Of a stretch of DNA of 64,000 nucleotides, positions 1-64,000 are shown in pieces. A program made the position numbers and the translations under genes. The notes below the pieces were generated by a model. It saw only the letters and a program-made list of their open reading frames with translations, was not told the DNA's origin and did no database searches. Source of the DNA: Polytrichum commune (taxonomy: Eukaryota; Streptophyta; Polytrichopsida; Polytrichales; Polytrichaceae); the NCBI GenBank assembly GCA_950295325.1, contig OX485808.1, positions 2,730,501 through 2,794,500 of the forward strand, in the 5' to 3' direction. Position 1 is the first letter of the stretch; every line of letters begins with the position of its first letter.

Positions 1-1632
1 CCCAAGTGAGTTTGTTTCGTACTGTGCATGTATCAACGTATAACGCTAACAATACTCTCATAGACATTATTATTTTCATATAAACTATTTTGCCTACATT
101 TTGTTAATTCCTAGTAGTCGGTTACATAATCATAACACTTGCACATAAACGAGGTTGCACTCGACACGCTTGGATTGGCGGATTCACACTCCACTATCAC
201 CTCACTCTTGATGACAAGGTGGAGAACATCCTTATAGTCTGTTCCCCATTCTCCTCCAACAATTACTTCGCTCCTAAACACTCACAATACTTGATGACAA
301 CACATGCCACTCAATAACTTTATCATGTATCACGTAGCCCGTCATTTAACAATTTCCAAATGAAACAGTTTTATGGACCCAACAATAAGGTGAATAGGAA
401 TTTCTATATGAATCATGCAAGCGCATGATTGTATTGAAATAGAGAAGATATACACCTATGTGAAGAGGTAGGAAATACAAATGATGATGGTGTTGTGGCC
501 AAATCGCCCTTGAAGTCAACTTCCCAATCTTCATGAACCATGCTATTAAGCAATTCGCGGAAGTCCCTTTTGTACAACACCACTAAATGCTTAAGTTAAC
601 GTGGCCAACATTATATGTCGTGGATCACATGCATCTGGCAACTAGCGAGGGTGTCATACGACACTTGGTGCTACATGACCAACCATGAAGACCACTCTAA
701 TCAACATGGTTAGACATTTTTAATCTCACACTCAATATCAATGGTTTTGATTGCTCCTCAAATTTTAGGGCGCACAAAATCCCTAGGAGCAACCGCCGCT
801 CAACTCAACATCAACACAACCTAATTTCTACACTAAACAACCGCCAACAAATCTAATCCACAAAGAGGAGTGCGAGTACATAGGAAGCAACATACATGTG
901 AAGCATATTAACTCCTATTTAGACTCTTCTCTGCATGACAAATACCTACTTCAATAGCAAGCTATTCATATATCTCCAAGAAACAAACAAAACAAACAAA
1001 TCTTCAATTATTGGTAGAACCACAAGCTACACACAAAGTGGTCGAGCCAAGGAATATTTTTGACGGTTACATACCTTTTGTTCGTCGCTACAGAGTGGAA
1101 CGAGAGGTCGAGTCCAACAAAGCCTGGGAAACGATAGGGATGGTGAGCCCAAAGAATAATAAATCAATGCTCATGACCCTAAGCATCACCTGAACATCGT
1201 TGCCGTTGCAAACCACGACCCACCATCACCAAAAAAACCTGTAAGTTTTGGGAGTCGGTTGATCGTGAGAGCCAAGGTGGTGAACAAAGGCCAGCATGCA
1301 CCTCCCACAAAAGTAAGCACAAGATCGTTTGTAGAATGCCATGAAGTAGAGCACAGAGTCATACAAAATACACCATGACTCATGCAGAGTCACAAAAGAG
1401 TCTCTAGAAAGTGTAGAACTTTTAATGCAAACTAGTACCTATAAACCTTGAGACATCGTGCATGGTAACCAGCGGCAACAAGCCTTTCAGTCATTTCTCG
1501 TAGTTGGATCACAACTTTTGGGGCAATCAAAACAGGAAGTTCAAGAGGTCCCTTAGCATCTCCATTGGACACATCAGTCCTCCCTTGTTATGGTGGATTA
1601 TTACTGTGCTTTCCACAACTCCTAGGCATTAC

Positions 1633-1808
1633 CTGCAGAAGCCGGGCTGTATTAGCAGGTTTACTGCAAAACTGAGATAGCCATTCAATTCGACTTGACT
1701 ACAATCAACATCAAGTGCAATTTCATTGACAATTGGCATATTGCACAATAAAGCATCTACTCCATCATCAAAATCAAAGAGATGTATCAAGTCTGTCAGC
1801 ATTTCAAA
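1633..1808 (-). other. Possible coding exon downstream of the EXO70 relic
   Basis: On the minus strand a 176-bp segment is open in one frame. It is preceded by TTAG and followed by GTAATG, as expected for acceptor and donor sites. Its translation begins FEMLTDLIHLFDFDDGVDAL and ends near NLLIQPGFC. The duplicate at 58974-59149 has the same length, the same open frame and mostly conservative changes. It follows the EXO70-like exons in transcription order, so it could be a fourth exon, but I do not recognise these residues as EXO70 sequence. No function is assigned. Confidence 0.35.
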
Positions 1809-1962
1809 CTAAGAGGCATACATGGGTAGGGACATATTCAAGGCTCATTGCTTCCCACTCTTGAAATGAATGTTGACTTTGCAGTAACAAGAAAACTTAA
1901 CCAGCACCACAATGATCAGAATGCAACAGAACCATTGGATCCTCAAAGGTAGCACGACAAAC

Positions 1963-3885
1963 CTGTGCTGAGTCACAAGTGCTTTAAACTCAATTGCCAG
2001 ACGAGACATGCCCTTATTCAAGAATGATCAAGTGCCCCATCACTAGCTTTGAGACTTCGGTTGAGCGTGAAAAACTCCACATTGTGTTGAAGCTGGTCAA
2101 TAGCTTCTAGGAATCCGCCAAGATCATTCTCAAGACCTTCCAATACCTTGTTCTCCACCTTCAATCCCACACATATCACATGAACTTAGATCATGTCTTC
2201 CTGCAATTATACCATACTTGTTGAGAAAACTGGAGAATGAAAACATACGGTACATATTCTGAACAAAATTTTATGGAGATATGGCACATCAAACACTACC
2301 ACTAGCTTGTAAGTACTTCCTAACCATGTCAATATCCTATACAGTTGTCTAGCCACAGATAATCAGTTGCATACGCACATGAAAACATGACATCGTGCTG
2401 ATTTGGCACAACTTGAAACAAAATTACCCTTCATTGATAGTATGCCTACACCAATTTTAAGATTCCGAACATAGACACAAAAATTCAAGATAGGCCTTCA
2501 AGGAAAATTTCATAAGTAGGAACGAATGTAAGCCTACCTGGCGTGACACATCCAATTGAGTCAACACAGATTCAGCAGCTTTGAGAGTACTGTCAATGTT
2601 CTCATGTGCTTTCCTAAATGCATGCGTTCAGACCTAAACAATGGATCCCACATAATGCATTCAGTTACTTCAAATATTTATATTAGTCTATGCGTAGTTT
2701 CAAAACAAGGCATAGAAGGGACAAAAGAGGTCCAAAGAGGTGCCCCGGGGTGATGAAAAAGGCAACTGAAGAATTCTTGAAGGCAACTCACATGAGTGAC
2801 ATTCTTGAAGAATCTCGCAAAATTATTATCCCTACTCTATTTATGCAATTTCAAAGAAGAGGTTCCAGATAATTGTTCTGATTGTCCTTGAGAAAACTTC
2901 ACGACTTATATAGTATACTTCTGCTCAATCAGACATTGCTAAGAATCAGGCTTCGTAGTAATGACGATTTTGTCGGCAAACTTATAGAGTTCAAGTCTAG
3001 TTGTGAGATGATCCAGATAGAAATAGTGACAATTGTTGTTCATCAAAGTTACACAAGCGTAATTGTCCCTTCACAGCTAACACAAATATTCATACATCAC
3101 ATTTTCTTATGTTGCATCCTCCCCCTTCCTTTGGCAATATATTCACTTTGTACAGGTGTTAATTTGCACTAAGATTGCCTTTGCCTTCACCACCTATTGC
3201 TGTCTTGGTTGAAACACATGTTGCTGATAGTCAGGCTTCGGTTTAAAGAGGAAGAATATTATTGTTAAGACCGATTAACTTAGGTTGATAAAACCCGGAG
3301 AGAAGATAACCTGCTCTGAAGTTTATCAATCCAGACATACATTACATTACATCATTATCCCCGTGTCTTCATACCGGAAACCTCTAAGGAAATAGTGAAC
3401 GTCATACAGGTGATACGACATAAAAAGAAGCCCAACAGAATTGTCTGCAATGAAATCGAGAACTGGTTCGCAATGCGGCACTCAAACGGATTTGGTTCAA
3501 GTTTTGACAATGTGAGCCTTGGAAATCCACTTTTGAAAGTTCAGTAGGAGGAGCAAGTGCAATCGCGCCGACACGTCCGCCTATGTCCGCATCGAGATTG
3601 ATGTTTAAGAAATTACTGCGCAAAATGCACACCAAGTGGAGTGGTTCCGCAAAAATAGTTCTGTAGATATCCACGTTCATTAATCGTGGCTGAGATGAGA
3701 ATTGGCGAAAGTACTTGAGTAGGACGCATTGCAGATTCAAGCGTAGAGAGATGGTGGTCAAGGAGCCGAGGATGGAGATCATCGACTCCGTCACGCTCCG
3801 CCTCTTGCCGAGGCTCTCCCGCATCAACTGCGCACGCGCTCGCACTTTCTCTGTTTCTTTCCTCCTCCACTCCTCTTCACTTCAA
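1963..3885 (-). pseudogene. EXO70-like exocyst subunit, N-terminal exons, pseudogene (left copy)
   Basis: EXO70 tethers secretory vesicles to the plasma membrane as part of the exocyst. Three minus-strand blocks match its N-terminus. Exon 1 (to 3715) reads LMRESLGKRRSVTESMISIL and, after a frame change, HLSTLESAMRPTQ followed by GT. Exon 2 (2538-2633) reads THAFRKAHENIDSTLKAAES and onward, bounded by AG and GT. Exon 3 (1963-2158) reads KVLEGLENDLGGFLEAIDQL and later MSRLAIEFKAL. Lesions seen are a one-base loss in a Phe codon near 3758-3763, a TGA at 2628-2630 where Arg is expected, and a 10-bp deletion in exon 3 relative to the other copy. No clear start codon is present: an in-frame TGA lies just upstream of exon 1. 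The C-terminal CorA-like rods of EXO70 were not found. The family call rests on remembered conserved N-terminal motifs. Confidence 0.72.
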
Positions 3886-5178
3886 CCTTGTCACAAATCA
3901 CCGCAATGCATCTCCGTCTTCTAAATCCCAATTAAATTATCCCTCCCACACGCTCCCAAGCCTTCGTGATGTGCGCAAGTTGCAATCTTCCTCTTATTCC
4001 GCCTAAATCTCGGCCCAAATCCCCTGTTCTCTACAATGCGCTTCTTTACCCTTACACAGAAACTTCAGCTACAATGTTTTGCTTCCCAACAACACTCCTC
4101 ACGCATTAACAAGCTGGTCTTCGTCTTACTCCCCACAAATGCATCTCCGTCTTTTAATTTTCAATCATTCCACAACATGCATAACCTCCCAGCACAGCGT
4201 CGTTGCATCTCCTACGCTCCCTTGAAATCTTCCTCGTCCTCCGCCTTAAATCTCGGTCCTTAAATCTTCTTCTTTAACCGTACAACACAGCAACTTCAGC
4301 TGCTTCCAATGTTCTCCTTCCGAACAGCACTCCTCGCGCATTAACAAGATCTTCGTCTTGCTGCGCCACAAATCTCGCACCACATCAAACCTTCTCTGCA
4401 CTCAATGTAAGTACTCTTCCCCTCGAGGACCAGCTTAAGTTGAGCAGAATGTTTGGGCTCTCCGAACAAGAGGTCTCCTACCTCGACCGTCGTCACGGCC
4501 GCCGTTTTTCACCATCTCCCCCCCCCCCAAATCTGACACTGAAATCACCGTCCACGATCGTTCCAACCTCTCTCCATACCCCTTCCTCGTGTACTTACCT
4601 CTGCCCTTATGCATGCCCTCACTGTTTCGCTATGGCCGACCTATGAGATACATGGAAGTTAAGATATGGGAGTCGGTTGATCGTGAGAGCCAAGGTGGTG
4701 AATGAACAAGGGTGAGCATGAGAACACAAAGTTGGCTATGGCGGGAGTGGAGGTGGAGGTGAAGAAGGCAGGTTTGGTGAAAAGGATCGTGGTTGCTTGA
4801 ATCCGTGTCCAGACGTTAATGGGCGGGCTAGGGAGACCCGGACTCGGGCGGGCATCTTGGGTTACCGATTGCACGTCTCCCACAAGACGCACGCTGGCCA
4901 AATTGTCTGTACTCACTTGAGATTCCCGCTGCTTGGATTATTGTCCGGGGTTCAAGCGATGCACAGTCGGAAGCCTGGAATGTTTGAATAGGATAATGCT
5001 TCATGCCTTGTGTTAGGGAATGAGCAACACGTGGACTGTAACTGTGAACCATTCTTGGGTTTCCCCCCCTGCAGCTTCCCTGGCAGGCTAACCAGAGCGT
5101 CTGTATTTGGGTTTCTCAAACCTTCGGAAGACATCTAGAGAACTTGCGGATTCCTGCTCGGTGTAGGCCTTCTTTAAT
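3886..5178. other. EXO70-relic upstream region; no gene seen
   Basis: Pyrimidine-rich sequence upstream of the EXO70-like first exon, comparable to a 5' leader or promoter. It contains a C10 run at 4518-4527. The segment at about 4400-4731 is absent from the duplicate and contains a 35-bp stretch (4668-4702) that is repeated exactly at 1250-1284. Short ORFs here are not conserved in the other copy beyond what general DNA similarity gives. Confidence 0.4.
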
Positions 5179-5562
5179 TACACTATATAGGCTATTTAGT
5201 GTCAGATGGCGTTCAATGTCACTATGGTATCGTTTCGGATGACACTTCTTACGAAAATGTTTACCGCTCCTGTCATGGATGAGTTCGTCCATCGCCCAAA
5301 ATCATTCCTCCTCTTGTCAGCGACATTTGATGAAATGTTGTCGTGGATGATTGAAACTTGGATGAGAAATCACTTGGTAAGTGAAAGTAATTGTGACACC
5401 ATAAATCTATAACACCCTCCCCTGGCCAAGGAAAAACAATTACAAAGGAATAACAAGGAATGAAAAATGATGTTGGGTTAACATTTAGTGTGGGTGACAC
5501 TAAACCGCAGTTTACAATTAGTGTTGAGCAAGACAATCCAAATCAGTGACACTAAATATCAC
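5179..5562 (+). mobile_element. MITE-A copy
   Basis: An approximately 380-bp unit bounded by TATTTAGTGTC on the left and GACACTAAATATC on the right. Recognisable internal phrases include TGTCACTATGGTA, GGATGACACTTC, GATGAGTTC and TTAACATTTAGTG. Homologous units lie at 22008-22369 (inverted), 31305-31450 (truncated), 34769-35137 and 62477-62868. It has no coding capacity. Its termini are themselves nearly palindromic. The superfamily is not assigned because no convincing target duplication is visible. Confidence 0.75.
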
Positions 5563-6147
5563 CTCTAACTTACGAGCGTTTTTACAATTGGATTTGTCAA
5601 AAAAAATAAAAAATAAAAAATTAGATCTTCACCTACGGTTGTTGAAATTGAGGTCGCATTTTATGGGCAGGTTTGAGGGAAATCACGTGTGGGAAGTTAG
5701 GGGTTGAACCAACCCCACCAAACGCTTGGGCGCAACTTCAACTTATTTGATTTTTTGAGTTTAGCTTTATGGTATGTAGTGTGACTTACTACATGGGCTT
5801 ATGGAATGCTCTAACTTTCGCTAGGAATGTAAGTTGTCATGAAGGAAAGTCCATGCATTTCATCTTTTTTGGTACAACATAAAATCCATAATTAGGAGTT
5901 ATGGCCTTGCGAATTTCCAAATAATTGCACTCTATATCATAAACAATGTACCATTCAACTTATAATGTGTAAGTTGTATGTTGTACATATACCTCTAGAA
6001 ATATCTTAGTTTCACAAAACATATCAGGATGTTTAAACTGGTTGAGAATAATGAGATTCGAGTGCTTGTAGGATTTTCTTCATAGGAGCTTCATGCTCAA
6101 GAGATTCAAATATTCAAATTCAATCATTAGTGTTGAATGAACAAATT

Positions 6148-6200
6148 ATTTTTATTTATTTGTTTATTTGTTTATTTGTTTAAATGTTTAAATGTTTAAA
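6148..6200. repeat. TTTA/TTTG-type simple repeat
   Basis: Tandem TTTATTTG and AAATGTTT units. The corresponding position in the right copy (about 63460-63480) is much shorter, so the array changed length after the duplication. Confidence 0.7.
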
Positions 6201-6253
6201 TTTAGTTGTGGAATGATGTAGTCACCAAGTTGGTGTTTAGCACAGGCCATCAT

Positions 6254-6469
6254 TACACCATTTATGGCATTTAGTGTCACTTACTAGCCAGAGTTACACA
6301 TTGCTATAACATTTTATTATTAATGCAAACATTTACCAATTAAAAAATGTTAATGCTTGCGTCCAAACAACCAATTTGGTCCTTGTTGGTAAACATGAGA
6401 TCTATAGTAAAAACTTATAGCACAATGTAACTACAAAAAGTAAGTGACTAAATGCCATACATGGTGTAG
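6254..6469. mobile_element. MITE-B copy
   Basis: An approximately 216-bp inverted-repeat unit. The left end resembles TACACCATTTATGGCATTTA and the right end AAATGCCATACATGGTGTAG. It shares internal sequence (CATTGCTATAAC, CCAACAAGGACCAAATTGGTT-type core) with copies at 7505-7723, 9878-10045 plus 20935-20993, and 63535-63756. Non-coding. Confidence 0.7.
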
Positions 6470-6698
6470 TGAGATACATAATAAAAAGTTATAGCACAAC
6501 AAACTCCAAATAGTAAGTGACATCAAATACCCTAAGTGATGTTGTTTTCATGCCTGTTTTTGTCCTAAAGTGCACTCTTGGTTGATAGTAATGTGAAGTG
6601 CATAAACTTTTTGGAGCACCAAAGAGCTCAAGTGTTGAAGTCATCTTATATCATGTGCCACCCTTAGTGTCACTGCATTGTCAAGTTTAACACCATGT

Positions 6699-7504
6699 GC
6701 GATTGAATATAAAATCCATTTCTTACATTAAGCATCACCAAAATGGGTCCAAATTTTATCAACCTTTTTTCATGACTAGATATGCAGAGTATCTATTACA
6801 TAGTTAAAAAATGATAACCAAATTTGATGATTTGTTTTTCTAAATAAAGCATATTGTTTCTAACTAGAATGACGCACAATTGAACTAAAACAATTACTAC
6901 AAAAATGAAGATGACTAGAAAATTCAAGAAAATATACAAAAGATAATATCACTGATTGAGTATATGTATGTGAAAAGATCCAAAAATTTAAAATTCTCTA
7001 TGGCATTGAATATAGGGTAGCAAACTTTTATCGCACGTGGTTATGAAACATACGGGGGTGCGATCGCCCCGATATCCTCAAGGATGATGCTCTCATAAGC
7101 AAAGTCAATTTGGACGATGGATTTATTCTCATGTTTGCCCAAATTGACTTTCCATGTGACATGATTGTCATTACATTTATCAGTCCTACTAGTGTGGGTG
7201 GAAATATAGTGTAGGCCAAATTGATTTTCTATTGAAGGTGACATTACCATGGGGTCAAGACCTTACCTAAAGTAAAGGTCACCTCAGGGGTTGTTTACAC
7301 TTATGGGTAAGTCCTCATTGTGATTGCTAAATTTACCAATCTTAATGATAAAATAACCTAACTTTAAGTTAACCTAAATGTCATTCACACTTATAGGCAA
7401 CTTTACCAAAGATGTCGCCTATCTAGAGAGGGTTACTACTTCCATTCACACATGGTCATCACTAAACTCACCATGTTTGCCAACATGTCATGTGATGACT
7501 ATAA
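6699..7504. other. Intergenic, no gene seen
   Basis: AT-rich sequence with only short, unconserved ORFs. No domain, RNA gene or element ends recognised. Confidence 0.4.
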
Positions 7505-7723
7505 TGAATATGCTATTTAGTTTCACTATACTATTTGGAATTACTCAATGCTATAACTATTTGTTCTATGTTTCATATTCTACCAACAAATGCCAAATTG
7601 GTTGTTTGGACATTATAGAACATTAACACCTTTACTTGGTAAGAAATGACATCAATAGTAGTATGATATAGCATTGCATAATTCCAAATAGTAAGTGATA
7701 CTAAATTTCATATTTAGTGTAGT
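7505..7723. mobile_element. MITE-B copy
   Basis: An inverted-repeat unit with the left end GCTATTTAGTTTCACTATAC and the right end GTGATACTAAATTTCATATT. It carries the family phrases ACTATTTGGAATTA, CAATGCTATAAC, CCAAATTGGTTGTTTGGACA and ATAGCATTGCATAATTCC. Non-coding. Confidence 0.72.
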
Positions 7724-8655
7724 AATTCAATAGTCACTACCATTGCCTTTAAATTTAGCTAACCATTCTCGTACGCATGTAATAAGATACCACCCAAGTG
7801 TGACGCTAATCGTTTTGGTAGGTTAGAGTTGTGAAGTAACTGAACCCAATGATGGTAACTTAATGTATGAGGCAAGTTAACAATCCACCAAGTGTGCATA
7901 TAGTCATACATAACCATGTCGTTAAGAAAAGATACCCATGGTTGTGAACCATGCCTTGGATCAATAGTAGCATAGAAACAAATAACCACCCACATTGATT
8001 TTTTATAATAAAATTATTGTCGCCTACTCTATTTTGTATAATATTAATTATTATTGTCACCCACCCTATTTTTTATAAAATAATTATTGTGCCCCGTGCT
8101 TAATTTTCTACTAGAAGTTTAGCGTGGTTTGAGAATTAATGTGGCCCACATGAATTCTCATTATAAGAATTACCAAGGGCTCTAGAAAACTAGTGTGGCC
8201 CATAGTAATAGGATTATTTAGTTATTTTTGCGTTTATTGGTCTAACTTGTATGCTTGAAAAACGCTAATCTATGCACACATAAGGGAGCAACATTTTCCA
8301 GGGAGCTTCTCCTTTGTATTAGTGCAAGCATAAGTTTGCACTTAAACCATGTGGATTTAAGTTGAAATACATCAACTGGATTTATTCACTTCCATCTTCA
8401 ACAACATTGTTCTTTGTTTGACCTAGTCCAAAATTATACTTTATGAAGTTGCAAACCTAAAAGGAAATTAAACAAGATGTACATTCTATTGATATTACTC
8501 TGACGCAAACTCATTTGTGTTTGTAACGTATGAAATATGTTTATGCAAAGACCGAGAATTACAGTGGAAGATATATACAAGAATGACTAAATTATGTATG
8601 AGCCATATCCTAGAATCTGCCTCAACCACAATCTCTTTGCTCATGTAACTCCAAA

Positions 8656-9178
8656 TAAGGGCCGCTTTACACCTAGAGGCCAGGCCAATTCCCCTCGAGG
8701 CCGATTGCATGAAATTTTAGTCCCTTTGGGTTGGAGGCCGGCCTCAACTACACATTACAATAAGGTTATAACGGGGGCCAATTTCCCCATGTGCAAAAGG
8801 CCTTAGGGCCAAGAAGCCAAGTCGATTCAATAAATGTAGCATAATCCAATGGATATAGCATAATCTAGCATAGAGCCGTTTAGATTTCCACATAATCCAA
8901 CGGATCTGGTTTGCTATAAAAAAATTATTATTAAAAGAAGTGTTTTTTTTTATTGAAATATGACATTGGCCCTCCATTTTGGGTGCACCCAATTCAACGA
9001 GCTCGGGCCATGTCAGACCATGCATTTTTTGATTAAAGAATTCATACCACCAAATTAGCCCAACCTCTAGGTGTAAAGGGGTTGGGGCCGATTTCAGCCT
9101 TTTGGCCAATCACAAGTGAGGATTTCAAGCTTCTTACACAACGAATTGACCTTGCCTCTAGGTGTAAAACGGCCCTAA
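8656..9178. mobile_element. Inverted-repeat element of about 520 bp
   Basis: The left end reads AGGGCCGCTTTACACCTAGA and the right end, on the opposite strand, reads AGGGCCGTTTTACACCTAGA. The similarity continues through GGCCAGGCCAATTC / GGCAAGGTCAATTC. A further partial copy of the motif sits at 9063-9085. There is no transposase-like ORF. No clear target duplication is seen, so it is a probable non-autonomous DNA transposon of unknown superfamily. Confidence 0.6.
8823..8912 (+). repeat. 90-bp direct repeat, unit 1
   Basis: Nearly identical to 9664-9753. Both begin CGATTCAATAAATGTAGCAT and end CAACGGATCTGGTTT, with a handful of substitutions. This unit lies inside the inverted-repeat element at 8656-9178; the other lies outside it. 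Confidence 0.85.
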
Positions 9179-9663
9179 GTACACACTTCCCACTAGTCCT
9201 CGTAGATTGCACAAAGATTGCCGGGTGTATACTAATGTTCATCAAGTTTCTCAAACACCATGCAATGAAGAACAATATGAAGTAACCCTATATATGGATG
9301 CCATGCACTTCATAGCAGTATCAAAACTACAACCTTTGTCATAGTTTTTTTTTTTTTAAAATACGGGCCATAAGTTTGGACAGAAGAAATGAGTCTTCTT
9401 AAGAATCGTGCACTAGAGCGTTGTGGAAAGGAATAAGCAACCAAGCCTTGACCATTTAGGCAACTTGAGTCATCAAAGAAACCTCGCCACAAGTGCTAGT
9501 ACATATTCAAGGGTTGTGTTCCAAGGTTCTTCTATCACCTACTTGATGCCATGCTCCATATCTTGCATTTGCAAGTAAGAAATTAACTTGACAATTGCTT
9601 CTATGATTGACTTTATGCATGTCGTGTGCAAATCGTTGCTTGTGAATTACAACCTGTTCAAGC

Positions 9664-9753
9664 CGATTCAATAAATGTAGCATAATTCAATGGATCTAGT
9701 ATAATCTCGCATAGAGCCGTTTAGATTTCCACATAATCCAACGGATCTGGTTT
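9664..9753 (+). repeat. 90-bp direct repeat, unit 2
   Basis: Second unit of the pair described at 8823-8912, about 840 bp further on. The origin is unknown: either a local duplication or two copies of a dispersed family. Confidence 0.85.
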
Positions 9754-9877
9754 CTGAAATCCTCGATGCTCGTCAAATGGACACCAATGTATGTACCAAT
9801 TTCAATTTACCTAGTGAGACAATTATGTTGGCTAGAATCATATAGTCAAAATTGACCATGAGCCCACCATACGTTGG

Positions 9878-10045
9878 TACACCAAATATGACATTTAGTG
9901 TGACTTACTATTTGAATCTACACGGTGCTATATCTTTTTACTATTGATATAAAGTTTTTATCAAGTTAAGTTGTCAATGTTTTATAATGTCCAAACTAGC
10001 AATTCAACATTTGTTGGTAAAATATGAGATGTACAACAAACAAAT
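9878..10045. mobile_element. MITE-B, left part, split by the gypsy element
   Basis: The left terminus reads ACCAAATATGACATTTAGTG and then TGACTTACTATTTG. Its partner terminus lies at 20935-20993 on the far side of the retrotransposon, as the inverted form CAAATAGTAAGTCACACTAA and TATCATATTTAGTGTA. Removing 10046-20939 rejoins a unit of normal MITE-B length, so the retrotransposon inserted into an existing MITE. Confidence 0.8.
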
Positions 10046-11890
10046 TGTGAGGCCAAACCCCCCACCCTTAAGCGTCCGTAGTCCGAGTAGTGGGTTTGGG
10101 CTCACATTCCTCCGCGGTATTGGATTTGGACTTGGATGAGTCCATAGTGCAATGTTCACCCTTCAAGTGGTCTTGGATTTAATTGGTGTCTCCATACCGT
10201 ACATAAGCCTTTAAGTATTAAGAAATACTTATGTGACTTATGTCAATCTCTCCCTCGCACCTTTGGTCTTTGCTTCCTTTGTCTTGCCATCGCGAGAGTG
10301 CTCCACATTCTCCATTAAGTTGTGCACGTGGTTTATTTTTAAAGAGAGGATGCAAGTGTTAAAAAAAACACTATTCTCTATAGTTAATCTCAAATACATT
10401 TACTTGTGAAAGCCACACATAACACTAACTAGCATAATGTAACTAACTACTTGTCTATGAGCTAATTAGGTAGGCTATCTACTAAGCTCCTTCATGAACC
10501 CATCTCTTTACTTTCTAATTACATAAACCTAGCTCCTTCATAAACCCAGCTCCTTCATGAACCCAGCTCCTTAGCTTCTAACTAAACAAACCCAGGTCCT
10601 TCATAAACCCAGCTCTTTACTTTCTAACTAAACAAACCCAGCTCCTTCATAAACCCAGCTCCTTCATAAACCCACAACTTTGTAGTTGTAATCCCCAACT
10701 ACCTCACTAATTATTCAAGCCCTTAACTAATCTTCCTACCTAATTTCCCTAATTCTACTAACAACCCCTTTCTAATCACACAATTCTTCTCTAATCCTAA
10801 AATCCTAAAATCCTAGAGAGGAGAGGGGGAGAGAGAATTTCCTAACTTCACTAAGACTAACTAATCCACACAAGTATATTTTTGCACTCATCACAACATC
10901 AAGTGCTCAACTCTTAAACATGGAACTTGCAACCACGTGTGTTCAAAACATGAACTTTAAGTACCACAAATTGGAATCATGAATTAAACTTAAAATCCTT
11001 CACGTCAACACTAATTCTACCAAGAGGTCAAGCCCTCTTCAAGGCTAACAAGCCTTGGCTCTCAAACTAAAAACTAAGCACACACATGTGCTCCAATATG
11101 GCTTCCCACACCCACACTTATAACTCGTGGGGTGCCTTGGAGCACAAAGGAAAGAGAGGATGAGTGAGGGAAGAATGAGGGATTATATAGTAAGCTTGAG
11201 GGGGTGAGCACCCTCAAGGCTCACGATAAGCCCTTGAGATTTCCTCCTACTTAGTAGGCGCCAATCCTATCTTCTAAGCCTTCCTCCCTCAAATGATCAA
11301 CAAGGATCCTAATTCGAACATTTAACTAGCCTTGGCTTTCTACCTACCACACTTTACCAAACTTGGGATGCTTCAACCCAAACTTAGCCTCCTTCGCTTT
11401 CCGCCGCCATAACTTTCTCCCCTTACTTTCCCAAATCGTCGCTCACCACTTAATTCAAACCACGATGCTTAACTCGTGATTTGATTGGTGCTTTGAGAAT
11501 TTGCTTATCCTCCACCTTGCATTCTTCCTTGGGCCTTCCCCATTAAGTGGCCATGATGAGGTGGTCCACTTGTGCGCTCCATGTGATCCTCCATTCATCC
11601 CAATTCGAATGCACTTGCCTCTTGAGTCACTTTGGTTGTCTCCATCCATTTGTACTAGCCTACTCACTAACTACTCAATCCAAGTTCTCCTTACCTATCC
11701 TCATTCACTCAAATCCTTCCGAAGGTAAAAATACAATAACAACTCACATCCTAGCCTCTTACAACATGGTACTTCTAAGACTAACATTTCACTCTTTTTA
11801 TATTTTTGTGAAGTAACATGCTACTTCAAAGTGCATCAACTAACGTTTCAGGGGTCTAAGACTAAATGTGGGCACCCTTTTGGGCTCACA
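10046..11890 (-). repeat. 3' LTR of the gypsy element
   Basis: 1845 bp. Every ORF and sampled stretch matches the LTR at 19090-20934 at a constant offset of 9044. It contains a tandem array of CCCAGCTCCTTCATAAA-type units at about 10485-10680. It lies about 60 bp beyond the pol stop codon. Confidence 0.95.
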
Positions 11891-11951
11891 TAATTGGCGA
11901 CCATCGGGGGATGAATCCAAACATCTCTTGTTCCAAGGGTAAGTTGCCTAG

Positions 11952-14900
11952 TCAAGCTCGGTACTCCTTACATCTACTTCCCGATGTACGGGTAGGAAAG
12001 AGCTCACCATTCAACGTTTCCAATTGAATTGAATTATTAGGAAAGACCTCATAGACAAGGTAAGGTCCTAACCATACCGCATTGAATTTCGCCGGAAATT
12101 CAAGCTTTCGTGCGTCTTGAATCATGACCATCATTCCCGGTGTTAGGGCCCTTCTCTTATGTCGTTTGTCGAAAGTAATCTTTCTCCTTCTTTGGATTGC
12201 CTCAATATGTTGAGCCGCCATTCTCCTCCCTTCGTCAAGTGCTTCCAAATCGGTTAGTCGATTTCGTAAGGATTGACTTTCGGTAAGTCTCGTACTCACG
12301 GCCACCCTAAGTGACTCGACTTCATATTCGATTGGTAGTGTCGCTTCAAGACCATAGACTAAGGAAAATGGTGTAGCACGCGTAGTTACCTTATAGGTTG
12401 TACGGTATGCCCAAAGTGCCGCCGTTAGTTTCGTATCCCAATCCCGCTTCGAGTCTATAACCGTCTTGCGTAGTATACTCACCAAAATTCCGTTAACCCT
12501 TTCCGTTTGTCCATTGGTTTGTGGGTGGTAGGGAGTAGTCTTCCGGTGATCAATTTTAAATTTCTCTGTCATCTCTCGAATCAAGTCATTCAAAAAGTGA
12601 GTACCCCTATCGCTTACTAGGATCTTCGGCACCCTGAACCGCGAAATTATGTTTTCGTACATAAATGTTGCCGCGTGTTCCGCCATGTCGGTCTTCACCG
12701 CTTTGGCTTCCGCCCACTTGGTGAGGTACTCGGTTGCCACCACAATATATTTCATTCCTTTTGAAGATTGGGGATGGACCTCACCCACATAGTCGATGCC
12801 CCATTTTTCGAAAGGAATTAAGGGTAATGATACATGTAAAGGCATCTCCATTCTAAGGTCGTCTCGGGCATACCGTTGGCAAGCGTCGCATTTCCTAACA
12901 TAGTCATGGGCGTCCTTAAATAGTGTAGGCCAAAAGTAGCCCGCTCTAAGTATTTTTTGCCCGGTGAGTTGACCCGAGAAGTGACCGCCGCAAGCGCTAT
13001 CGTGGCAAGCGATTAAAATCGCTTCAACCTCCGTTTTTGACACGCATCGTCGTAAAATACCATCGGACCCCCTTCTAAACAACCTATGGCCCACTACAAC
13101 AAATTGCCTACTATTTACCCTCACCTTCCTTCTCTCTTCTTTTGTCCACTCTTTGGGCAACTTGTGGGTTGTTAGAAATTCCACTATGCCCGCATACCAC
13201 TCCGGTGTAGAAGTGACCACAAAGAGGCTATCATCTACTAACATATCATTTACCGGATTTTTTCCTATCTCCTCCGACAACCTAGACAAGTGGTCCGCTT
13301 GTAAATGCATACGACCCGGTTTATATTCCACCGTGTAGTCGAATTCTTCTAATAACAAAACCCACCTAGCTAACCTACCACTTAACTCCGCCTTGTTAAT
13401 TAGATACTTGATAGCCATGTGGTCAACAAAAAATACAACCGGGTTGCACATGAGGTAATGCCTAAACTTTTTAACGGAAAACACCATGGCTAGGCACTCC
13501 CTCTCCGTTGTAGAGTAGTTTCTTTCGGCGGGGGTCAATTGCTTACTCGCATAAGCTATAGGTTGATCCTTCTCTTTTTCTCCCGTTGCTTGACAAAGCG
13601 CACTCCCTATTGCCACATTACTAGCATCACAATAGACGTGAAAAGGTTTACCCCAATTGGGTGGTATCAACACCGGATAGGTGCTCAACCTATCCCGCAA
13701 TTCCTCAAAGGCTTTTTGACAAACATCCGTCCACTCGAATTTGACATCCTTTTTGAGCAAATGGGTAATGGGCACCGCTATCTTTGAAAAATTAGGAATA
13801 AGTTCCCGGTACCATCCCACATGTCCTAACAACTTAGAGATCCCCTTGGAATTGGTTGGAGTTGCCAAGTCGCTTATGGCCGCAATCTTATCCGGATCGG
13901 GTTCTCTACCTTTCTCACTAACAACATAACCCAACAACACTCCCTTATTCACTCCCAAAAATGTCTTATCCGGGTTCAATGCTAACCTCATCTTCCTACA
14001 CCTCACCAATGCCTCCCTAACACAATGTAGGTGATCATCCACATTACTTTGTGTGCTAAAATCGTCCACAAAGACGGTCATGGATTTGAACAACAAGTCG
14101 GTGAAGATATACATTACTAATCGTTGGAAAGTAGCCGGGGCATTACATAACCCAAATGGCATCACTACCCACACAAAAGTACCCCAAGGTGTAGTAAAAG
14201 CCGTTTTATGGATATCTTGGAGGGCTATGGAAATTTGATTATAACCCGCATACCCATCCATAAAGGTATATCGCGAATGACCTCCAACCTCCTCAAGCAA
14301 CAAGGTGATAAAAGGTAAGGGGAAGTGATCCTTTTGTGTGCACGAATTCAATTTCCTATAGTCGACACAAACCCTTAATTTCCCATTTTTTTTCTTTACT
14401 AAGACCATAGGAGAAACCCAATCCGTGATTTCCACCGGCTTGATAAACCCGGCCTTCAATAACCTTTCCAATTCCGCTTTCACCAACAATTGCAATTGAG
14501 GATTCATCCTCCTCTCCTTTTGTCTAATTGGCCTCGCCCCCGGAATTAAAGGAATCCGGTGCTCTACCATTTCCCTAGGAATTCCCTTAAGCTCATCGTA
14601 GGACCATGCAAAAGTATCACTAAACTCATCCACCAAATTGCTATACTCCCTAACGTCTTTCTCCCCCAATTTGGAGCCCATCTTCATTTGTCGGGTTTTT
14701 CCATTCTTTAATTTCACATCCACATACCGCCAATCCGCTTCCGACACATGTGCTTGTTCCTCTTTGTTCCGATACCAATCGGAAGGCACATTGGGGTAAT
14801 CTTTCACATCTTGACCTACAACTATCCCCGTAGACGTGGTCTTGAAATGTAAAGGCTCCTCCAATTTCGATGACTCAATAATCACATCCTCCTCTTGAGT

Positions 14901-16307
14901 CCCATCTACATGAATTAAACTAACCTCACCCTCTTCCACGTCATCTACCCAAGGTGTTAACCCACCGCTAACCCACTCTTCCTCGGTGAGCACCTCACAT
15001 GGCTCCAACAATGAGCCCTCTCCTAAACTAACACTAGGAAATTCACTCCCTAAGCCTACTTGGTGAAATGTAACCATTACATCAACCTCGGACTCGGGGT
15101 ACTCCCTTAGCCATTGGGCATAATCCCCATTATCCCCATAATTGTAAAAATTAGGACCTAGACTTCCCGAGCCCGAATCTATAACAACCCTTTGACCTTC
15201 GGGATGGACGACTCCCACCAATGCCTTGCCAATCTCATTCTCGTTTAAGTCATCAATTTCCTTCTCCAATGGCAAATACATCTCCTTCTTCATCCATCCT
15301 TCTAATGAACCAATGGACACTATGACCCTATTACCCTCCGGACCATAAGTGATGGATGGTTTAGGTCCACCCCAATTGACCATAGCATTCGCCATCCGCA
15401 ACCAAGGCCTACCTAGCAAAATGGGGAAGGTGTCCTTGTTGGAGTGCATTTTAATGACATGGAAGGTGACCAAGTACTCCTCACCTCCCGTAGTCATTCT
15501 ACAATCCTTGATCATCCCCAAAGGCGTAGTCGAACTTTGATTTGCCATATTTATGACCAAAGGTGAAGGCCCCGTGAGTCCAAGTCCCAATTTTTTCATA
15601 GTATCCTCCGGTAGTATATTTAGACTACTCCCTCCGTCGACTAGCACATTAGGAACCACCTTATCTACTATAACAACTTCTATTTCTATAGCTTTCACGT
15701 CTCTTCCACCTTGTGATTGGATCCTAGCGGCTATTTTAGCTTTCACCTTCCTCATCCTCTTGTGTACCGGCATTCCCTCCTTTAATGTTTTCCTTGCCGT
15801 GGGTGAAATTTCCAATAGTTGGCCGAAAGTAATATCCGCCTTGAGTGTACTAAGGTCCGCCCACAAGTCGTACCCGGTAGATCTTTCCACCTTAGAATTA
15901 CCCACTACGTCGAATTCGTCTACGGGAACCCCCGGTCCTTCCCATTCACCCACATCGCTATTATCCAAGTCATGTACCGCATTAGTCCTCTCCCTATCTT
16001 GTAAAATTATATTTTCCCTCTCCACATCCTTAGTAGCTCTTCTAGCTACCCTATCCAACTCGGAGAGATTAATCTCTTCATCCGAAGAGTAATTTCCTTG
16101 CTCTCCTATTCCTACCTCCAACGGGGCATCCCCTCTCCTAGCCCTAGTAGTTACCGCTAGTGCAGGTGCTTCTTCAACCACACCCTTACCCTTCACTAAC
16201 TCATATGTAATAGCATTGGTGTGAGGAGGCCATTGACTTTGCTCCTCTCCAATTCTCGTTGGGAGAGGAAGCATGTCATCACATGTGGCCTCCAACACTC
16301 CATCCAT
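11952..16307 (-). CDS. pol: Pol polyprotein (PR-RT-RNaseH-IN) of the Ty3/gypsy element
   Basis: An open frame of 1451 codons. An aspartic protease motif DGGSS lies at residues 224-228. Reverse transcriptase spans about 600-800 with FVDD at 746-749. RNase H spans about 889-1008, with D894 in YCDAS, E935 and D962. The integrase zinc-binding residues are H1102, H1109, C1140 and C1143. The integrase core has D1172, D1233 and E1269 (D-D-35-E). A GPY motif lies at 1414-1416. All catalytic residues I looked for are present. The protein ends shortly after GPY, with no chromodomain. The listed ATG is the first in frame after the TAA at 16356-16358, with 16 sense codons between them. Because gag is in the same frame, Pol may instead be made as a Gag-Pol fusion by stop-codon readthrough, or the TAA may be a mutation. 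Confidence 0.95.
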   Translation of the reverse strand: MDGVLEATCDDMLPLPTRIGEEQSQWPPHTNAITYELVKGKGVVEEAPALAVTTRARRGDAPLEVGIGEQGNYSSDEEINLSELDRVARRATKDVERENIILQDRERTNAVHDLDNSDVGEWEGPGVPVDEFDVVGNSKVERSTGYDLWADLSTLKADITFGQLLEISPTARKTLKEGMPVHKRMRKVKAKIAARIQSQGGRDVKAIEIEVVIVDKVVPNVLVDGGSSLNILPEDTMKKLGLGLTGPSPLVINMANQSSTTPLGMIKDCRMTTGGEEYLVTFHVIKMHSNKDTFPILLGRPWLRMANAMVNWGGPKPSITYGPEGNRVIVSIGSLEGWMKKEMYLPLEKEIDDLNENEIGKALVGVVHPEGQRVVIDSGSGSLGPNFYNYGDNGDYAQWLREYPESEVDVMVTFHQVGLGSEFPSVSLGEGSLLEPCEVLTEEEWVSGGLTPWVDDVEEGEVSLIHVDGTQEEDVIIESSKLEEPLHFKTTSTGIVVGQDVKDYPNVPSDWYRNKEEQAHVSEADWRYVDVKLKNGKTRQMKMGSKLGEKDVREYSNLVDEFSDTFAWSYDELKGIPREMVEHRIPLIPGARPIRQKERRMNPQLQLLVKAELERLLKAGFIKPVEITDWVSPMVLVKKKNGKLRVCVDYRKLNSCTQKDHFPLPFITLLLEEVGGHSRYTFMDGYAGYNQISIALQDIHKTAFTTPWGTFVWVVMPFGLCNAPATFQRLVMYIFTDLLFKSMTVFVDDFSTQSNVDDHLHCVREALVRCRKMRLALNPDKTFLGVNKGVLLGYVVSEKGREPDPDKIAAISDLATPTNSKGISKLLGHVGWYRELIPNFSKIAVPITHLLKKDVKFEWTDVCQKAFEELRDRLSTYPVLIPPNWGKPFHVYCDASNVAIGSALCQATGEKEKDQPIAYASKQLTPAERNYSTTERECLAMVFSVKKFRHYLMCNPVVFFVDHMAIKYLINKAELSGRLARWVLLLEEFDYTVEYKPGRMHLQADHLSRLSEEIGKNPVNDMLVDDSLFVVTSTPEWYAGIVEFLTTHKLPKEWTKEERRKVRVNSRQFVVVGHRLFRRGSDGILRRCVSKTEVEAILIACHDSACGGHFSGQLTGQKILRAGYFWPTLFKDAHDYVRKCDACQRYARDDLRMEMPLHVSLPLIPFEKWGIDYVGEVHPQSSKGMKYIVVATEYLTKWAEAKAVKTDMAEHAATFMYENIISRFRVPKILVSDRGTHFLNDLIREMTEKFKIDHRKTTPYHPQTNGQTERVNGILVSILRKTVIDSKRDWDTKLTAALWAYRTTYKVTTRATPFSLVYGLEATLPIEYEVESLRVAVSTRLTESQSLRNRLTDLEALDEGRRMAAQHIEAIQRRRKITFDKRHKRRALTPGMMVMIQDARKLEFPAKFNAVWLGPYLVYEVFPNNSIQLETLNGELFPTRTSGSRCKEYRA

Positions 16308-16355
16308 GAACCTAACATCTTGGGAGTTAGATGGTCCCGGATCCGTTGGAGGCGC

Positions 16356-16898
16356 TTATCTCCCGTTACTACCATTAGGTGGAACTCCTTGTCTATTTTG
16401 TATTGGAATGTAACCGGTTGTAGTTTGCAAGCCCGCCGGTGGATGAAAAGTTTGCCTAGCATTACTATGGTCATAGTATAAGTTAGGTGGCCTAAGTTCA
16501 TTGGCCGGTACTCCTTGTGGCCTAGCACCTCGCATATTATCCCTTGCTTGTTGTTGTGGATTAGCCACCGGGTAAGGGACATTAATTATTTTGTCCGGTT
16601 GGCGACACGTATCCGAGGGATGACTTCCTCCACAATTGCTACAATTAAACTCTTGACCTTCGGACCAACATTGTCCTTGAGCGTGCCACCTTCCACAAAA
16701 GGGATGAAATTCCTTCTTCTCTAAATTTTGGCCACCTTGCCCTCTAGGTTGTGGTCCTCTATTGCTTCCATTTCCATAGTGAGGTGGCGCTTGACCTCGT
16801 TGATTTTGTTGAGGTGGGTTACCGTTTCCTCTTTGGTCACGGTTTTGTCCACTTCTACAAAATTGACGCGTGTGGCCCGGTTGGCCACATTGGACACA
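16356..16898 (-). CDS. gag: Gag C-terminal (nucleocapsid) part, in frame after a TGA
   Basis: Directly after the TGA that ends the gag ORF, the same frame continues for 180 codons to a TAA at 16356-16358. It opens with a zinc knuckle, CVQCGQPGHTRQFC (CX2CX4HX4C), then a Q/N/G/R-rich basic stretch, then a second cysteine cluster (CSNCGGSHPSDTC). This is the RNA-binding nucleocapsid that should be fused to the capsid part. There is no ATG before the knuckle, so it can only be made by readthrough, by reversion of the TGA, or not at all in this copy. Confidence 0.85.
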   Translation of the reverse strand, partial: CVQCGQPGHTRQFCRSGQNRDQRGNGNPPQQNQRGQAPPHYGNGSNRGPQPRGQGGQNLEKKEFHPFCGRWHAQGQCWSEGQEFNCSNCGGSHPSDTCRQPDKIINVPYPVANPQQQARDNMRGARPQGVPANELRPPNLYYDHSNARQTFHPPAGLQTTTGYIPIQNRQGVPPNGSNGR

Positions 16899-18191
16899 TC
16901 ATAATCCGGAAGAATGCCTACCCGACTCAACCGGGGGTGGAGGCCCCGGTTGTTGACTCCGGATCATTAATGACATTTGATCCGTGAGGCTTTGCATTTG
17001 TTTTATCATAGCCTCTTGGAATCCTAGTTGGCTAGCACCTAGTCTTCTCTCAACCTCCTCCAAGTGTGGATCCGTTCTAGGGGCCGGTAGTGCCAAAAGA
17101 GGTGCCGGTTCCCTAACCGCTAAAGGTCGGGGACCGGTGTCCACAATGGCATATGGAATTTGGTTCTCATACTTAGCGGGTTCTACCGCTACCACCCTAG
17201 GGCGTATGGGGATGAATTGTGGGATCAATTCATCCTCCCTTCTCCATAGCCTTTCGTGATCTTTATCCAAGTTTTCAATATCTCTAGCCGCACGCTTGGC
17301 ATCCGCCAAGGTCAAGGGATTCCTTTCTAGAACACCCCTAATAGTTCCGGACTTAAAAAACCCTTGAATGAAAAATTGCTTTAGCGTGTCGTCGTTGAGC
17401 ATGGTACCCACAAATCTAGTGCACACTAAATCAAACCTCCTAATGTAAGCCGAAATTTCTTCCTCCCTTCCTTGCTTCAATGACGACAATGCCCTTAATG
17501 CGGTACTTTGACCCACTTCCGGCCTAAATTCGTTAAGAAACTCCCTTTGTAATTGTTCCCATCCCCTAAAATGTCCCTCGGCATGATCCCGATACCATTC
17601 ATAGGCTTCCCCCTCTAGAGTGGTAGGAAACCACACTAACCAATAACCCGGGTCGGTTATGAGGAAGCTAGCCAACCGTTCGATATACCGTTCCATGTGC
17701 CGAGAGGGGTCCTCATCCTTGGTCCCATAAAATTTAGGGAGATGAGATGGCATATCCATCGCCGCTAAATTTTGTGGAACCACAATTGGTAGGCCTCTTG
17801 GCCTAACCAATGGGTCTATTGGAGGTATAGGAGGTATGGGCGGAATTGGGGGTATGGGTGGTGGATCCATCCCCCGTTCCTCGGCCATGGTGACCGGTGA
17901 ACTATTCAACAATCCCCTATCAACTTCTACCGGGAATTCTTCTCTAAGTGTGTAATTTTCCGAAGAAGTTTCACCACTCAATTTGGAGGGAGTGATCTCC
18001 TCTTCAAGTTGAGCTCCAAGTTCTAAGGTGTCTAGAATTGACCTAGTCCTAGGTTTGACGTTCAAACAACTCTCTATTCTAACATTATCTTGTTCTAATC
18101 TATCACTGATTTTAGAGGACCGCCTCTTTCGAGTAGATTTCTCTAGTCCTACTATCAAACTTGGTTTTTGTGAGCGAGTCCTACCTTGCAT
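16899..18191 (-). CDS. gag: Gag polyprotein (capsid part) of the gypsy element
   Basis: 430 codons from an ATG. A basic N-terminus is followed by a proline/isoleucine repeat (PPIPPIPPIPPIPPI) at about 111-125. A retrotransposon gag (PF03732-like) domain at about 150-275 includes AYEWYRDHAEGHFRGWEQLQ, EFRPEVG and SLKQGREEEISAYIRRFD. A predicted coiled stretch ends the ORF. Gag forms the cytoplasmic virus-like particle. The ORF stops at TGA immediately before the first cysteine of the zinc knuckle, an unusual place for a natural gag terminus. Confidence 0.92.
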   Translation of the reverse strand: MQGRTRSQKPSLIVGLEKSTRKRRSSKISDRLEQDNVRIESCLNVKPRTRSILDTLELGAQLEEEITPSKLSGETSSENYTLREEFPVEVDRGLLNSSPVTMAEERGMDPPPIPPIPPIPPIPPIDPLVRPRGLPIVVPQNLAAMDMPSHLPKFYGTKDEDPSRHMERYIERLASFLITDPGYWLVWFPTTLEGEAYEWYRDHAEGHFRGWEQLQREFLNEFRPEVGQSTALRALSSLKQGREEEISAYIRRFDLVCTRFVGTMLNDDTLKQFFIQGFFKSGTIRGVLERNPLTLADAKRAARDIENLDKDHERLWRREDELIPQFIPIRPRVVAVEPAKYENQIPYAIVDTGPRPLAVREPAPLLALPAPRTDPHLEEVERRLGASQLGFQEAMIKQMQSLTDQMSLMIRSQQPGPPPPVESGRHSSGL

Positions 18192-19089
18192 TCCATAAGA
18201 ATCGATCGACCCTCACTTGACCACACATAATCCTAGCAATTCCCCTCTTAATATTTTCACTTGTCTTGGTGTGGTTATAATGTTTTTAGGAGGTGAGGAA
18301 AAGAACCTGCAAGCCCACTTAGGTGAAAGAATCCCAATAGGGGATAGGCATGTTCATGTTAATTTTTTGGTTAAGTCGGAGCATCACCTCCGCACCTTCC
18401 CGCAAATTAACACTCACCACAATACCGATTGTGAGGGGGTGACCTTCCGAGTAGATTATGTTAAAAGTCGAGGCTTCACCCTTCAACTTCTCACACCATC
18501 CACAATTCGGGAATTACCCTCTACAACGGATAACAACAATCACGAGTACAAAAGGCATTCCTTAATTAGTTAATGAGTTCACTTTGAAGAAATAAACATA
18601 CCTTGAGCAATCGCATCCCCCTGTGAGTTAGCACTCCCCTCAATGTAACAACACCATAAACTTTGTGAAATATTAATTTAATCTAGAGCATGAAATGACA
18701 ACTCCCAAAACTTTGAGACTCACCCCGAGGTGAGTGTCAAAGTTCAATGTCCTAAGGTGAATTTACCCTCTAATGTTTTAATGAGCTACTCGGTTATAGG
18801 TTCCTTTTAAGTTCTTAGCAAATCCCCAAAAAGGTTGAGGACGTACCTTCGCCGCGCTCCTTCCTCAAAAATGAATTTGCGTAATTGACAATGCAATTCA
18901 TTCCAAGGAATAGTTGAAATACAATGAATTCAAATGTAACCCAAAGAGAGAATACTTACCGAGTTTCGGGTGCTCCTTCCCTTCTCTCAAGTTTGTGTCT
19001 CCAATTTTTCCTAGTTGCCTCTAAGTCTCCTAGTCGCCTCCAAGTCTTGTAACTACCTTCCGCTTCGCTCCCGGCGGACGCACCAATTA
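18192..19089 (-). other. Untranslated leader of the gypsy element, with primer-binding site
   Basis: 898 bp between the 5' LTR and gag. On the coding strand it starts TAAT and then TGGTGCGTCCGCCGGGAG. TGG is the complement of a tRNA CCA end, and the following TGCGTCC fits a tRNA acceptor arm; some plant arginine tRNAs end in GGACGCA. The exact tRNA is not certain. A 118-codon ORF on the plus strand (18217-18573) has no recognisable content. Confidence 0.6.
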
Positions 19090-20934
19090 TGTGAGGCCAA
19101 ACCCCCCACCCTTAAGCGTCCGTAGTCCGAGTAGTGGGTTTGGGCTCACATTCCTCCGCGGTATTGGATTTGGACTTGGATGAGTCCATAGTGCAATGTT
19201 CACCCTTCAAGTGGTCTTGGATTTAATTGGTGTCTCCATACCGTACATAAGCCTTTAAGTATTAAGAAATACTTATGTGACTTATGTCAATCTCTCCCTC
19301 GCACCTTTGGTCTTTGCTTCCTTTGTCTTGCCATCGCGAGAGTGCTCCACATTCTCCATTAAGTTGTGCACGTGGTTTATTTTTAAAGAGAGGATGCAAG
19401 TGTTAAAAAAAACACTATTCTCTATAGTTAATCTCAAATACATTTACTTGTGAAAGCCACACATAACACTAACTAGCATAATGTAACTAACTACTTGTCT
19501 ATGAGCTAATTAGGTAGGCTATCTACTAAGCTCCTTCATGAACCCATCTCTTTACTTTCTAATTACATAAACCTAGCTCCTTCATAAACCCAGCTCCTTC
19601 ATGAACCCAGCTCCTTAGCTTCTAACTAAACAAACCCAGGTCCTTCATAAACCCAGCTCTTTACTTTCTAACTAAACAAACCCAGCTCCTTCATAAACCC
19701 AGCTCCTTCATAAACCCACAACTTTGTAGTTGTAATCCCCAACTACCTCACTAATTATTCAAGCCCTTAACTAATCTTCCTACCTAATTTCCCTAATTCT
19801 ACTAACAACCCCTTTCTAATCACACAATTCTTCTCTAATCCTAAAATCCTAAAATCCTAGAGAGGAGAGGGGGAGAGAGAATTTCCTAACTTCACTAAGA
19901 CTAACTAATCCACACAAGTATATTTTTGCACTCATCACAACATCAAGTGCTCAACTCTTAAACATGGAACTTGCAACCACGTGTGTTCAAAACATGAACT
20001 TTAAGTACCACAAATTGGAATCATGAATTAAACTTAAAATCCTTCACGTCAACACTAATTCTACCAAGAGGTCAAGCCCTCTTCAAGGCTAACAAGCCTT
20101 GGCTCTCAAACTAAAAACTAAGCACACACATGTGCTCCAATATGGCTTCCCACACCCACACTTATAACTCGTGGGGTGCCTTGGAGCACAAAGGAAAGAG
20201 AGGATGAGTGAGGGAAGAATGAGGGATTATATAGTAAGCTTGAGGGGGTGAGCACCCTCAAGGCTCACGATAAGCCCTTGAGATTTCCTCCTACTTAGTA
20301 GGCGCCAATCCTATCTTCTAAGCCTTCCTCCCTCAAATGATCAACAAGGATCCTAATTCGAACATTTAACTAGCCTTGGCTTTCTACCTACCACACTTTA
20401 CCAAACTTGGGATGCTTCAACCCAAACTTAGCCTCCTTCGCTTTCCGCCGCCATAACTTTCTCCCCTTACTTTCCCAAATCGTCGCTCACCACTTAATTC
20501 AAACCACGATGCTTAACTCGTGATTTGATTGGTGCTTTGAGAATTTGCTTATCCTCCACCTTGCATTCTTCCTTGGGCCTTCCCCATTAAGTGGCCATGA
20601 TGAGGTGGTCCACTTGTGCGCTCCATGTGATCCTCCATTCATCCCAATTCGAATGCACTTGCCTCTTGAGTCACTTTGGTTGTCTCCATCCATTTGTACT
20701 AGCCTACTCACTAACTACTCAATCCAAGTTCTCCTTACCTATCCTCATTCACTCAAATCCTTCCGAAGGTAAAAATACAATAACAACTCACATCCTAGCC
20801 TCTTACAACATGGTACTTCTAAGACTAACATTTCACTCTTTTTATATTTTTGTGAAGTAACATGCTACTTCAAAGTGCATCAACTAACGTTTCAGGGGTC
20901 TAAGACTAAATGTGGGCACCCTTTTGGGCTCACA
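19090..20934 (-). repeat. 5' LTR of the gypsy element
   Basis: 1845 bp, the upstream LTR for the minus-strand genes. It holds the promoter candidate at 20226-20234 and the tandem CCAGCTCCTTCATAAAC-type array at about 19530-19725. It is followed on the right by the CAAAT target duplication. Confidence 0.95.
20226..20234 (-). promoter_or_regulatory. Probable TATA box of the gypsy LTR
   Basis: On the minus strand the sequence CTATATAAT is followed by a pyrimidine-rich stretch (CCCTCATTCTTCCCTCACTC), as is usual for plant core promoters. The orientation agrees with gag-pol. The expected start is about 30 bp downstream, near 20200. Confidence 0.55.
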
Positions 20935-20993
20935 CAAATATAGCATTGCATAATACCAAATAGTAAGTCACACTAAATATCATATTTAGTGTA
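20935..20993. mobile_element. MITE-B, right part, split by the gypsy element
   Basis: It begins with the repeated target bases CAAAT, then TATAGCATTGCATAATACCA and the inverted terminal sequence ending TATCATATTTAGTGTA. It is the partner of 9878-10045. Confidence 0.8.
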
Positions 20994-22007
20994 GTGGTCT
21001 TTGCAAAACTCGGAGGACATTTCATCTTGTTTGGTTGATTTATTATCTATTTTGGACGACTACAGTTCGTCACTAGACTTGGCTCGCACGATACTAGTTT
21101 CAACAAATTGGTGATCAATCATCAAGCTCGAATCAAGAATATACAAGGTAATATGCTATGGACATGTTCAACTACTGCATGTGTAGAGTTGGACTCTTGT
21201 TCAACTTCGGAGTATTGAAGTATGCATTGCCACATTTACTTATGATTTTATTAAAATCGAGGAATACTTTAAACACTTTCTCAAAGTACTCAATCTTTGT
21301 CCAAGTAACTTTTGTTCACTTATGAGTTTATGCATAAATTATAGTCTTTGTTAATATTTTGCAATTGCTAACGTTTACCACAACCACCACTCATCATAAC
21401 ATTTGGTACCATGAATGTTAGATTCGATTATATCAAAATTTTCATGCATTAATCTACCTCATGCACAAAACAAAGTGTGTGTTTACGAGTGCATTATGAG
21501 CTTTTGTTGAGGAGATGTCATCGGTTGTTTTGGGAGATGTTGAGTTGTGCAACAAATAAGCCAACAATATTCAACTTGTCATGGGTCTTGCAATGGCAAT
21601 TGAAACAATGAAGATACTATGCTTCTTTTGATTATGGAGGCTATAGGCAAAGGTGTTTATTGCTTATTGAGGTAGGTGAATTATGGTCTTTGAATTTACC
21701 ATAATACTATTTTTGCACACGTGTCGTATGTGATAGGATCTTGCCCAAGGATGCCCAATCAGAGGAGGTTGGTTGTCAGTCAAATGACTCACATCATAAC
21801 AAAAGGCCTATTTCAATCAACCGTTCAACTCAACAAATCTATGGCACAACATCATTCCATGCAAGGAGTGATTACTTGATTACATTGGTTTGTCTAAATT
21901 AGTGTGGGTTCACATTTGGAGTTACGTTTTTGCTATATAGAATTTCACCAGCATTATCATTTTTTACCAAACTAAGCTATAACATATTCTTTGGTGTGGA
22001 TACTAAC
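20994..22007. other. Intergenic, no gene seen
   Basis: AT-rich sequence with no long ORF, no splice-like exon pairs with recognisable protein and no element termini noted. Confidence 0.4.
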
Positions 22008-22369
22008 TACACTAAATATGATATTTAGTGTCACCAATTATAATTGTCTTGCTCCATACTAATTGTAAGCCACGGTATAGTGTCACTCACACTAAATGTT
22101 AACCCCACATTATTTGTCATTCCTTGTAATATTTTGGGGGATTAAAAATTTACAGTGTTGCAATTACTGCCACTTACCAAGTGACTTTTCATCCAATTTT
22201 CAATCATCCATGACAATATTTCATCACAAGTTGCTGAGAAGAGAAGGTAGGGATTTGGCCGATGGATGAACTCATCCATCATTCATGACAATATTTGTTC
22301 ACTTATTTCTAAGAAGTGTCATCCAAAAAGGTTACCATAGTGACATTAAATAACATATTTTATGTTATT
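22008..22369 (-). mobile_element. MITE-A copy, inverted
   Basis: It begins with the palindrome CACTAAATATGATATTTAGTG and shows the reverse complement of the family core: TGTTAACCCCACATTATTTG, CATCCATGACAATATTTCAT and GGTTACCATAGTGACATTAA. Compare 5179-5562. Confidence 0.75.
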
Positions 22370-24543
22370 TGGGTAAAAAATGATACTCTCATTAACGTGT
22401 TATAGCAATGCATGATTTCAAATGGTAACCCACGCTAATTAGACAAAATGATGTAGTGAAATACTGGGTTTTTTCGGTAACTTTCTCATGTCCATACTTA
22501 GAGTCTTGGGCATGTGTAGGGCACTTGTAAGGCCTTAAGGACATGGGTGATCACCGCTCTCACGGGCAATGTTTGTCCCATTCAAGCATATGTATGTCCA
22601 CTTGTAACATGCATTCATGCCTTACAATGTGCATCCCCATGCATCTGACCTTCATTTGACATGTTCGCCTTCATTTTATGCGTAGGCTACTTATTTGGGT
22701 TCTCTTGCTACAAAAATAAGGCGACCACCAAACACTATCCATTTCTAGACATGTAGAATTCCAATTCACTTCCATTCTCTAACAAAGCCATTTATTATTT
22801 TGGTGGCCTCGTGTCAAACAATTTGAGACCGCCACTCGTTACTCAACCAATTAGAACATTTAGAAAGTGGCATTCATGGCACATGTCACTAGTGTAAACA
22901 TGCCCTTATCCATATGTATGCATCATCGTTCTTATCACAACATGAATGCCAAAGGACCTCAAAGTGAGAATTCCCCCACATATTGTTTTTGAGGTTTGGT
23001 GGTCCTTCCAGATATTGGTTGTGCTTCCATACATACTTAAAATACAAGGATAAAATATGTTGTATAATAGCGTTAATCATAAAGTCCTAGCAACAAAGTC
23101 ATGTTGAGTTGGCTAAAACACAAGTTTGAGAGCTCATGCTTAAACGCACCCAAGGTTTCTCAATGTTTGAATCATCATGCTCAAAGAGTGGTGCCGGGCT
23201 ACTAAAAACTAACATTCTAGCTTGCTCTATCATAATGGACGAGCCAAGCTAGCCTTGTATAGGCCGATTTGAGATTTAGGATGTTGGGTTTCATGCGAAC
23301 ACCCTAAATTCTAAATCTCCAACTTCTCCCAAAATTTTGGGGATGGCAAAAGGAAGCTCCCAAAATTTCACCCAACTTTCAATATAGGCACATGACAAAC
23401 TAATGAGCTCTTAATCGAAAGATTCTCAAAGAAGGATCGAACCCATGGACTCTAATGTGAAGTTCCTTTTGTCATCAAATTGAGTTCAAATTCTAGACAT
23501 AGAGCTCTTCCAATCTTATGTGTACAAATCATGGATGTTTACACAAGGTTGGGGTTTCCTATGTATAGCCTTGTGAGTATGGGACCCTTGTGATTGTGTT
23601 AGGGCATTTTGTTGCATGGAATATGTTGGTATCAATGTTTTGTGCCGTTAAAATGCATTGATCGTGATGTACAACCCATGTGAGAAATCCATGGGGTTCA
23701 CATCCTTGGTAACTTTTTACATGTTAAAACTACAAGTTGGTGAATTATCTTGCACAAAATGTATTGCTTACTAAGACCTAATTAATGCATTGAGCAAATT
23801 GCACTACGACGGGATTGAAAATGTTGAACCATCAATTGGTTGAAGACACATCGAGATTTGTTTGCATTGGGGGTATCTTGGATAGGCATTTAGAGTTGGA
23901 CCATGATATTATCGATACATGAATAACGAATATTATCATTGTATCCAACCATGCTTTTGAATGGTCCACCCCTTATGGCACTCAAGTCAATGTATAATAA
24001 AATAACGTGATTAATAAGTATACATGAGAGAGGGACTTATCGTATATCATAAGAGTACCGCTATATCATCCAACATATATAACTTGACCCCTATAAGTTG
24101 TGGCCAATTCATCTCAAATGATGTGCACTAGACTAAATCATGGTCTTTGAAACTACTTTCGGATGCATACTATTTCAAGAATTCTATGTTGGCTGAATGA
24201 GATATATGCGCTCTCTCTCTCTCTCTCACACACTCATTATCTTGTTTTCTTGATTTCTTGATATTTTATATTCCTTCATGGGCTGCCCAAAGGAAAAAAT
24301 AAGCAGGGAGAGTACTATTTAGACACACCTGTAAGTCTGGCAGCCTCACTTTGCTGCTTATGTCTGGTACTGATTCAGGGTAGGAATACTAGTCTACGAT
24401 CTAGTTGCAGGAAGGTGCTTATACTAGCTCCTGAGGGTAGACAGACAGAGGGAAAGGGTGTAGTTCTCACCTGTTGTCTCTGTATTTTTTCGGAGGCACC
24501 CTGACTCTATACGACTCTGTACTTCTCTGTGATTACTTACTGG
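22370..24543. other. Intergenic with one dispersed repeat
   Basis: No gene recognised. A segment of about 300 bp (23145-23440) is similar, in the same orientation, to 37865-38165. Shared phrases include TCTAGCTTG, GGCCAAGATGGCCTTG / GAGCCAAGCTAGCCTTG and ATAGGCC. A short CT run lies at about 24211-24226. Confidence 0.45.
23145..23440 (+). repeat. Dispersed repeat, copy 1
   Basis: Moderately similar to 37865-38165 over about 300 bp in the same direction. Non-coding. The family is unknown and the ends are not sharply defined. Confidence 0.55.
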
Positions 24544-24790
24544 CGGTTGGGGATTCGTGGCACTCACTAAAAATCATCCATCCAAGATATCGTGGATGAA
24601 GTGGCTCCAATAAAAAAAAGCCCCCCTATGGGGTTGAGGGCCGATTCATTCGAATGTGACGTCACTAGACTAATTCGGGGCCCTTGACTCTATTTCCGGA
24701 ATCAAATTGCCCAAAAATAGTCATTTAGGTGATTCCTGTTTTTTCTCATCCGCACGGATGATTTTTAGTGAGTGTCACGAATCCCCGGCC
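24544..24790. mobile_element. hAT-like non-autonomous element of 247 bp
   Basis: It has long terminal inverted repeats: the left end GGGGATTCGTGGCACTCACT and the right end, on the opposite strand, GGGGATTCGTGACACTCACT, both continuing AAAAATCATCC. It is flanked by an exact 8-bp direct repeat CTTACTGG (24536-24543 and 24791-24798). An 8-bp duplication is typical of hAT elements. There is no coding capacity. Confidence 0.8.
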
Positions 24791-24830
24791 CTTACTGGTT
24801 GCTCTGTACTCCGTATACACTGATTTCCTG

Positions 24831-26259
24831 CAGGTCGGGATTCGTGGCACTCATGTATTCTCATTAGTGAGAGTTCATTCATCTTTGTGGATGAGATGAA
24901 CCACTTTAGATATTTCCATACGTTGTCGGCTCCTTGTCTCAAGGGTTTCAAAATTACCAAGTTTTAGTAGTTTTTAAAATCCTAGTCTAATCTAATACTT
25001 AAGGCACCAATATAAAGGGGTATAGACATAAAATAAATAAATAATGCCTCATGTAGAAGCAAGTGGGGGCATCTTGTGTTGCCAACCTATCACTACTAAT
25101 CCGGTTATTTTAAAGAAAAATTAACATGGGTGGGCGTTAAATACCCCCTCACGACCTTTCGGAGGTATCAAATCCGGGTTGGGACAACCTTCTAAAGAAA
25201 TTTTCTAAACCCGACCGAAAATTGTTGTCTGCCTTGCCCAACTTCGAAAAAAACATTACCCTTGCATTCTTGAAGGCCGCTTGACTACAAATCCCATGTT
25301 GAGTGCACTTCACCTTCAAGGTCTAAAATCCAATATATATGTGCACTTCTAATTAGTAAATAGCAATTGATTGGGATTTCATTCCGGAAGTGAAACCATC
25401 AATGAAGCACGTAATTAACTTGGAGGTCAAAAACATTACAAACTCCACACTAACATTGAGGTTATAATTTTGTGACTCGCCATTTAAAATTATCTTTGTC
25501 ATTCTAATAAATAGATTAGTGCAAGTGTTCATAAGATGACCAAAATGAAACAATGAAGATAGAATATCAAACATATAACCCAAAAAAAAAAATTAGGTAA
25601 TAAAATATAAGGTATAAATAAATGATATGTTATTTGGAATTAGACTTGTGGGACAACGTTATGGATGGGGTATACTCAGAAAAACATAAGTTTCTGACTA
25701 TAGCCTATGTGAATTATTGTAATAATTTATCCTCATCACATATTGTATTATCTTTAAAATCACATGGTGTATATTATTTATTTAAAAATAAATATCATAC
25801 ATTATTATTATTATTAAATTTATCTTTTTAGTTCACCAATTTATCATAAGTTGATATATATTATTTGGACATATTACAAATGTTTGAGCAATCACACCCG
25901 TGCAAAATAAATGAATTATGAACAAACAAAAAAATGTTTATGACAACACGTCATAATTATATATTGCACACGTTGATATCTTGCGATATTTATCAAAATA
26001 ACCATGTGGAATTCAAAGCCACATCATGGCCTTGGAAACAACTCATGGGAGGTTAGAAAATACGCTTAGAGCATCTAAGGCCACATCATTGCCCCTTGCC
26101 AACTAATTGATATTTATAAAATAACTATGAGGGAGAAAATAGGTTTTACATGCCAACTTTGAGGTGTTTCACTAAAGTAAGCTCCATCCGAGCTTCTTGA
26201 TGGACTCATCCAATTTTCATTACTGGATGACTTTACTTGAGTGCCACGAATCCCCGGCC
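24831..26259. mobile_element. hAT-like non-autonomous element of about 1.43 kb, same family
   Basis: The left end GGTCGGGATTCGTGGCACTC and the right end, opposite strand, GGCCGGGGATTCGTGGCACT match the ends of the element at 24544-24790. The flanks are ATTTCCTG (24823-24830) and ATTTTCTG (26260-26267), an 8-bp duplication with one mismatch. The interior is AT-rich with no transposase recognised. It lies only 40 bp from its shorter relative. Confidence 0.7.
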
Positions 26260-26267
26260 ATTTTCTG

Positions 26268-26968
26268 CGGCACTCTACCTAGCCTAAGTATAATTCTTTG
26301 GATCTGAGTTACAGAATTACTAAGATGAGCAAAGCAGGGGTTGCCGCTGCTGATGACTTTAAGGTGGAGAGATTAACCTGTATGCGAGTTGCTTACATTG
26401 GGCACATGACTTAAGTTAACTCAAATTGTGCTTAAGTCTCATGTTTATCTATTAATATGCTTATGACTATGGATTATAAAGAGAATGTAGTAATGGTGTC
26501 CATTACCTACCTTTGAGGAAGGGGTAATAGCCTTGTTGACATCGATAACAAGTAAGAGGTCTAAGAACACCTGTTGTACGCTCCACTAACATATCTTGTG
26601 GTATTCTTGGGGGAGCATGGGCACATGTGAGGACCTCTTCTACGAGTGCTATACGCCTTTCAAAGATCCATCCGCTCATTTCACATTCCTAAAGACTATA
26701 TGTTTTTTTTCTTGGAATTGATTTTGAGTACTTCTTGTTTTTTGCACCATTCTTTTTACCTACATTCTCTATTAGATCCTCAACTTAAGCAACATGCACC
26801 GTGTAGTCATGAAGCAGTTGGGATTATAATAAATAAATCAAGAAAAAGACTACCAATATAGACATTTTACTATACAAGGTATATTGAATAAAGTCTAAGA
26901 TTCTTGATATTCTGCAAAAAGAGTTAAGAGAGCTCTATAAATAGTCACATGGATATATATGTATGTAT

Positions 26969-27001
<33 letters not shown>

Positions 27002-28451
27002 TATCTCTAAAACTAGCCATGATCTCTTGAAAATATGAATATGAATATGGTGAATTGCATCTATACAAGTTTCTTGTGGAGGGATGGAATAACAAGCAAG
27101 GAATGAATAATGATGGATAAACTTGATTAACAAGACCCTACCAAGGGATGTATGTTGTCATAACATTACTCTACCTATGTAGTGATGACATATCCTATTA
27201 GGACAAGACATTAATCAAGACAAGATTAGTCAACTCTCTCTCTCTATATATATATAAAAAAATTACGAATGTCAGCCAAATGATGTTTAATCAACCTTCA
27301 AACGATTGCAAATCACAACAATGGATATCCCAATTAATGCGTGTTATTGTTCGGATTCACACTATAACTATGTAATGAGAATGTAATATTCTACCAAGCA
27401 AAGCCATTTATGTTCTACAATGTTTGAACAACCTATTGAACTTTCCTTAGTAAAAATTGAACTCATGAGTAAAACGTTAATGCATGGCTTAACTTCAAAT
27501 AATAACACCCACTAATTGGCATAATGTGTGTAGTGTGAATACCACATTAATGCCCACTACATTCATAGTATGACCCCAAATACCCTTGTCAATGTAGTCG
27601 AGACTCATCCACTCTAGATGTCTATCCCTACAAGAGTGTTTGTATATTGTCACACTAATTTGGGTTCATAATTGCTCTTAGCTACCATAGAGTTCAATGG
27701 ACCGCATTAACTTCTGGAAGCTCATTCATGTGCAATAATACAACGCTATGGTTTGAGTGTGGCATTTTAATGAGGAACAACATAACATTTTGAAATATTG
27801 GTTTCTATTGAGATAGTATTTGGTGCAATCTTAAATAATACTACTATTAATTTTCTCTTTGATGACAAATGTTTGCAAACAAAATGGACCACGATAATCG
27901 GTACGGGATCAACATATTCATAATCAACATGGATACTCGTCCTCAATCTCGATGTGAACAAAAAAATGGTAGAAACGTGAGGCTTTGTGTTTTTCAAAGA
28001 TTCGTGATTCACAATTAGTGTGGGCCACTCAAATGGCAGTTTATGATAAGGTCTGGGGTCTAAAGGAGTCAAGCCCTTGTGCATAGGATGATGTGCATTA
28101 ACTCGCTCACCGGGCCCAATGAGATTCAATGATGCAAGAAGAATTGAAGGTTGGCGAATACTTTATTCAAGTATGTTATCCAAGTCATTCATAACATTGT
28201 TAGGCAGGCACATGATGGTCTCTTTCCAAAGAAAGAGGTTGAAATTAGGGCGAGTTAGGCCGCTCGCCCACTAGATTCTAGAAATTATTGGGTCGGAGGT
28301 GTTTGCATGTACTTAAGTGCAAGTCACTATCCAACCACATTTTGGCGCTCCGCTAGAATGTGGAGGGTTGTGGACATGGGCCACTAATTTTCATGCATCC
28401 ATTAAGTTACAAGTGTCGGTCACCGAAGTTTTTGAAGATTGTTTTTATAAG
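26268..28451. other. Intergenic with simple repeats
   Basis: No gene recognised. It contains a TATG/TA microsatellite at 26951-27006 and CT/TA runs near 27232-27258. A weak MITE-B-like remnant may lie around 27430-27560. Confidence 0.4.
26951..27006. repeat. TA/TATG microsatellite
   Basis: Tandem TATATG and TATG units over about 56 bp. Confidence 0.85.
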
Positions 28452-29950
28452 TGTGAGCCCAAAAAGGGCGCCCACACGTGCCTTTAGTCTTAGAAGATTA
28501 GTAGAACCTAAACTGTGATGGGGATCAACCAATCCAAAAGATAAACAGAGTAGAATGTTAGTGTTTGGGATTGCATTGGAATTAAAGAATTGAGTAGGAG
28601 TTAGTGAGAAGTTGACATTGAAGTGTGGAATTGGGGGGTTAGTAAGGAGGGAGAAATCATAGAGTTAGTAGGGGTTGGAATTTGAGTTGTGTTTGGTTAA
28701 GGCTACGGTTTAGGCCATATTTTATTATCTGACTTAGGCTCAAGTGTAACCGAGTTAGGGAAGGAAGGGGGTTGGCCTCCAGATAGGATGGCCACTGGAT
28801 TTTCGGGGATGCAGGTCGAGGGGTCCAGCAAGTTCCGAGGTGTGCCCTCCCAGTCGGCAGAGAGGAAGGAGGGAGGAGGAAGCTGGCCGCTTCGGAGGAA
28901 TGTGTGTGGCTGTGGAAGGATGAGGCAAGTGTTGCTGCTGGGAATGGCTGAGGCTTTGAGGCGCCGCTCCCTTGGAAGCTGAAAAATGTAGGTGGTTGAG
29001 GGGTTGAATGCGGATCCAGGGACCTGCATTCGGCAGGGGAAGGAGGGCTCACATCTGAAGGGTGCGTTGAGTCGCTGGGAAGGACAGGGATAAGGTGGCG
29101 GAAGAGGTGAATGAGGAGGTATCAGTGGCGGCTGTGAAGGTGAAGAATGGGAATGGAAGGGGGTGCCCTCGGAGAAGGCATTGAAGAGATGAATTTGTTC
29201 AGACTCATTGCTGGATTCAAAGGTTGATGGCCGATCCGTGCGACTGTTATGCGAAGGTGGATGTTGGGTTGGATCGGTTATGGTTGGGTGAGTTGGAAGG
29301 AGGCTACCAGGGAGTGTAGCGGTGCTGGGAATCCAACTGATGTAGGAGCATACTGAGCTGCGAATTGGAGGGTGGAAGGAGGTGCCCACAGATTGGCTGG
29401 AATGGACTAAGGCTGGACCGGAAGGAGCTGCGGGCAGCGGGTTGGGGTTACAGAGTTCCCGAGGCCAGGAGGCCACCAAAACCAGCAGCCAACGACTTGA
29501 CTGTTGGTGAAGCGTCCAACTGCCAGCTGCCGAGGATGGGCAGTGGACTAGGCCATTACTGATGGGCCATAAACCTTAGTATTTAGGGGCAATTACTTAG
29601 TCAAGGTGCGGGCATAGGGTGGAGCATGGCATTGCATACCAGGCACCTTATTTGGTAGAAGTGGGGGTCACACATTCAAGGGCGTGGAATTAATCCACGC
29701 CATGAGGGAATGTGGAGGTAGATCTTAGATGGTTAAGTGTGGGAAAATAAACCCAACGCACAACCGTGCTTGTAAGAATCGCCCAAGCATGGATGACTCC
29801 CAAACTTGGGTGTGTTGATTGAATAAAAGGGTGGGTTCAATGTGAGTATTGGAGTTTAGGGACTTACTTACGAGAGGTCAAGTAATGACATGTAAGTCTG
29901 CTGCCCCCACCCAGATTACGACGCTTAAGGGTGGAAGTTTGGGGCTCACA
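28452..29950 (+). mobile_element. Solo LTR related to the gypsy element
   Basis: It begins TGTGAGCCCAAAAAGGGCGC and ends ACGCTTAAGGGTGGAAGTTT then GGGGCTCACA. Both ends resemble the LTR of the element at 10046-20934 when that LTR is read on its coding strand (TGTGAGCCCAAAAGGGTGCC; ACGCTTAAGGGTGGGGGGTT). It is flanked by the exact 5-bp duplication ATAAG (28447-28451 and 29951-29955). There is no internal gag-pol, so this is a solo LTR formed by LTR-LTR recombination. The central sequence differs from the full element, so it is a different family within the same lineage. Its GC-rich interior explains the long minus-strand ORF at 28703-29479. Confidence 0.88.
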
Positions 29951-29955
29951 ATAAG

Positions 29956-31304
29956 GAAGAGGAGGTTTTAACATGTAGGAGGAGGTTAGTACGTGGGCCC
30001 AAATTTGAGAAGATGGGAGTATAGCTAGTTGGCACATACAAACCCCACCCCAACAATTTCCCTCTACTATTGGTCGGGTTTGTCCTTACTCACACTAGAA
30101 TATGGTGGGTGAGTAACCTACATGGAAACTCACCTTTAAAACACCATGATAATTCACAATTGCTTATCGAAAGTTCACAACACACGATTTAAGTGCTCCT
30201 TGTAAACAATAAATCTTGGAATGAAAGGAGAGGTATGCTTATGTGCTATGTGGTCCCACAGAATGCAACAAAGGAGTGTAATATTATGTTCCCAAGAGAG
30301 TTGATACATAGTTTTTCACACTCAAATGTTAGCCCTTTTAAGGGTTTAGGAGCCCAATTTGGGCTCTCATACATGCGGCATTTTGAAATTACACAATGTG
30401 AATCTAGATTGTGAATTGATTTGGTGGTAGCTAGTGATAGCTTTTTGTCTTGCAAGGTTATCTTCTCGATAGTCACACAAAGTAAAGTAAATAGAATTTG
30501 ATAACGATTTCATGTCATCTAGTATAAAGAGTGCATACACAATTAATACGAACATGCTTAAAACTTATAGGGGTTAGTATTGTATCATTGTGCATTATGG
30601 TAGTATTTATAAAATGATATGTAGAAGTCATTTTTGAATATCAATATATATATATACATACACATACACTCTCCAGTTTTATCATCTCTAACTTGAGAGT
30701 GAGTACATACATCCACCACAAATAAAGAATAGGCGATGTTTCTCATTCATTGTTAAAACCCATCTTAGGGTTGGTTTCGATCAAATTTCCAAGTTATAAA
30801 GATATTGGAAGGATGGGTTAAGTCATTTGTTATAAGTAAGCTTTGTTCTACATGACCCTTGAAATATACATCATAAGCGGTTACAATAATGATACACATG
30901 TTGGCAAGCTCCCCCATGCATAGTAACTATGCATTTCATACGAACTTTGGGCATTATATTTGATTACCATGGTGGTAATCTGCCACATACCTATTGAGGA
31001 TGGTTGGTTTCTATATTCCATTTGCTAGCATAAAATATAGCTATTTTATGAAGAAAAAGGCAAGAAACAACTGAAAATGCTTCAAGGCATGTCTCTTAAC
31101 AATGTATTCAATAGATAAAATCCTAATATCACCATGAATCTTCAACAGGTCCAAAGGAGCAATTGACACATTGAAGTACTTCAAGATATAGAATTTTTAA
31201 GCAGCAAGGTGTTTTTGGAGAAAACCATAGACACCCAAGTGGAGGCATTGGCCATTTTGGAGAATATTACTTATGTTACTTTGTTGGCTTTCAACTAAAC
31301 TAAG
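29956..31304. other. Intergenic, no gene seen
   Basis: AT-rich sequence with a short TA run near 30643-30656. No gene or element ends recognised. Confidence 0.4.
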
Positions 31305-31450
31305 TACAATATCTAGTGTCATGTAGTATTCAATGTCACTATGGTACCTTTTTGGATGACACGTACGAATAAGTGAAGAAATATTGTCATGGATGATGGA
31401 TGAATTCATCTATTGGCCAAAACCCTACCTTCTCTTGTCAACGACCAAAA
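31305..31450 (+). mobile_element. MITE-A copy, truncated
   Basis: The left end TATCTAGTGTCATG is followed by the family phrases CAATGTCACTATGGTACC, TTTTTGGATGACAC and GGATGAATTCATC. The similarity stops near CTTGTCAACGACC, so the right half is missing. Confidence 0.65.
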
Positions 31451-32107
31451 TCAACAAAGTTTGTTGCTCTTTCCAACATAGTAGTCACAAAAATGGATAG
31501 CAACCTTTACCACAAGGAGTTGCAAATGCACTTAGAGGTTACTTCTCAAATTGTATTGCAAAAGAAAAACCTTGGTCTCCCACCAAGGCTTCGCACACAA
31601 GTAGTCATGCCCAACACCTCAAAGTATAGATTAATAAATTAATAAACTTAAAATAAAATAAATATTTCCAAGGTTACAAACCATCTTAGATTCAATCACC
31701 CAAGGATGCTAATGTATAAGAAAAAAACTAAACAAGAGCATGTTGCCTCATAGCTATGACTGCAGGCGGTTGGATGGTTTTGGTGGTTACACCAACCTGC
31801 CATACTATAATTAGAGGACAACAATAGATTTTGGCATTTAACTTAAACCTCAAATTTGGGAATCAACTAAATTAAGTAGAACGAATATCACATTTTCACA
31901 GTATTTCTAATCTAACTCCTAGCTAGGCATGGTAAATGTTACCCAAAAAAAAATACATACAACACAACATGTAGGAGCCATGCATATGATTTGTGAGCTT
32001 CATAATGCCTTTGAAGTGTGCACATCTTAGTGGCATATTGGAAACATAATACCCACATGTGGAGCAAAACTGCAACTGCGTTAAGATTGTTGACAGGAAC
32101 TTGTCAC

Positions 32108-32332
32108 CATGCTTCGGGGAGATTTTAGGACATAATCGGTCAAGATCCCAATGTTTCCGAATCCAAGCGGTTGCATGTTGTGATCTTTCACTTTTGCTTT
32201 ATGATTTGAGGAATATTCCACACATTATTCTACAATGGTCGATAGTTCTCCGGAAGTCTTCAACTTCAACCGGTTATTTTGCAAACTCAACCGGTTCATC
32301 TGTAACTAGCAGCTGGTTCTCCCCATTCATTG
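32108..32332 (-). mobile_element. hAT-like MITE (CAWTGATCGGG family), older copy
   Basis: Homologous in inverted orientation to the insertion at 62157-62383. Shared phrases include CATAATCGGT, GAAGTCTTCAACTTCAACCG, CTCAACCGGTTCATCTGTAA and CTGGTTCTCCCC. Its ends are diverged (CATGCTTCGGGGAGA and CCCCATTCATTG). The flanking 8-mers CTTGTCAC and CCCGTAAC agree at five positions, consistent with an old 8-bp duplication. Confidence 0.7.
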
Positions 32333-32560
32333 CCCGTAACAATAGTGAAACCAAGTTCTTATACAATAAGTTGATTGTTCTATTCTTATGAAGTGAGACC
32401 TTCAATATATGGAAAAGACATTGCACTTGCCCCTCCAAATGGCATTTCGTGTCACCACAACATTCATTGTTCTTGTCCCTCATAATCATCTCTTTGCACC
32501 ACCGTCATTCACACCTTTGGCAATTTCAACGTACCCACGATGCACATGCCAAGGGCCGAC

Positions 32561-34123
32561 TCAAATTTCTCCTGAGCAAAACGCATTGCTAAAATCAAGA
32601 GAGTTGCCAGACAAACAACAATAACTCACGTCTAATTCAACCAAGGTTGACAAATTCCCACTACCATTTGGCGATCTCTTTGGGTATGGACAACCTTCTA
32701 GATCAAGTGTCTCAAGGTTGTGAAGTTTGCTTAAATCCGGTAAATCACTTAATCTTGTGGGTGAACAATCCATAATTAGTCGGTGAATGCATTGATTGGT
32801 TTGTTCCACCTTAGTAGTCTTCATGTTGCTCACAACCAAAACTGGTCAATGGGGCCAGTGGGTAATTTGGCTAGGTCACATTCAATATTCTCATGACGGA
32901 AGAATCCCAATCTTTTGAAGACTTTGCAATCTTCCACAATCATGAAAATTTGATTTTCTTAGTTTGCATAGTCCACTAAGGTTTGGCAAGCTGCAAAATC
33001 TTTATTTTGCGCAATGTAACTCAAACAACATTGCTAAATCTGCAATGCATGGATTGTGGTCAATCTTGGATCACAATATATCGATAACTTGTAACTTTGT
33101 CAACTTGCGGAGATCAAGGAGTCTTTCAAAGTTGAATCATCCACGTAACACCAACTTTTTTAAAGAAGTGCCTTCCTCTAGCCTTGGAACTTCAATGATG
33201 TCAACATATCGAATATTTTTTAGTGTTTCAAGATTCCTAAAATCTCTCAAGTTTTGTGCAGAAGTGCCATAGTTGTGGCTTTGTATCCAATTACAGGGCA
33301 ACTCCAAATGCAAATACCTTGATGATGTCCAAGGGAGACAATACGACAATTGTGTGAAATGTATATAGTGAAGATTGTTCAAAACCTTCCAAATGCACTT
33401 CCTCCAATACTTGACAATCCTCCAAATATGAATATACTATGTTCTCCATCTAATGTAAGTCAAGGTTTTTCAATGTTGGACAACATTGCAAGCTCGGGGG
33501 GGGGGGGGGGGGGAGTGTGTTAAAAATTTAAGGATATAGGTGCGAACAACCACTATTTTATAGGGGGGTATTACTTTCAATTTTTTTTCTTCACATGCTA
33601 TCATTATGTAATTTTCTACTTTGGGTTAATAGAAAAATGGCTTGCATTACTTATAATTTCACATTACCTATTATTTCATACCCTATAGTACTTTAAAGAT
33701 GTCTAGTGCCATTTTCGATACCCTATATGACTCTTAAGTCCATTTATGAATTTTTGCCCCCATGTTTTTAAAATACCCTATCATTTGTTCGCACATATAT
33801 TGGTACTCCAACCAATGACTTAACCCCCCCCCCCCCCGAGATTGCAAGATTAACACTTATGTTGTCGAGCAATTATTGCCAAAAAAAACCATTCGTCAAG
33901 TTGTTTATTTTTGTGCCATCCATGATGAGCATCCATTCCAAGGGGGGGGGGGGAACAAAAAAACCATAGTGTTTGTTTGCATAAAGATGGCAAGGTTCTC
34001 CGCAAATGTTACAACCCCTTTGTTAACCACCTTCATGGACGCAAATTCCAAGCACATGTCATGGATATGAATACCTTCATCTCGAATGTCCTCAACAAGT
34101 GACTTCATGTTTAGCTCCTTCAA
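32561..34123 (-). pseudogene. Decayed NBS-LRR relic
   Basis: Fragments on the minus strand resemble an NLR. At 33905-34123 the sequence KSLVEDIRDEGIHIHDMCLE parallels the end of the winged-helix domain of the NLR at 53457-54152 (KSLVKIDKDGVYEIHDQLRD). At 33137-33382 and 32561-32839 there are LRR-like strings such as LRDFRNLETLKNI, LSKLHNLETLDLEGCP and LSTLVELDVSYC. No P-loop was found upstream. Frames are broken throughout, and a 348-bp MITE (33493-33840) separates the winged-helix and LRR parts. It cannot encode a receptor. Confidence 0.65.
33493..33840. mobile_element. MITE with poly-G/poly-C terminal repeats
   Basis: The element starts CTC followed by 18 G and ends with 14 C followed by GAG, so its terminal repeats are CTCG(n)/C(n)GAG. 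It is flanked by the exact 8-bp direct repeat ATTGCAAG (33485-33492 and 33841-33848). An 8-bp duplication suggests hAT-type mobilisation. The 348-bp interior is AT-rich and non-coding. It interrupts the NLR relic. Confidence 0.82.
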
Positions 34124-34700
34124 CTATCATAGCAACACTCATGTGATGAGTTTAGTTCAACTGCCCTAACTTTTGGTTTAGTCTAAAGTGTTGGGAATCT
34201 TGCATTTAGAGTCTTTATTTCTCGAATCTACCGTTGAGCCCATGAACACAAATCATCGGTTGAGTATTATTATGTTCCTCCATGAACAATACGTTAGAAT
34301 ACATTTAGAAAAGTCCATTTTGAATTGACAAGAACATTACAACAATCTAATTACTTATACAAAATTTTGGTAAGATTCTCAAGATTATATGCCAACAATA
34401 GACAACCATCCTTTTTAATGAACATGAGTTTTGTTGGGGAGTTGGTTGTTTTATACACAACATCTTATATGTTCAACAAGTTTTTGTTCATTCTCGGAGG
34501 TAGTGCAAATATTTGAATGAAACTAAAATTTAAGTATATTTGGATTTATGCATGAATTTTGAATAATTCCAACTGCCAAAAGTTATGAGGAGCCTTTGGG
34601 CACATTAGTGGGGACCCATGAGGTGGGCATCGTTACTTGCCCAACAATGTGATTGGACCACAGGGGTGGGGCTTAAATCTTTTTGGAGCTGACAAGTTAA

Positions 34701-34750
34701 GATAAGGTAGGAGTAAGATATCCAAGATAAGGTAGGAGTAAGATATCCAA
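34701..34750. repeat. 25-bp tandem duplication
   Basis: The unit GATAAGGTAGGAGTAAGATA plus TCCAA is present twice exactly, followed by the first six bases of a third unit. It lies just upstream of a MITE-A copy. Confidence 0.9.
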
Positions 34751-34768
34751 GATAAGAGGAGTTAGAAA

Positions 34769-35137
34769 TACACTAAACATAATATTTAGTGTCGTATGGA
34801 ATTTAATGTCACTATGGTAACTTTTTGGATGACACTTCCTATGAATAAGTGAACAAATATTGTCATAGATGATGGATGAGTTCATCCATTGGTCAAAACC
34901 CTACCTTCTCTTGGCAACAACTTGTGATGAAATATTATCATGGATGATTGAAATTTATCATTTGGAAAGTGACAGTAAATTCAACACCGTAAACCTGTGA
35001 TCCCCCAAAAAATTTACAAGGAACGACAAATAATGTGGGGTTAACATTTAGTGTTGGTGACACGGTACCTCGGTTTACAAATTAGTATTGAGCAAGATAA
35101 TTAGAATTGGTGACACTAAAGAATCATATTTAGTGTC
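34769..35137 (+). mobile_element. MITE-A copy with palindromic ends
   Basis: 369 bp. The left end is CACTAAACATAATATTTAGTG and the right end GACACTAAAGAATCATATTT then AGTGTC, so each terminus can fold on itself. The core matches 5179-5562 (GTCACTATGGTAAC, GGATGAGTTCATCC, GGTTAACATTTAGTG). Confidence 0.78.
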
Positions 35138-37864
35138 CTTAGCAAGATTACCACTAGGGGTTTTAAATAGTCTACTAGATTGTCACTAATCCATTCTTAT
35201 CCACTGGCTTTATCCCAGCCTAGTTGAGTTAATCCTTGAGGCTTCACTATAGTCTAGTTCCGTCCATAGTTTGTCATGGTCTAGTGTTCATCATGAAACT
35301 TAGATCTAGAAACATTGAGGAGTTTTTTCGAAGCCCATGTGTACTTTTGGTTATCTTGTAACAAAGTAGCCATCTCCTTTGGAGATACGACATGGTTTTT
35401 TATACATGTTAATTGACATACACTAGGTTGCAAAATTTACACAAATATGATGGTTGACAAATATGGAGTACAAACCACTCCAAGTGTCGTTGTTGCGGTG
35501 TTGCTTTTGTTATAGTCGTTTGATGTTTTTGTCCCCACATGCGAACATCCCTTTTTACTTTTAGACGAGCGGATTGTTCAAATATACTTAAATGTTAGTT
35601 ATAAAAAATATGTAGTTTTGAGTTATTTCTACAAATCAAGATGTGCCAAAAGAAGCTTGATACGCAGTATACTATAGTAGGATTCTATTCACTCAAATCT
35701 AGACACTACCCCGCAAGCATGCATCACAAGTAGAAAGAAATTATTTGTGCTATTTACAACCAATGGGATATTTACTAGGGTGAAAATAAGGTGATTCGCA
35801 TTGAAGATCGGGTATGACAATCGTGAGATACTTTTCCAAGATAGACGAGAAGGATTCATGAAGAACGCAAGTTGTTTCATATTTTTCTGCCTTGTACAAA
35901 AAATTCCACAATTTTTCAAAGTGGAAAGTTTGTCCAACCCCCTACTTGTTCACTAGAGTCTCCCTACACCGAACATGGTACTGTGGATTCCCAAACATAA
36001 CATCGCGTAAATTGGTTACCTCATGAGCACATTAAAACTTGACTCCCATTGGCTACACTAAGTGTGCACGCATTGAAGTTGCCGCCAAATCATGATCCAT
36101 TTTAGAAATGGCACTTCACCATTATGGCGGCGGTTTAATGCACGGCTAGAGGGTGGTTAACCGCTGATGGTATTTCTACCTTAATCTATGCCCCTATCAT
36201 GCCAGAGCCAACAAATCAAACACAAGGGTATCATACAAGTAACAACCTTGCTAGCCTCCACCAACAATTGCACCTCCATTCCTGTCTCCTAGCCGGAGAA
36301 TGTACACAAACTGTGCGTTGTTCAAAGCCTATGCGTAAAGGTTGACAGATAAAAGGCTCCATTCAACATATCATGCTGATCATGTAAAAAATAAAATCCC
36401 CAAGAATATAACAATTAGATTGTCTGATTTTATATAGACCCAAAGAACGAGTGGAGTAGTTGCTCAACATCAGCACAACCGAGTACCAACTTAGGATGAG
36501 AGACAACACAAGAGCAGCATCAAAGCGACATCCACTTACATCTGCCCACCACAATGGAAGGGAATTAATTTTTCCGAAAACTCATTTGCATGGCTATGGC
36601 AGGATCCACATCGAAGTGTTTGAGCTTTGTAAGGAGGGTTCGTGAATACAATCCGAGGACGATGAGAAACCCACGTAGCTTGTAGTTGCTGCATCATTCC
36701 CTGCAACTTGTTGAGCTCAAATCTAATAAGGCCTCTCTGCTGGTGCTTTAATTAATTACCCGGGCAAAAGAATGAGTTTGGTGATGAGGAGTACGTGATC
36801 ACATGGCTTCACATAGCCATCTTCACAATCTTATTGCTGAAATTTGATTGGAACTTTATGATCTCTCAGGGCTAGCAACTACTGTATCTCCACCTGCAAT
36901 ACCTTGTCAAACAGTCCCACCAATTAGGGCCACTTCACACACGAGCCAAGAGCCGTGACCATGAGATTGTGAGAGCCCAAACGAAAGTGTCCGAAGGCCA
37001 TTCCAACACACCTCCAAAAATCATTTAGTGTGGTCACGGATCCTCAAGTGTAGTGTGAAGCCATATGTGACCAAGCCCTCAACTAAATGCTATTTCAATG
37101 AATTTCTATGCATACAGGTCTTCACACATGATAAAATAGAATAAACCAACGGCTGCAAGCTTCCAAAGTGCCATGGTATCCCGGTTTTGTGTTAGGCCTA
37201 CATCCAAGAGGTGATTTCCGAAAATAGTCGAGCATGAAACATGATCCATTTGATGCCATGTAGGAATCCATGTAGACTTTACATCCATCTCGCATTCACA
37301 TACTCTGTTGGTCCCTCAAGTGGAGTGTGAAGTGAACTTTAATGCTACAATGCTAATATTGGTCTTTTCACATACTATTTGGAACTACGCCCAAACTACG
37401 CAATGTCAAAAGTAGAAATTACTACAAACACCGTTTTCTACCAACAACGGTCAAATAGGTTGTTTTGACATTATGGAACATAAACGGCTTTACTCAGTAA
37501 ACTTGACTCATGTGTTCCATTCAAAATGTATAACACTGCACAACTATGTTAGTACATTGTTTACAAAAAATATTGTGGGCCACACTTTAAGTGAGGAAAC
37601 CAACACTTAAAACATTGGGAATATCACTATGGTTGCACGTCATATTCAAACCCCCATGTTATATAACATAGATTGTCTCCCCTAAATTATTTTCTATTCC
37701 ATGGTGTAGAAGAGTGTGCATCTAAGAGACTTCCAACAACGTGAATACCAATTCAATTCATACCCAAGCCTACTTGGGCAGATTTGAAAGTAAGATAAGA
37801 ATATTGAATTTATCTTTAAAGAAGTTTTTGACAAATCAAAAATCATCATTCTCTTAACACAAAG
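35138..37864. other. Intergenic with a MITE-B remnant
   Basis: No gene recognised. Around 37370-37560 there is a diverged MITE-B core (ACTATTTGGAACTACGC, CAAATAGGTTGTTTTGACAT). Short ORFs show no recognisable domain. Confidence 0.4.
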
Positions 37865-38165
37865 CCACCTAGGTTTTCTTAATGCTTGAAAAAATAATGT
37901 ACCATGTACACAAAGAATGATGTTGGGCTCATAAAAATTGGCTTTCTAGCTTGTCCTGTTGGGATGGGTGGGCCAAGATGGCCTTGCATAGGCCAATTCG
38001 AGATCAAGGACGGTGGGTCTCATGCGTATTCCCTGTTTTAAATCCTAAAATTCTCTCAAAGTTTGAGAGGTGGGATAAAGAAGCCTCAAAAATTTCATCC
38101 AACTTTCAAAGTACAACTCCAATGTATGACAAGCTAATGAGTTCGTACTAGAAAGTTTGCTCAAA
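37865..38165 (+). repeat. Dispersed repeat, copy 2
   Basis: Partner of 23145-23440; see that entry. Confidence 0.55.
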
Positions 38166-38364
38166 GAGGATGAGATACTTTAAGGAGAACTCTCATACTT
38201 GTATATCCTTGGACATTAGACTGTAAGTTATCTTTGCAATATGAAGAACGATCAACTGAAAATTTCAAAACTCCACAAGACATGAGTTAACTTACTAGAG
38301 GAAGAACCTCTTTCATTACCAACACCAACTGTGCGTTTATGTTAGGAGAGAGTATATGAAAATA

Positions 38365-39084
38365 CTAAGGTAGAGGGTGCTAAAACCAACACCCCATCCA
38401 AAACCAACACCTATAAATGCCTCCCAATTTTCAACACTCTACTACTTTGAAGCGTACCCGGCGGTGGAGGAGTGTTTGGGCCCACGGAGTGACGGTTTTA
38501 GGTGCCATTAGTGGTGCCACCTCATAGCGGCCTCCACTACCTTCATGTAGGGTAGGTAACGGGCTCCACTCTATCTCGGGTTGGTTCAAGGTGGGATTGG
38601 GGTGGCTTGTCAATGCTTATTGTAGCCATTATATTCATAACGCCAAGGAGGTAGGCCCACAAAGCACCAAAAGGTCATTTCCCGGGATGCAGGGGGATTG
38701 GTTTCCGGGCTGCAAGGTGATGGTTTTGCAAGCGAACCGGGAGGGATCATGGAGGGAGGTAGCCATGTCGCTTTGCGTACCATTACTCTTGGGTTTTGAT
38801 GTAGTTTGGATCTAGTACCCAACTATGTTGTGTTGGTTCTAGGCTATGAAGGAGGGGGTCCTCGTCATATGCAAGGATGCAATACACGGGGCCTATGGAT
38901 TAAGCTAGTAATTTTGACTTTGAATATTCATCAAATATTCAATTGAGACTAAAAATATTAATCTTCTCTCTTGATACCTATATTTAGGTAAAAAACTAAT
39001 ATGCATATCATTTTTTATATCAACCACATAGCCATATGTATGTGCAATAGCTTAAAGTGTTGGTTTAAGCACCCTCTACCTTAG
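38365..39084. mobile_element. Inverted-repeat element of about 720 bp
   Basis: The left end CTAAGGTAGAGGGTGCTAAA and the right end, opposite strand, CTAAGGTAGAGGGTGCTTAA form terminal repeats of about 28 bp that continue ACCAACAC. The target duplication is unclear. The GC-rich interior contains a 74-codon ORF with no recognisable content. Probable non-autonomous DNA transposon. Confidence 0.6.
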
Positions 39085-41764
39085 GTGCACGTTACTCCAA
39101 AATGGGAAAGCCCTTCCCTTTCTAACTTTACTCGGGTCCACACACTCCCTCACTATAGAAGAGAATTGTACCTCCATAGAAGGTGTGTGGTGTCGATTTT
39201 TGAATTCTCTTAGTCAGAAAAATGTTTAAATGTAAATAGTGCTCTTTTTGAACTTCACAAGTAGAAATAAATAGGTGTGAAAGGGGCTATGAACCGAGAT
39301 TTCAACAAGTAATTGAAAAGAGGCTATGGCCCGATTTTAGAATGTGCCAGGAGGATATACAAGTCGTTGTCTGGTAGGAAAAAATAAAAAGCTTTTGGTG
39401 GAGTACAACTTTGGGTAGAGAACGAGGGTGACTGAGAGAGAAATTTGAGGAGTATTATCTCAATTCTAAGAGAGAATTGCAGATATACCGAGGAGTGATT
39501 CCTAAAGGTTGTCAAGATAGAATTTAAGTAATATTTTGATTGTTTTTCCAAATCCAAGGTGTGTAACTTAATCGTGGTATGTAATTGGTTAGGCCATAGT
39601 CTGTGTAGAGGAATTTTGCTTGTTGGCCAACATATGAATATATTAAATTTGGAAATTATTGAAGTCTGAATTTGTTGTAGTCGAATTGCTGCAATTACAG
39701 GCTATAATCAGATTGAATCTTGAGTTATAAGTTGGCAATGAAAAGGAATGCAATCCCAGTCAATAGATAGCGTGTATGAATGTATTTGAATATGTATGTT
39801 TTATGTCATGCACTCATTGAATTAAGCACGGATAATTTTAGATGTTTATTTATGGGAACATGATTTCACCATAATGATTCTTGAATGTTGAATATGTAAT
39901 AATGCTTGATGAATTAAAAATTGAGACAATTGCCTGAATGATAAGCGAGGGCTGATTAGAGAGAGAATACAGATTGTGTTCAAGGGCTATAGTATGTCCA
40001 AATTGATATTTGTTAAGCAGAGAGCTTGTGGAGCTTTGTGTAAAAATTATTAGATTATCCCTAGATTAATTACTACAGAGATTTCAAGAATTGATTGATT
40101 GTAAATGAATACAATCAAGACTCTATAAGTGTTACCCCTATAAGCGTTATGATTTCCTATATGTTAAGAAAATTTTACTCCCCTATGAAAACAAAATTGG
40201 TAAGATTAGTGAGTGTTATGTGTTAAGTGTTATAACATGCTCTACTCCCTTCTTTGTTAATTGCACCTCTATAAGTGTTAATTTTGAGAAAATCAAGGTA
40301 ATAATATATGAGAGCATACATTTTAAGCATGTAATCACATTTATCCCATATTCACTGCGAACAATTCAAAATTGTTGGAGGCATACGGGTGTTCTTTCGA
40401 TCTCTATAGAGAGGGAGATATAGGAAGCTAGGTGCTTGGTAGAGGTTGATGAAGTTGCTATCTACTTCATCAACTGACGTTGTTGTCATCTGATAGTGTG
40501 GTGAGTGACGTGGTGGGTGCTCATGAATACCACAATTATGAGATGGAGTTTGATTTTAACAACCCCTATGAACATACCGATGAGTTTTGGATATGTATTC
40601 CTCAAAACATCAAGAAATTAATGTTGATGAGGTTATGGTTGATGTGGTAGAAGAAGCTGTAGGATTTAGTGTTGCTAAGCGTTCTTTGGAGATATACTTT
40701 GAACAAACACCAAATGATGCCATATCACACACGAGGGGCATTCAAGGAGTCCAGAAGGAAGTTTCATCTCATCATTTGGAAGCTTCTCATCATACTACTA
40801 TAGACTCTTTCTTTCGGTTAGTTTAGTTGGAAGAATCTCGTCAAGTTACTACTATACAGATTTTCAATTAGTTTAGTTGAATTATGTATTATCATAAGTA
40901 CTTTCATTTGTATAGGGTGCATCATGCTTAGATGATCCCTACAATGAAATAGAAATTGGGTACATGTTGGGTACCATAAAGCCTTGGAATCTTCATGCCT
41001 AACTTATAATATGTGTGGAGATTGAGATACGCTTTACCTTGACCATACCTACAAACTCATATGTGAACCCGAAACGGGTCCACTGAGCATGCTTCGGGAC
41101 AAGTGTTACTATCTCTTGTTGGAGGTGGTCTTTTTGGAGGTGGTCCTTTTGGGTATCCAAAGAGGATTTTCATGGCTTGATAGTAGCATTCATCATGTAA
41201 TAACCAACATCTTTATGTCACATGATTATTAATCATTAGATTGGACCGAAACATGTGTATGAATGGCAACATGTTTATTTATATATAGTATCCTCCACTA
41301 TAATATGGAAAGATCATGATGATCATATCAATTTTATTTTGACTCTATTTTCATTATAGATTAATTGCTTATACGAATTAAGATACATTGATTTTATTCA
41401 TCATATTTTAATATCATAACTTTCATATAGCATTGAGGATTCATATTGTCCTATAACATCTAGATATATGGAAAGTGCATCATCAAGTCCGCCTATAGAT
41501 TTCAGAGAGCCAAAAATCCAATTTTTTTTTATGTGTCTAAATTTATATTGAAAAAAATCAATTTTTGATATATGATACACACTGTCACATCACGGTAACT
41601 TAAAACATCTTGGTACAAGAATTTCCAATCCCAAAGAAGGATGAATTAATATCTTTGGAGAATTGACTCGCTGGCAAATAGAACTGTAGGGAAGTTGAAG
41701 TGTGAAGAGGTTGAGCTGGCCACTGAGTCTTTATCATAGAATTGGAAGTTGACATTCATTTGAG

Positions 41765-41800
<36 letters not shown>

Positions 41801-42400
41801 AATATGTTGATATGGGATTGAGATTGTCATATTCTACATGAGTTTCCTTCAAAATAGAATATTCTTGTTATTCAAATCTTGCCTAACTCTTTCATATTCT
41901 TTGCATTAATTTATAATTTTCTAGAAAATTAAGACACAAAGAGAAATAATCCACTCATGTAACACTCAAATGGATGAATTTTATCGTAGGCACATTCCAA
42001 CTTGCATATGTAATAACAAGACAATTCTACTCCATCACATGTTGCTAGAATTTTTTAAACGAGTAGATAATTCTCTACCCATACAACATAAGTATCAAAT
42101 ACACACTTCAAGGAATAGGAAATAACTAATTTCAATGAACGTATATTGTATCATTCACTTTAGTGTGGGCTTAATATCATATCAAACATTTTCATTAATC
42201 TAGTATCTTGCATTAATGTGGTGCACATTGCGCATTATAGTGATACACCACAATATTCCATAAAATAAGTAAATTAGTGTTATGTGTACAAGCTATCACA
42301 TTTAACAATTGTGACATATATTTCATCGCAAACTCTCTAGTGTATCACGAGTTTTGTTGTGCAAGTCTAATTGGTAGAAGTTGGAGAACATGGAAAACAA
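39085..42400. other. Intergenic, one weak coding-like patch
   Basis: AT-rich sequence. At 40540-40826 (plus strand) two overlapping frames read protein-like (EMEFDFNNPYEHTDEFW, then from 40587 INVDEVMVDVVEEAVGFSVA), as if a coding fragment carried a frameshift. I do not recognise the family. A TA microsatellite sits at 41766-41796. Confidence 0.3.
41766..41796. repeat. TA dinucleotide microsatellite
   Basis: About 15 uninterrupted TA units. Confidence 0.95.
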
Positions 42401-45400
42401 ACCAAATAACACTCAGGTACGTACCTTATGATCCACCCAATCATAATGGGGATATCTTGGTGAACCACATAGTACTTTCAGCCAACCATGTGAGAACGTA
42501 CGGGCTTTGCCCTTGGGGGAGATAGGTGTTGACGGGCATGTCCCGTGTCCGTTTAAGGTCTTCACCTTTGAAAGAAGGCAATAGTCTTCGGGGGCCTGTA
42601 ATTCTTGTAATGCCCAGTTTAGAATTCCATATAGACTTAGACAAACTAAAAAAAAGAAGCAACACCATATTTCACGTTGGTGACAACATTCGATCCATCG
42701 ATCCTTTCTTTTTCTTTCTTTCTTTATTGGTTTCACACGAGAGTTAAACAAGAAGAAGAGAAGAGGGGGGGGGGGGGGGGGACAAATACTGTGGGAAATG
42801 GTTGAAGCACTTTGCTCCATCCATGATGTGATTGACTTGTGTGGCAAGGAGAGATATGGATGTCTTTGTATGCTCATGGCTAAACAAATGCCTCTAGGTG
42901 GATTCTCACGTGCCTTGTGAATGACTTGAAGCATGTCAACTTTAGAAAATGGTCACATTAGCCCTGACGCCTAATAAAATGGGATCAAGATAAGGAAGAA
43001 CGGGCGCTCATTCACGTTGGTGCAAAATAAAAGCATTGATGGTATTTGTATTTATATTTTGTGGTCACCTTATTTCTCATATGTATCATCACAAACTTGG
43101 ATGATCACAATGCCTCGTCGAAGGTGTGGGTGATTTCTAAAGTCTAAGCTACGTTGATCTATTGGTTCAATGGTGAGGATGCTGTGACGATATGGTTGTT
43201 CGAGAACAAGTGGCTTCAAAACTAACTTGAGATCAATAATGGCATGGGTTTGGTTCGTGGAGGCTGCAAAATAACAAAATATGTAAAATTTTGGTAATAT
43301 GGGGAGAAATGGAAGAAGTTTGATAACATATTCATGTAATTATCGTAGGATACTCTCAAAAGTGGTATATAATATATATGTATTATATGTATCTAGAAGT
43401 ATGGTTTTTTGGTGGGGATGTTCTTATGGACTAGGATATGATGCGATGATGGTGGGTGCATCCGAGGGCCAAGGTATGGATTATGATATAGATGTTGGAT
43501 TTGAAAGATGGTAGGACTTACCTCAATAGATTTTGCCTATACTCTTCGTGAATGACATATGGTCTACGCATACATGTTGTGTGTGTCAAGTTTAAAAGTA
43601 GAGTGCAAATACATACAAGACCAACGAGATGTCCATCGAGGAGAAAGTGGGAGAGACTTTGCAACCTCTTTGCAACTCTCAATTCTATAACAATTAAAGG
43701 CACATTAGTAGAATATAACATTAATCAACAAGCCTTGGCACTTCCCCACATCATGTTGACATTGTTGCTTTGTATGGCGAAAAGCTATGAGATTCCTAGG
43801 AAATACTCCCTCGATTCCATGGCCCACCTAAGTGCCTAAGCTTGTTGACTTGCAACCTCCTTGCAACTCCCAATTCTATAACGATAAAAGGCACATTTTT
43901 GTTCTCCCTCTTAAGTATGACATGTTTTGGAAACGCAAAAAAAGTTATAATATCGAGGTGTCGGCTTCTCGTTAATATGATAAATGATGTAAAATTGTCA
44001 TACTATCAAGAGAATACAAAAAGATAAGTAGTATGAGCTTAAAAATATTTACAAAGAGTTCTAGCAATATAGATTCTATTAAATAATGACTTATAACTCC
44101 AAACAAATACAAATATTCTCAAGAACTCATGAAATGGGAGTTAAAAGATCTCTAGTGTTGCCTACTCAAGTTAGTAATTATTGTCTCATCTAAATTCTCT
44201 ACTAGCTTTTGAAAACTAATAATTACATTATCACCAAAATGTAAAGAGTTGTCTAATTATAAGAATTAGACAATAATAATACATGACATTTAGCATCACT
44301 AAGGAATATAATATCAACGTAGTAACAAGATTGTATCGAAATATGTATTATTTCATCTCATTTCTAATATGGATATGTAACTAATGATAAGGCACCTTAA
44401 TTTTCAACATACATGTAGTTAGTTTTTTTGGTTACAAACAAAACCCAGGGAAACACTCAGGGAAGACTTAAAAGGTGACTTGTACAACATCTAGGTGTCT
44501 TAGATAAGATTTATTAGGGAAAATACAAGGTTATATCACTTCACTTGGGATTAGGATTGACAATTGGTTCACGGGTAAGGGATAAAAACTCTAAAAAACA
44601 CTCAATGTCAGTGCATGCAAATGTGACAGTCTCTCATCTCACTCTAATTTCCCAGGCAATTGTCTGGCAGTGAGTTCATTGTAATTGGACCAAGTGCGGT
44701 GTGCAAGCATAGGCACAACCATGGTCCATAGCCTTGTATGACATAATCCAGTATCATGTCTTTACCAAGGTCGTGGGCACCTTGATCTTGTCCATGGTCT
44801 ATTCCTTAATTATCTCCATAAATTATAATTTAAATCAGCAATACGAACTTATACTCATATTTCACTTATCTTACCAAATCATAGGGAAACAACAAAGTAT
44901 AAGGATTTTAGTCTTAAAGGTTACTTTGTCCAACATTATCAATCTTCAATAAAATTGAGGCTTACTCGATCATAGCCACGTCTATTCTTTCATCTCCTTG
45001 AGACTGTTGCCCATCATGATCTCCGTTATCCTCTCGGCTTCTCTACAGACGATTGACCTTTTCTCTCCTCGCCGCTCGAAGGGTTGAACGGAACATAACC
45101 TGTACTTACTTACCCCATAAAGTAAACACAAGGATCATCAAGATTACAAAATCACCATGATAAGCATCACAGATTGTATGCTTTCTTCCATTACTGAAGC
45201 TCCTTACTGAAATACATCGATGGTGCATTTTCTTACAATTACAATTGAATTAATAATATGCTTTAAATGAGTGGTGGGAATGAAATGTAATCAACTCCTG
45301 AAGAGTCAGAGAGAATTCTCCACATGCACTCTCAATTGTTTCTCAATTAGGGTGATCCGAATAATAATGAGTTGTTCCATTATTCTGTTATCAATCTCAC

Positions 45401-46452
45401 AAGTGCAGAACAACATCATGCAATCGAAATTACTCAAGACCATTGTCTTCCCAAGTTATCTGATTCATGTCCATTTGAGAGACTATGGTCTACCATTATA
45501 ATGAACTCCATAATTTACTGTAAGCAATCCCAACACTACACCTAAGGTGGATATCAATTTCGAACACTATAACTTTTACTTCATATAGACACGAATCGAT
45601 TCCCAATACATGCAGACTCAAAATATCAAAGATTTCACAGCATTACAGCAACTATATTTCCTCAATCAAACTCATAATATAGGATATCAAACTTTAAGCA
45701 TAAACATGGAGTCCATAATCTCCAAGGATTCTCAGACCATTGTCAATTTACTGCCTACAACTTCAGAAAAAATCCCACAATTATTGATTCAACCAGCAAC
45801 TTCAAAAGGTAATCGATAATAATGCAAAGTTCATGAGCAAGATAAGGAAGTGGGAATCACTCCCATAGTTAGAAAGCCACAAAAAGAATTGTTTTTAGAT
45901 CGCCCATAAATCCAGTTCTTGAGTCTCGGATCAATCCCTGACCCTACACACCAAAAAAAATGAGAGCTCCTTCCCTACTTCATACTCCAACCGCCCCTCC
46001 TTTTCTAACTTCCCCAATCTCCCAGCCTATTGTCCTCATTTGACATGTGATAATTCAATAAACTACTACCTCATCCCCTTTTTACACTTGTTTTCTGATT
46101 TAGTGAAAAACAAACAAAAAACTCTTACTACAATACACATGAACTATAGTGGGTCACGGCACTTTCTACCCATCCCAACTTCCAACCACAGTAATAAATG
46201 TGAACAATGTACTACTTAAATCAATAATTACAACTACTTGGCTCCATGCAATAACCGATTGCCCAAGGCGTGTTTTGTGGTAAATATTTACAATAGCCCC
46301 AAATTACATAAGAATTCCAAACGGATTATTGGCAATACAGCCTAATGCAACGATGTAATGGTAGGATTGCGTCCTTCACTTTGCACGTCTATTTCTTTAT
46401 TTACCCATATTGATGGACAACAAGCTCATACAACTTAGGGCATGTTTACACG
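42401..46452. other. Intergenic, no gene seen
   Basis: It contains a 17-base G run at 42765-42781 and a pair of 46-bp direct repeats (43661-43706 and 43852-43897, starting GCAACCTC and ending GGCACATT). The ORFs are short, and a 173-codon minus ORF (42413-42934) runs through the G tract with no recognisable domain. Confidence 0.4.
43661..43706 (+). repeat. 46-bp direct repeat, unit 1 (partner 43852-43897)
   Basis: Both units read GCAACCTC(T/C)TTGCAACTC and on through AATTCTATAAC to GGCACATT, about 145 bp apart. Confidence 0.8.
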
Positions 46453-46811
46453 AAAGCCATTAGGCCATGGCTCTTGAGAATCCTAGAATTCTCATTGGGT
46501 AAGAGTGTCACATGCCCCTGTTTTAGGTTTACATGAGGTTTGTTTTGGACCACAACCCATTACATTTTTAGTGGATGAAAAATCTACATTGAATCTTATG
46601 TGCCAAACATGGATAAGGTTGGCCGCGATTGTAAGGTTATTTTTGAGACAACTCTTGCAAGTAGGACTGGCATAATTTTCGGTAGGAATTTGGGTTTACA
46701 CTAAGGACTTGTGGCCTCCAAAAGACTTTGGGCTATAGTCCATATACTTTTGTATGGTGTCATCCAAAAGCAGAGTATCATGGTCATTCAAGAGCCATGG
46801 CCTATGGCTTT
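46453..46811. mobile_element. Inverted-repeat element of about 360 bp (possible MITE)
   Basis: The left AAAGCCATTAGGCCATGGCT plus CTTGA is matched on the opposite strand at 46788-46811 by AAAGCCATAGGCCATGGCTC plus TTGA. No target duplication was identified and the repeat may be subterminal. Non-coding. Confidence 0.45.
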
Positions 46812-47689
46812 GGCCTCTCTATAATATACACATTTGCATGTAAAAAATCTTGCAGAGCAAATGTAGTTTCACTTACATAAAACTCAAAGACGTTCCATTT
46901 TTTGAATCAACTTTTGATTTTGTTCAATACCACCACACAATATCCTTACATCCACTGGACTCGGGATCCAATAATAAAGGACATACATGATGCATTAACC
47001 TACAAAACGCCTATGGTATCTCTATTATAAGTCTATATACCAATATGTTTGGAAGGGGGGGGGGGGTGGCGGGACAAGAAGGTGAAGTCATCCAACCTCC
47101 AATCACTACAAGAAACCTTGTCCATTCCAACCATGGTATCAATGACTCACTGTCCTAAACAACTCATTAAACGACTGTGATGCCTACTCAACTCACCTTG
47201 TGTGACGTGGCTAACATGTGAGTCATTGTTAAGTCATTTAACTGACTTATGATGAACTCTGTTGACGACCGCACAACATACTCATTTTATGTCTACCAAA
47301 TATCATCCACTACATCCATTCGTGTGTGACGTGGATAGAATATCATGACTTGGCTGATTATTAGTCATTATCTGGTTGTGATTTAACGACTACGTGTATA
47401 CTATTACTTAGAAATAACACAAATATGTGATGTGGCACTTACATCCCTCTAATGACGTGGAAATTAGGGATGTATTGAGTGAACATTATTCTCGATAATA
47501 TTGACGTGTCAAAAGAATGACTACGACTTCCAAACTCAATGACTGGTTTTGAGCGCTGGTTGGAAGTGCACGAACGCGCCACGTGGCTACATCTCCGCCG
47601 TTCATATGAACGGTGTGGATGCAGTCCACCTCTTTGAGGCTGAGTAGGGGTCAGAGAGTGTTGTCGAACTCCCCCCCTCATTCTCTCCC

Positions 47690-48010
47690 TTTGGATTTGC
47701 GCTCATCTCTCGCTCCTGGTAACCTCTCGTCTTTCATAATCCTCGGTTCCAATTCGGTCCTGGAACATGGCAGTTTCATATTGGCTTCAGAGTTTGAGAT
47801 TCTGGAAGAGCAGATGCAAAGAAGGGATTTCCAGTATAGCTAATCCCCAACGATGGTTCCCCGAACCCTAAACCCCAAATCTCCTATTCCTTGCGAATTC
47901 AAACCTCTTGGCTTTCATAATCTTAAGTTCGAATTCGGTTGAGTACATAATGGCTTCAGATTTGGAGATTCTGGAAGAGCTAGATAGTGAGAAGCGATTC
48001 GGGTGTAAGT
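47690..48010 (+). pseudogene. Captured host-gene-like first exon, duplicated, inside the CACTA element
   Basis: Two similar units lie in tandem. Each has CTTTCATAATC, then TTCGAATTCGGT / TTCCAATTCGGT, then GGCTTCAGA and GAGATTCTGGAAGAG. The second contains an ATG at about 47950 reading MASDLEILEELDSEKRFG, followed by GTGTAAGTAG, which looks like a splice donor. The layout suggests a 5' leader and first exon of a cellular gene copied into the transposon and then duplicated. The gene is not identified. Confidence 0.4.
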
Positions 48011-48971
48011 AGTTGATCTTTAGTTGAGGAGAGTTCCATCTGATCACTTCAACCCTAGTAAAAAATGTATGTCGATGATGGATTCGAGGGCTAACAACTT
48101 ACAAATGCTCCCCGGTCCACCGATCATCAGGTGCTCATGATCCACTTACTTGTGATTGTGCCATTTTCCCGCCATTTCCTCACCTGTGTCGATCGGACTT
48201 GAAACAGAGCTGGAGCGTCTGCTTAGAATGTTTACGGAGTAGGTTAACTCTTAGATCGGAAGTAATACACCGTTTGGCGTTCGTAAGTCGCAGATTCCAC
48301 TCACAGCAGTAGAGGTGGTTTGACTGTCGCTTTCTACAGACAATGTTGAATCCTAGTGGGAGGCGATCATTCTTGTGGAGTGAATTAATTGAACTGCAAA
48401 CGTGGACTGCTTGTAGCAGAGATTGTGGACACTCTTGAGAGTAAAGGGACCCGCTAGAATAGTTAGACACGCGTTTATCATAATCTAATACTTTTGATTG
48501 ATAATCAAGTATTCACCATGTTGTTGGACATACTGACGGGTTGAAACCTTCCATGGCAGGATGAATGGCTTGAAAAACAACGGCACAGTCGATGATAGGG
48601 ATGGTCGAATTGTGGGATATATGCCAGGTAGTGTAAACAGGGGATTGGTGCAAACTTGTTGGTGAGATTTTCAAGCTCAAGTTGATTGTCACTGCGCTAG
48701 ATTGTGTAAAGTGTTCTGATAGTAGATTGTGAGGGTTGTTTTTTTCAAGATGTCTTCCATTCGTGGAATCTCCTCTTTCCCAACTCAGTGACATTAGCCT
48801 TCTTCAAATGTTCTTGATTCAGAGTCCCTGCAAATGCTATCCTTCATAGCATTTGTTAGAAAATTCGGTTCTTGAGTTAACTGGAAACTTCACATGTATT
48901 GCCTTCTGCATTCGTTTGAGGAGACTTTAGTAAAGGTAGTGTTAGGTTATGTGAGTTAGAGCACCAAGGGC

Positions 48972-49320
48972 ATGGCTGCAACCAGGGTCACTGTGGTTGA
49001 ACAACGTCTGGATGTGGACACACTTCAGGCGCTTTGGGAGTACGATTAACTTTAGGGCTGCCACACTCTTGCTGGTCTCTATGAACTGTTACAACATACA
49101 GGACAACGGATTCACGAGCGTCAGTATGATCCATTACAAACTTACAAGTCTACAAGGTGGGTAAATCTGTACTTCAAGATCGTCAGGTAACCTACGTGGT
49201 GCTATGAGGTGCAGTACGCACATACAAGAGCGGACAGGTGAATAGGAAGGTTGAAATGGACAGTGCCGATGGCATGTTGTATCTCACTCCAGATACTGGA
49301 AGCAATGGTGATTAGGAACA
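48972..49320 (+). pseudogene. Captured gene-like fragment inside the CACTA element
   Basis: From the ATG at 48972 one frame reads MAATRVTVVEQRLDVDTLQA and then LWEYD. After two stops in the same frame it reads LYELLQHTGQRIHERQYDPL. Further on, at about 49242-49316, another frame reads VEMDSADGMLYLTPDTGSNG followed by a stop. The text looks like real protein with decay. I do not recognise the family. Confidence 0.35.
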
Positions 49321-50439
49321 ACTTGTGAACCATGAACTATACCAGCTCAATCTCTTTCTAGCTTTGTTGTTTTTGTTGATATCAGCTTGGGTTGGTTATT
49401 GCTATGACAGGAAAAAGTCTATTGAAGATAGATTGTAACTGAAGCATTTGGGCATTGTGAGACTAGAGAAGGTGGATAACATCTCTTGCAGAACCATTAT
49501 ACCTGATTGGCATCACTGGAACTTTAAAGTTTAGAATTAGCAAAAATAACTTACTTGAGAGTTTTGTCACAGGTCTTCAAATTTGTTACTCTATTTATCA
49601 AGGTGAGCCAATTGTTATGCGTCATGGGCATTCCTCAACAAACAGGAGTGACCACATCAGTGGCAATGTGCCAAATCCTGCAAGGCTTGATTTAAGGTCT
49701 TGCTATTAAATTAACATGTCATTTTGGGAAACGGGTACAACAATTTGTCGTTTTAACGCTTCTTAACCTTCCCGAGGCTATATAGCTCTTTTCTTATTTT
49801 CCCATTTTCTACAATCCTGTAGGTTCAAGATTTATTGAGTTTTTAGCCTAAACTCGACCTTTCCGAAAGCCCTTGTGAGGTCAAACTTGGACGTGCAGAG
49901 TGGAAAAGGGGATGGATAGACCAACAGCATGTGCCATACGCATTGTTTTGTCCTTCACAGCGAAGGTGTGTGGGCCTAAATTGCTTATTTATCTTTGTGG
50001 GACACCTATAATTGAGTGGTGTGTGCGTAGATTATCCATAGAAGTGGGTTATTGCAGAAAGTGTTCATCTATTTGTTTCCTGAGAGGGCGAGAGAGATGA
50101 CTTCTTTCAAAACAACACAATTCTAAGTTGATGATGCTTCCTCTAGGTAGATAGAGGTGCAGTCTTTTCTATGCTTCTGTTGCAAAATCGTGGTGGGTGG
50201 GTGAGTGGGTTCAGAATTTCATGAAATCCACCAATACATGGCAACCAATCTGAATGAAAGAAGATCCCAGATTTGTTTAACAGATTGACCAAGCAAAACA
50301 TAAACTTGAACAAGTGACTGATGAACTAAAAGTAGTCGTTGAGTAACCAGGGCCTCAATGTGCTGACAGATGGCCTATTAATGAATGAATAAACCAGGCC
50401 TCAATATGCTGACGGATGGCCTAAACCTGTGCACATGTC

Positions 50440-50850
50440 ACTAGCATGCAGTCACTCAATAGTCATTCAATAGTCGTTCACTAGTCATTCAATAGCAACA
50501 TAATAGTCATTCAATAGTCGTTCAATAGTCATTCAATAGTAACATAATAGGCGTTTATGATACAACTGGAAAATGACTACACAAGAACTATGTTTATGAA
50601 CACGTGGCATTATATTACTTGCCCACATGTTACGATGACGGGGCCAATTGACTCGGGAGCCACGTGTTTGTTGACATGGCGTTCATGCCACGTCAGATAA
50701 TGACTGGATGTGATGACGTGGCGTGTATGCCACGTCAGATGATGACCTGGATGTGAGGTTGTGGCGTGGATGCCACAATAGATGATGATTTGGATGTGAG
50801 GTCGTGTCGTGGATGCCACGTAATGGCACGTGAAATACCAGTCATCTCGG
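50440..50850. repeat. Subterminal repeats of the CACTA element
   Basis: At 50455-50550 there are tandem ATAGTCATTCA / ATAGTCGTTCA units. At about 50665-50830 there are repeats of roughly 50-60 bp built on GTGGCGTGNATGCCACGTCA and GATGATGA. In CACTA elements such subterminal motifs bind the element's own DNA-binding protein. Confidence 0.7.
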
Positions 50851-51164
50851 TTTGCCACGTCCGCTGTCCATGTTTACGACTGTCCTATACGACTATATCA
50901 TCCGAATTCCCACGTCACGTCCCCAACGACTGTCTGTCCGTTACTACTCGTCCGTAATAACACAAAAATTAATAGTCATTGTAGTCCTCAATGACTCAAA
51001 TAACAGTCATAAACAAAGTCGTTTTTTGTCGATTTTCTAGTAGTGAATATGTCCTTCCACATTTTACAACTAGTTACTCAAGCAAGTTCTAGGATGTCAA
51101 ATTAATCCACACATATGGTATCTCCTATAGGCCATTCCACCTATTCAAGTGCAACATATAAAAA

Positions 51165-51400
51165 ATGTCAAAATACCAAAGGCCTCTAGTATCTACTTTA
51201 GGCCATTCCAACCAATTAAATCCAACAAGGTCAAGGAAGTTGAGTTCCACAACGTCCCTTGAATCTCCTTTGAGCCTTTACACCCATTTAAATATAAAGA
51301 AGTCAAGGAGGTTAAATGATCCCAACGCCTCAGGAATCTCTTTTAAGCTTGAAATCTACATGAGTTGACTCTAGTCCAAAAGATCATGTTATCCACCGCC
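51165..51400 (-). pseudogene. Decayed LRR repeats beyond the receptor's stop codon
   Basis: Three or so degenerate 72-bp units are visible. On the plus strand GGTCAAGGAAGTTGAG, CCTTGAATCTCC and CCAACGCCTCAGGAATCTCT match the antisense of the LRR consensus. They lie downstream of the LRR ORF in transcription direction, separated from it by the non-repeat C-terminal tail. This suggests the array was once longer or was duplicated. Confidence 0.65.
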
Positions 51401-51468
51401 TCTAATGTTTCTTTCAAGCTAATACCCAACACCTTTCATTTTCAAGCCTACACAACCCTTCATTTTAA

Positions 51469-53286
51469 TCAAGAGCATTGAAGCCAAGTCATCAATTTTC
51501 TCCAGGATCGACTCAAGCGTTTGCGGGTGGAGAATTTGACCTCCTTGACCACCACTGTTTGACAAAGATTATTTTTCTTCAAGGTCGTCGTCCAAGGTTT
51601 TCTACCCCAAGCCTCCGGTATCTCCTTCAAGCCTTGACACCCCAATAACTCAACAGAGGTCAAGGAGGTCAAATTACCCAACGCCTCCGGTATCTCCTTC
51701 AAGCCTCTACACTTTCTTAAGTTGAGGGAGGTCAAGGAGGTCAAGTTACCCAACGCCTCCGGTATCTCTTTCAAGCCTCCACAATAACTTAAGTTGAGGG
51801 AGGTCAAGGAGGTCAAGTTACCCAATGCCTCCGGTACCTCCTTCAAGCCTTTACATTTACATAAGTCGAGTGAGGTCAAGGAAGTCAAGTTACCCAACGC
51901 CTCTGGTATCTTCTTCAAGCCTTTACACCAACTTAAGTCGAGTGAGGTCAAGGAGGTCAAGTTTCCCAACACCTCCGGTATCTTCTTCAAGCCATGACAC
52001 CAACTTAAGTTGAGTGAGGTCAAGGAGGTCAAGTTACCCAACGCCTCCGGTATCTCCTTCAAGCCTCTACAATCACGTAAGTCGACGGAGGTCAAGGAGG
52101 TCAAGTTACCCAACGCCTCCGGTATCTCCTTCAAGCCTCTACACTCACTTAAGTTGAGGGAGGTCAAGGAGGTCAAGTTACCCAACGCCTGCGGTATCTC
52201 CTTCAAGCCTCTACACTCACTCAAGTTGAGGGAGGTCAAGGAGGTCAAGTTACCCAACGCCTCCGGTATCTCCTTCAAGCCCGAACACCAACGTAGGTTG
52301 AGGGAGGTCAAGCAGGTCAAGTTACCCAACGCCTCCGGTATCTCCTTCAAGCCTTCACAATACCATAAGTCGAGGGAGGTCAAGGAGGTCAAGTTACCCA
52401 ACGCCTCCGGTATCTCCTTCAAGCCTTCACACCCTCTTAAAAGGAGGGTGGTCAAGGAGGTCAAGGTACCCAACGCCTCCGGTATCTCCTTCAAGCCTTC
52501 ACACGCACTTAAGTTGAGGAACGTCAAGGAGGTCAAGTTACCCAACGCCTGCGGTATCTCCTTCAAGCCTTTACACAACCTTAAGTCGAGGGAGGTCAAG
52601 GAGGTCAAGTTACCCAAGGCCTCCGGTATCTCCTTCAAGCCTTCACAACAACTTAAGTCGAGGGAGGTCAAGGAGGTTAAGTTACCCAATGCCTCCGGTA
52701 TCTCCTTCAAGCCTTCACACCGACTTAAGTGGAGGGTGGTCAACGAGGTCAAGTTACCCAACGCCTCCGGTATCTCCTTCAAGCCTTCACACGCACTTAA
52801 GTTGAAGAACGTCAAGGAGGTCAAGTTACCCAACGCCTGCGGTATCTCCTTCAAGCCTTTCCACCAACTTAAGTCGAGGGAGGTCAAGGAGGTCAAATTA
52901 CCCAACGCCTGCGGTATCTCCTTCAAACCTTCACAATAACTTAAGTCGAGGGAGGTCAAGGAGGTCAAGGTACCCAACGCCTCCGGTATCTCCTTCAAGC
53001 CTTCACATCCATTTAAGTCGAGGGAGGTCAAGGAGATCAAGTTACCCAATGCCTCCGGTATCTCGTTCAAGCCTTTACACTCACTTAAGTTGAGGGAGGT
53101 CAAGGAGGTCAAGTTACCCAACACCTCCGGTATCTCCTTCAAGCCCGAACACGAACGTAGGTTGAGGGAGGTCAAGCAGGTCAAGTTACCCAACGCCTCC
53201 GGTATCTCCTTCAAGCCTTCACAACAACTTAAGCCGAGGGAGGTCAAAGAGGTCAAGTTACCCAACGCCTCCGGTATCTCCTTCAA
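51469..53286 (-). pseudogene. LRR array of the kinase-NLR (C-terminal part)
   Basis: 605 codons. There are 23 complete 24-residue leucine-rich repeats with consensus GLKEIPEALGNLTSLTSLDL followed by S-x-C-x, then a partial repeat and a basic tail of about 45 residues. LRRs form the ligand-sensing solenoid of an NLR. Variation is concentrated around the LxLxxC part of each repeat, the concave face. Two further repeats lie upstream (to about 53360) but are out of frame after a one-base loss near 53290. Repeats 7-9 resemble 11-13, and repeats 2-3 resemble 14-15, so blocks of repeats were duplicated. The first ATG is only an internal Met; the true protein would begin far upstream in the kinase. 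It is called a pseudogene because of the upstream breaks, although this segment is open. Confidence 0.85.
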
Positions 53287-53360
53287 GCCTCACACCCACT
53301 TAAGTGGAGGGTAGTCAAGGAGGTCAAGGTACCCAACGCCTCCGGTATCTCCTTCAAGCC
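51597..53360 (-). repeat. 72-bp coding minisatellite (LRR array)
   Basis: About 25 tandem 72-bp units, very similar to each other at the DNA level. Because the unit is a multiple of three and lacks stops in another frame, it also produces long meaningless antisense ORFs. Confidence 0.95.
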
Positions 53361-53671
53361 TTCATAATTCCAAAATCACGATTTTTTTCGAAAATCACCA
53401 CCAAACATTGGAGATTTTTTGATTGATTCAAAAATTTATCCAATGAGATTGAACCATCAAAACCTTGAAAACCAAAATATCGGAGCGAAACCAAAATATC
53501 GGAGCGAAACCAAAGGTTTTGTAATGTCAAAGTGTGTTTTGAATTCCTTTGTTGGTTCATTGAAAGAAAGGCATTCCATACGCTCCATAATTGTTTGTGT
53601 TCTCCCACTCCATGTTGCATTTTGTATTTTCCACCATCGAGTACCTTTATACATGGGGTCTGTTTCCACAA
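53354..53671 (-). pseudogene. Linker between NB-ARC and LRR of the kinase-NLR, frame-shifted
   Basis: After the duplicated 19-bp unit the reading continues in this frame as LRYFGFQGFDGSISLDKFLN, then LQCLVVIFEKNRDFGIM, the usual pre-LRR region. It stops at the point where the LRR motif GLKEIPEAL begins in a different frame. It overlaps the previous segment out of frame. Confidence 0.6.
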
Positions 53672-54152
53672 TCATACGTCCCATATCCCGTAATTGATCA
53701 TGGATTTCATAGACTCCATCTTTATCAATCTTAACCAAGGATTTATCTTCGAGACGTTTCAACGATTCTTCAGGATTTTTGTTCACATCTCGCCATAAAC
53801 GTGATGAGGTAACAACTCGTAATGTATCCATTGGGACCAAATCTTTGCTAAAATGACAACATAGGTCCAAAAACAAGTTCTTTTCTTCTTGGGTAAGGTC
53901 GTCGAAGCTTATCCGTAGGCAATGCCAAACTTCATTGTTATTTTCCGATCCCAACGCTCTTGCCCTTTGTAGTCTTTGCCAAGCTCGCACCCAAATGCGT
54001 AGTCTCTTCAATCCATACAATGTTCCACCCACAACTTTCAAGCTCAAAGGGAGCCCTCTACATGCATCCACAATGTTCTCGACGATGTCCACCATATGAG
54101 ATGGTACTTCATATCCTTGATCACCAAAAGCATGCCTAGAGAATAATTTCAT
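53457..54152 (-). pseudogene. ARC and winged-helix part of the NB-ARC domain
   Basis: Open frame of 231 codons. The GLPL motif is at residues 33-36 (CRGLPLSLKVVGG) and an MHD-like motif at 150-152 (YEIHDQLRDMGR). These close the nucleotide-binding pocket of NLRs, and the His-Asp of the MHD-like motif is present. The frame differs from the P-loop segment; the break is near 54160-54170. At the other end an exact 19-bp tandem duplication (53471-53489 and 53490-53508) shifts the frame and ends this ORF. Confidence 0.85.
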
Positions 54153-54741
54153 AGCTTCGCCTTTGATAATCTACACGACCAACATCTCCCAGGTTTTCCA
54201 TAAGGTGCCAATCACGAGTTGTGATGATCATCTTGTTAGTACGCTTGGCTTTGAAGATATCAACATCCATCAACTCATGAATTTGCGTACTATTGCCAAT
54301 GTCATCAACAACAATGAGGGCATTTTTGTTTGTGATTGTTTGGCAAAGACGGGTCCTTGCCTGTTTAATGTCTTTCACATCATCGACCATTGCCCCTAAG
54401 TTGCTCAAGATTTCTTTGAAAATCTCCATAGTGCCACAATCTTGGTTCTTCATGAAAGTAAAGCAAATTGCTTCAAATTGACCACGCATACGTTCCATCA
54501 CAACTTTTGCCAAAGCAGTTTTGCCCATTCCACCCACCCCTATAATGGCCACTATGGACTGTTTCTCCAATGCTTTTGTAACCCTTAAGATTCTTTCTCG
54601 CATACCAACAAGCTTGTTTCCTCCCTCCTTTGCACTTGTGTCCCCCTTGTGCTCCATAGTACCTATTGTCGGTTCAATGTTCCCACTTGTTTCTTGAGTT
54701 TGAGGGATGTTGGCCTTGTCCATCTTTACAACATTGTTCAT
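54136..54741 (-). pseudogene. NB (P-loop NTPase) part of the NB-ARC domain
   Basis: Open frame of 201 codons. The P-loop GVGGMGKT is at residues 68-75, kinase-2 LIVVDD at 142-147 and RNBS-B KMIITTRD at 170-177. All the residues expected for ATP binding are present. It starts 6 bases after the stop codon of the kinase segment and in the same frame, so the TGA at 54748-54750 is all that separates them. It ends at TAG, where the sequence changes frame into the ARC part. Confidence 0.9.
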
Positions 54742-54747
54742 ATTGTT

Positions 54748-54981
54748 TCAAGCATTAAAATGAAGTTCTTGCCGAATTTGACGGAGCCTCGAACAAATAT
54801 CTTGAAAGGTTGGCCTTTCAGATGGTTTGAAAGACCAACAATCTTTGATCAAAGATGTCAATGACTCAGGGCAATCGGGCGGCAAGATCGGCCTCTCTCC
54901 GACTTCCATCCTTTCTTTTATCTCGGATCTCCTACATTGTGAGAATGGAATCACCGCTGTGAGAATGTAAGAACACACCAT
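54748..54981 (-). pseudogene. Kinase C-lobe of the kinase-NLR, frame-shifted
   Basis: It continues the kinase after a frame change. SDVFSFAMVCSYIL precedes and overlaps the start, followed by ERPILPPDCPESL, IKDCW and KPSERPTFQDICSRLR, the standard subdomains IX-XI. It ends LHFNA with TGA at 54748-54750. The shift lies between 54995 and 55030 and is explained by one missing base. Confidence 0.88.
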
Positions 54982-56189
54982 GGCAAAGCTGAATACGTCA
55001 CTTTGAAAGCATTCACAAGATGTTTCAAGGTGTCATCGTATGCTACAAATGTCTCTGGTGCCCTGAACCCGGCGGAACCTAGATTATGGCATGTTGGCTC
55101 TTCGTACGCATCTTGTGCTTCAATTTTTGAAATTCCAAAGTCGACCAATTTAACTTTCACGTAGCCCCTAGAAACCAATATGGGATCATTCAAAGAGTTC
55201 ACAAGGATGTTTTCAGGCTTCAAGTCACGGTGTGCAACATTCATGTCATGAAGATAGAGCATTCCGCTTGCAATTTGGAACATGACATCAACGGCAACAA
55301 GATTTGATCGTTGCAAATCAACGTTCTTCATAATTGCAACTCCGAGATTTCTCTCCATCTTCTCCATCACTATATATCGCCATTTGCCATCATGGTCACC
55401 TCCTTCACCACAACATATGAACTTAACAATGTTTGGATGACTCAACCCTGCTAAGATGCCCACTTCTTTCTTGAAGTTTGCATACGCTTTATCTTCAGAA
55501 TCAATGTCAACCGCTTTAAAAACCTTCATAGCCAATTCCAAGCCGAAGCAATTTGTTTCGTATATTTGTCCAGAAGCACCACGTCCCAACGGAGTTGATC
55601 GTTGAGGAATCCGATTGTATGCTGGAAATGTACCGCCATTCAACTCAACGCCTTCTCCATCCATTCGACAAACCAACCGGTCGTAGGCATACTTTGCAAC
55701 TTCCTGATCCTTCAAGGATTTTGTTGCATGACTATGTTTCGACAATTGTTGGACCAATGCGTTTCGGTCTTTCTCCACTTCTGTTTTATTGATCGGATGG
55801 AACTCTATGGACCTTTGAAGGTCCATGGTCATTATCCCCAATATTTGGAATTGCTCACACAATGTACTGAAAATACAATTGAGTTCTTCAAGCAACTCAC
55901 GAAACTCTTCTTCATTATTCATCTGCCACAATGATGCATGGATCCAATCGTCCCTACTGCAATCTTGGATTAATGCCTGGATTTTACACACAACTCGATA
56001 TAAATCCTTCATACTTGGTCCAAGCTTCATTTTGTCATGAACTTGTTGGACCAAAGTCTTCAAACATTGGACAACAAGATTCGATTTATTTTTTAAATGC
56101 AAACATTGTTTTGCATTCAATAAGATTTCCTTTTGTTCCAATTGCTTCAATTTTATTGAGCACTCCATCAAAAGCTGGGAGTTCTTCAT
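54951..56189 (-). pseudogene. N-terminal helical region and protein kinase of a kinase-NBS-LRR (PNL-type) receptor
   Basis: Open frame of 412 codons. Residues 1-170 are helical and leucine-rich and resemble the N-terminal region of plant kinases that carry a DUF1221-type domain. The kinase starts near 196: glycine loop GRGASG (202-207), Lys222 in AMK, Glu242, HRD at 320-322, DFG at 350-352 and APE at 377-379. By motif it would be an active Ser/Thr kinase. The last 16 or so codons are out of frame and the true C-lobe is at 54748-54981. The frame is open upstream of this ATG to about 56240 without another ATG, so the start is uncertain. Together with NB-ARC and LRR this is the PNL architecture known from mosses. 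A sequencing-error explanation is weakened by the 19-bp duplication and by the intact 4.3-kb pol ORF nearby. Confidence 0.88.
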
Positions 56190-56240
56190 GATGCAATACT
56201 TGCCGTATGCCCTCGAATAAATGTACTTTATGAAATCTCA

Positions 56241-57683
56241 ATTTGAAAGGATTTTGTATTGGAAAGCAACTTTGAAGGATCATATAATCATCTGCACATC
56301 AAAGCCAAAAATCAAGATTAAGAACGCACCTTCATGTACACCACACTTATATCTACTTATTATAAGCAACACATATTACATTTGTCAAAAAGCAAATCAT
56401 GAATTTTTTATTAAAAAAATCATGTATTCTAAAAAGTTCTCCTTACTAGTTCCAACACTCTATAGTCTACTTGGGAGCATACACAACTTAATCACTTCAT
56501 ATGTTAAACATGTTTGTAACATAATGTAGAATGTTAAATGATCTTGGACAACCTAGATTTTCTACATTTGTAGAAGATATTCAGGTTTAAGGAAACCTTC
56601 ATTAACTATTCATACAATATAACATGAGCACTATATTATACATTATACAAAACATTTCAAACTTGTAGAATGATACAATACAAGTATTATTTGGAACCCA
56701 CCCCCCCCCCCCCCCCCCCCGCCCCCCAATCATAAACTTTTCACTAACTAGGATATGGGACAAGAACTTGGTATCTAGGTGCAAAGTTGGACAACTAACA
56801 CCAAAATCCAAAGAGAAATGAATCATGGATGTGCGTGAACTCCGGGGCGGGGACTTTTTGTTGGAAACCTAAATGATGTGCATTGGTGACCATGAAAAAG
56901 GTTACCCCTACATGCAAGAAATTTATAGAGAACAAATAATTTATATATACGAACAATACGCTAGAAAATGGCTCATATATTTATATTAAGCTTTTCAACT
57001 TAGAGTCATGAAATCCTCCACTACATACACGAACTAAAATTCATGAAATAAATAGGCCTCCATTCCATATATGATCTACTTTTACTTTCCAATGACATTT
57101 AATCTTTGGACATTTTTCATCCATATGATATATCCCATAATACCTTGACCCTTAAACACACATCACTTCAAAGAAATAAGGTATATTAGGTGAAAATAAC
57201 AAAACTATTGTCAATCATGTGTCTAGATCTTTAAGCCTTTTGTACATCTATTCTAGAATTTCTTTGGAGAATTGTGTCAACTTCCCAATTACCACAATAA
57301 TATATACCAAATTAGCAAAACATGTATCTAGAAACCCTTCTAAAACCTCTTGGTTTGAATCTACCACCCATGAAAACGTTTATCAAACATGAATGAGGTT
57401 GCTATACCTACCAAAAAGCCATAGCAACCAAACGAACCAGGTAATGGATGTGAGAAACCTTCTCTCGACATGTAGTAAGCCCCCAACCTACCGAGCTGCA
57501 ATAATGACATGGTAAACATTTTGTGCCTGCTACATGCGATTGCATGGCGATACGTGTCCATTATGAGACCAAATGGTCATGAATTATGGGCGATAATGTG
57601 CACGCTTACATCAAATAAGGAATAAACACTCTAGCAAAATATATACATGAATTCGGAATTCCATCATATGTTGATAGTTTCTT
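56241..57683. other. Intergenic upstream of the kinase-NLR
   Basis: It contains the presumed promoter of the kinase-NLR and a 20-base C run at 56701-56720, followed by GCCCCCC. AT-rich beyond that. A 66-codon minus ORF (57361-57561) has a hydrophobic C-terminal half but no recognisable family. Confidence 0.4.
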
Positions 57684-58973
57684 CCCAAGTGAGTTTGTTT
57701 CGTAGTGTGCATGTATCAAGGTATAACGCCAACAATACTCTCATATGCATTATTATTTTCATATAAACTATTTTGTCTACATTTTCTTAATTCCTAGTAG
57801 TCAGTTAGATAAGCATAATACTTGCACATAAACAAGGTTGCACTCGACACGCTTGGGTTGGCGGATTCACACTACACTATCACCTCACTCTTGATGACAA
57901 GGTGGAGAACATTCTAATAGTCTATTCCCCATTCTCCTCCAACAATTACTTCCCTCCTAAACACTCACAATACTTGATGACAACACATGCCACTCAGTAA
58001 CTTTACCACGTATCACGTAGCCCGTCATTTAACAATTTCCAAATGGGATAGTTTTTTGGACCCAACAATAAGGTGAATAGGAATTTCTACATGAATCATG
58101 CAAGCGCATGATTGTATTAAAATAGAGAAGATATGCACCTATGTGAAGAGGTGCGAAATACAAATGATGATCGTGTTGTGGTCAAATCGCCCTTGAAGTC
58201 AACATCCCAATCTTCATGAGCCATGCTATTAAGCAATTCGCGGAAGTCCCTTTTGTACAACACCACACTAAACGCTTAAGGTAACGTGGCCAACATTATA
58301 TGTCGTGGATCACATGCATCTAGCAACTAGAGAGAGTGTCATCCGACTCTTGGTGCTACATGACCAACCATGAAGACACTCTAATCAACATGGTTAGACA
58401 TTTTTAATCCCACACTCAATATCTATGGTTTTGGTTGCTCCTCAAATTTTAGGGCGCACAAAATCCCTAGGAGCAACCGCCGCTCAACTCAACATCAACA
58501 CAACCTAATTTCTTCACTAAACAACCGCCAACAAATCTAATCCACAAAGAGAAGTGTGAGTACATAGGAAGCAACATACATGTGAAGCATATTAACTCCT
58601 ATTTAGACTCCTCTTTGCATGACAAATACCTACTTCAATAGCAAGCTATTGATATGTCTCCAATTAACAAAGAAAACAAACAAATCTTTGGCTATTGCTA
58701 GAACCACAAGCTACACACAAAGTGGTCGAGCCAAGGAATATTTTTGACAATTACATACCTTTTGTTCGTCGCTACAGAGTGGAACGAGAGGTTAAGTCCA
58801 ACAAAGCCTGGGAAACGATAGGAATGGAGGGCCCAAAGAATAATAAATCCATGACCATGAACCTAAGTATCATCTGAACATCGTTGCCGTTGCAAACCAC
58901 GACCCACCATCACATCGGTCCTCCCTTCTTATGGTGGATTACTACTGTGCTTTCCACAACTCCTAGGCATTAC

Positions 58974-59149
58974 CTCCAGAAGCCGGGCTGTATCAGCAGG
59001 TTTACTGCAAAACTGACATAGCCATTCAATTCAACTTGACTACAATCAACATCAAGTGCAATTTCATTGACAATTGGCATATTGCACAATAAAGAATCTA
59101 CTCCATCATCAAAATCAAAGAAATGTATCAATTCTATCAACATTTCAAA
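58974..59149 (-). other. Possible coding exon downstream of the EXO70 relic (right copy)
   Basis: A 176-bp open segment on the minus strand, the counterpart of 1633-1808, again bounded by TTAG and GTAATG. It reads FEMLIELIHFFDFDDGVDSL and so on. Retention of frame and length in both copies is the evidence for coding origin. The function is unknown. Confidence 0.35.
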
Positions 59150-59302
59150 CTAAAAGGCATACATGGGTAGGGACATATTAAGGGCTCATTGCTTCCCACT
59201 CTCGAAATGAATGTTGGCTTTGCAGTAAGAAGAAAACTTAACCAACACCACAATGATCAGAATGCAACAGAACCATTGGATCCTCATGGAAGCACGACAA
59301 AC

Positions 59303-61233
59303 CTGTGTTGAGTCAGAAGTGCTTTAAACTCAACTGCCAGACGAGACATGCCCTTATTCAAGAAATATCAAGCATGATCAACTGCCCCATCACTAGCTTT
59401 CAGACTTCGGTTGAGCGTGAAAAACTCCACATTGTGCTGAAGTTGGTCAACAACTTCTAGGAATCTGCCAAGATCATTCTTAGGACCTTCCAATACCTTG
59501 TTCTCCACCTTCCATCCCACACATATCACATGAGCTTATATCATGTCTTCCTGCAGTTATACCAGAATTGTTGAGAAAACTGGAGAATGAAAACATACGG
59601 TACATATTCAAAACAAAATTTTATGAAGATATGGCACATCAAACACTACCACTAGCTTGTAAGTACTTCCTAACCATGTCAATATCCTATACAGTTGTCT
59701 ACCCACAGATAATCAGTTGCATACGCACATGAAACCATGACGTCGTGTTGATTTGGCACAACTTCAAACAGAATTACCCTTCATTGATAGTATGCCTACA
59801 CCAATTTCAAGATTTTGAACAGAGACACAAAAATTCAAGATAGGCCTTCAAGGAAATTTTCATTAGTAGGAACGAATGTAAGCCTACCTGGCGTGACACA
59901 TCCAATTGAGTCAACACATATTCAGCAGCTTTGAGAGTACTGTCAATGTTCTCATGTGCTTTCCTAAATGCATGCGTTCAGACCTAAACAATGGATCCCA
60001 CATAATGCATTCAGTTACTTCACATATTTATATATGTCTATGCGTAGTTTCAAAACAAGGCACAAAAGGGACAAAAGAGTTCCAAAGAGGTACCCTAGGG
60101 TGATGAGAAAGGCAACTGAAGAATTCTTGAAGGCAATTGACAGGAGTGAAATTCTTGAAGAATATTGCAGAATTATTATCCCTACTCTATTTATGCAATT
60201 TCAAAGAAGAGGTTCCAGACAATTGTTCAGATTGTCCTTGAGAAAACTTCACGACTTATATAGTATACTTCTGCTCAATCAGACATTGCTAAGAATCAGG
60301 CTTCGTAGTAATGACGATTTTGTCGGCAAACTTATAGAGTTCAAGTATAGTTGTGAGATGATCCAGATAGAAATAGTGACAATTGTTGTTCATCAAAGTT
60401 ACACAAGCGTAATTGTCCCTTCACAGCTAACACGAATATTCATACATCACATTTTCTTATCTTGCATCCTCCCCCTTCCTTTGGCAATATATTCACTTTG
60501 TACAGGTGTTAATTTGCACTAAGATTGCCTTTCACCACCTATTGCTGTCTTGGTTGAAACACATGTTGTTGATAGTCAGGCTTCAGTTTAAAGAGGAAGA
60601 ATATTACTGTTAAGACCGATTAACTTAGGTCGATAAAACCCTGAGAGAAGATAACCTGCTCTGAAGTTTATCAATCCAGACATACATTACATTACATCAT
60701 TATCCCCGTGTCTTCATACCGGAAACCTCTAAGAAAATAGTGAGCGTCATACAGGTGATACGACATAAAAAGAAGCCCAACAGAATTGTCTGCAGTGGAA
60801 TCGAGAACTGGTTTGCAATGCAGCACTCAAACGGATTTGGTTCAAGTTTTGACAATGTGAGCCTTGGAAATCCACTTTTGAAAGTTCAGTAGGAGGAGCA
60901 AGTACAATCGCGCCAACACGTCCGCCTATGTCTGCATCGAGATTGATGTTTAAGAAATTACTGCGCAAAATGCACACCAAGTGGAGTGGCTCCGCAAAAA
61001 TAGTTCTGTAGATATCCACATTCAATAATCGTGGCTGAGATGAGAATTGGCGAAAGAAGTACTTGAGTAGGACGCATTGCAGATTCAAGCGTAGAGAGAC
61101 GGTGGTCAAGGAGCCGAGGATGGAGATCATCGACTCCGTCACGCTCCGCCTCTTGCCGAGGCTCTCCCGCATCAACTGCGCACGCGCTCTCACTTTCTTT
61201 GTTTCTTTCCTCCTCCACTCCTCTTCACTTCAA
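59303..61233 (-). pseudogene. EXO70-like exocyst subunit, N-terminal exons, pseudogene (right copy)
   Basis: Same three exons as the left copy: exon 1 ends at 61063, exon 2 is 59888-59983 and exon 3 is 59303-59508. It shares the one-base loss near 61104-61119 and the TGA in exon 2 (59978-59980) with the left copy. Exon 3 keeps its full 206 bp but has its own in-frame TGA at 59368-59370. It retains the canonical-looking KVLEGPKNDLGRFLEVVDQL, where the left copy has a Leu in place of that Pro. No C-terminal exons were recognised. Confidence 0.72.
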
Positions 61234-62156
61234 CCTTGTCACAAATCACCGCAATGCATCTCCGTCTTCTAAATCCCAATTAAATCATCCCTCCCACACG
61301 CTCCCAAGCCTTCGTGATGTGCGCAAGTTGCAATCTTCCTCTTATTCCGCCTAAATCTCGGCCCAAATCCCCTGTTCTCTACAATGCGCTTCATTACCCT
61401 TACACAAAAACTTCAGCTACAATGTTTTGCTTCCCAACAACACTCCTCACGCATTAAAAAGCTGGTCTTCGTCTTACTCCCCACAAATGCATGTCCGTCT
61501 TTTAATTTTCAATCATTCCACAACATGCATAACCTCACAGCACAGCAACGTCGTTGTATCTCTTACGCTCCCAAGCCTTAGCGATGTGCGCATGTTGAAA
61601 TCTTTGTCGTCCTCCGCCTCAAATCTCGGTCCTTAAATATTCTTCTTTAACCACACAACACAGCAACTTCAGCTGCTTCCAATGTTCTCCTTCACAACAA
61701 CACTCCTCGCGCATTAACAAGATCTTCTTCGTCTTGCTGCGCCACAAATCTCGCACCACATCAAACCTCCTCTGTGGAGTGGCTATGGCTATTGGCTATG
61801 GCGGTAGTGGAGGTGGAGGTGAAGAAGGCGGTTTGGTGAAAAGGATCGTGGTTGCTTGAGTCCGTGTCCACACGTTTATGGGCGGCCTAGGGAGACCCGG
61901 ATTTGGGCGGGCATCTTGGGTTACCGATTGCACGTCTCCCACAAGACCCACGCTGGCCAAAGTGTCTGTACTCACTCGAGATTCCCGCTGCTTGGACTAT
62001 TGTCCAGGGTTCAAGCGACGCACAGTCGGAAGCCTGGAATGTTTGAATAGGATAATGGTTCATGCCTTGCATTAGGGAATTAGCAACATGGGGACTGTAA
62101 CTGTGAACCATTCTTGGGTTTCCCTCCCTGCAGCTTCCCTGGCAGGCTAACCAGAG

Positions 62157-62383
62157 CAATGATCGGGGAGAACCGGCAGTTAGTTACAGATGAACCGGTT
62201 GAGTTTGAGAATTAACTGGTTGAAGTTTCAAGACTTCAGGCAAATTACCGATCATTTTGGAGGAATTTATAGAATATACCCCAATTTAATAAAGGAAAAC
62301 CGGAGGATGTCAACATGTGACCGGTTGGACTTGCAAACACTAGGATCTCAACCGATTATGCCCAAAAATCTTCCCGATCAATG
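62157..62383 (+). mobile_element. hAT-like MITE (CAWTGATCGGG family), young insertion
   Basis: This 227-bp sequence is absent from the matching site in the left duplicate (near 5090-5098), where the target AACCAGAG occurs once. Here the target is duplicated exactly (62149-62156 and 62384-62391). The ends CAATGATCGGGGAGA and, on the opposite strand, CATTGATCGGGAAGA form the terminal repeats. A CA start and 8-bp duplication fit hAT. The interior is rich in AACCGGTT-like words. A diverged inverted copy lies at 32108-32332. Confidence 0.92.
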
Positions 62384-62476
62384 AACCAGAGCGTCTGTAT
62401 TTAGGTTTCTCGAACCTTCGGAAGACATCTAGAGAACTTACAGCTTCCTGCTCGGTTTAGGCCTTCTTTGGGCAAC

Positions 62477-62868
62477 TACACTAAATAGGCTATTTAGTGT
62501 CAGATGGCGCTCAATGTCACCATGGTATCGTTTCGGATGACACTTCTTACGAACATGTTTACCGCTCATGTCATGGATGAGTTTGTCCATCGTCCAAAAT
62601 CCTACCTCCTCTTGTCAGCAACCTGTGATGACATGTTGTCGTAGATGATTGAAATTTGGATGAGAAATCACTTCCTAAGTGAAAGTAATTGCAACACCGT
62701 AAATCTATAAGACACACACCCCCCCCCCCTTGCCAAGAAAAAAAAATTACAAAGGAATTACAAGGAATGACAAATGATGTTGGGTTAACATTTGGTGTGG
62801 GTGACACTAAACCGCGGTTTACAATTAGTGTTGAGCAAGACAATCAAAATCGGTGACACTAAATATCA
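62477..62868 (+). mobile_element. MITE-A copy in the right duplicate
   Basis: Duplicate of the copy at 5179-5562, at the equivalent position, so it was present before the segmental duplication. It contains an 11-base C run (62719-62729). Confidence 0.75.
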
Positions 62869-62902
62869 CCTCTAACTTACAAACGTTTTTACAATCGGAT
62901 TT

Positions 62903-62931
62903 GGGGGGGGGGGGGGAAAAAAAAAAAAAAA
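62903..62931. repeat. G14-A15 tract
   Basis: A run of about 14 G followed directly by about 15 A. The left duplicate has only an A-rich tract here (about 5588-5612). Confidence 0.9.
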
Positions 62932-63534
62932 CTTTAGATCTTCACCCACGGTTGTTGAAATTGAGGTCGCATTTTATGGGCAGGTTTGAGGGAATTCAGG
63001 TGTGGGAAGTTAGGGGTTGAACCAACCGCACCAAATGCTTGGGCGCAACTTCAACTTATTTGATGTTTTGAGTTTAGCTTTATGGTATGTAGTGTGACTT
63101 ACTACATGGGTTTATGGAATGCTCTAACTTTCGCTAAGAATGTAAGTTGTCATGAAGGAAAGTCCATGCATTAATCTTTTTTGGTAAAACATAAAATCCA
63201 TAATTAGGAGTTATGGCCTTGCAAATTTCCAAATAATTGCACTCTATATCATAAACAATGTACCATTCAACTTATAATGTGTAGGTTGTATGTTGTACAT
63301 ATACCCCTAGGAGAAATATCTCAGTTTCACAAAACATGTCTATATGCTTAAACTGGTTGAGAATAATGAGATTCGAGTGCTTGTAGGATTTTCTTCATAG
63401 GAACTTCATGCTCAAGAGATTCAAAGATTCAAATTCAATCATTAGTGTTGAATAATATTTTTATTTTTTATAATGTTTAAATTCAGTTGTGGAATGATGT
63501 AGTCACCAAGTTGGTGTTTACCGCGGGCCATCAT

Positions 63535-63756
63535 TACCCATTTTTGGCATTGAGTGTCACTTACTAGCCAGAGTTACACATTGCTATAACATTTTATTAT
63601 TAATGCAAACTTTTACCAAGTAAAAAATGTTAATGCTTGATAGTGTCCAAACAACCAATTTGGCCCTTGTTGGTAAAACATGAGATCTATAGTAAAAACT
63701 TATCTATGCAAAATGTAACTACAAAATGTAAGTGACTAAATGCCATACATGTTGTA
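63535..63756. mobile_element. MITE-B copy in the right duplicate
   Basis: Counterpart of 6254-6469 at the equivalent position, with the same end motifs (GGCATTGAGTGTCACTTACT and AGTGACTAAATGCCATACAT). Confidence 0.68.
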
Positions 63757-64000
63757 GTGAGATACATAATAAAAAGTTATAGCACAACAAACTCCAAATA
63801 GTAAGTGACCTCGTAAGTGACATCAAATACCATATTAAGTGATGTCGTTTTCATGCATGTTTTGGTCCTAAAGTGCACTCTTGGTTGATAGTGATGTGAA
63901 GTGCATAAAGTTTTATGAGCACCAAAGAGCTCAAGTGTTGAAGTCATCTTTATCATGTGCCACACTTAGTGTCATTGCATTGTCAAGTTTAACACCACGT

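What the first reader, a model, noticed from the sequence alone, without database searches (positions are those of the whole stretch)
51469..56240. Kinase-NBS-LRR (PNL-type) immune receptor, broken at five points
Helical region, kinase with all catalytic motifs, NB-ARC with intact P-loop, kinase-2, GLPL and MHD-like motifs, and LRRs lie in order on one strand. The breaks are a frameshift in the kinase (about 55000-55030), a TGA between kinase and NB-ARC (54748-54750), a frameshift in NB-ARC (about 54165), a 19-bp tandem duplication (53471-53508) and a one-base loss in the first LRRs (about 53290). Each piece is otherwise well preserved, so inactivation looks recent. An alternative is that the six-base gap between kinase stop and NB-ARC ATG separates two products.
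Basis: partly seen in the sequence, partly recalled or inferred. Interest (0 to 1): 0.75.

Follow-up and report, generated by a model that had tools for sequence, protein, structure and literature searches.

The report
Broken moss kinase-NLR immune receptor
This looks like a recently broken copy of a moss-type immune receptor gene whose intact sister copies resemble a cell-death kinase fused to a sensor built from very similar repeats that differ mainly at four positions.

Summary
On the minus strand, 56189-51469, lies a helical-kinase-NB-ARC-LRR gene in pieces. Five of nine fetched paralog loci carry the whole architecture in one open frame (1479-2089 aa), so this is a recently inactivated member of a tandem cluster; the two-product alternative is rejected. 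The family is more interesting than the locus. (1) This clade lacks the phase-0 kinase/NB-ARC intron described for Physcomitrella PNLs and seen in another PNL of this genome. (2) The helical region plus kinase resembles plant MLKL (DUF1221 bundle plus kinase), a link I did not find in print. (3) The LRR arrays (15-42 units in nine close loci, at least 110 in one distant relative) vary mainly at positions 19, 21, 22 and 24, which recalls fungal NLRs with highly conserved repeats, though they miss that group's 85% amino-acid criterion. The locus is ordinary; the family is a notable variant.

The parts
55638..56189 (-). N-terminal helical domain, read here as an MLKL/DUF1221-type four-helix bundle (residues 1-184 from the first in-frame ATG)
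   Evidence: hhalign of window-clade profile A6 to three DUF1221-like kinases of the same genome: prob 92.9, E 3.7e-7; Pfam MLKL_N E 0.0047, below cut-off
55047..55598 (-). Protein kinase domain, N-lobe and first part of C-lobe, catalytic motifs kept (motif names recalled)
   Evidence: Pfam Pkinase 1.2e-29; AMKVFK, AHRDLKPEN, VDFG, APE read
55005..55006 (-). Break 1: one-base loss in an A run (approximate place), frameshift in the kinase
   Evidence: alignment with 7 paralogs
54784..55008 (-). Kinase C-lobe end, in the shifted frame
   Evidence: Pfam PK_Tyr_Ser-Thr 2.5e-15
54748..54750 (-). Break 2: TGA stop in the kinase to NB-ARC linker
   Evidence: TCA in 7 of 7 paralogs
54184..54567 (-). 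NB-ARC, first half (P-loop, kinase-2)
   Evidence: Pfam NB-ARC 1.8e-16
54168..54169 (-). Break 3: 11-base loss, frameshift in NB-ARC
   Evidence: alignment with 7 paralogs
53664..54161 (-). NB-ARC second half (GLPL) and winged-helix domain (IHD in the MHD place)
   Evidence: Pfam NB-ARC 9e-11 and WHD_ROQ1 6.8e-9
53469..53514 (-). Break 4: 19-bp tandem duplication, frameshift
   Evidence: TRF; absent from 7 of 7 paralogs
53361..53362 (-). Break 5 (new): junction of a deletion of 214 (+72k) bases removing the linker and first irregular LRRs
   Evidence: 5 of 5 paralogs measured have 214 bases more; BLAST blocks to L017, L018, L019, L020 and L023 end at 53362
53290..53292 (-). Break 6: one-base loss at the end of the first repeat unit (approximate place)
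   Evidence: unit spacing 71 instead of 72
51634..53360 (-). LRR array, 24 units of 72 bp, variable mainly at codons 19, 21, 22, 24
   Evidence: AlphaFold2 model of residues 51607-53289, pLDDT 84.7
51469..51633 (-). C-terminal tail and stop codon, tail end shared with L017 and L019
47104..51045 (.). 3942-bp CACTA-like insertion with 3-bp target duplication AAT, 423 bp past the gene's stop
   Evidence: uninterrupted in L017, L019, L022, L024; ends read

Best explanation
The locus is a recently inactivated copy of an intronless kinase-NB-ARC-LRR (PNL-type) receptor gene in a tandem cluster. Shown: pieces in order, six disruptive changes not seen in the paralogs compared, intact single-frame paralogs. 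Inferred for intact members: the four-helix bundle plus kinase is an MLKL-type executor, held off by the NB-ARC switch; the LRR solenoid binds a pathogen or modified-self ligand through variable residues of its strand face; ligand binding lets the NB-ARC oligomerise and bring bundles and kinases together, giving immune cell death. New specificities come from gain, loss and exchange of 72-bp units. This copy can make at most the bundle and a kinase cut off in its C-lobe.
For: Breaks private against the paralogs compared. Intact frames of 1479-2089 aa in 5 of the 9 paralog loci fetched. Private N:S 13:11, one-sided p 0.046 against neutrality; kinase region 0 nonsynonymous and 4 synonymous, on both sides of the break. 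MLKL link: PNL N-terminal profile A3 (7 rows) against three DUF1221-like kinases (A7), prob 97.7, E 1.7e-12; A3 against all PDB sequences up to E 1 hits only 6lba, E 4.1e-6; A7 itself hits 6lba best, E 0.0018; kinase profile A4 scores 6lba 186.8 and 6ka4 176.2 bits, the rest of the list 134.5 or less except one chain; controls with other NB-ARC genes' N-termini prob 0.7 and 1.5. The DUF1221 model itself reaches three PNLs at 17-20 bits (NB-ARC neighbours). LRR: pN 0.446 at four codons against 0.042 at the other 20.
Against: No expression or read data, so inactivity is inferred from the frame only. Breaks 1 and 6 are one-base losses in short A runs, which sequencing can also produce. L021, intact, has 50:19 private changes, about the neutral ratio, and was not in the pool of four. 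The window-clade N-terminal profile alone (A6) hits nothing in the PDB up to E 1, the single window N-terminus hits no MLKL there, and the single window kinase does not single out 6lba (rank 2, 57.9 bits, behind a calcium-dependent kinase at 59.6), so the MLKL link runs through other PNLs. Pfam hits of PNL N-termini are below curated cut-offs: DUF1221 2 of 7, RPW8 2 of 7, MLKL_N 1 of 7 at E 0.05. Chain 9p9u, labelled EGFR, scores 188.4 bits in two stretches, above 6lba. The control profile A5 has little diversity (rows 82-85% identical). The model of bundle plus kinase was too poor to use (pLDDT 36).
Confidence: 0.8

Rival explanations
1. The breaks are assembly or sequencing errors and the gene is intact.
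For: Two of six breaks are one-base losses in A runs; the LRR array is a hard target for assembly.
Against: The others are a TCA to TGA substitution, an 11-base loss, an exact 19-base duplication and a deletion of at least 214 bases. Similar arrays in L017-L021 read open throughout.
Confidence: 0.05
2. The locus still makes a useful short product: the four-helix bundle plus a truncated kinase, a stand-alone executor fragment or an inhibitor of intact sisters.
For: The first ORF keeps the whole bundle and the kinase up to about 55005; no private nonsynonymous change in the kinase stretch before the break (0:2). In mammalian MLKL the N-terminal domain alone suffices to trigger necroptosis (start of the abstract of PMC11476962, seen in the listing).
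Against: The same lack of change is seen after the break (0:2), so it need not come from selection on the short product; the bundle itself has 4 nonsynonymous to 2 synonymous private changes. The counts are too small to decide.
Confidence: 0.08
3. The broken gene survives as a store of LRR units copied into intact sisters by gene conversion, as pseudo-V genes do (recalled comparison).
For: The array is one open frame of 606 aa. For 24 window units the most similar unit lies in another gene in 16, in the same array in 6, tie 2; mean unit identity to other genes (0.850-0.884) is about that within the array (0.874).
Against: The same is true of intact L018 (12 other, 2 own, 4 tie), L019, L020 and L021, so it shows shared or exchanged units, not a donor role; in L017 (24 own of 42), L022 (9 own, 7 other, 5 tie) and L024 (28 own of 36) the own array wins. 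Conversion tracts were not tested.
Confidence: 0.07

Closest known systems
PNL class of Physcomitrella patens (Xue et al. 2012, PMC3352924; abstract and Results read)
   Same: Kinase, NBS and LRR in this order; a large class, mostly incomplete (6 of 45 complete in P. patens by their Table 1).
   Different: The paper describes a conserved phase-0 intron between kinase and NBS; L017-L021 and L027-L029 of this genome have none there, while L030 has it.
Plant MLKL, DUF1221-kinase proteins (described in PMC10951266, passages read)
   Same: Four-helix bundle followed by a kinase; the PNL N-terminal and kinase profiles match PDB chain 6lba in the same order (residues 21-129 and 277-515). That 6lba is AtMLKL3 is recalled.
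   Different: Fused to NB-ARC and LRR; window-clade kinases keep HRD and DFG motifs, whereas AtMLKLs are described as pseudokinases (PMC10951266 passages).
Fungal high-internal-conservation NLRs, het-d and het-e WD40 repeats (PMC12222747 and PMC4986451, passages read)
   Same: Very similar sensor repeats, variable number, a few hypervariable sites per repeat.
   Different: LRR instead of WD40; NB-ARC in a plant. Unit identity in the window array is 0.874 in DNA but 0.794 in protein, under the 85% used in PMC4986451.
Kinase-type NLRs (Pkn-NLR) of non-flowering plants (PMC11218826, passages read)
   Same: Same class; a P. patens kinase gave a modest, variable cell-death response in N. benthamiana.
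   Different: The passages seen treat the N-terminus as a kinase and mention no MLKL-type bundle in front of it; the whole text was not read.

Membership tests
PNL class | N-terminal protein kinase domain | tested here: met
   Pfam Pkinase 1.2e-29; in one frame with NB-ARC in L017-L021
PNL class | Central NB-ARC with P-loop, kinase-2, GLPL, MHD-like motif | tested here: met
   Pfam, both halves; motifs read; split by an 11-base loss in this copy
PNL class | C-terminal LRRs | tested here: met
PNL class | Phase-0 intron between kinase and NBS (distinguishing mark in PMC3352924, not its naming criterion) | tested here: not met
   Kinase and NB-ARC contiguous in one frame in L017-L021 and L027-L029; intron present in L030
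PNL class | Monophyly with P. patens PNLs on an NBS tree | not testable with these tools
Plant MLKL (DUF1221-kinase) | DUF1221/HeLo-type four-helix bundle | tested here: inconclusive
   Profile match to DUF1221-like kinases and to 6lba, but not by the window clade alone; Pfam hits below cut-offs; no usable model
Plant MLKL (DUF1221-kinase) | Kinase domain of the MLKL kind | tested here: inconclusive
   Profile of four PNL kinases: 6lba and 6ka4 at 186.8 and 176.2 bits, others 134.5 or less except 9p9u at 188.4; the single window kinase is not specific
Plant MLKL (DUF1221-kinase) | Cell-death activity of the bundle | not testable with these tools
   needs expression in leaves
High-internal-conservation NLR | Repeats over 85% identical over at least 100 aa (amino-acid criterion in PMC4986451) | tested here: not met
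   Mean amino-acid identity between units 0.794 in the window array, 14% of pairs at 0.85 or more; 0.754-0.830 in eight relatives. Measured as a mean over unit pairs, not with that paper's method
High-internal-conservation NLR | Few hypervariable sites per repeat | tested here: met
   entropy 1.8-3.3 bits at positions 19, 21, 22, 24, at most 0.9 elsewhere, nine loci; pN tenfold higher. Less sharp in distant L026 and L028, where position 17 also varies
High-internal-conservation NLR | Positive selection at those sites | tested here: inconclusive
   pN/pS 1.10 over nine loci, 0.58-1.77 in the six genes computed singly; pS is raised there too

The most novel reading that the evidence does not exclude
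PNL receptors of this plant are MLKL proteins fused to an NB-ARC-LRR: sensor, switch and necroptosis-like executor in one chain. In the intronless clade the sensor is a modular array of interchangeable 24-residue LRR units differing mainly at four exposed positions, so specificity evolves by shuffling units, much as in fungal HET-E and HET-D receptors.
Probability: 0.45. Interest if true: 0.8.

Novelty: new variant of a known kind. Interest (0 to 1): 0.52.

Why it matters
The broken locus is an ordinary case of NLR birth and death. The family matters more. If the kinase end of PNLs is an MLKL-type executor, one class of early land-plant NLRs joins the sensor to the same kind of death module that other lineages use as a separate protein, and the prediction is directly testable in leaves. 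If arrays of 15 to at least 110 very similar LRR units are shuffled to change specificity, plants would share a repertoire-building mechanism described for fungal NLRs.

Tried and rejected
Intron or splicing explanation of the breaks: rejected, because the paralogs are open and contiguous across these places. Two products: rejected. More PNL copies in the window: tblastn of the L018 kinase-NB-ARC protein finds only this locus. Structure of bundle plus kinase from a single sequence: pLDDT 36, not used. Profile of the window-clade N-terminus alone against the PDB: no hit up to E 1; single sequence: one weak hit, a BLOC-1-related subunit. The first pN/pS table used wrong codon numbers and was redone. 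Homogenisation inside each array was expected; it shows in L017, L022 and L024 but not in the window copy and the other five. The 85% amino-acid criterion of fungal conserved-repeat NLRs was tested late and is not met. Two long frames in the DNA between L024 and L025 looked like transposon genes to me, but Pfam finds no family at E 0.001, so I do not claim it. Literature on such LRR arrays in plants and on an MLKL link of PNLs: searches showed none in the rows listed (23, 53 and 67 list 20 of 38, 15 of 78 and 15 of 31), in this open-licence library only. The species was not identified: the genome has 408 Mb in 64 contigs, and C1, C2, C4, C5, C6 and C7 are 42 to 78 Mb; about seven chromosomes with a PNL class would fit a Polytrichales moss, but that is recall and inference.
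Full report
What is there. The window is G000:C6:2730501-2794500 of a 408-Mb genome. On its minus strand the open frames 54951-56237, 54748-55032, 54136-54747, 53457-54170 and 51469-53289 carry, in order, a helical region and kinase, the kinase end, the two halves of an NB-ARC with winged helix, and LRRs (Pfam). The first in-frame ATG of the first frame is at 56189. The LRR part is a tandem array of 24.5 copies of 72 bp. ORFs of up to 313 aa on the plus strand opposite the array look like by-products of its composition.

The breaks against relatives. A search of the whole genome with the first half of the NB-ARC (150 of 405 candidates scored) gives 26 places at 74% identity or more, counting the window itself (two of them partial), 12 more at 49-56%, and a 74-residue fragment at 59%. 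The other 37 of these 38 places lie in open frames of 749 aa or more, one of them with a stop inside the match; a kinase search shows stops in several of them. Seven of the close places lie on the same strand between 2.73 and 3.33 Mb of C6. I fetched nine loci around close paralogs. L017-L021 each hold the whole architecture in one open frame of 2089, 1479, 1583, 1503 and 1732 aa, beginning like the window copy; L017 and L019 also end like it. L022 has two overlapping frames, L023 several, and L024 and L025 look like one gene cut in two. The DNA of L017-L023 was aligned with the window copy: the one-base loss near 55005, the 11-base loss near 54168 and the 19-base duplication occur in none of these seven, and the TGA is TCA in seven of seven. 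The loss near 53290 shows as a unit spacing of 71 instead of 72. A sixth break is new: at 53361/53362 the copy passes from the linker after the NB-ARC straight into a repeat unit. L017, L018, L019, L020 and L023 each have exactly 214 bases more between the same anchor and their first unit; L021 and L022 were not measured.

Age and nearest relative. Outside the LRRs (944 codons) the copy is 95.0-96.6% identical to the seven relatives, most similar to L017, 58 kb away. A tree with midpoint root sets it with L021 instead (99/99), and the nearest relative changes along the gene, so exchange between copies is likely. Changes found only in it are 13 nonsynonymous, 11 synonymous and 1 stop; without constraint about 2.6 nonsynonymous per synonymous change is expected (p 0.046 one-sided, 0.066 two-sided). 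The intact copies L017-L020 have 33:37, not different from the window copy (Fisher p 0.64); one further change of L017 scores as a stop against the other genes' codon although L017 is open. Left out of that pool were L021 (intact, more diverged, 50:19) and the broken L022 (29:13) and L023 (19:5, one stop). By region the window copy has 4:2 in the bundle, 0:2 in the kinase before and 0:2 after the frameshift, and 9:5 plus the stop in the rest. The counts are small, but they fit a gene constrained until recently. A 3942-bp insertion with CACTA-like ends and a 3-bp target duplication lies 423 bp past the stop; L017, L019, L022 and L024 are uninterrupted there, while L018 has other DNA and the remaining loci are not informative. 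Whether it came before the breaks cannot be told.

An intronless clade. Xue et al. (PMC3352924, abstract and Results read) describe a conserved phase-0 intron between kinase and NBS in Physcomitrella PNLs. In L030 of this genome the kinase and NBS exons are separated by a short intron that starts GT and ends AG, phase 0 by inspection, and a further gap separates NBS and LRR frames; L031 has the same three-frame layout. L017-L021 and L027-L029 have no interruption. This points to loss of introns in an ancestor of the clade, perhaps through a cDNA; that step is inference.

The helical region and kinase. Pfam gives the window N-terminus MLKL_N (E 0.0047), and two other PNLs (L041, L042) DUF1221 (6.5e-4 and 8.7e-4) and RPW8 (4.1e-4 and 0.01), all under the curated cut-offs; over seven PNL N-termini, DUF1221 matches two, RPW8 two and MLKL_N one at E 0.05. 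A DUF1221 search of the genome gave 16 matches, one over the cut-off. Three of the weaker ones (E 0.11, 0.19, 0.47 for the genome) lie beside NB-ARC hits, so they are PNLs. Others are genes with a DUF1221-like N-terminus and a kinase; in the stretches read (L039, L040, L044) no long frame with the exact motifs GKTT or GLPL followed. Two of these N-termini pass Pfam's DUF1221 cut-off. Profile comparison of seven PNL N-termini with three such genes gives probability 97.7 and E 1.7e-12; with the window clade alone, 92.9 and 3.7e-7. Controls with N-termini of three other NB-ARC genes (CNL-like by eye, 82-85% identical to one another, hence a weak control) give 0.7 and 1.5. Against all PDB sequences the seven-row profile matches only 6lba (E 4.1e-6); a six-row version gave 6lba first at E 0.0021; the window-clade profile alone gives nothing. 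The DUF1221-like genes match 6lba first at 0.0018. The profile of four PNL kinases scores 6lba 186.8 and 6ka4 176.2 bits; 9p9u, labelled EGFR and matched in two stretches, scores 188.4, and the rest of the list is at 134.5 or below. The single window kinase is less specific: 6lba is second, among many kinases of similar score. That 6lba and 6ka4 are Arabidopsis MLKL proteins is recall; the database calls them 'Protein kinase family protein' and 'F22L4.1 protein'. The window clade keeps HRD and DFG, whereas L030 and L031 read HLD and DYD, so both active-looking and pseudokinase-like versions occur.

The LRR arrays. In nine loci with 221 units (220 without stops used) the 24-residue unit GLKEIPEALGNLTSLTSLDLSWCE is nearly constant except at positions 19, 21, 22 and 24 (entropy 1.8-3.3 bits; at most 0.9 elsewhere). 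Nonsynonymous diversity is 0.446 at these codons and 0.042 at the other 20; synonymous diversity is 0.41 and 0.11 (217 units kept). Diversity is concentrated at these sites, but positive selection is not proven. In distant relatives the pattern is less sharp: position 17 varies most in L026 (2.4 bits) and also in L028 (1.5). An AlphaFold2 model of 561 residues of the array (pLDDT 84.7) is a solenoid with a strand at about residues 17-21 of each unit, so positions 19 and 21 fall in the strand and 22 just after it; Foldseek matches plant receptor ectodomains and SHOC2. Unit numbers in the nine loci run from 15 to 42; L026 has at least 110, L027 77, L028 73 and L029 43. Mean identity between units of the window array is 0.874 in DNA and 0.794 in protein. 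Unit order of the window array is collinear with one of eight relatives at z above 3 (L019, 3.5; next L022, 2.4), and 16 of its 24 units have their nearest relative in another gene; L017, L022 and L024, in contrast, have theirs mostly in their own array. This fits unit turnover with exchange across the cluster. The closest known pattern is that of fungal NLRs with highly conserved repeats (PMC12222747, PMC4986451, passages read), whose 85% amino-acid criterion is not met here; one passage mentions a single LRR case, in a sea urchin.

Verdict. As a locus it is ordinary NLR decay: in Physcomitrella only 6 of 45 PNL genes were complete, and of the nine closest genes here (window, L017-L023, and L024 with L025 taken as one) four are broken. 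The reading of PNLs as MLKL-type executors fused to a modular sensor is the part worth testing.

Noticed in passing
window 47104-51045: 3942-bp insertion with CACTACAAGAAA / CACTACTAGAAA ends and 3-bp target duplication AAT, no stop-free frame over 110 aa; the same place is uninterrupted in L017, L019, L022, L024.
   Followed up: partly
L024 and L025 (G000:C6:3327001-3335500 and 3344501-3352000), L032 between: A sister gene appears cut in two in the kinase to NB-ARC linker by about 15.5 kb of other DNA, with frames of 548 and 663 aa that match no Pfam family.
   Followed up: partly
L026 (G000:C6:37266001-37276000): A relative with at least 110 LRR units, part of a 3674-aa open frame; a 504-aa off-frame ORF with the same ends occurs twice, 3168 bp apart, suggesting a duplication inside the array.
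   Followed up: no
window 10046-10345 and 19090-19389: Direct repeats, 100% identical over 300 nt, 9044 bp apart, with further shared sequence at the same spacing; possibly the ends of a young LTR element.
   Followed up: no
LRR units, codons 17-18: Synonymous diversity is raised also at codons 17 and 18 (0.44 and 0.26) next to the variable sites, although their protein sequence is fairly constant; unexplained.
   Followed up: no
L039, L040, L044: Genes with a DUF1221-like N-terminus and a kinase, without a following NB-ARC motif in the stretch read; seven DUF1221 matches lie on C5 between 49.25 and 49.40 Mb.
   Followed up: partly
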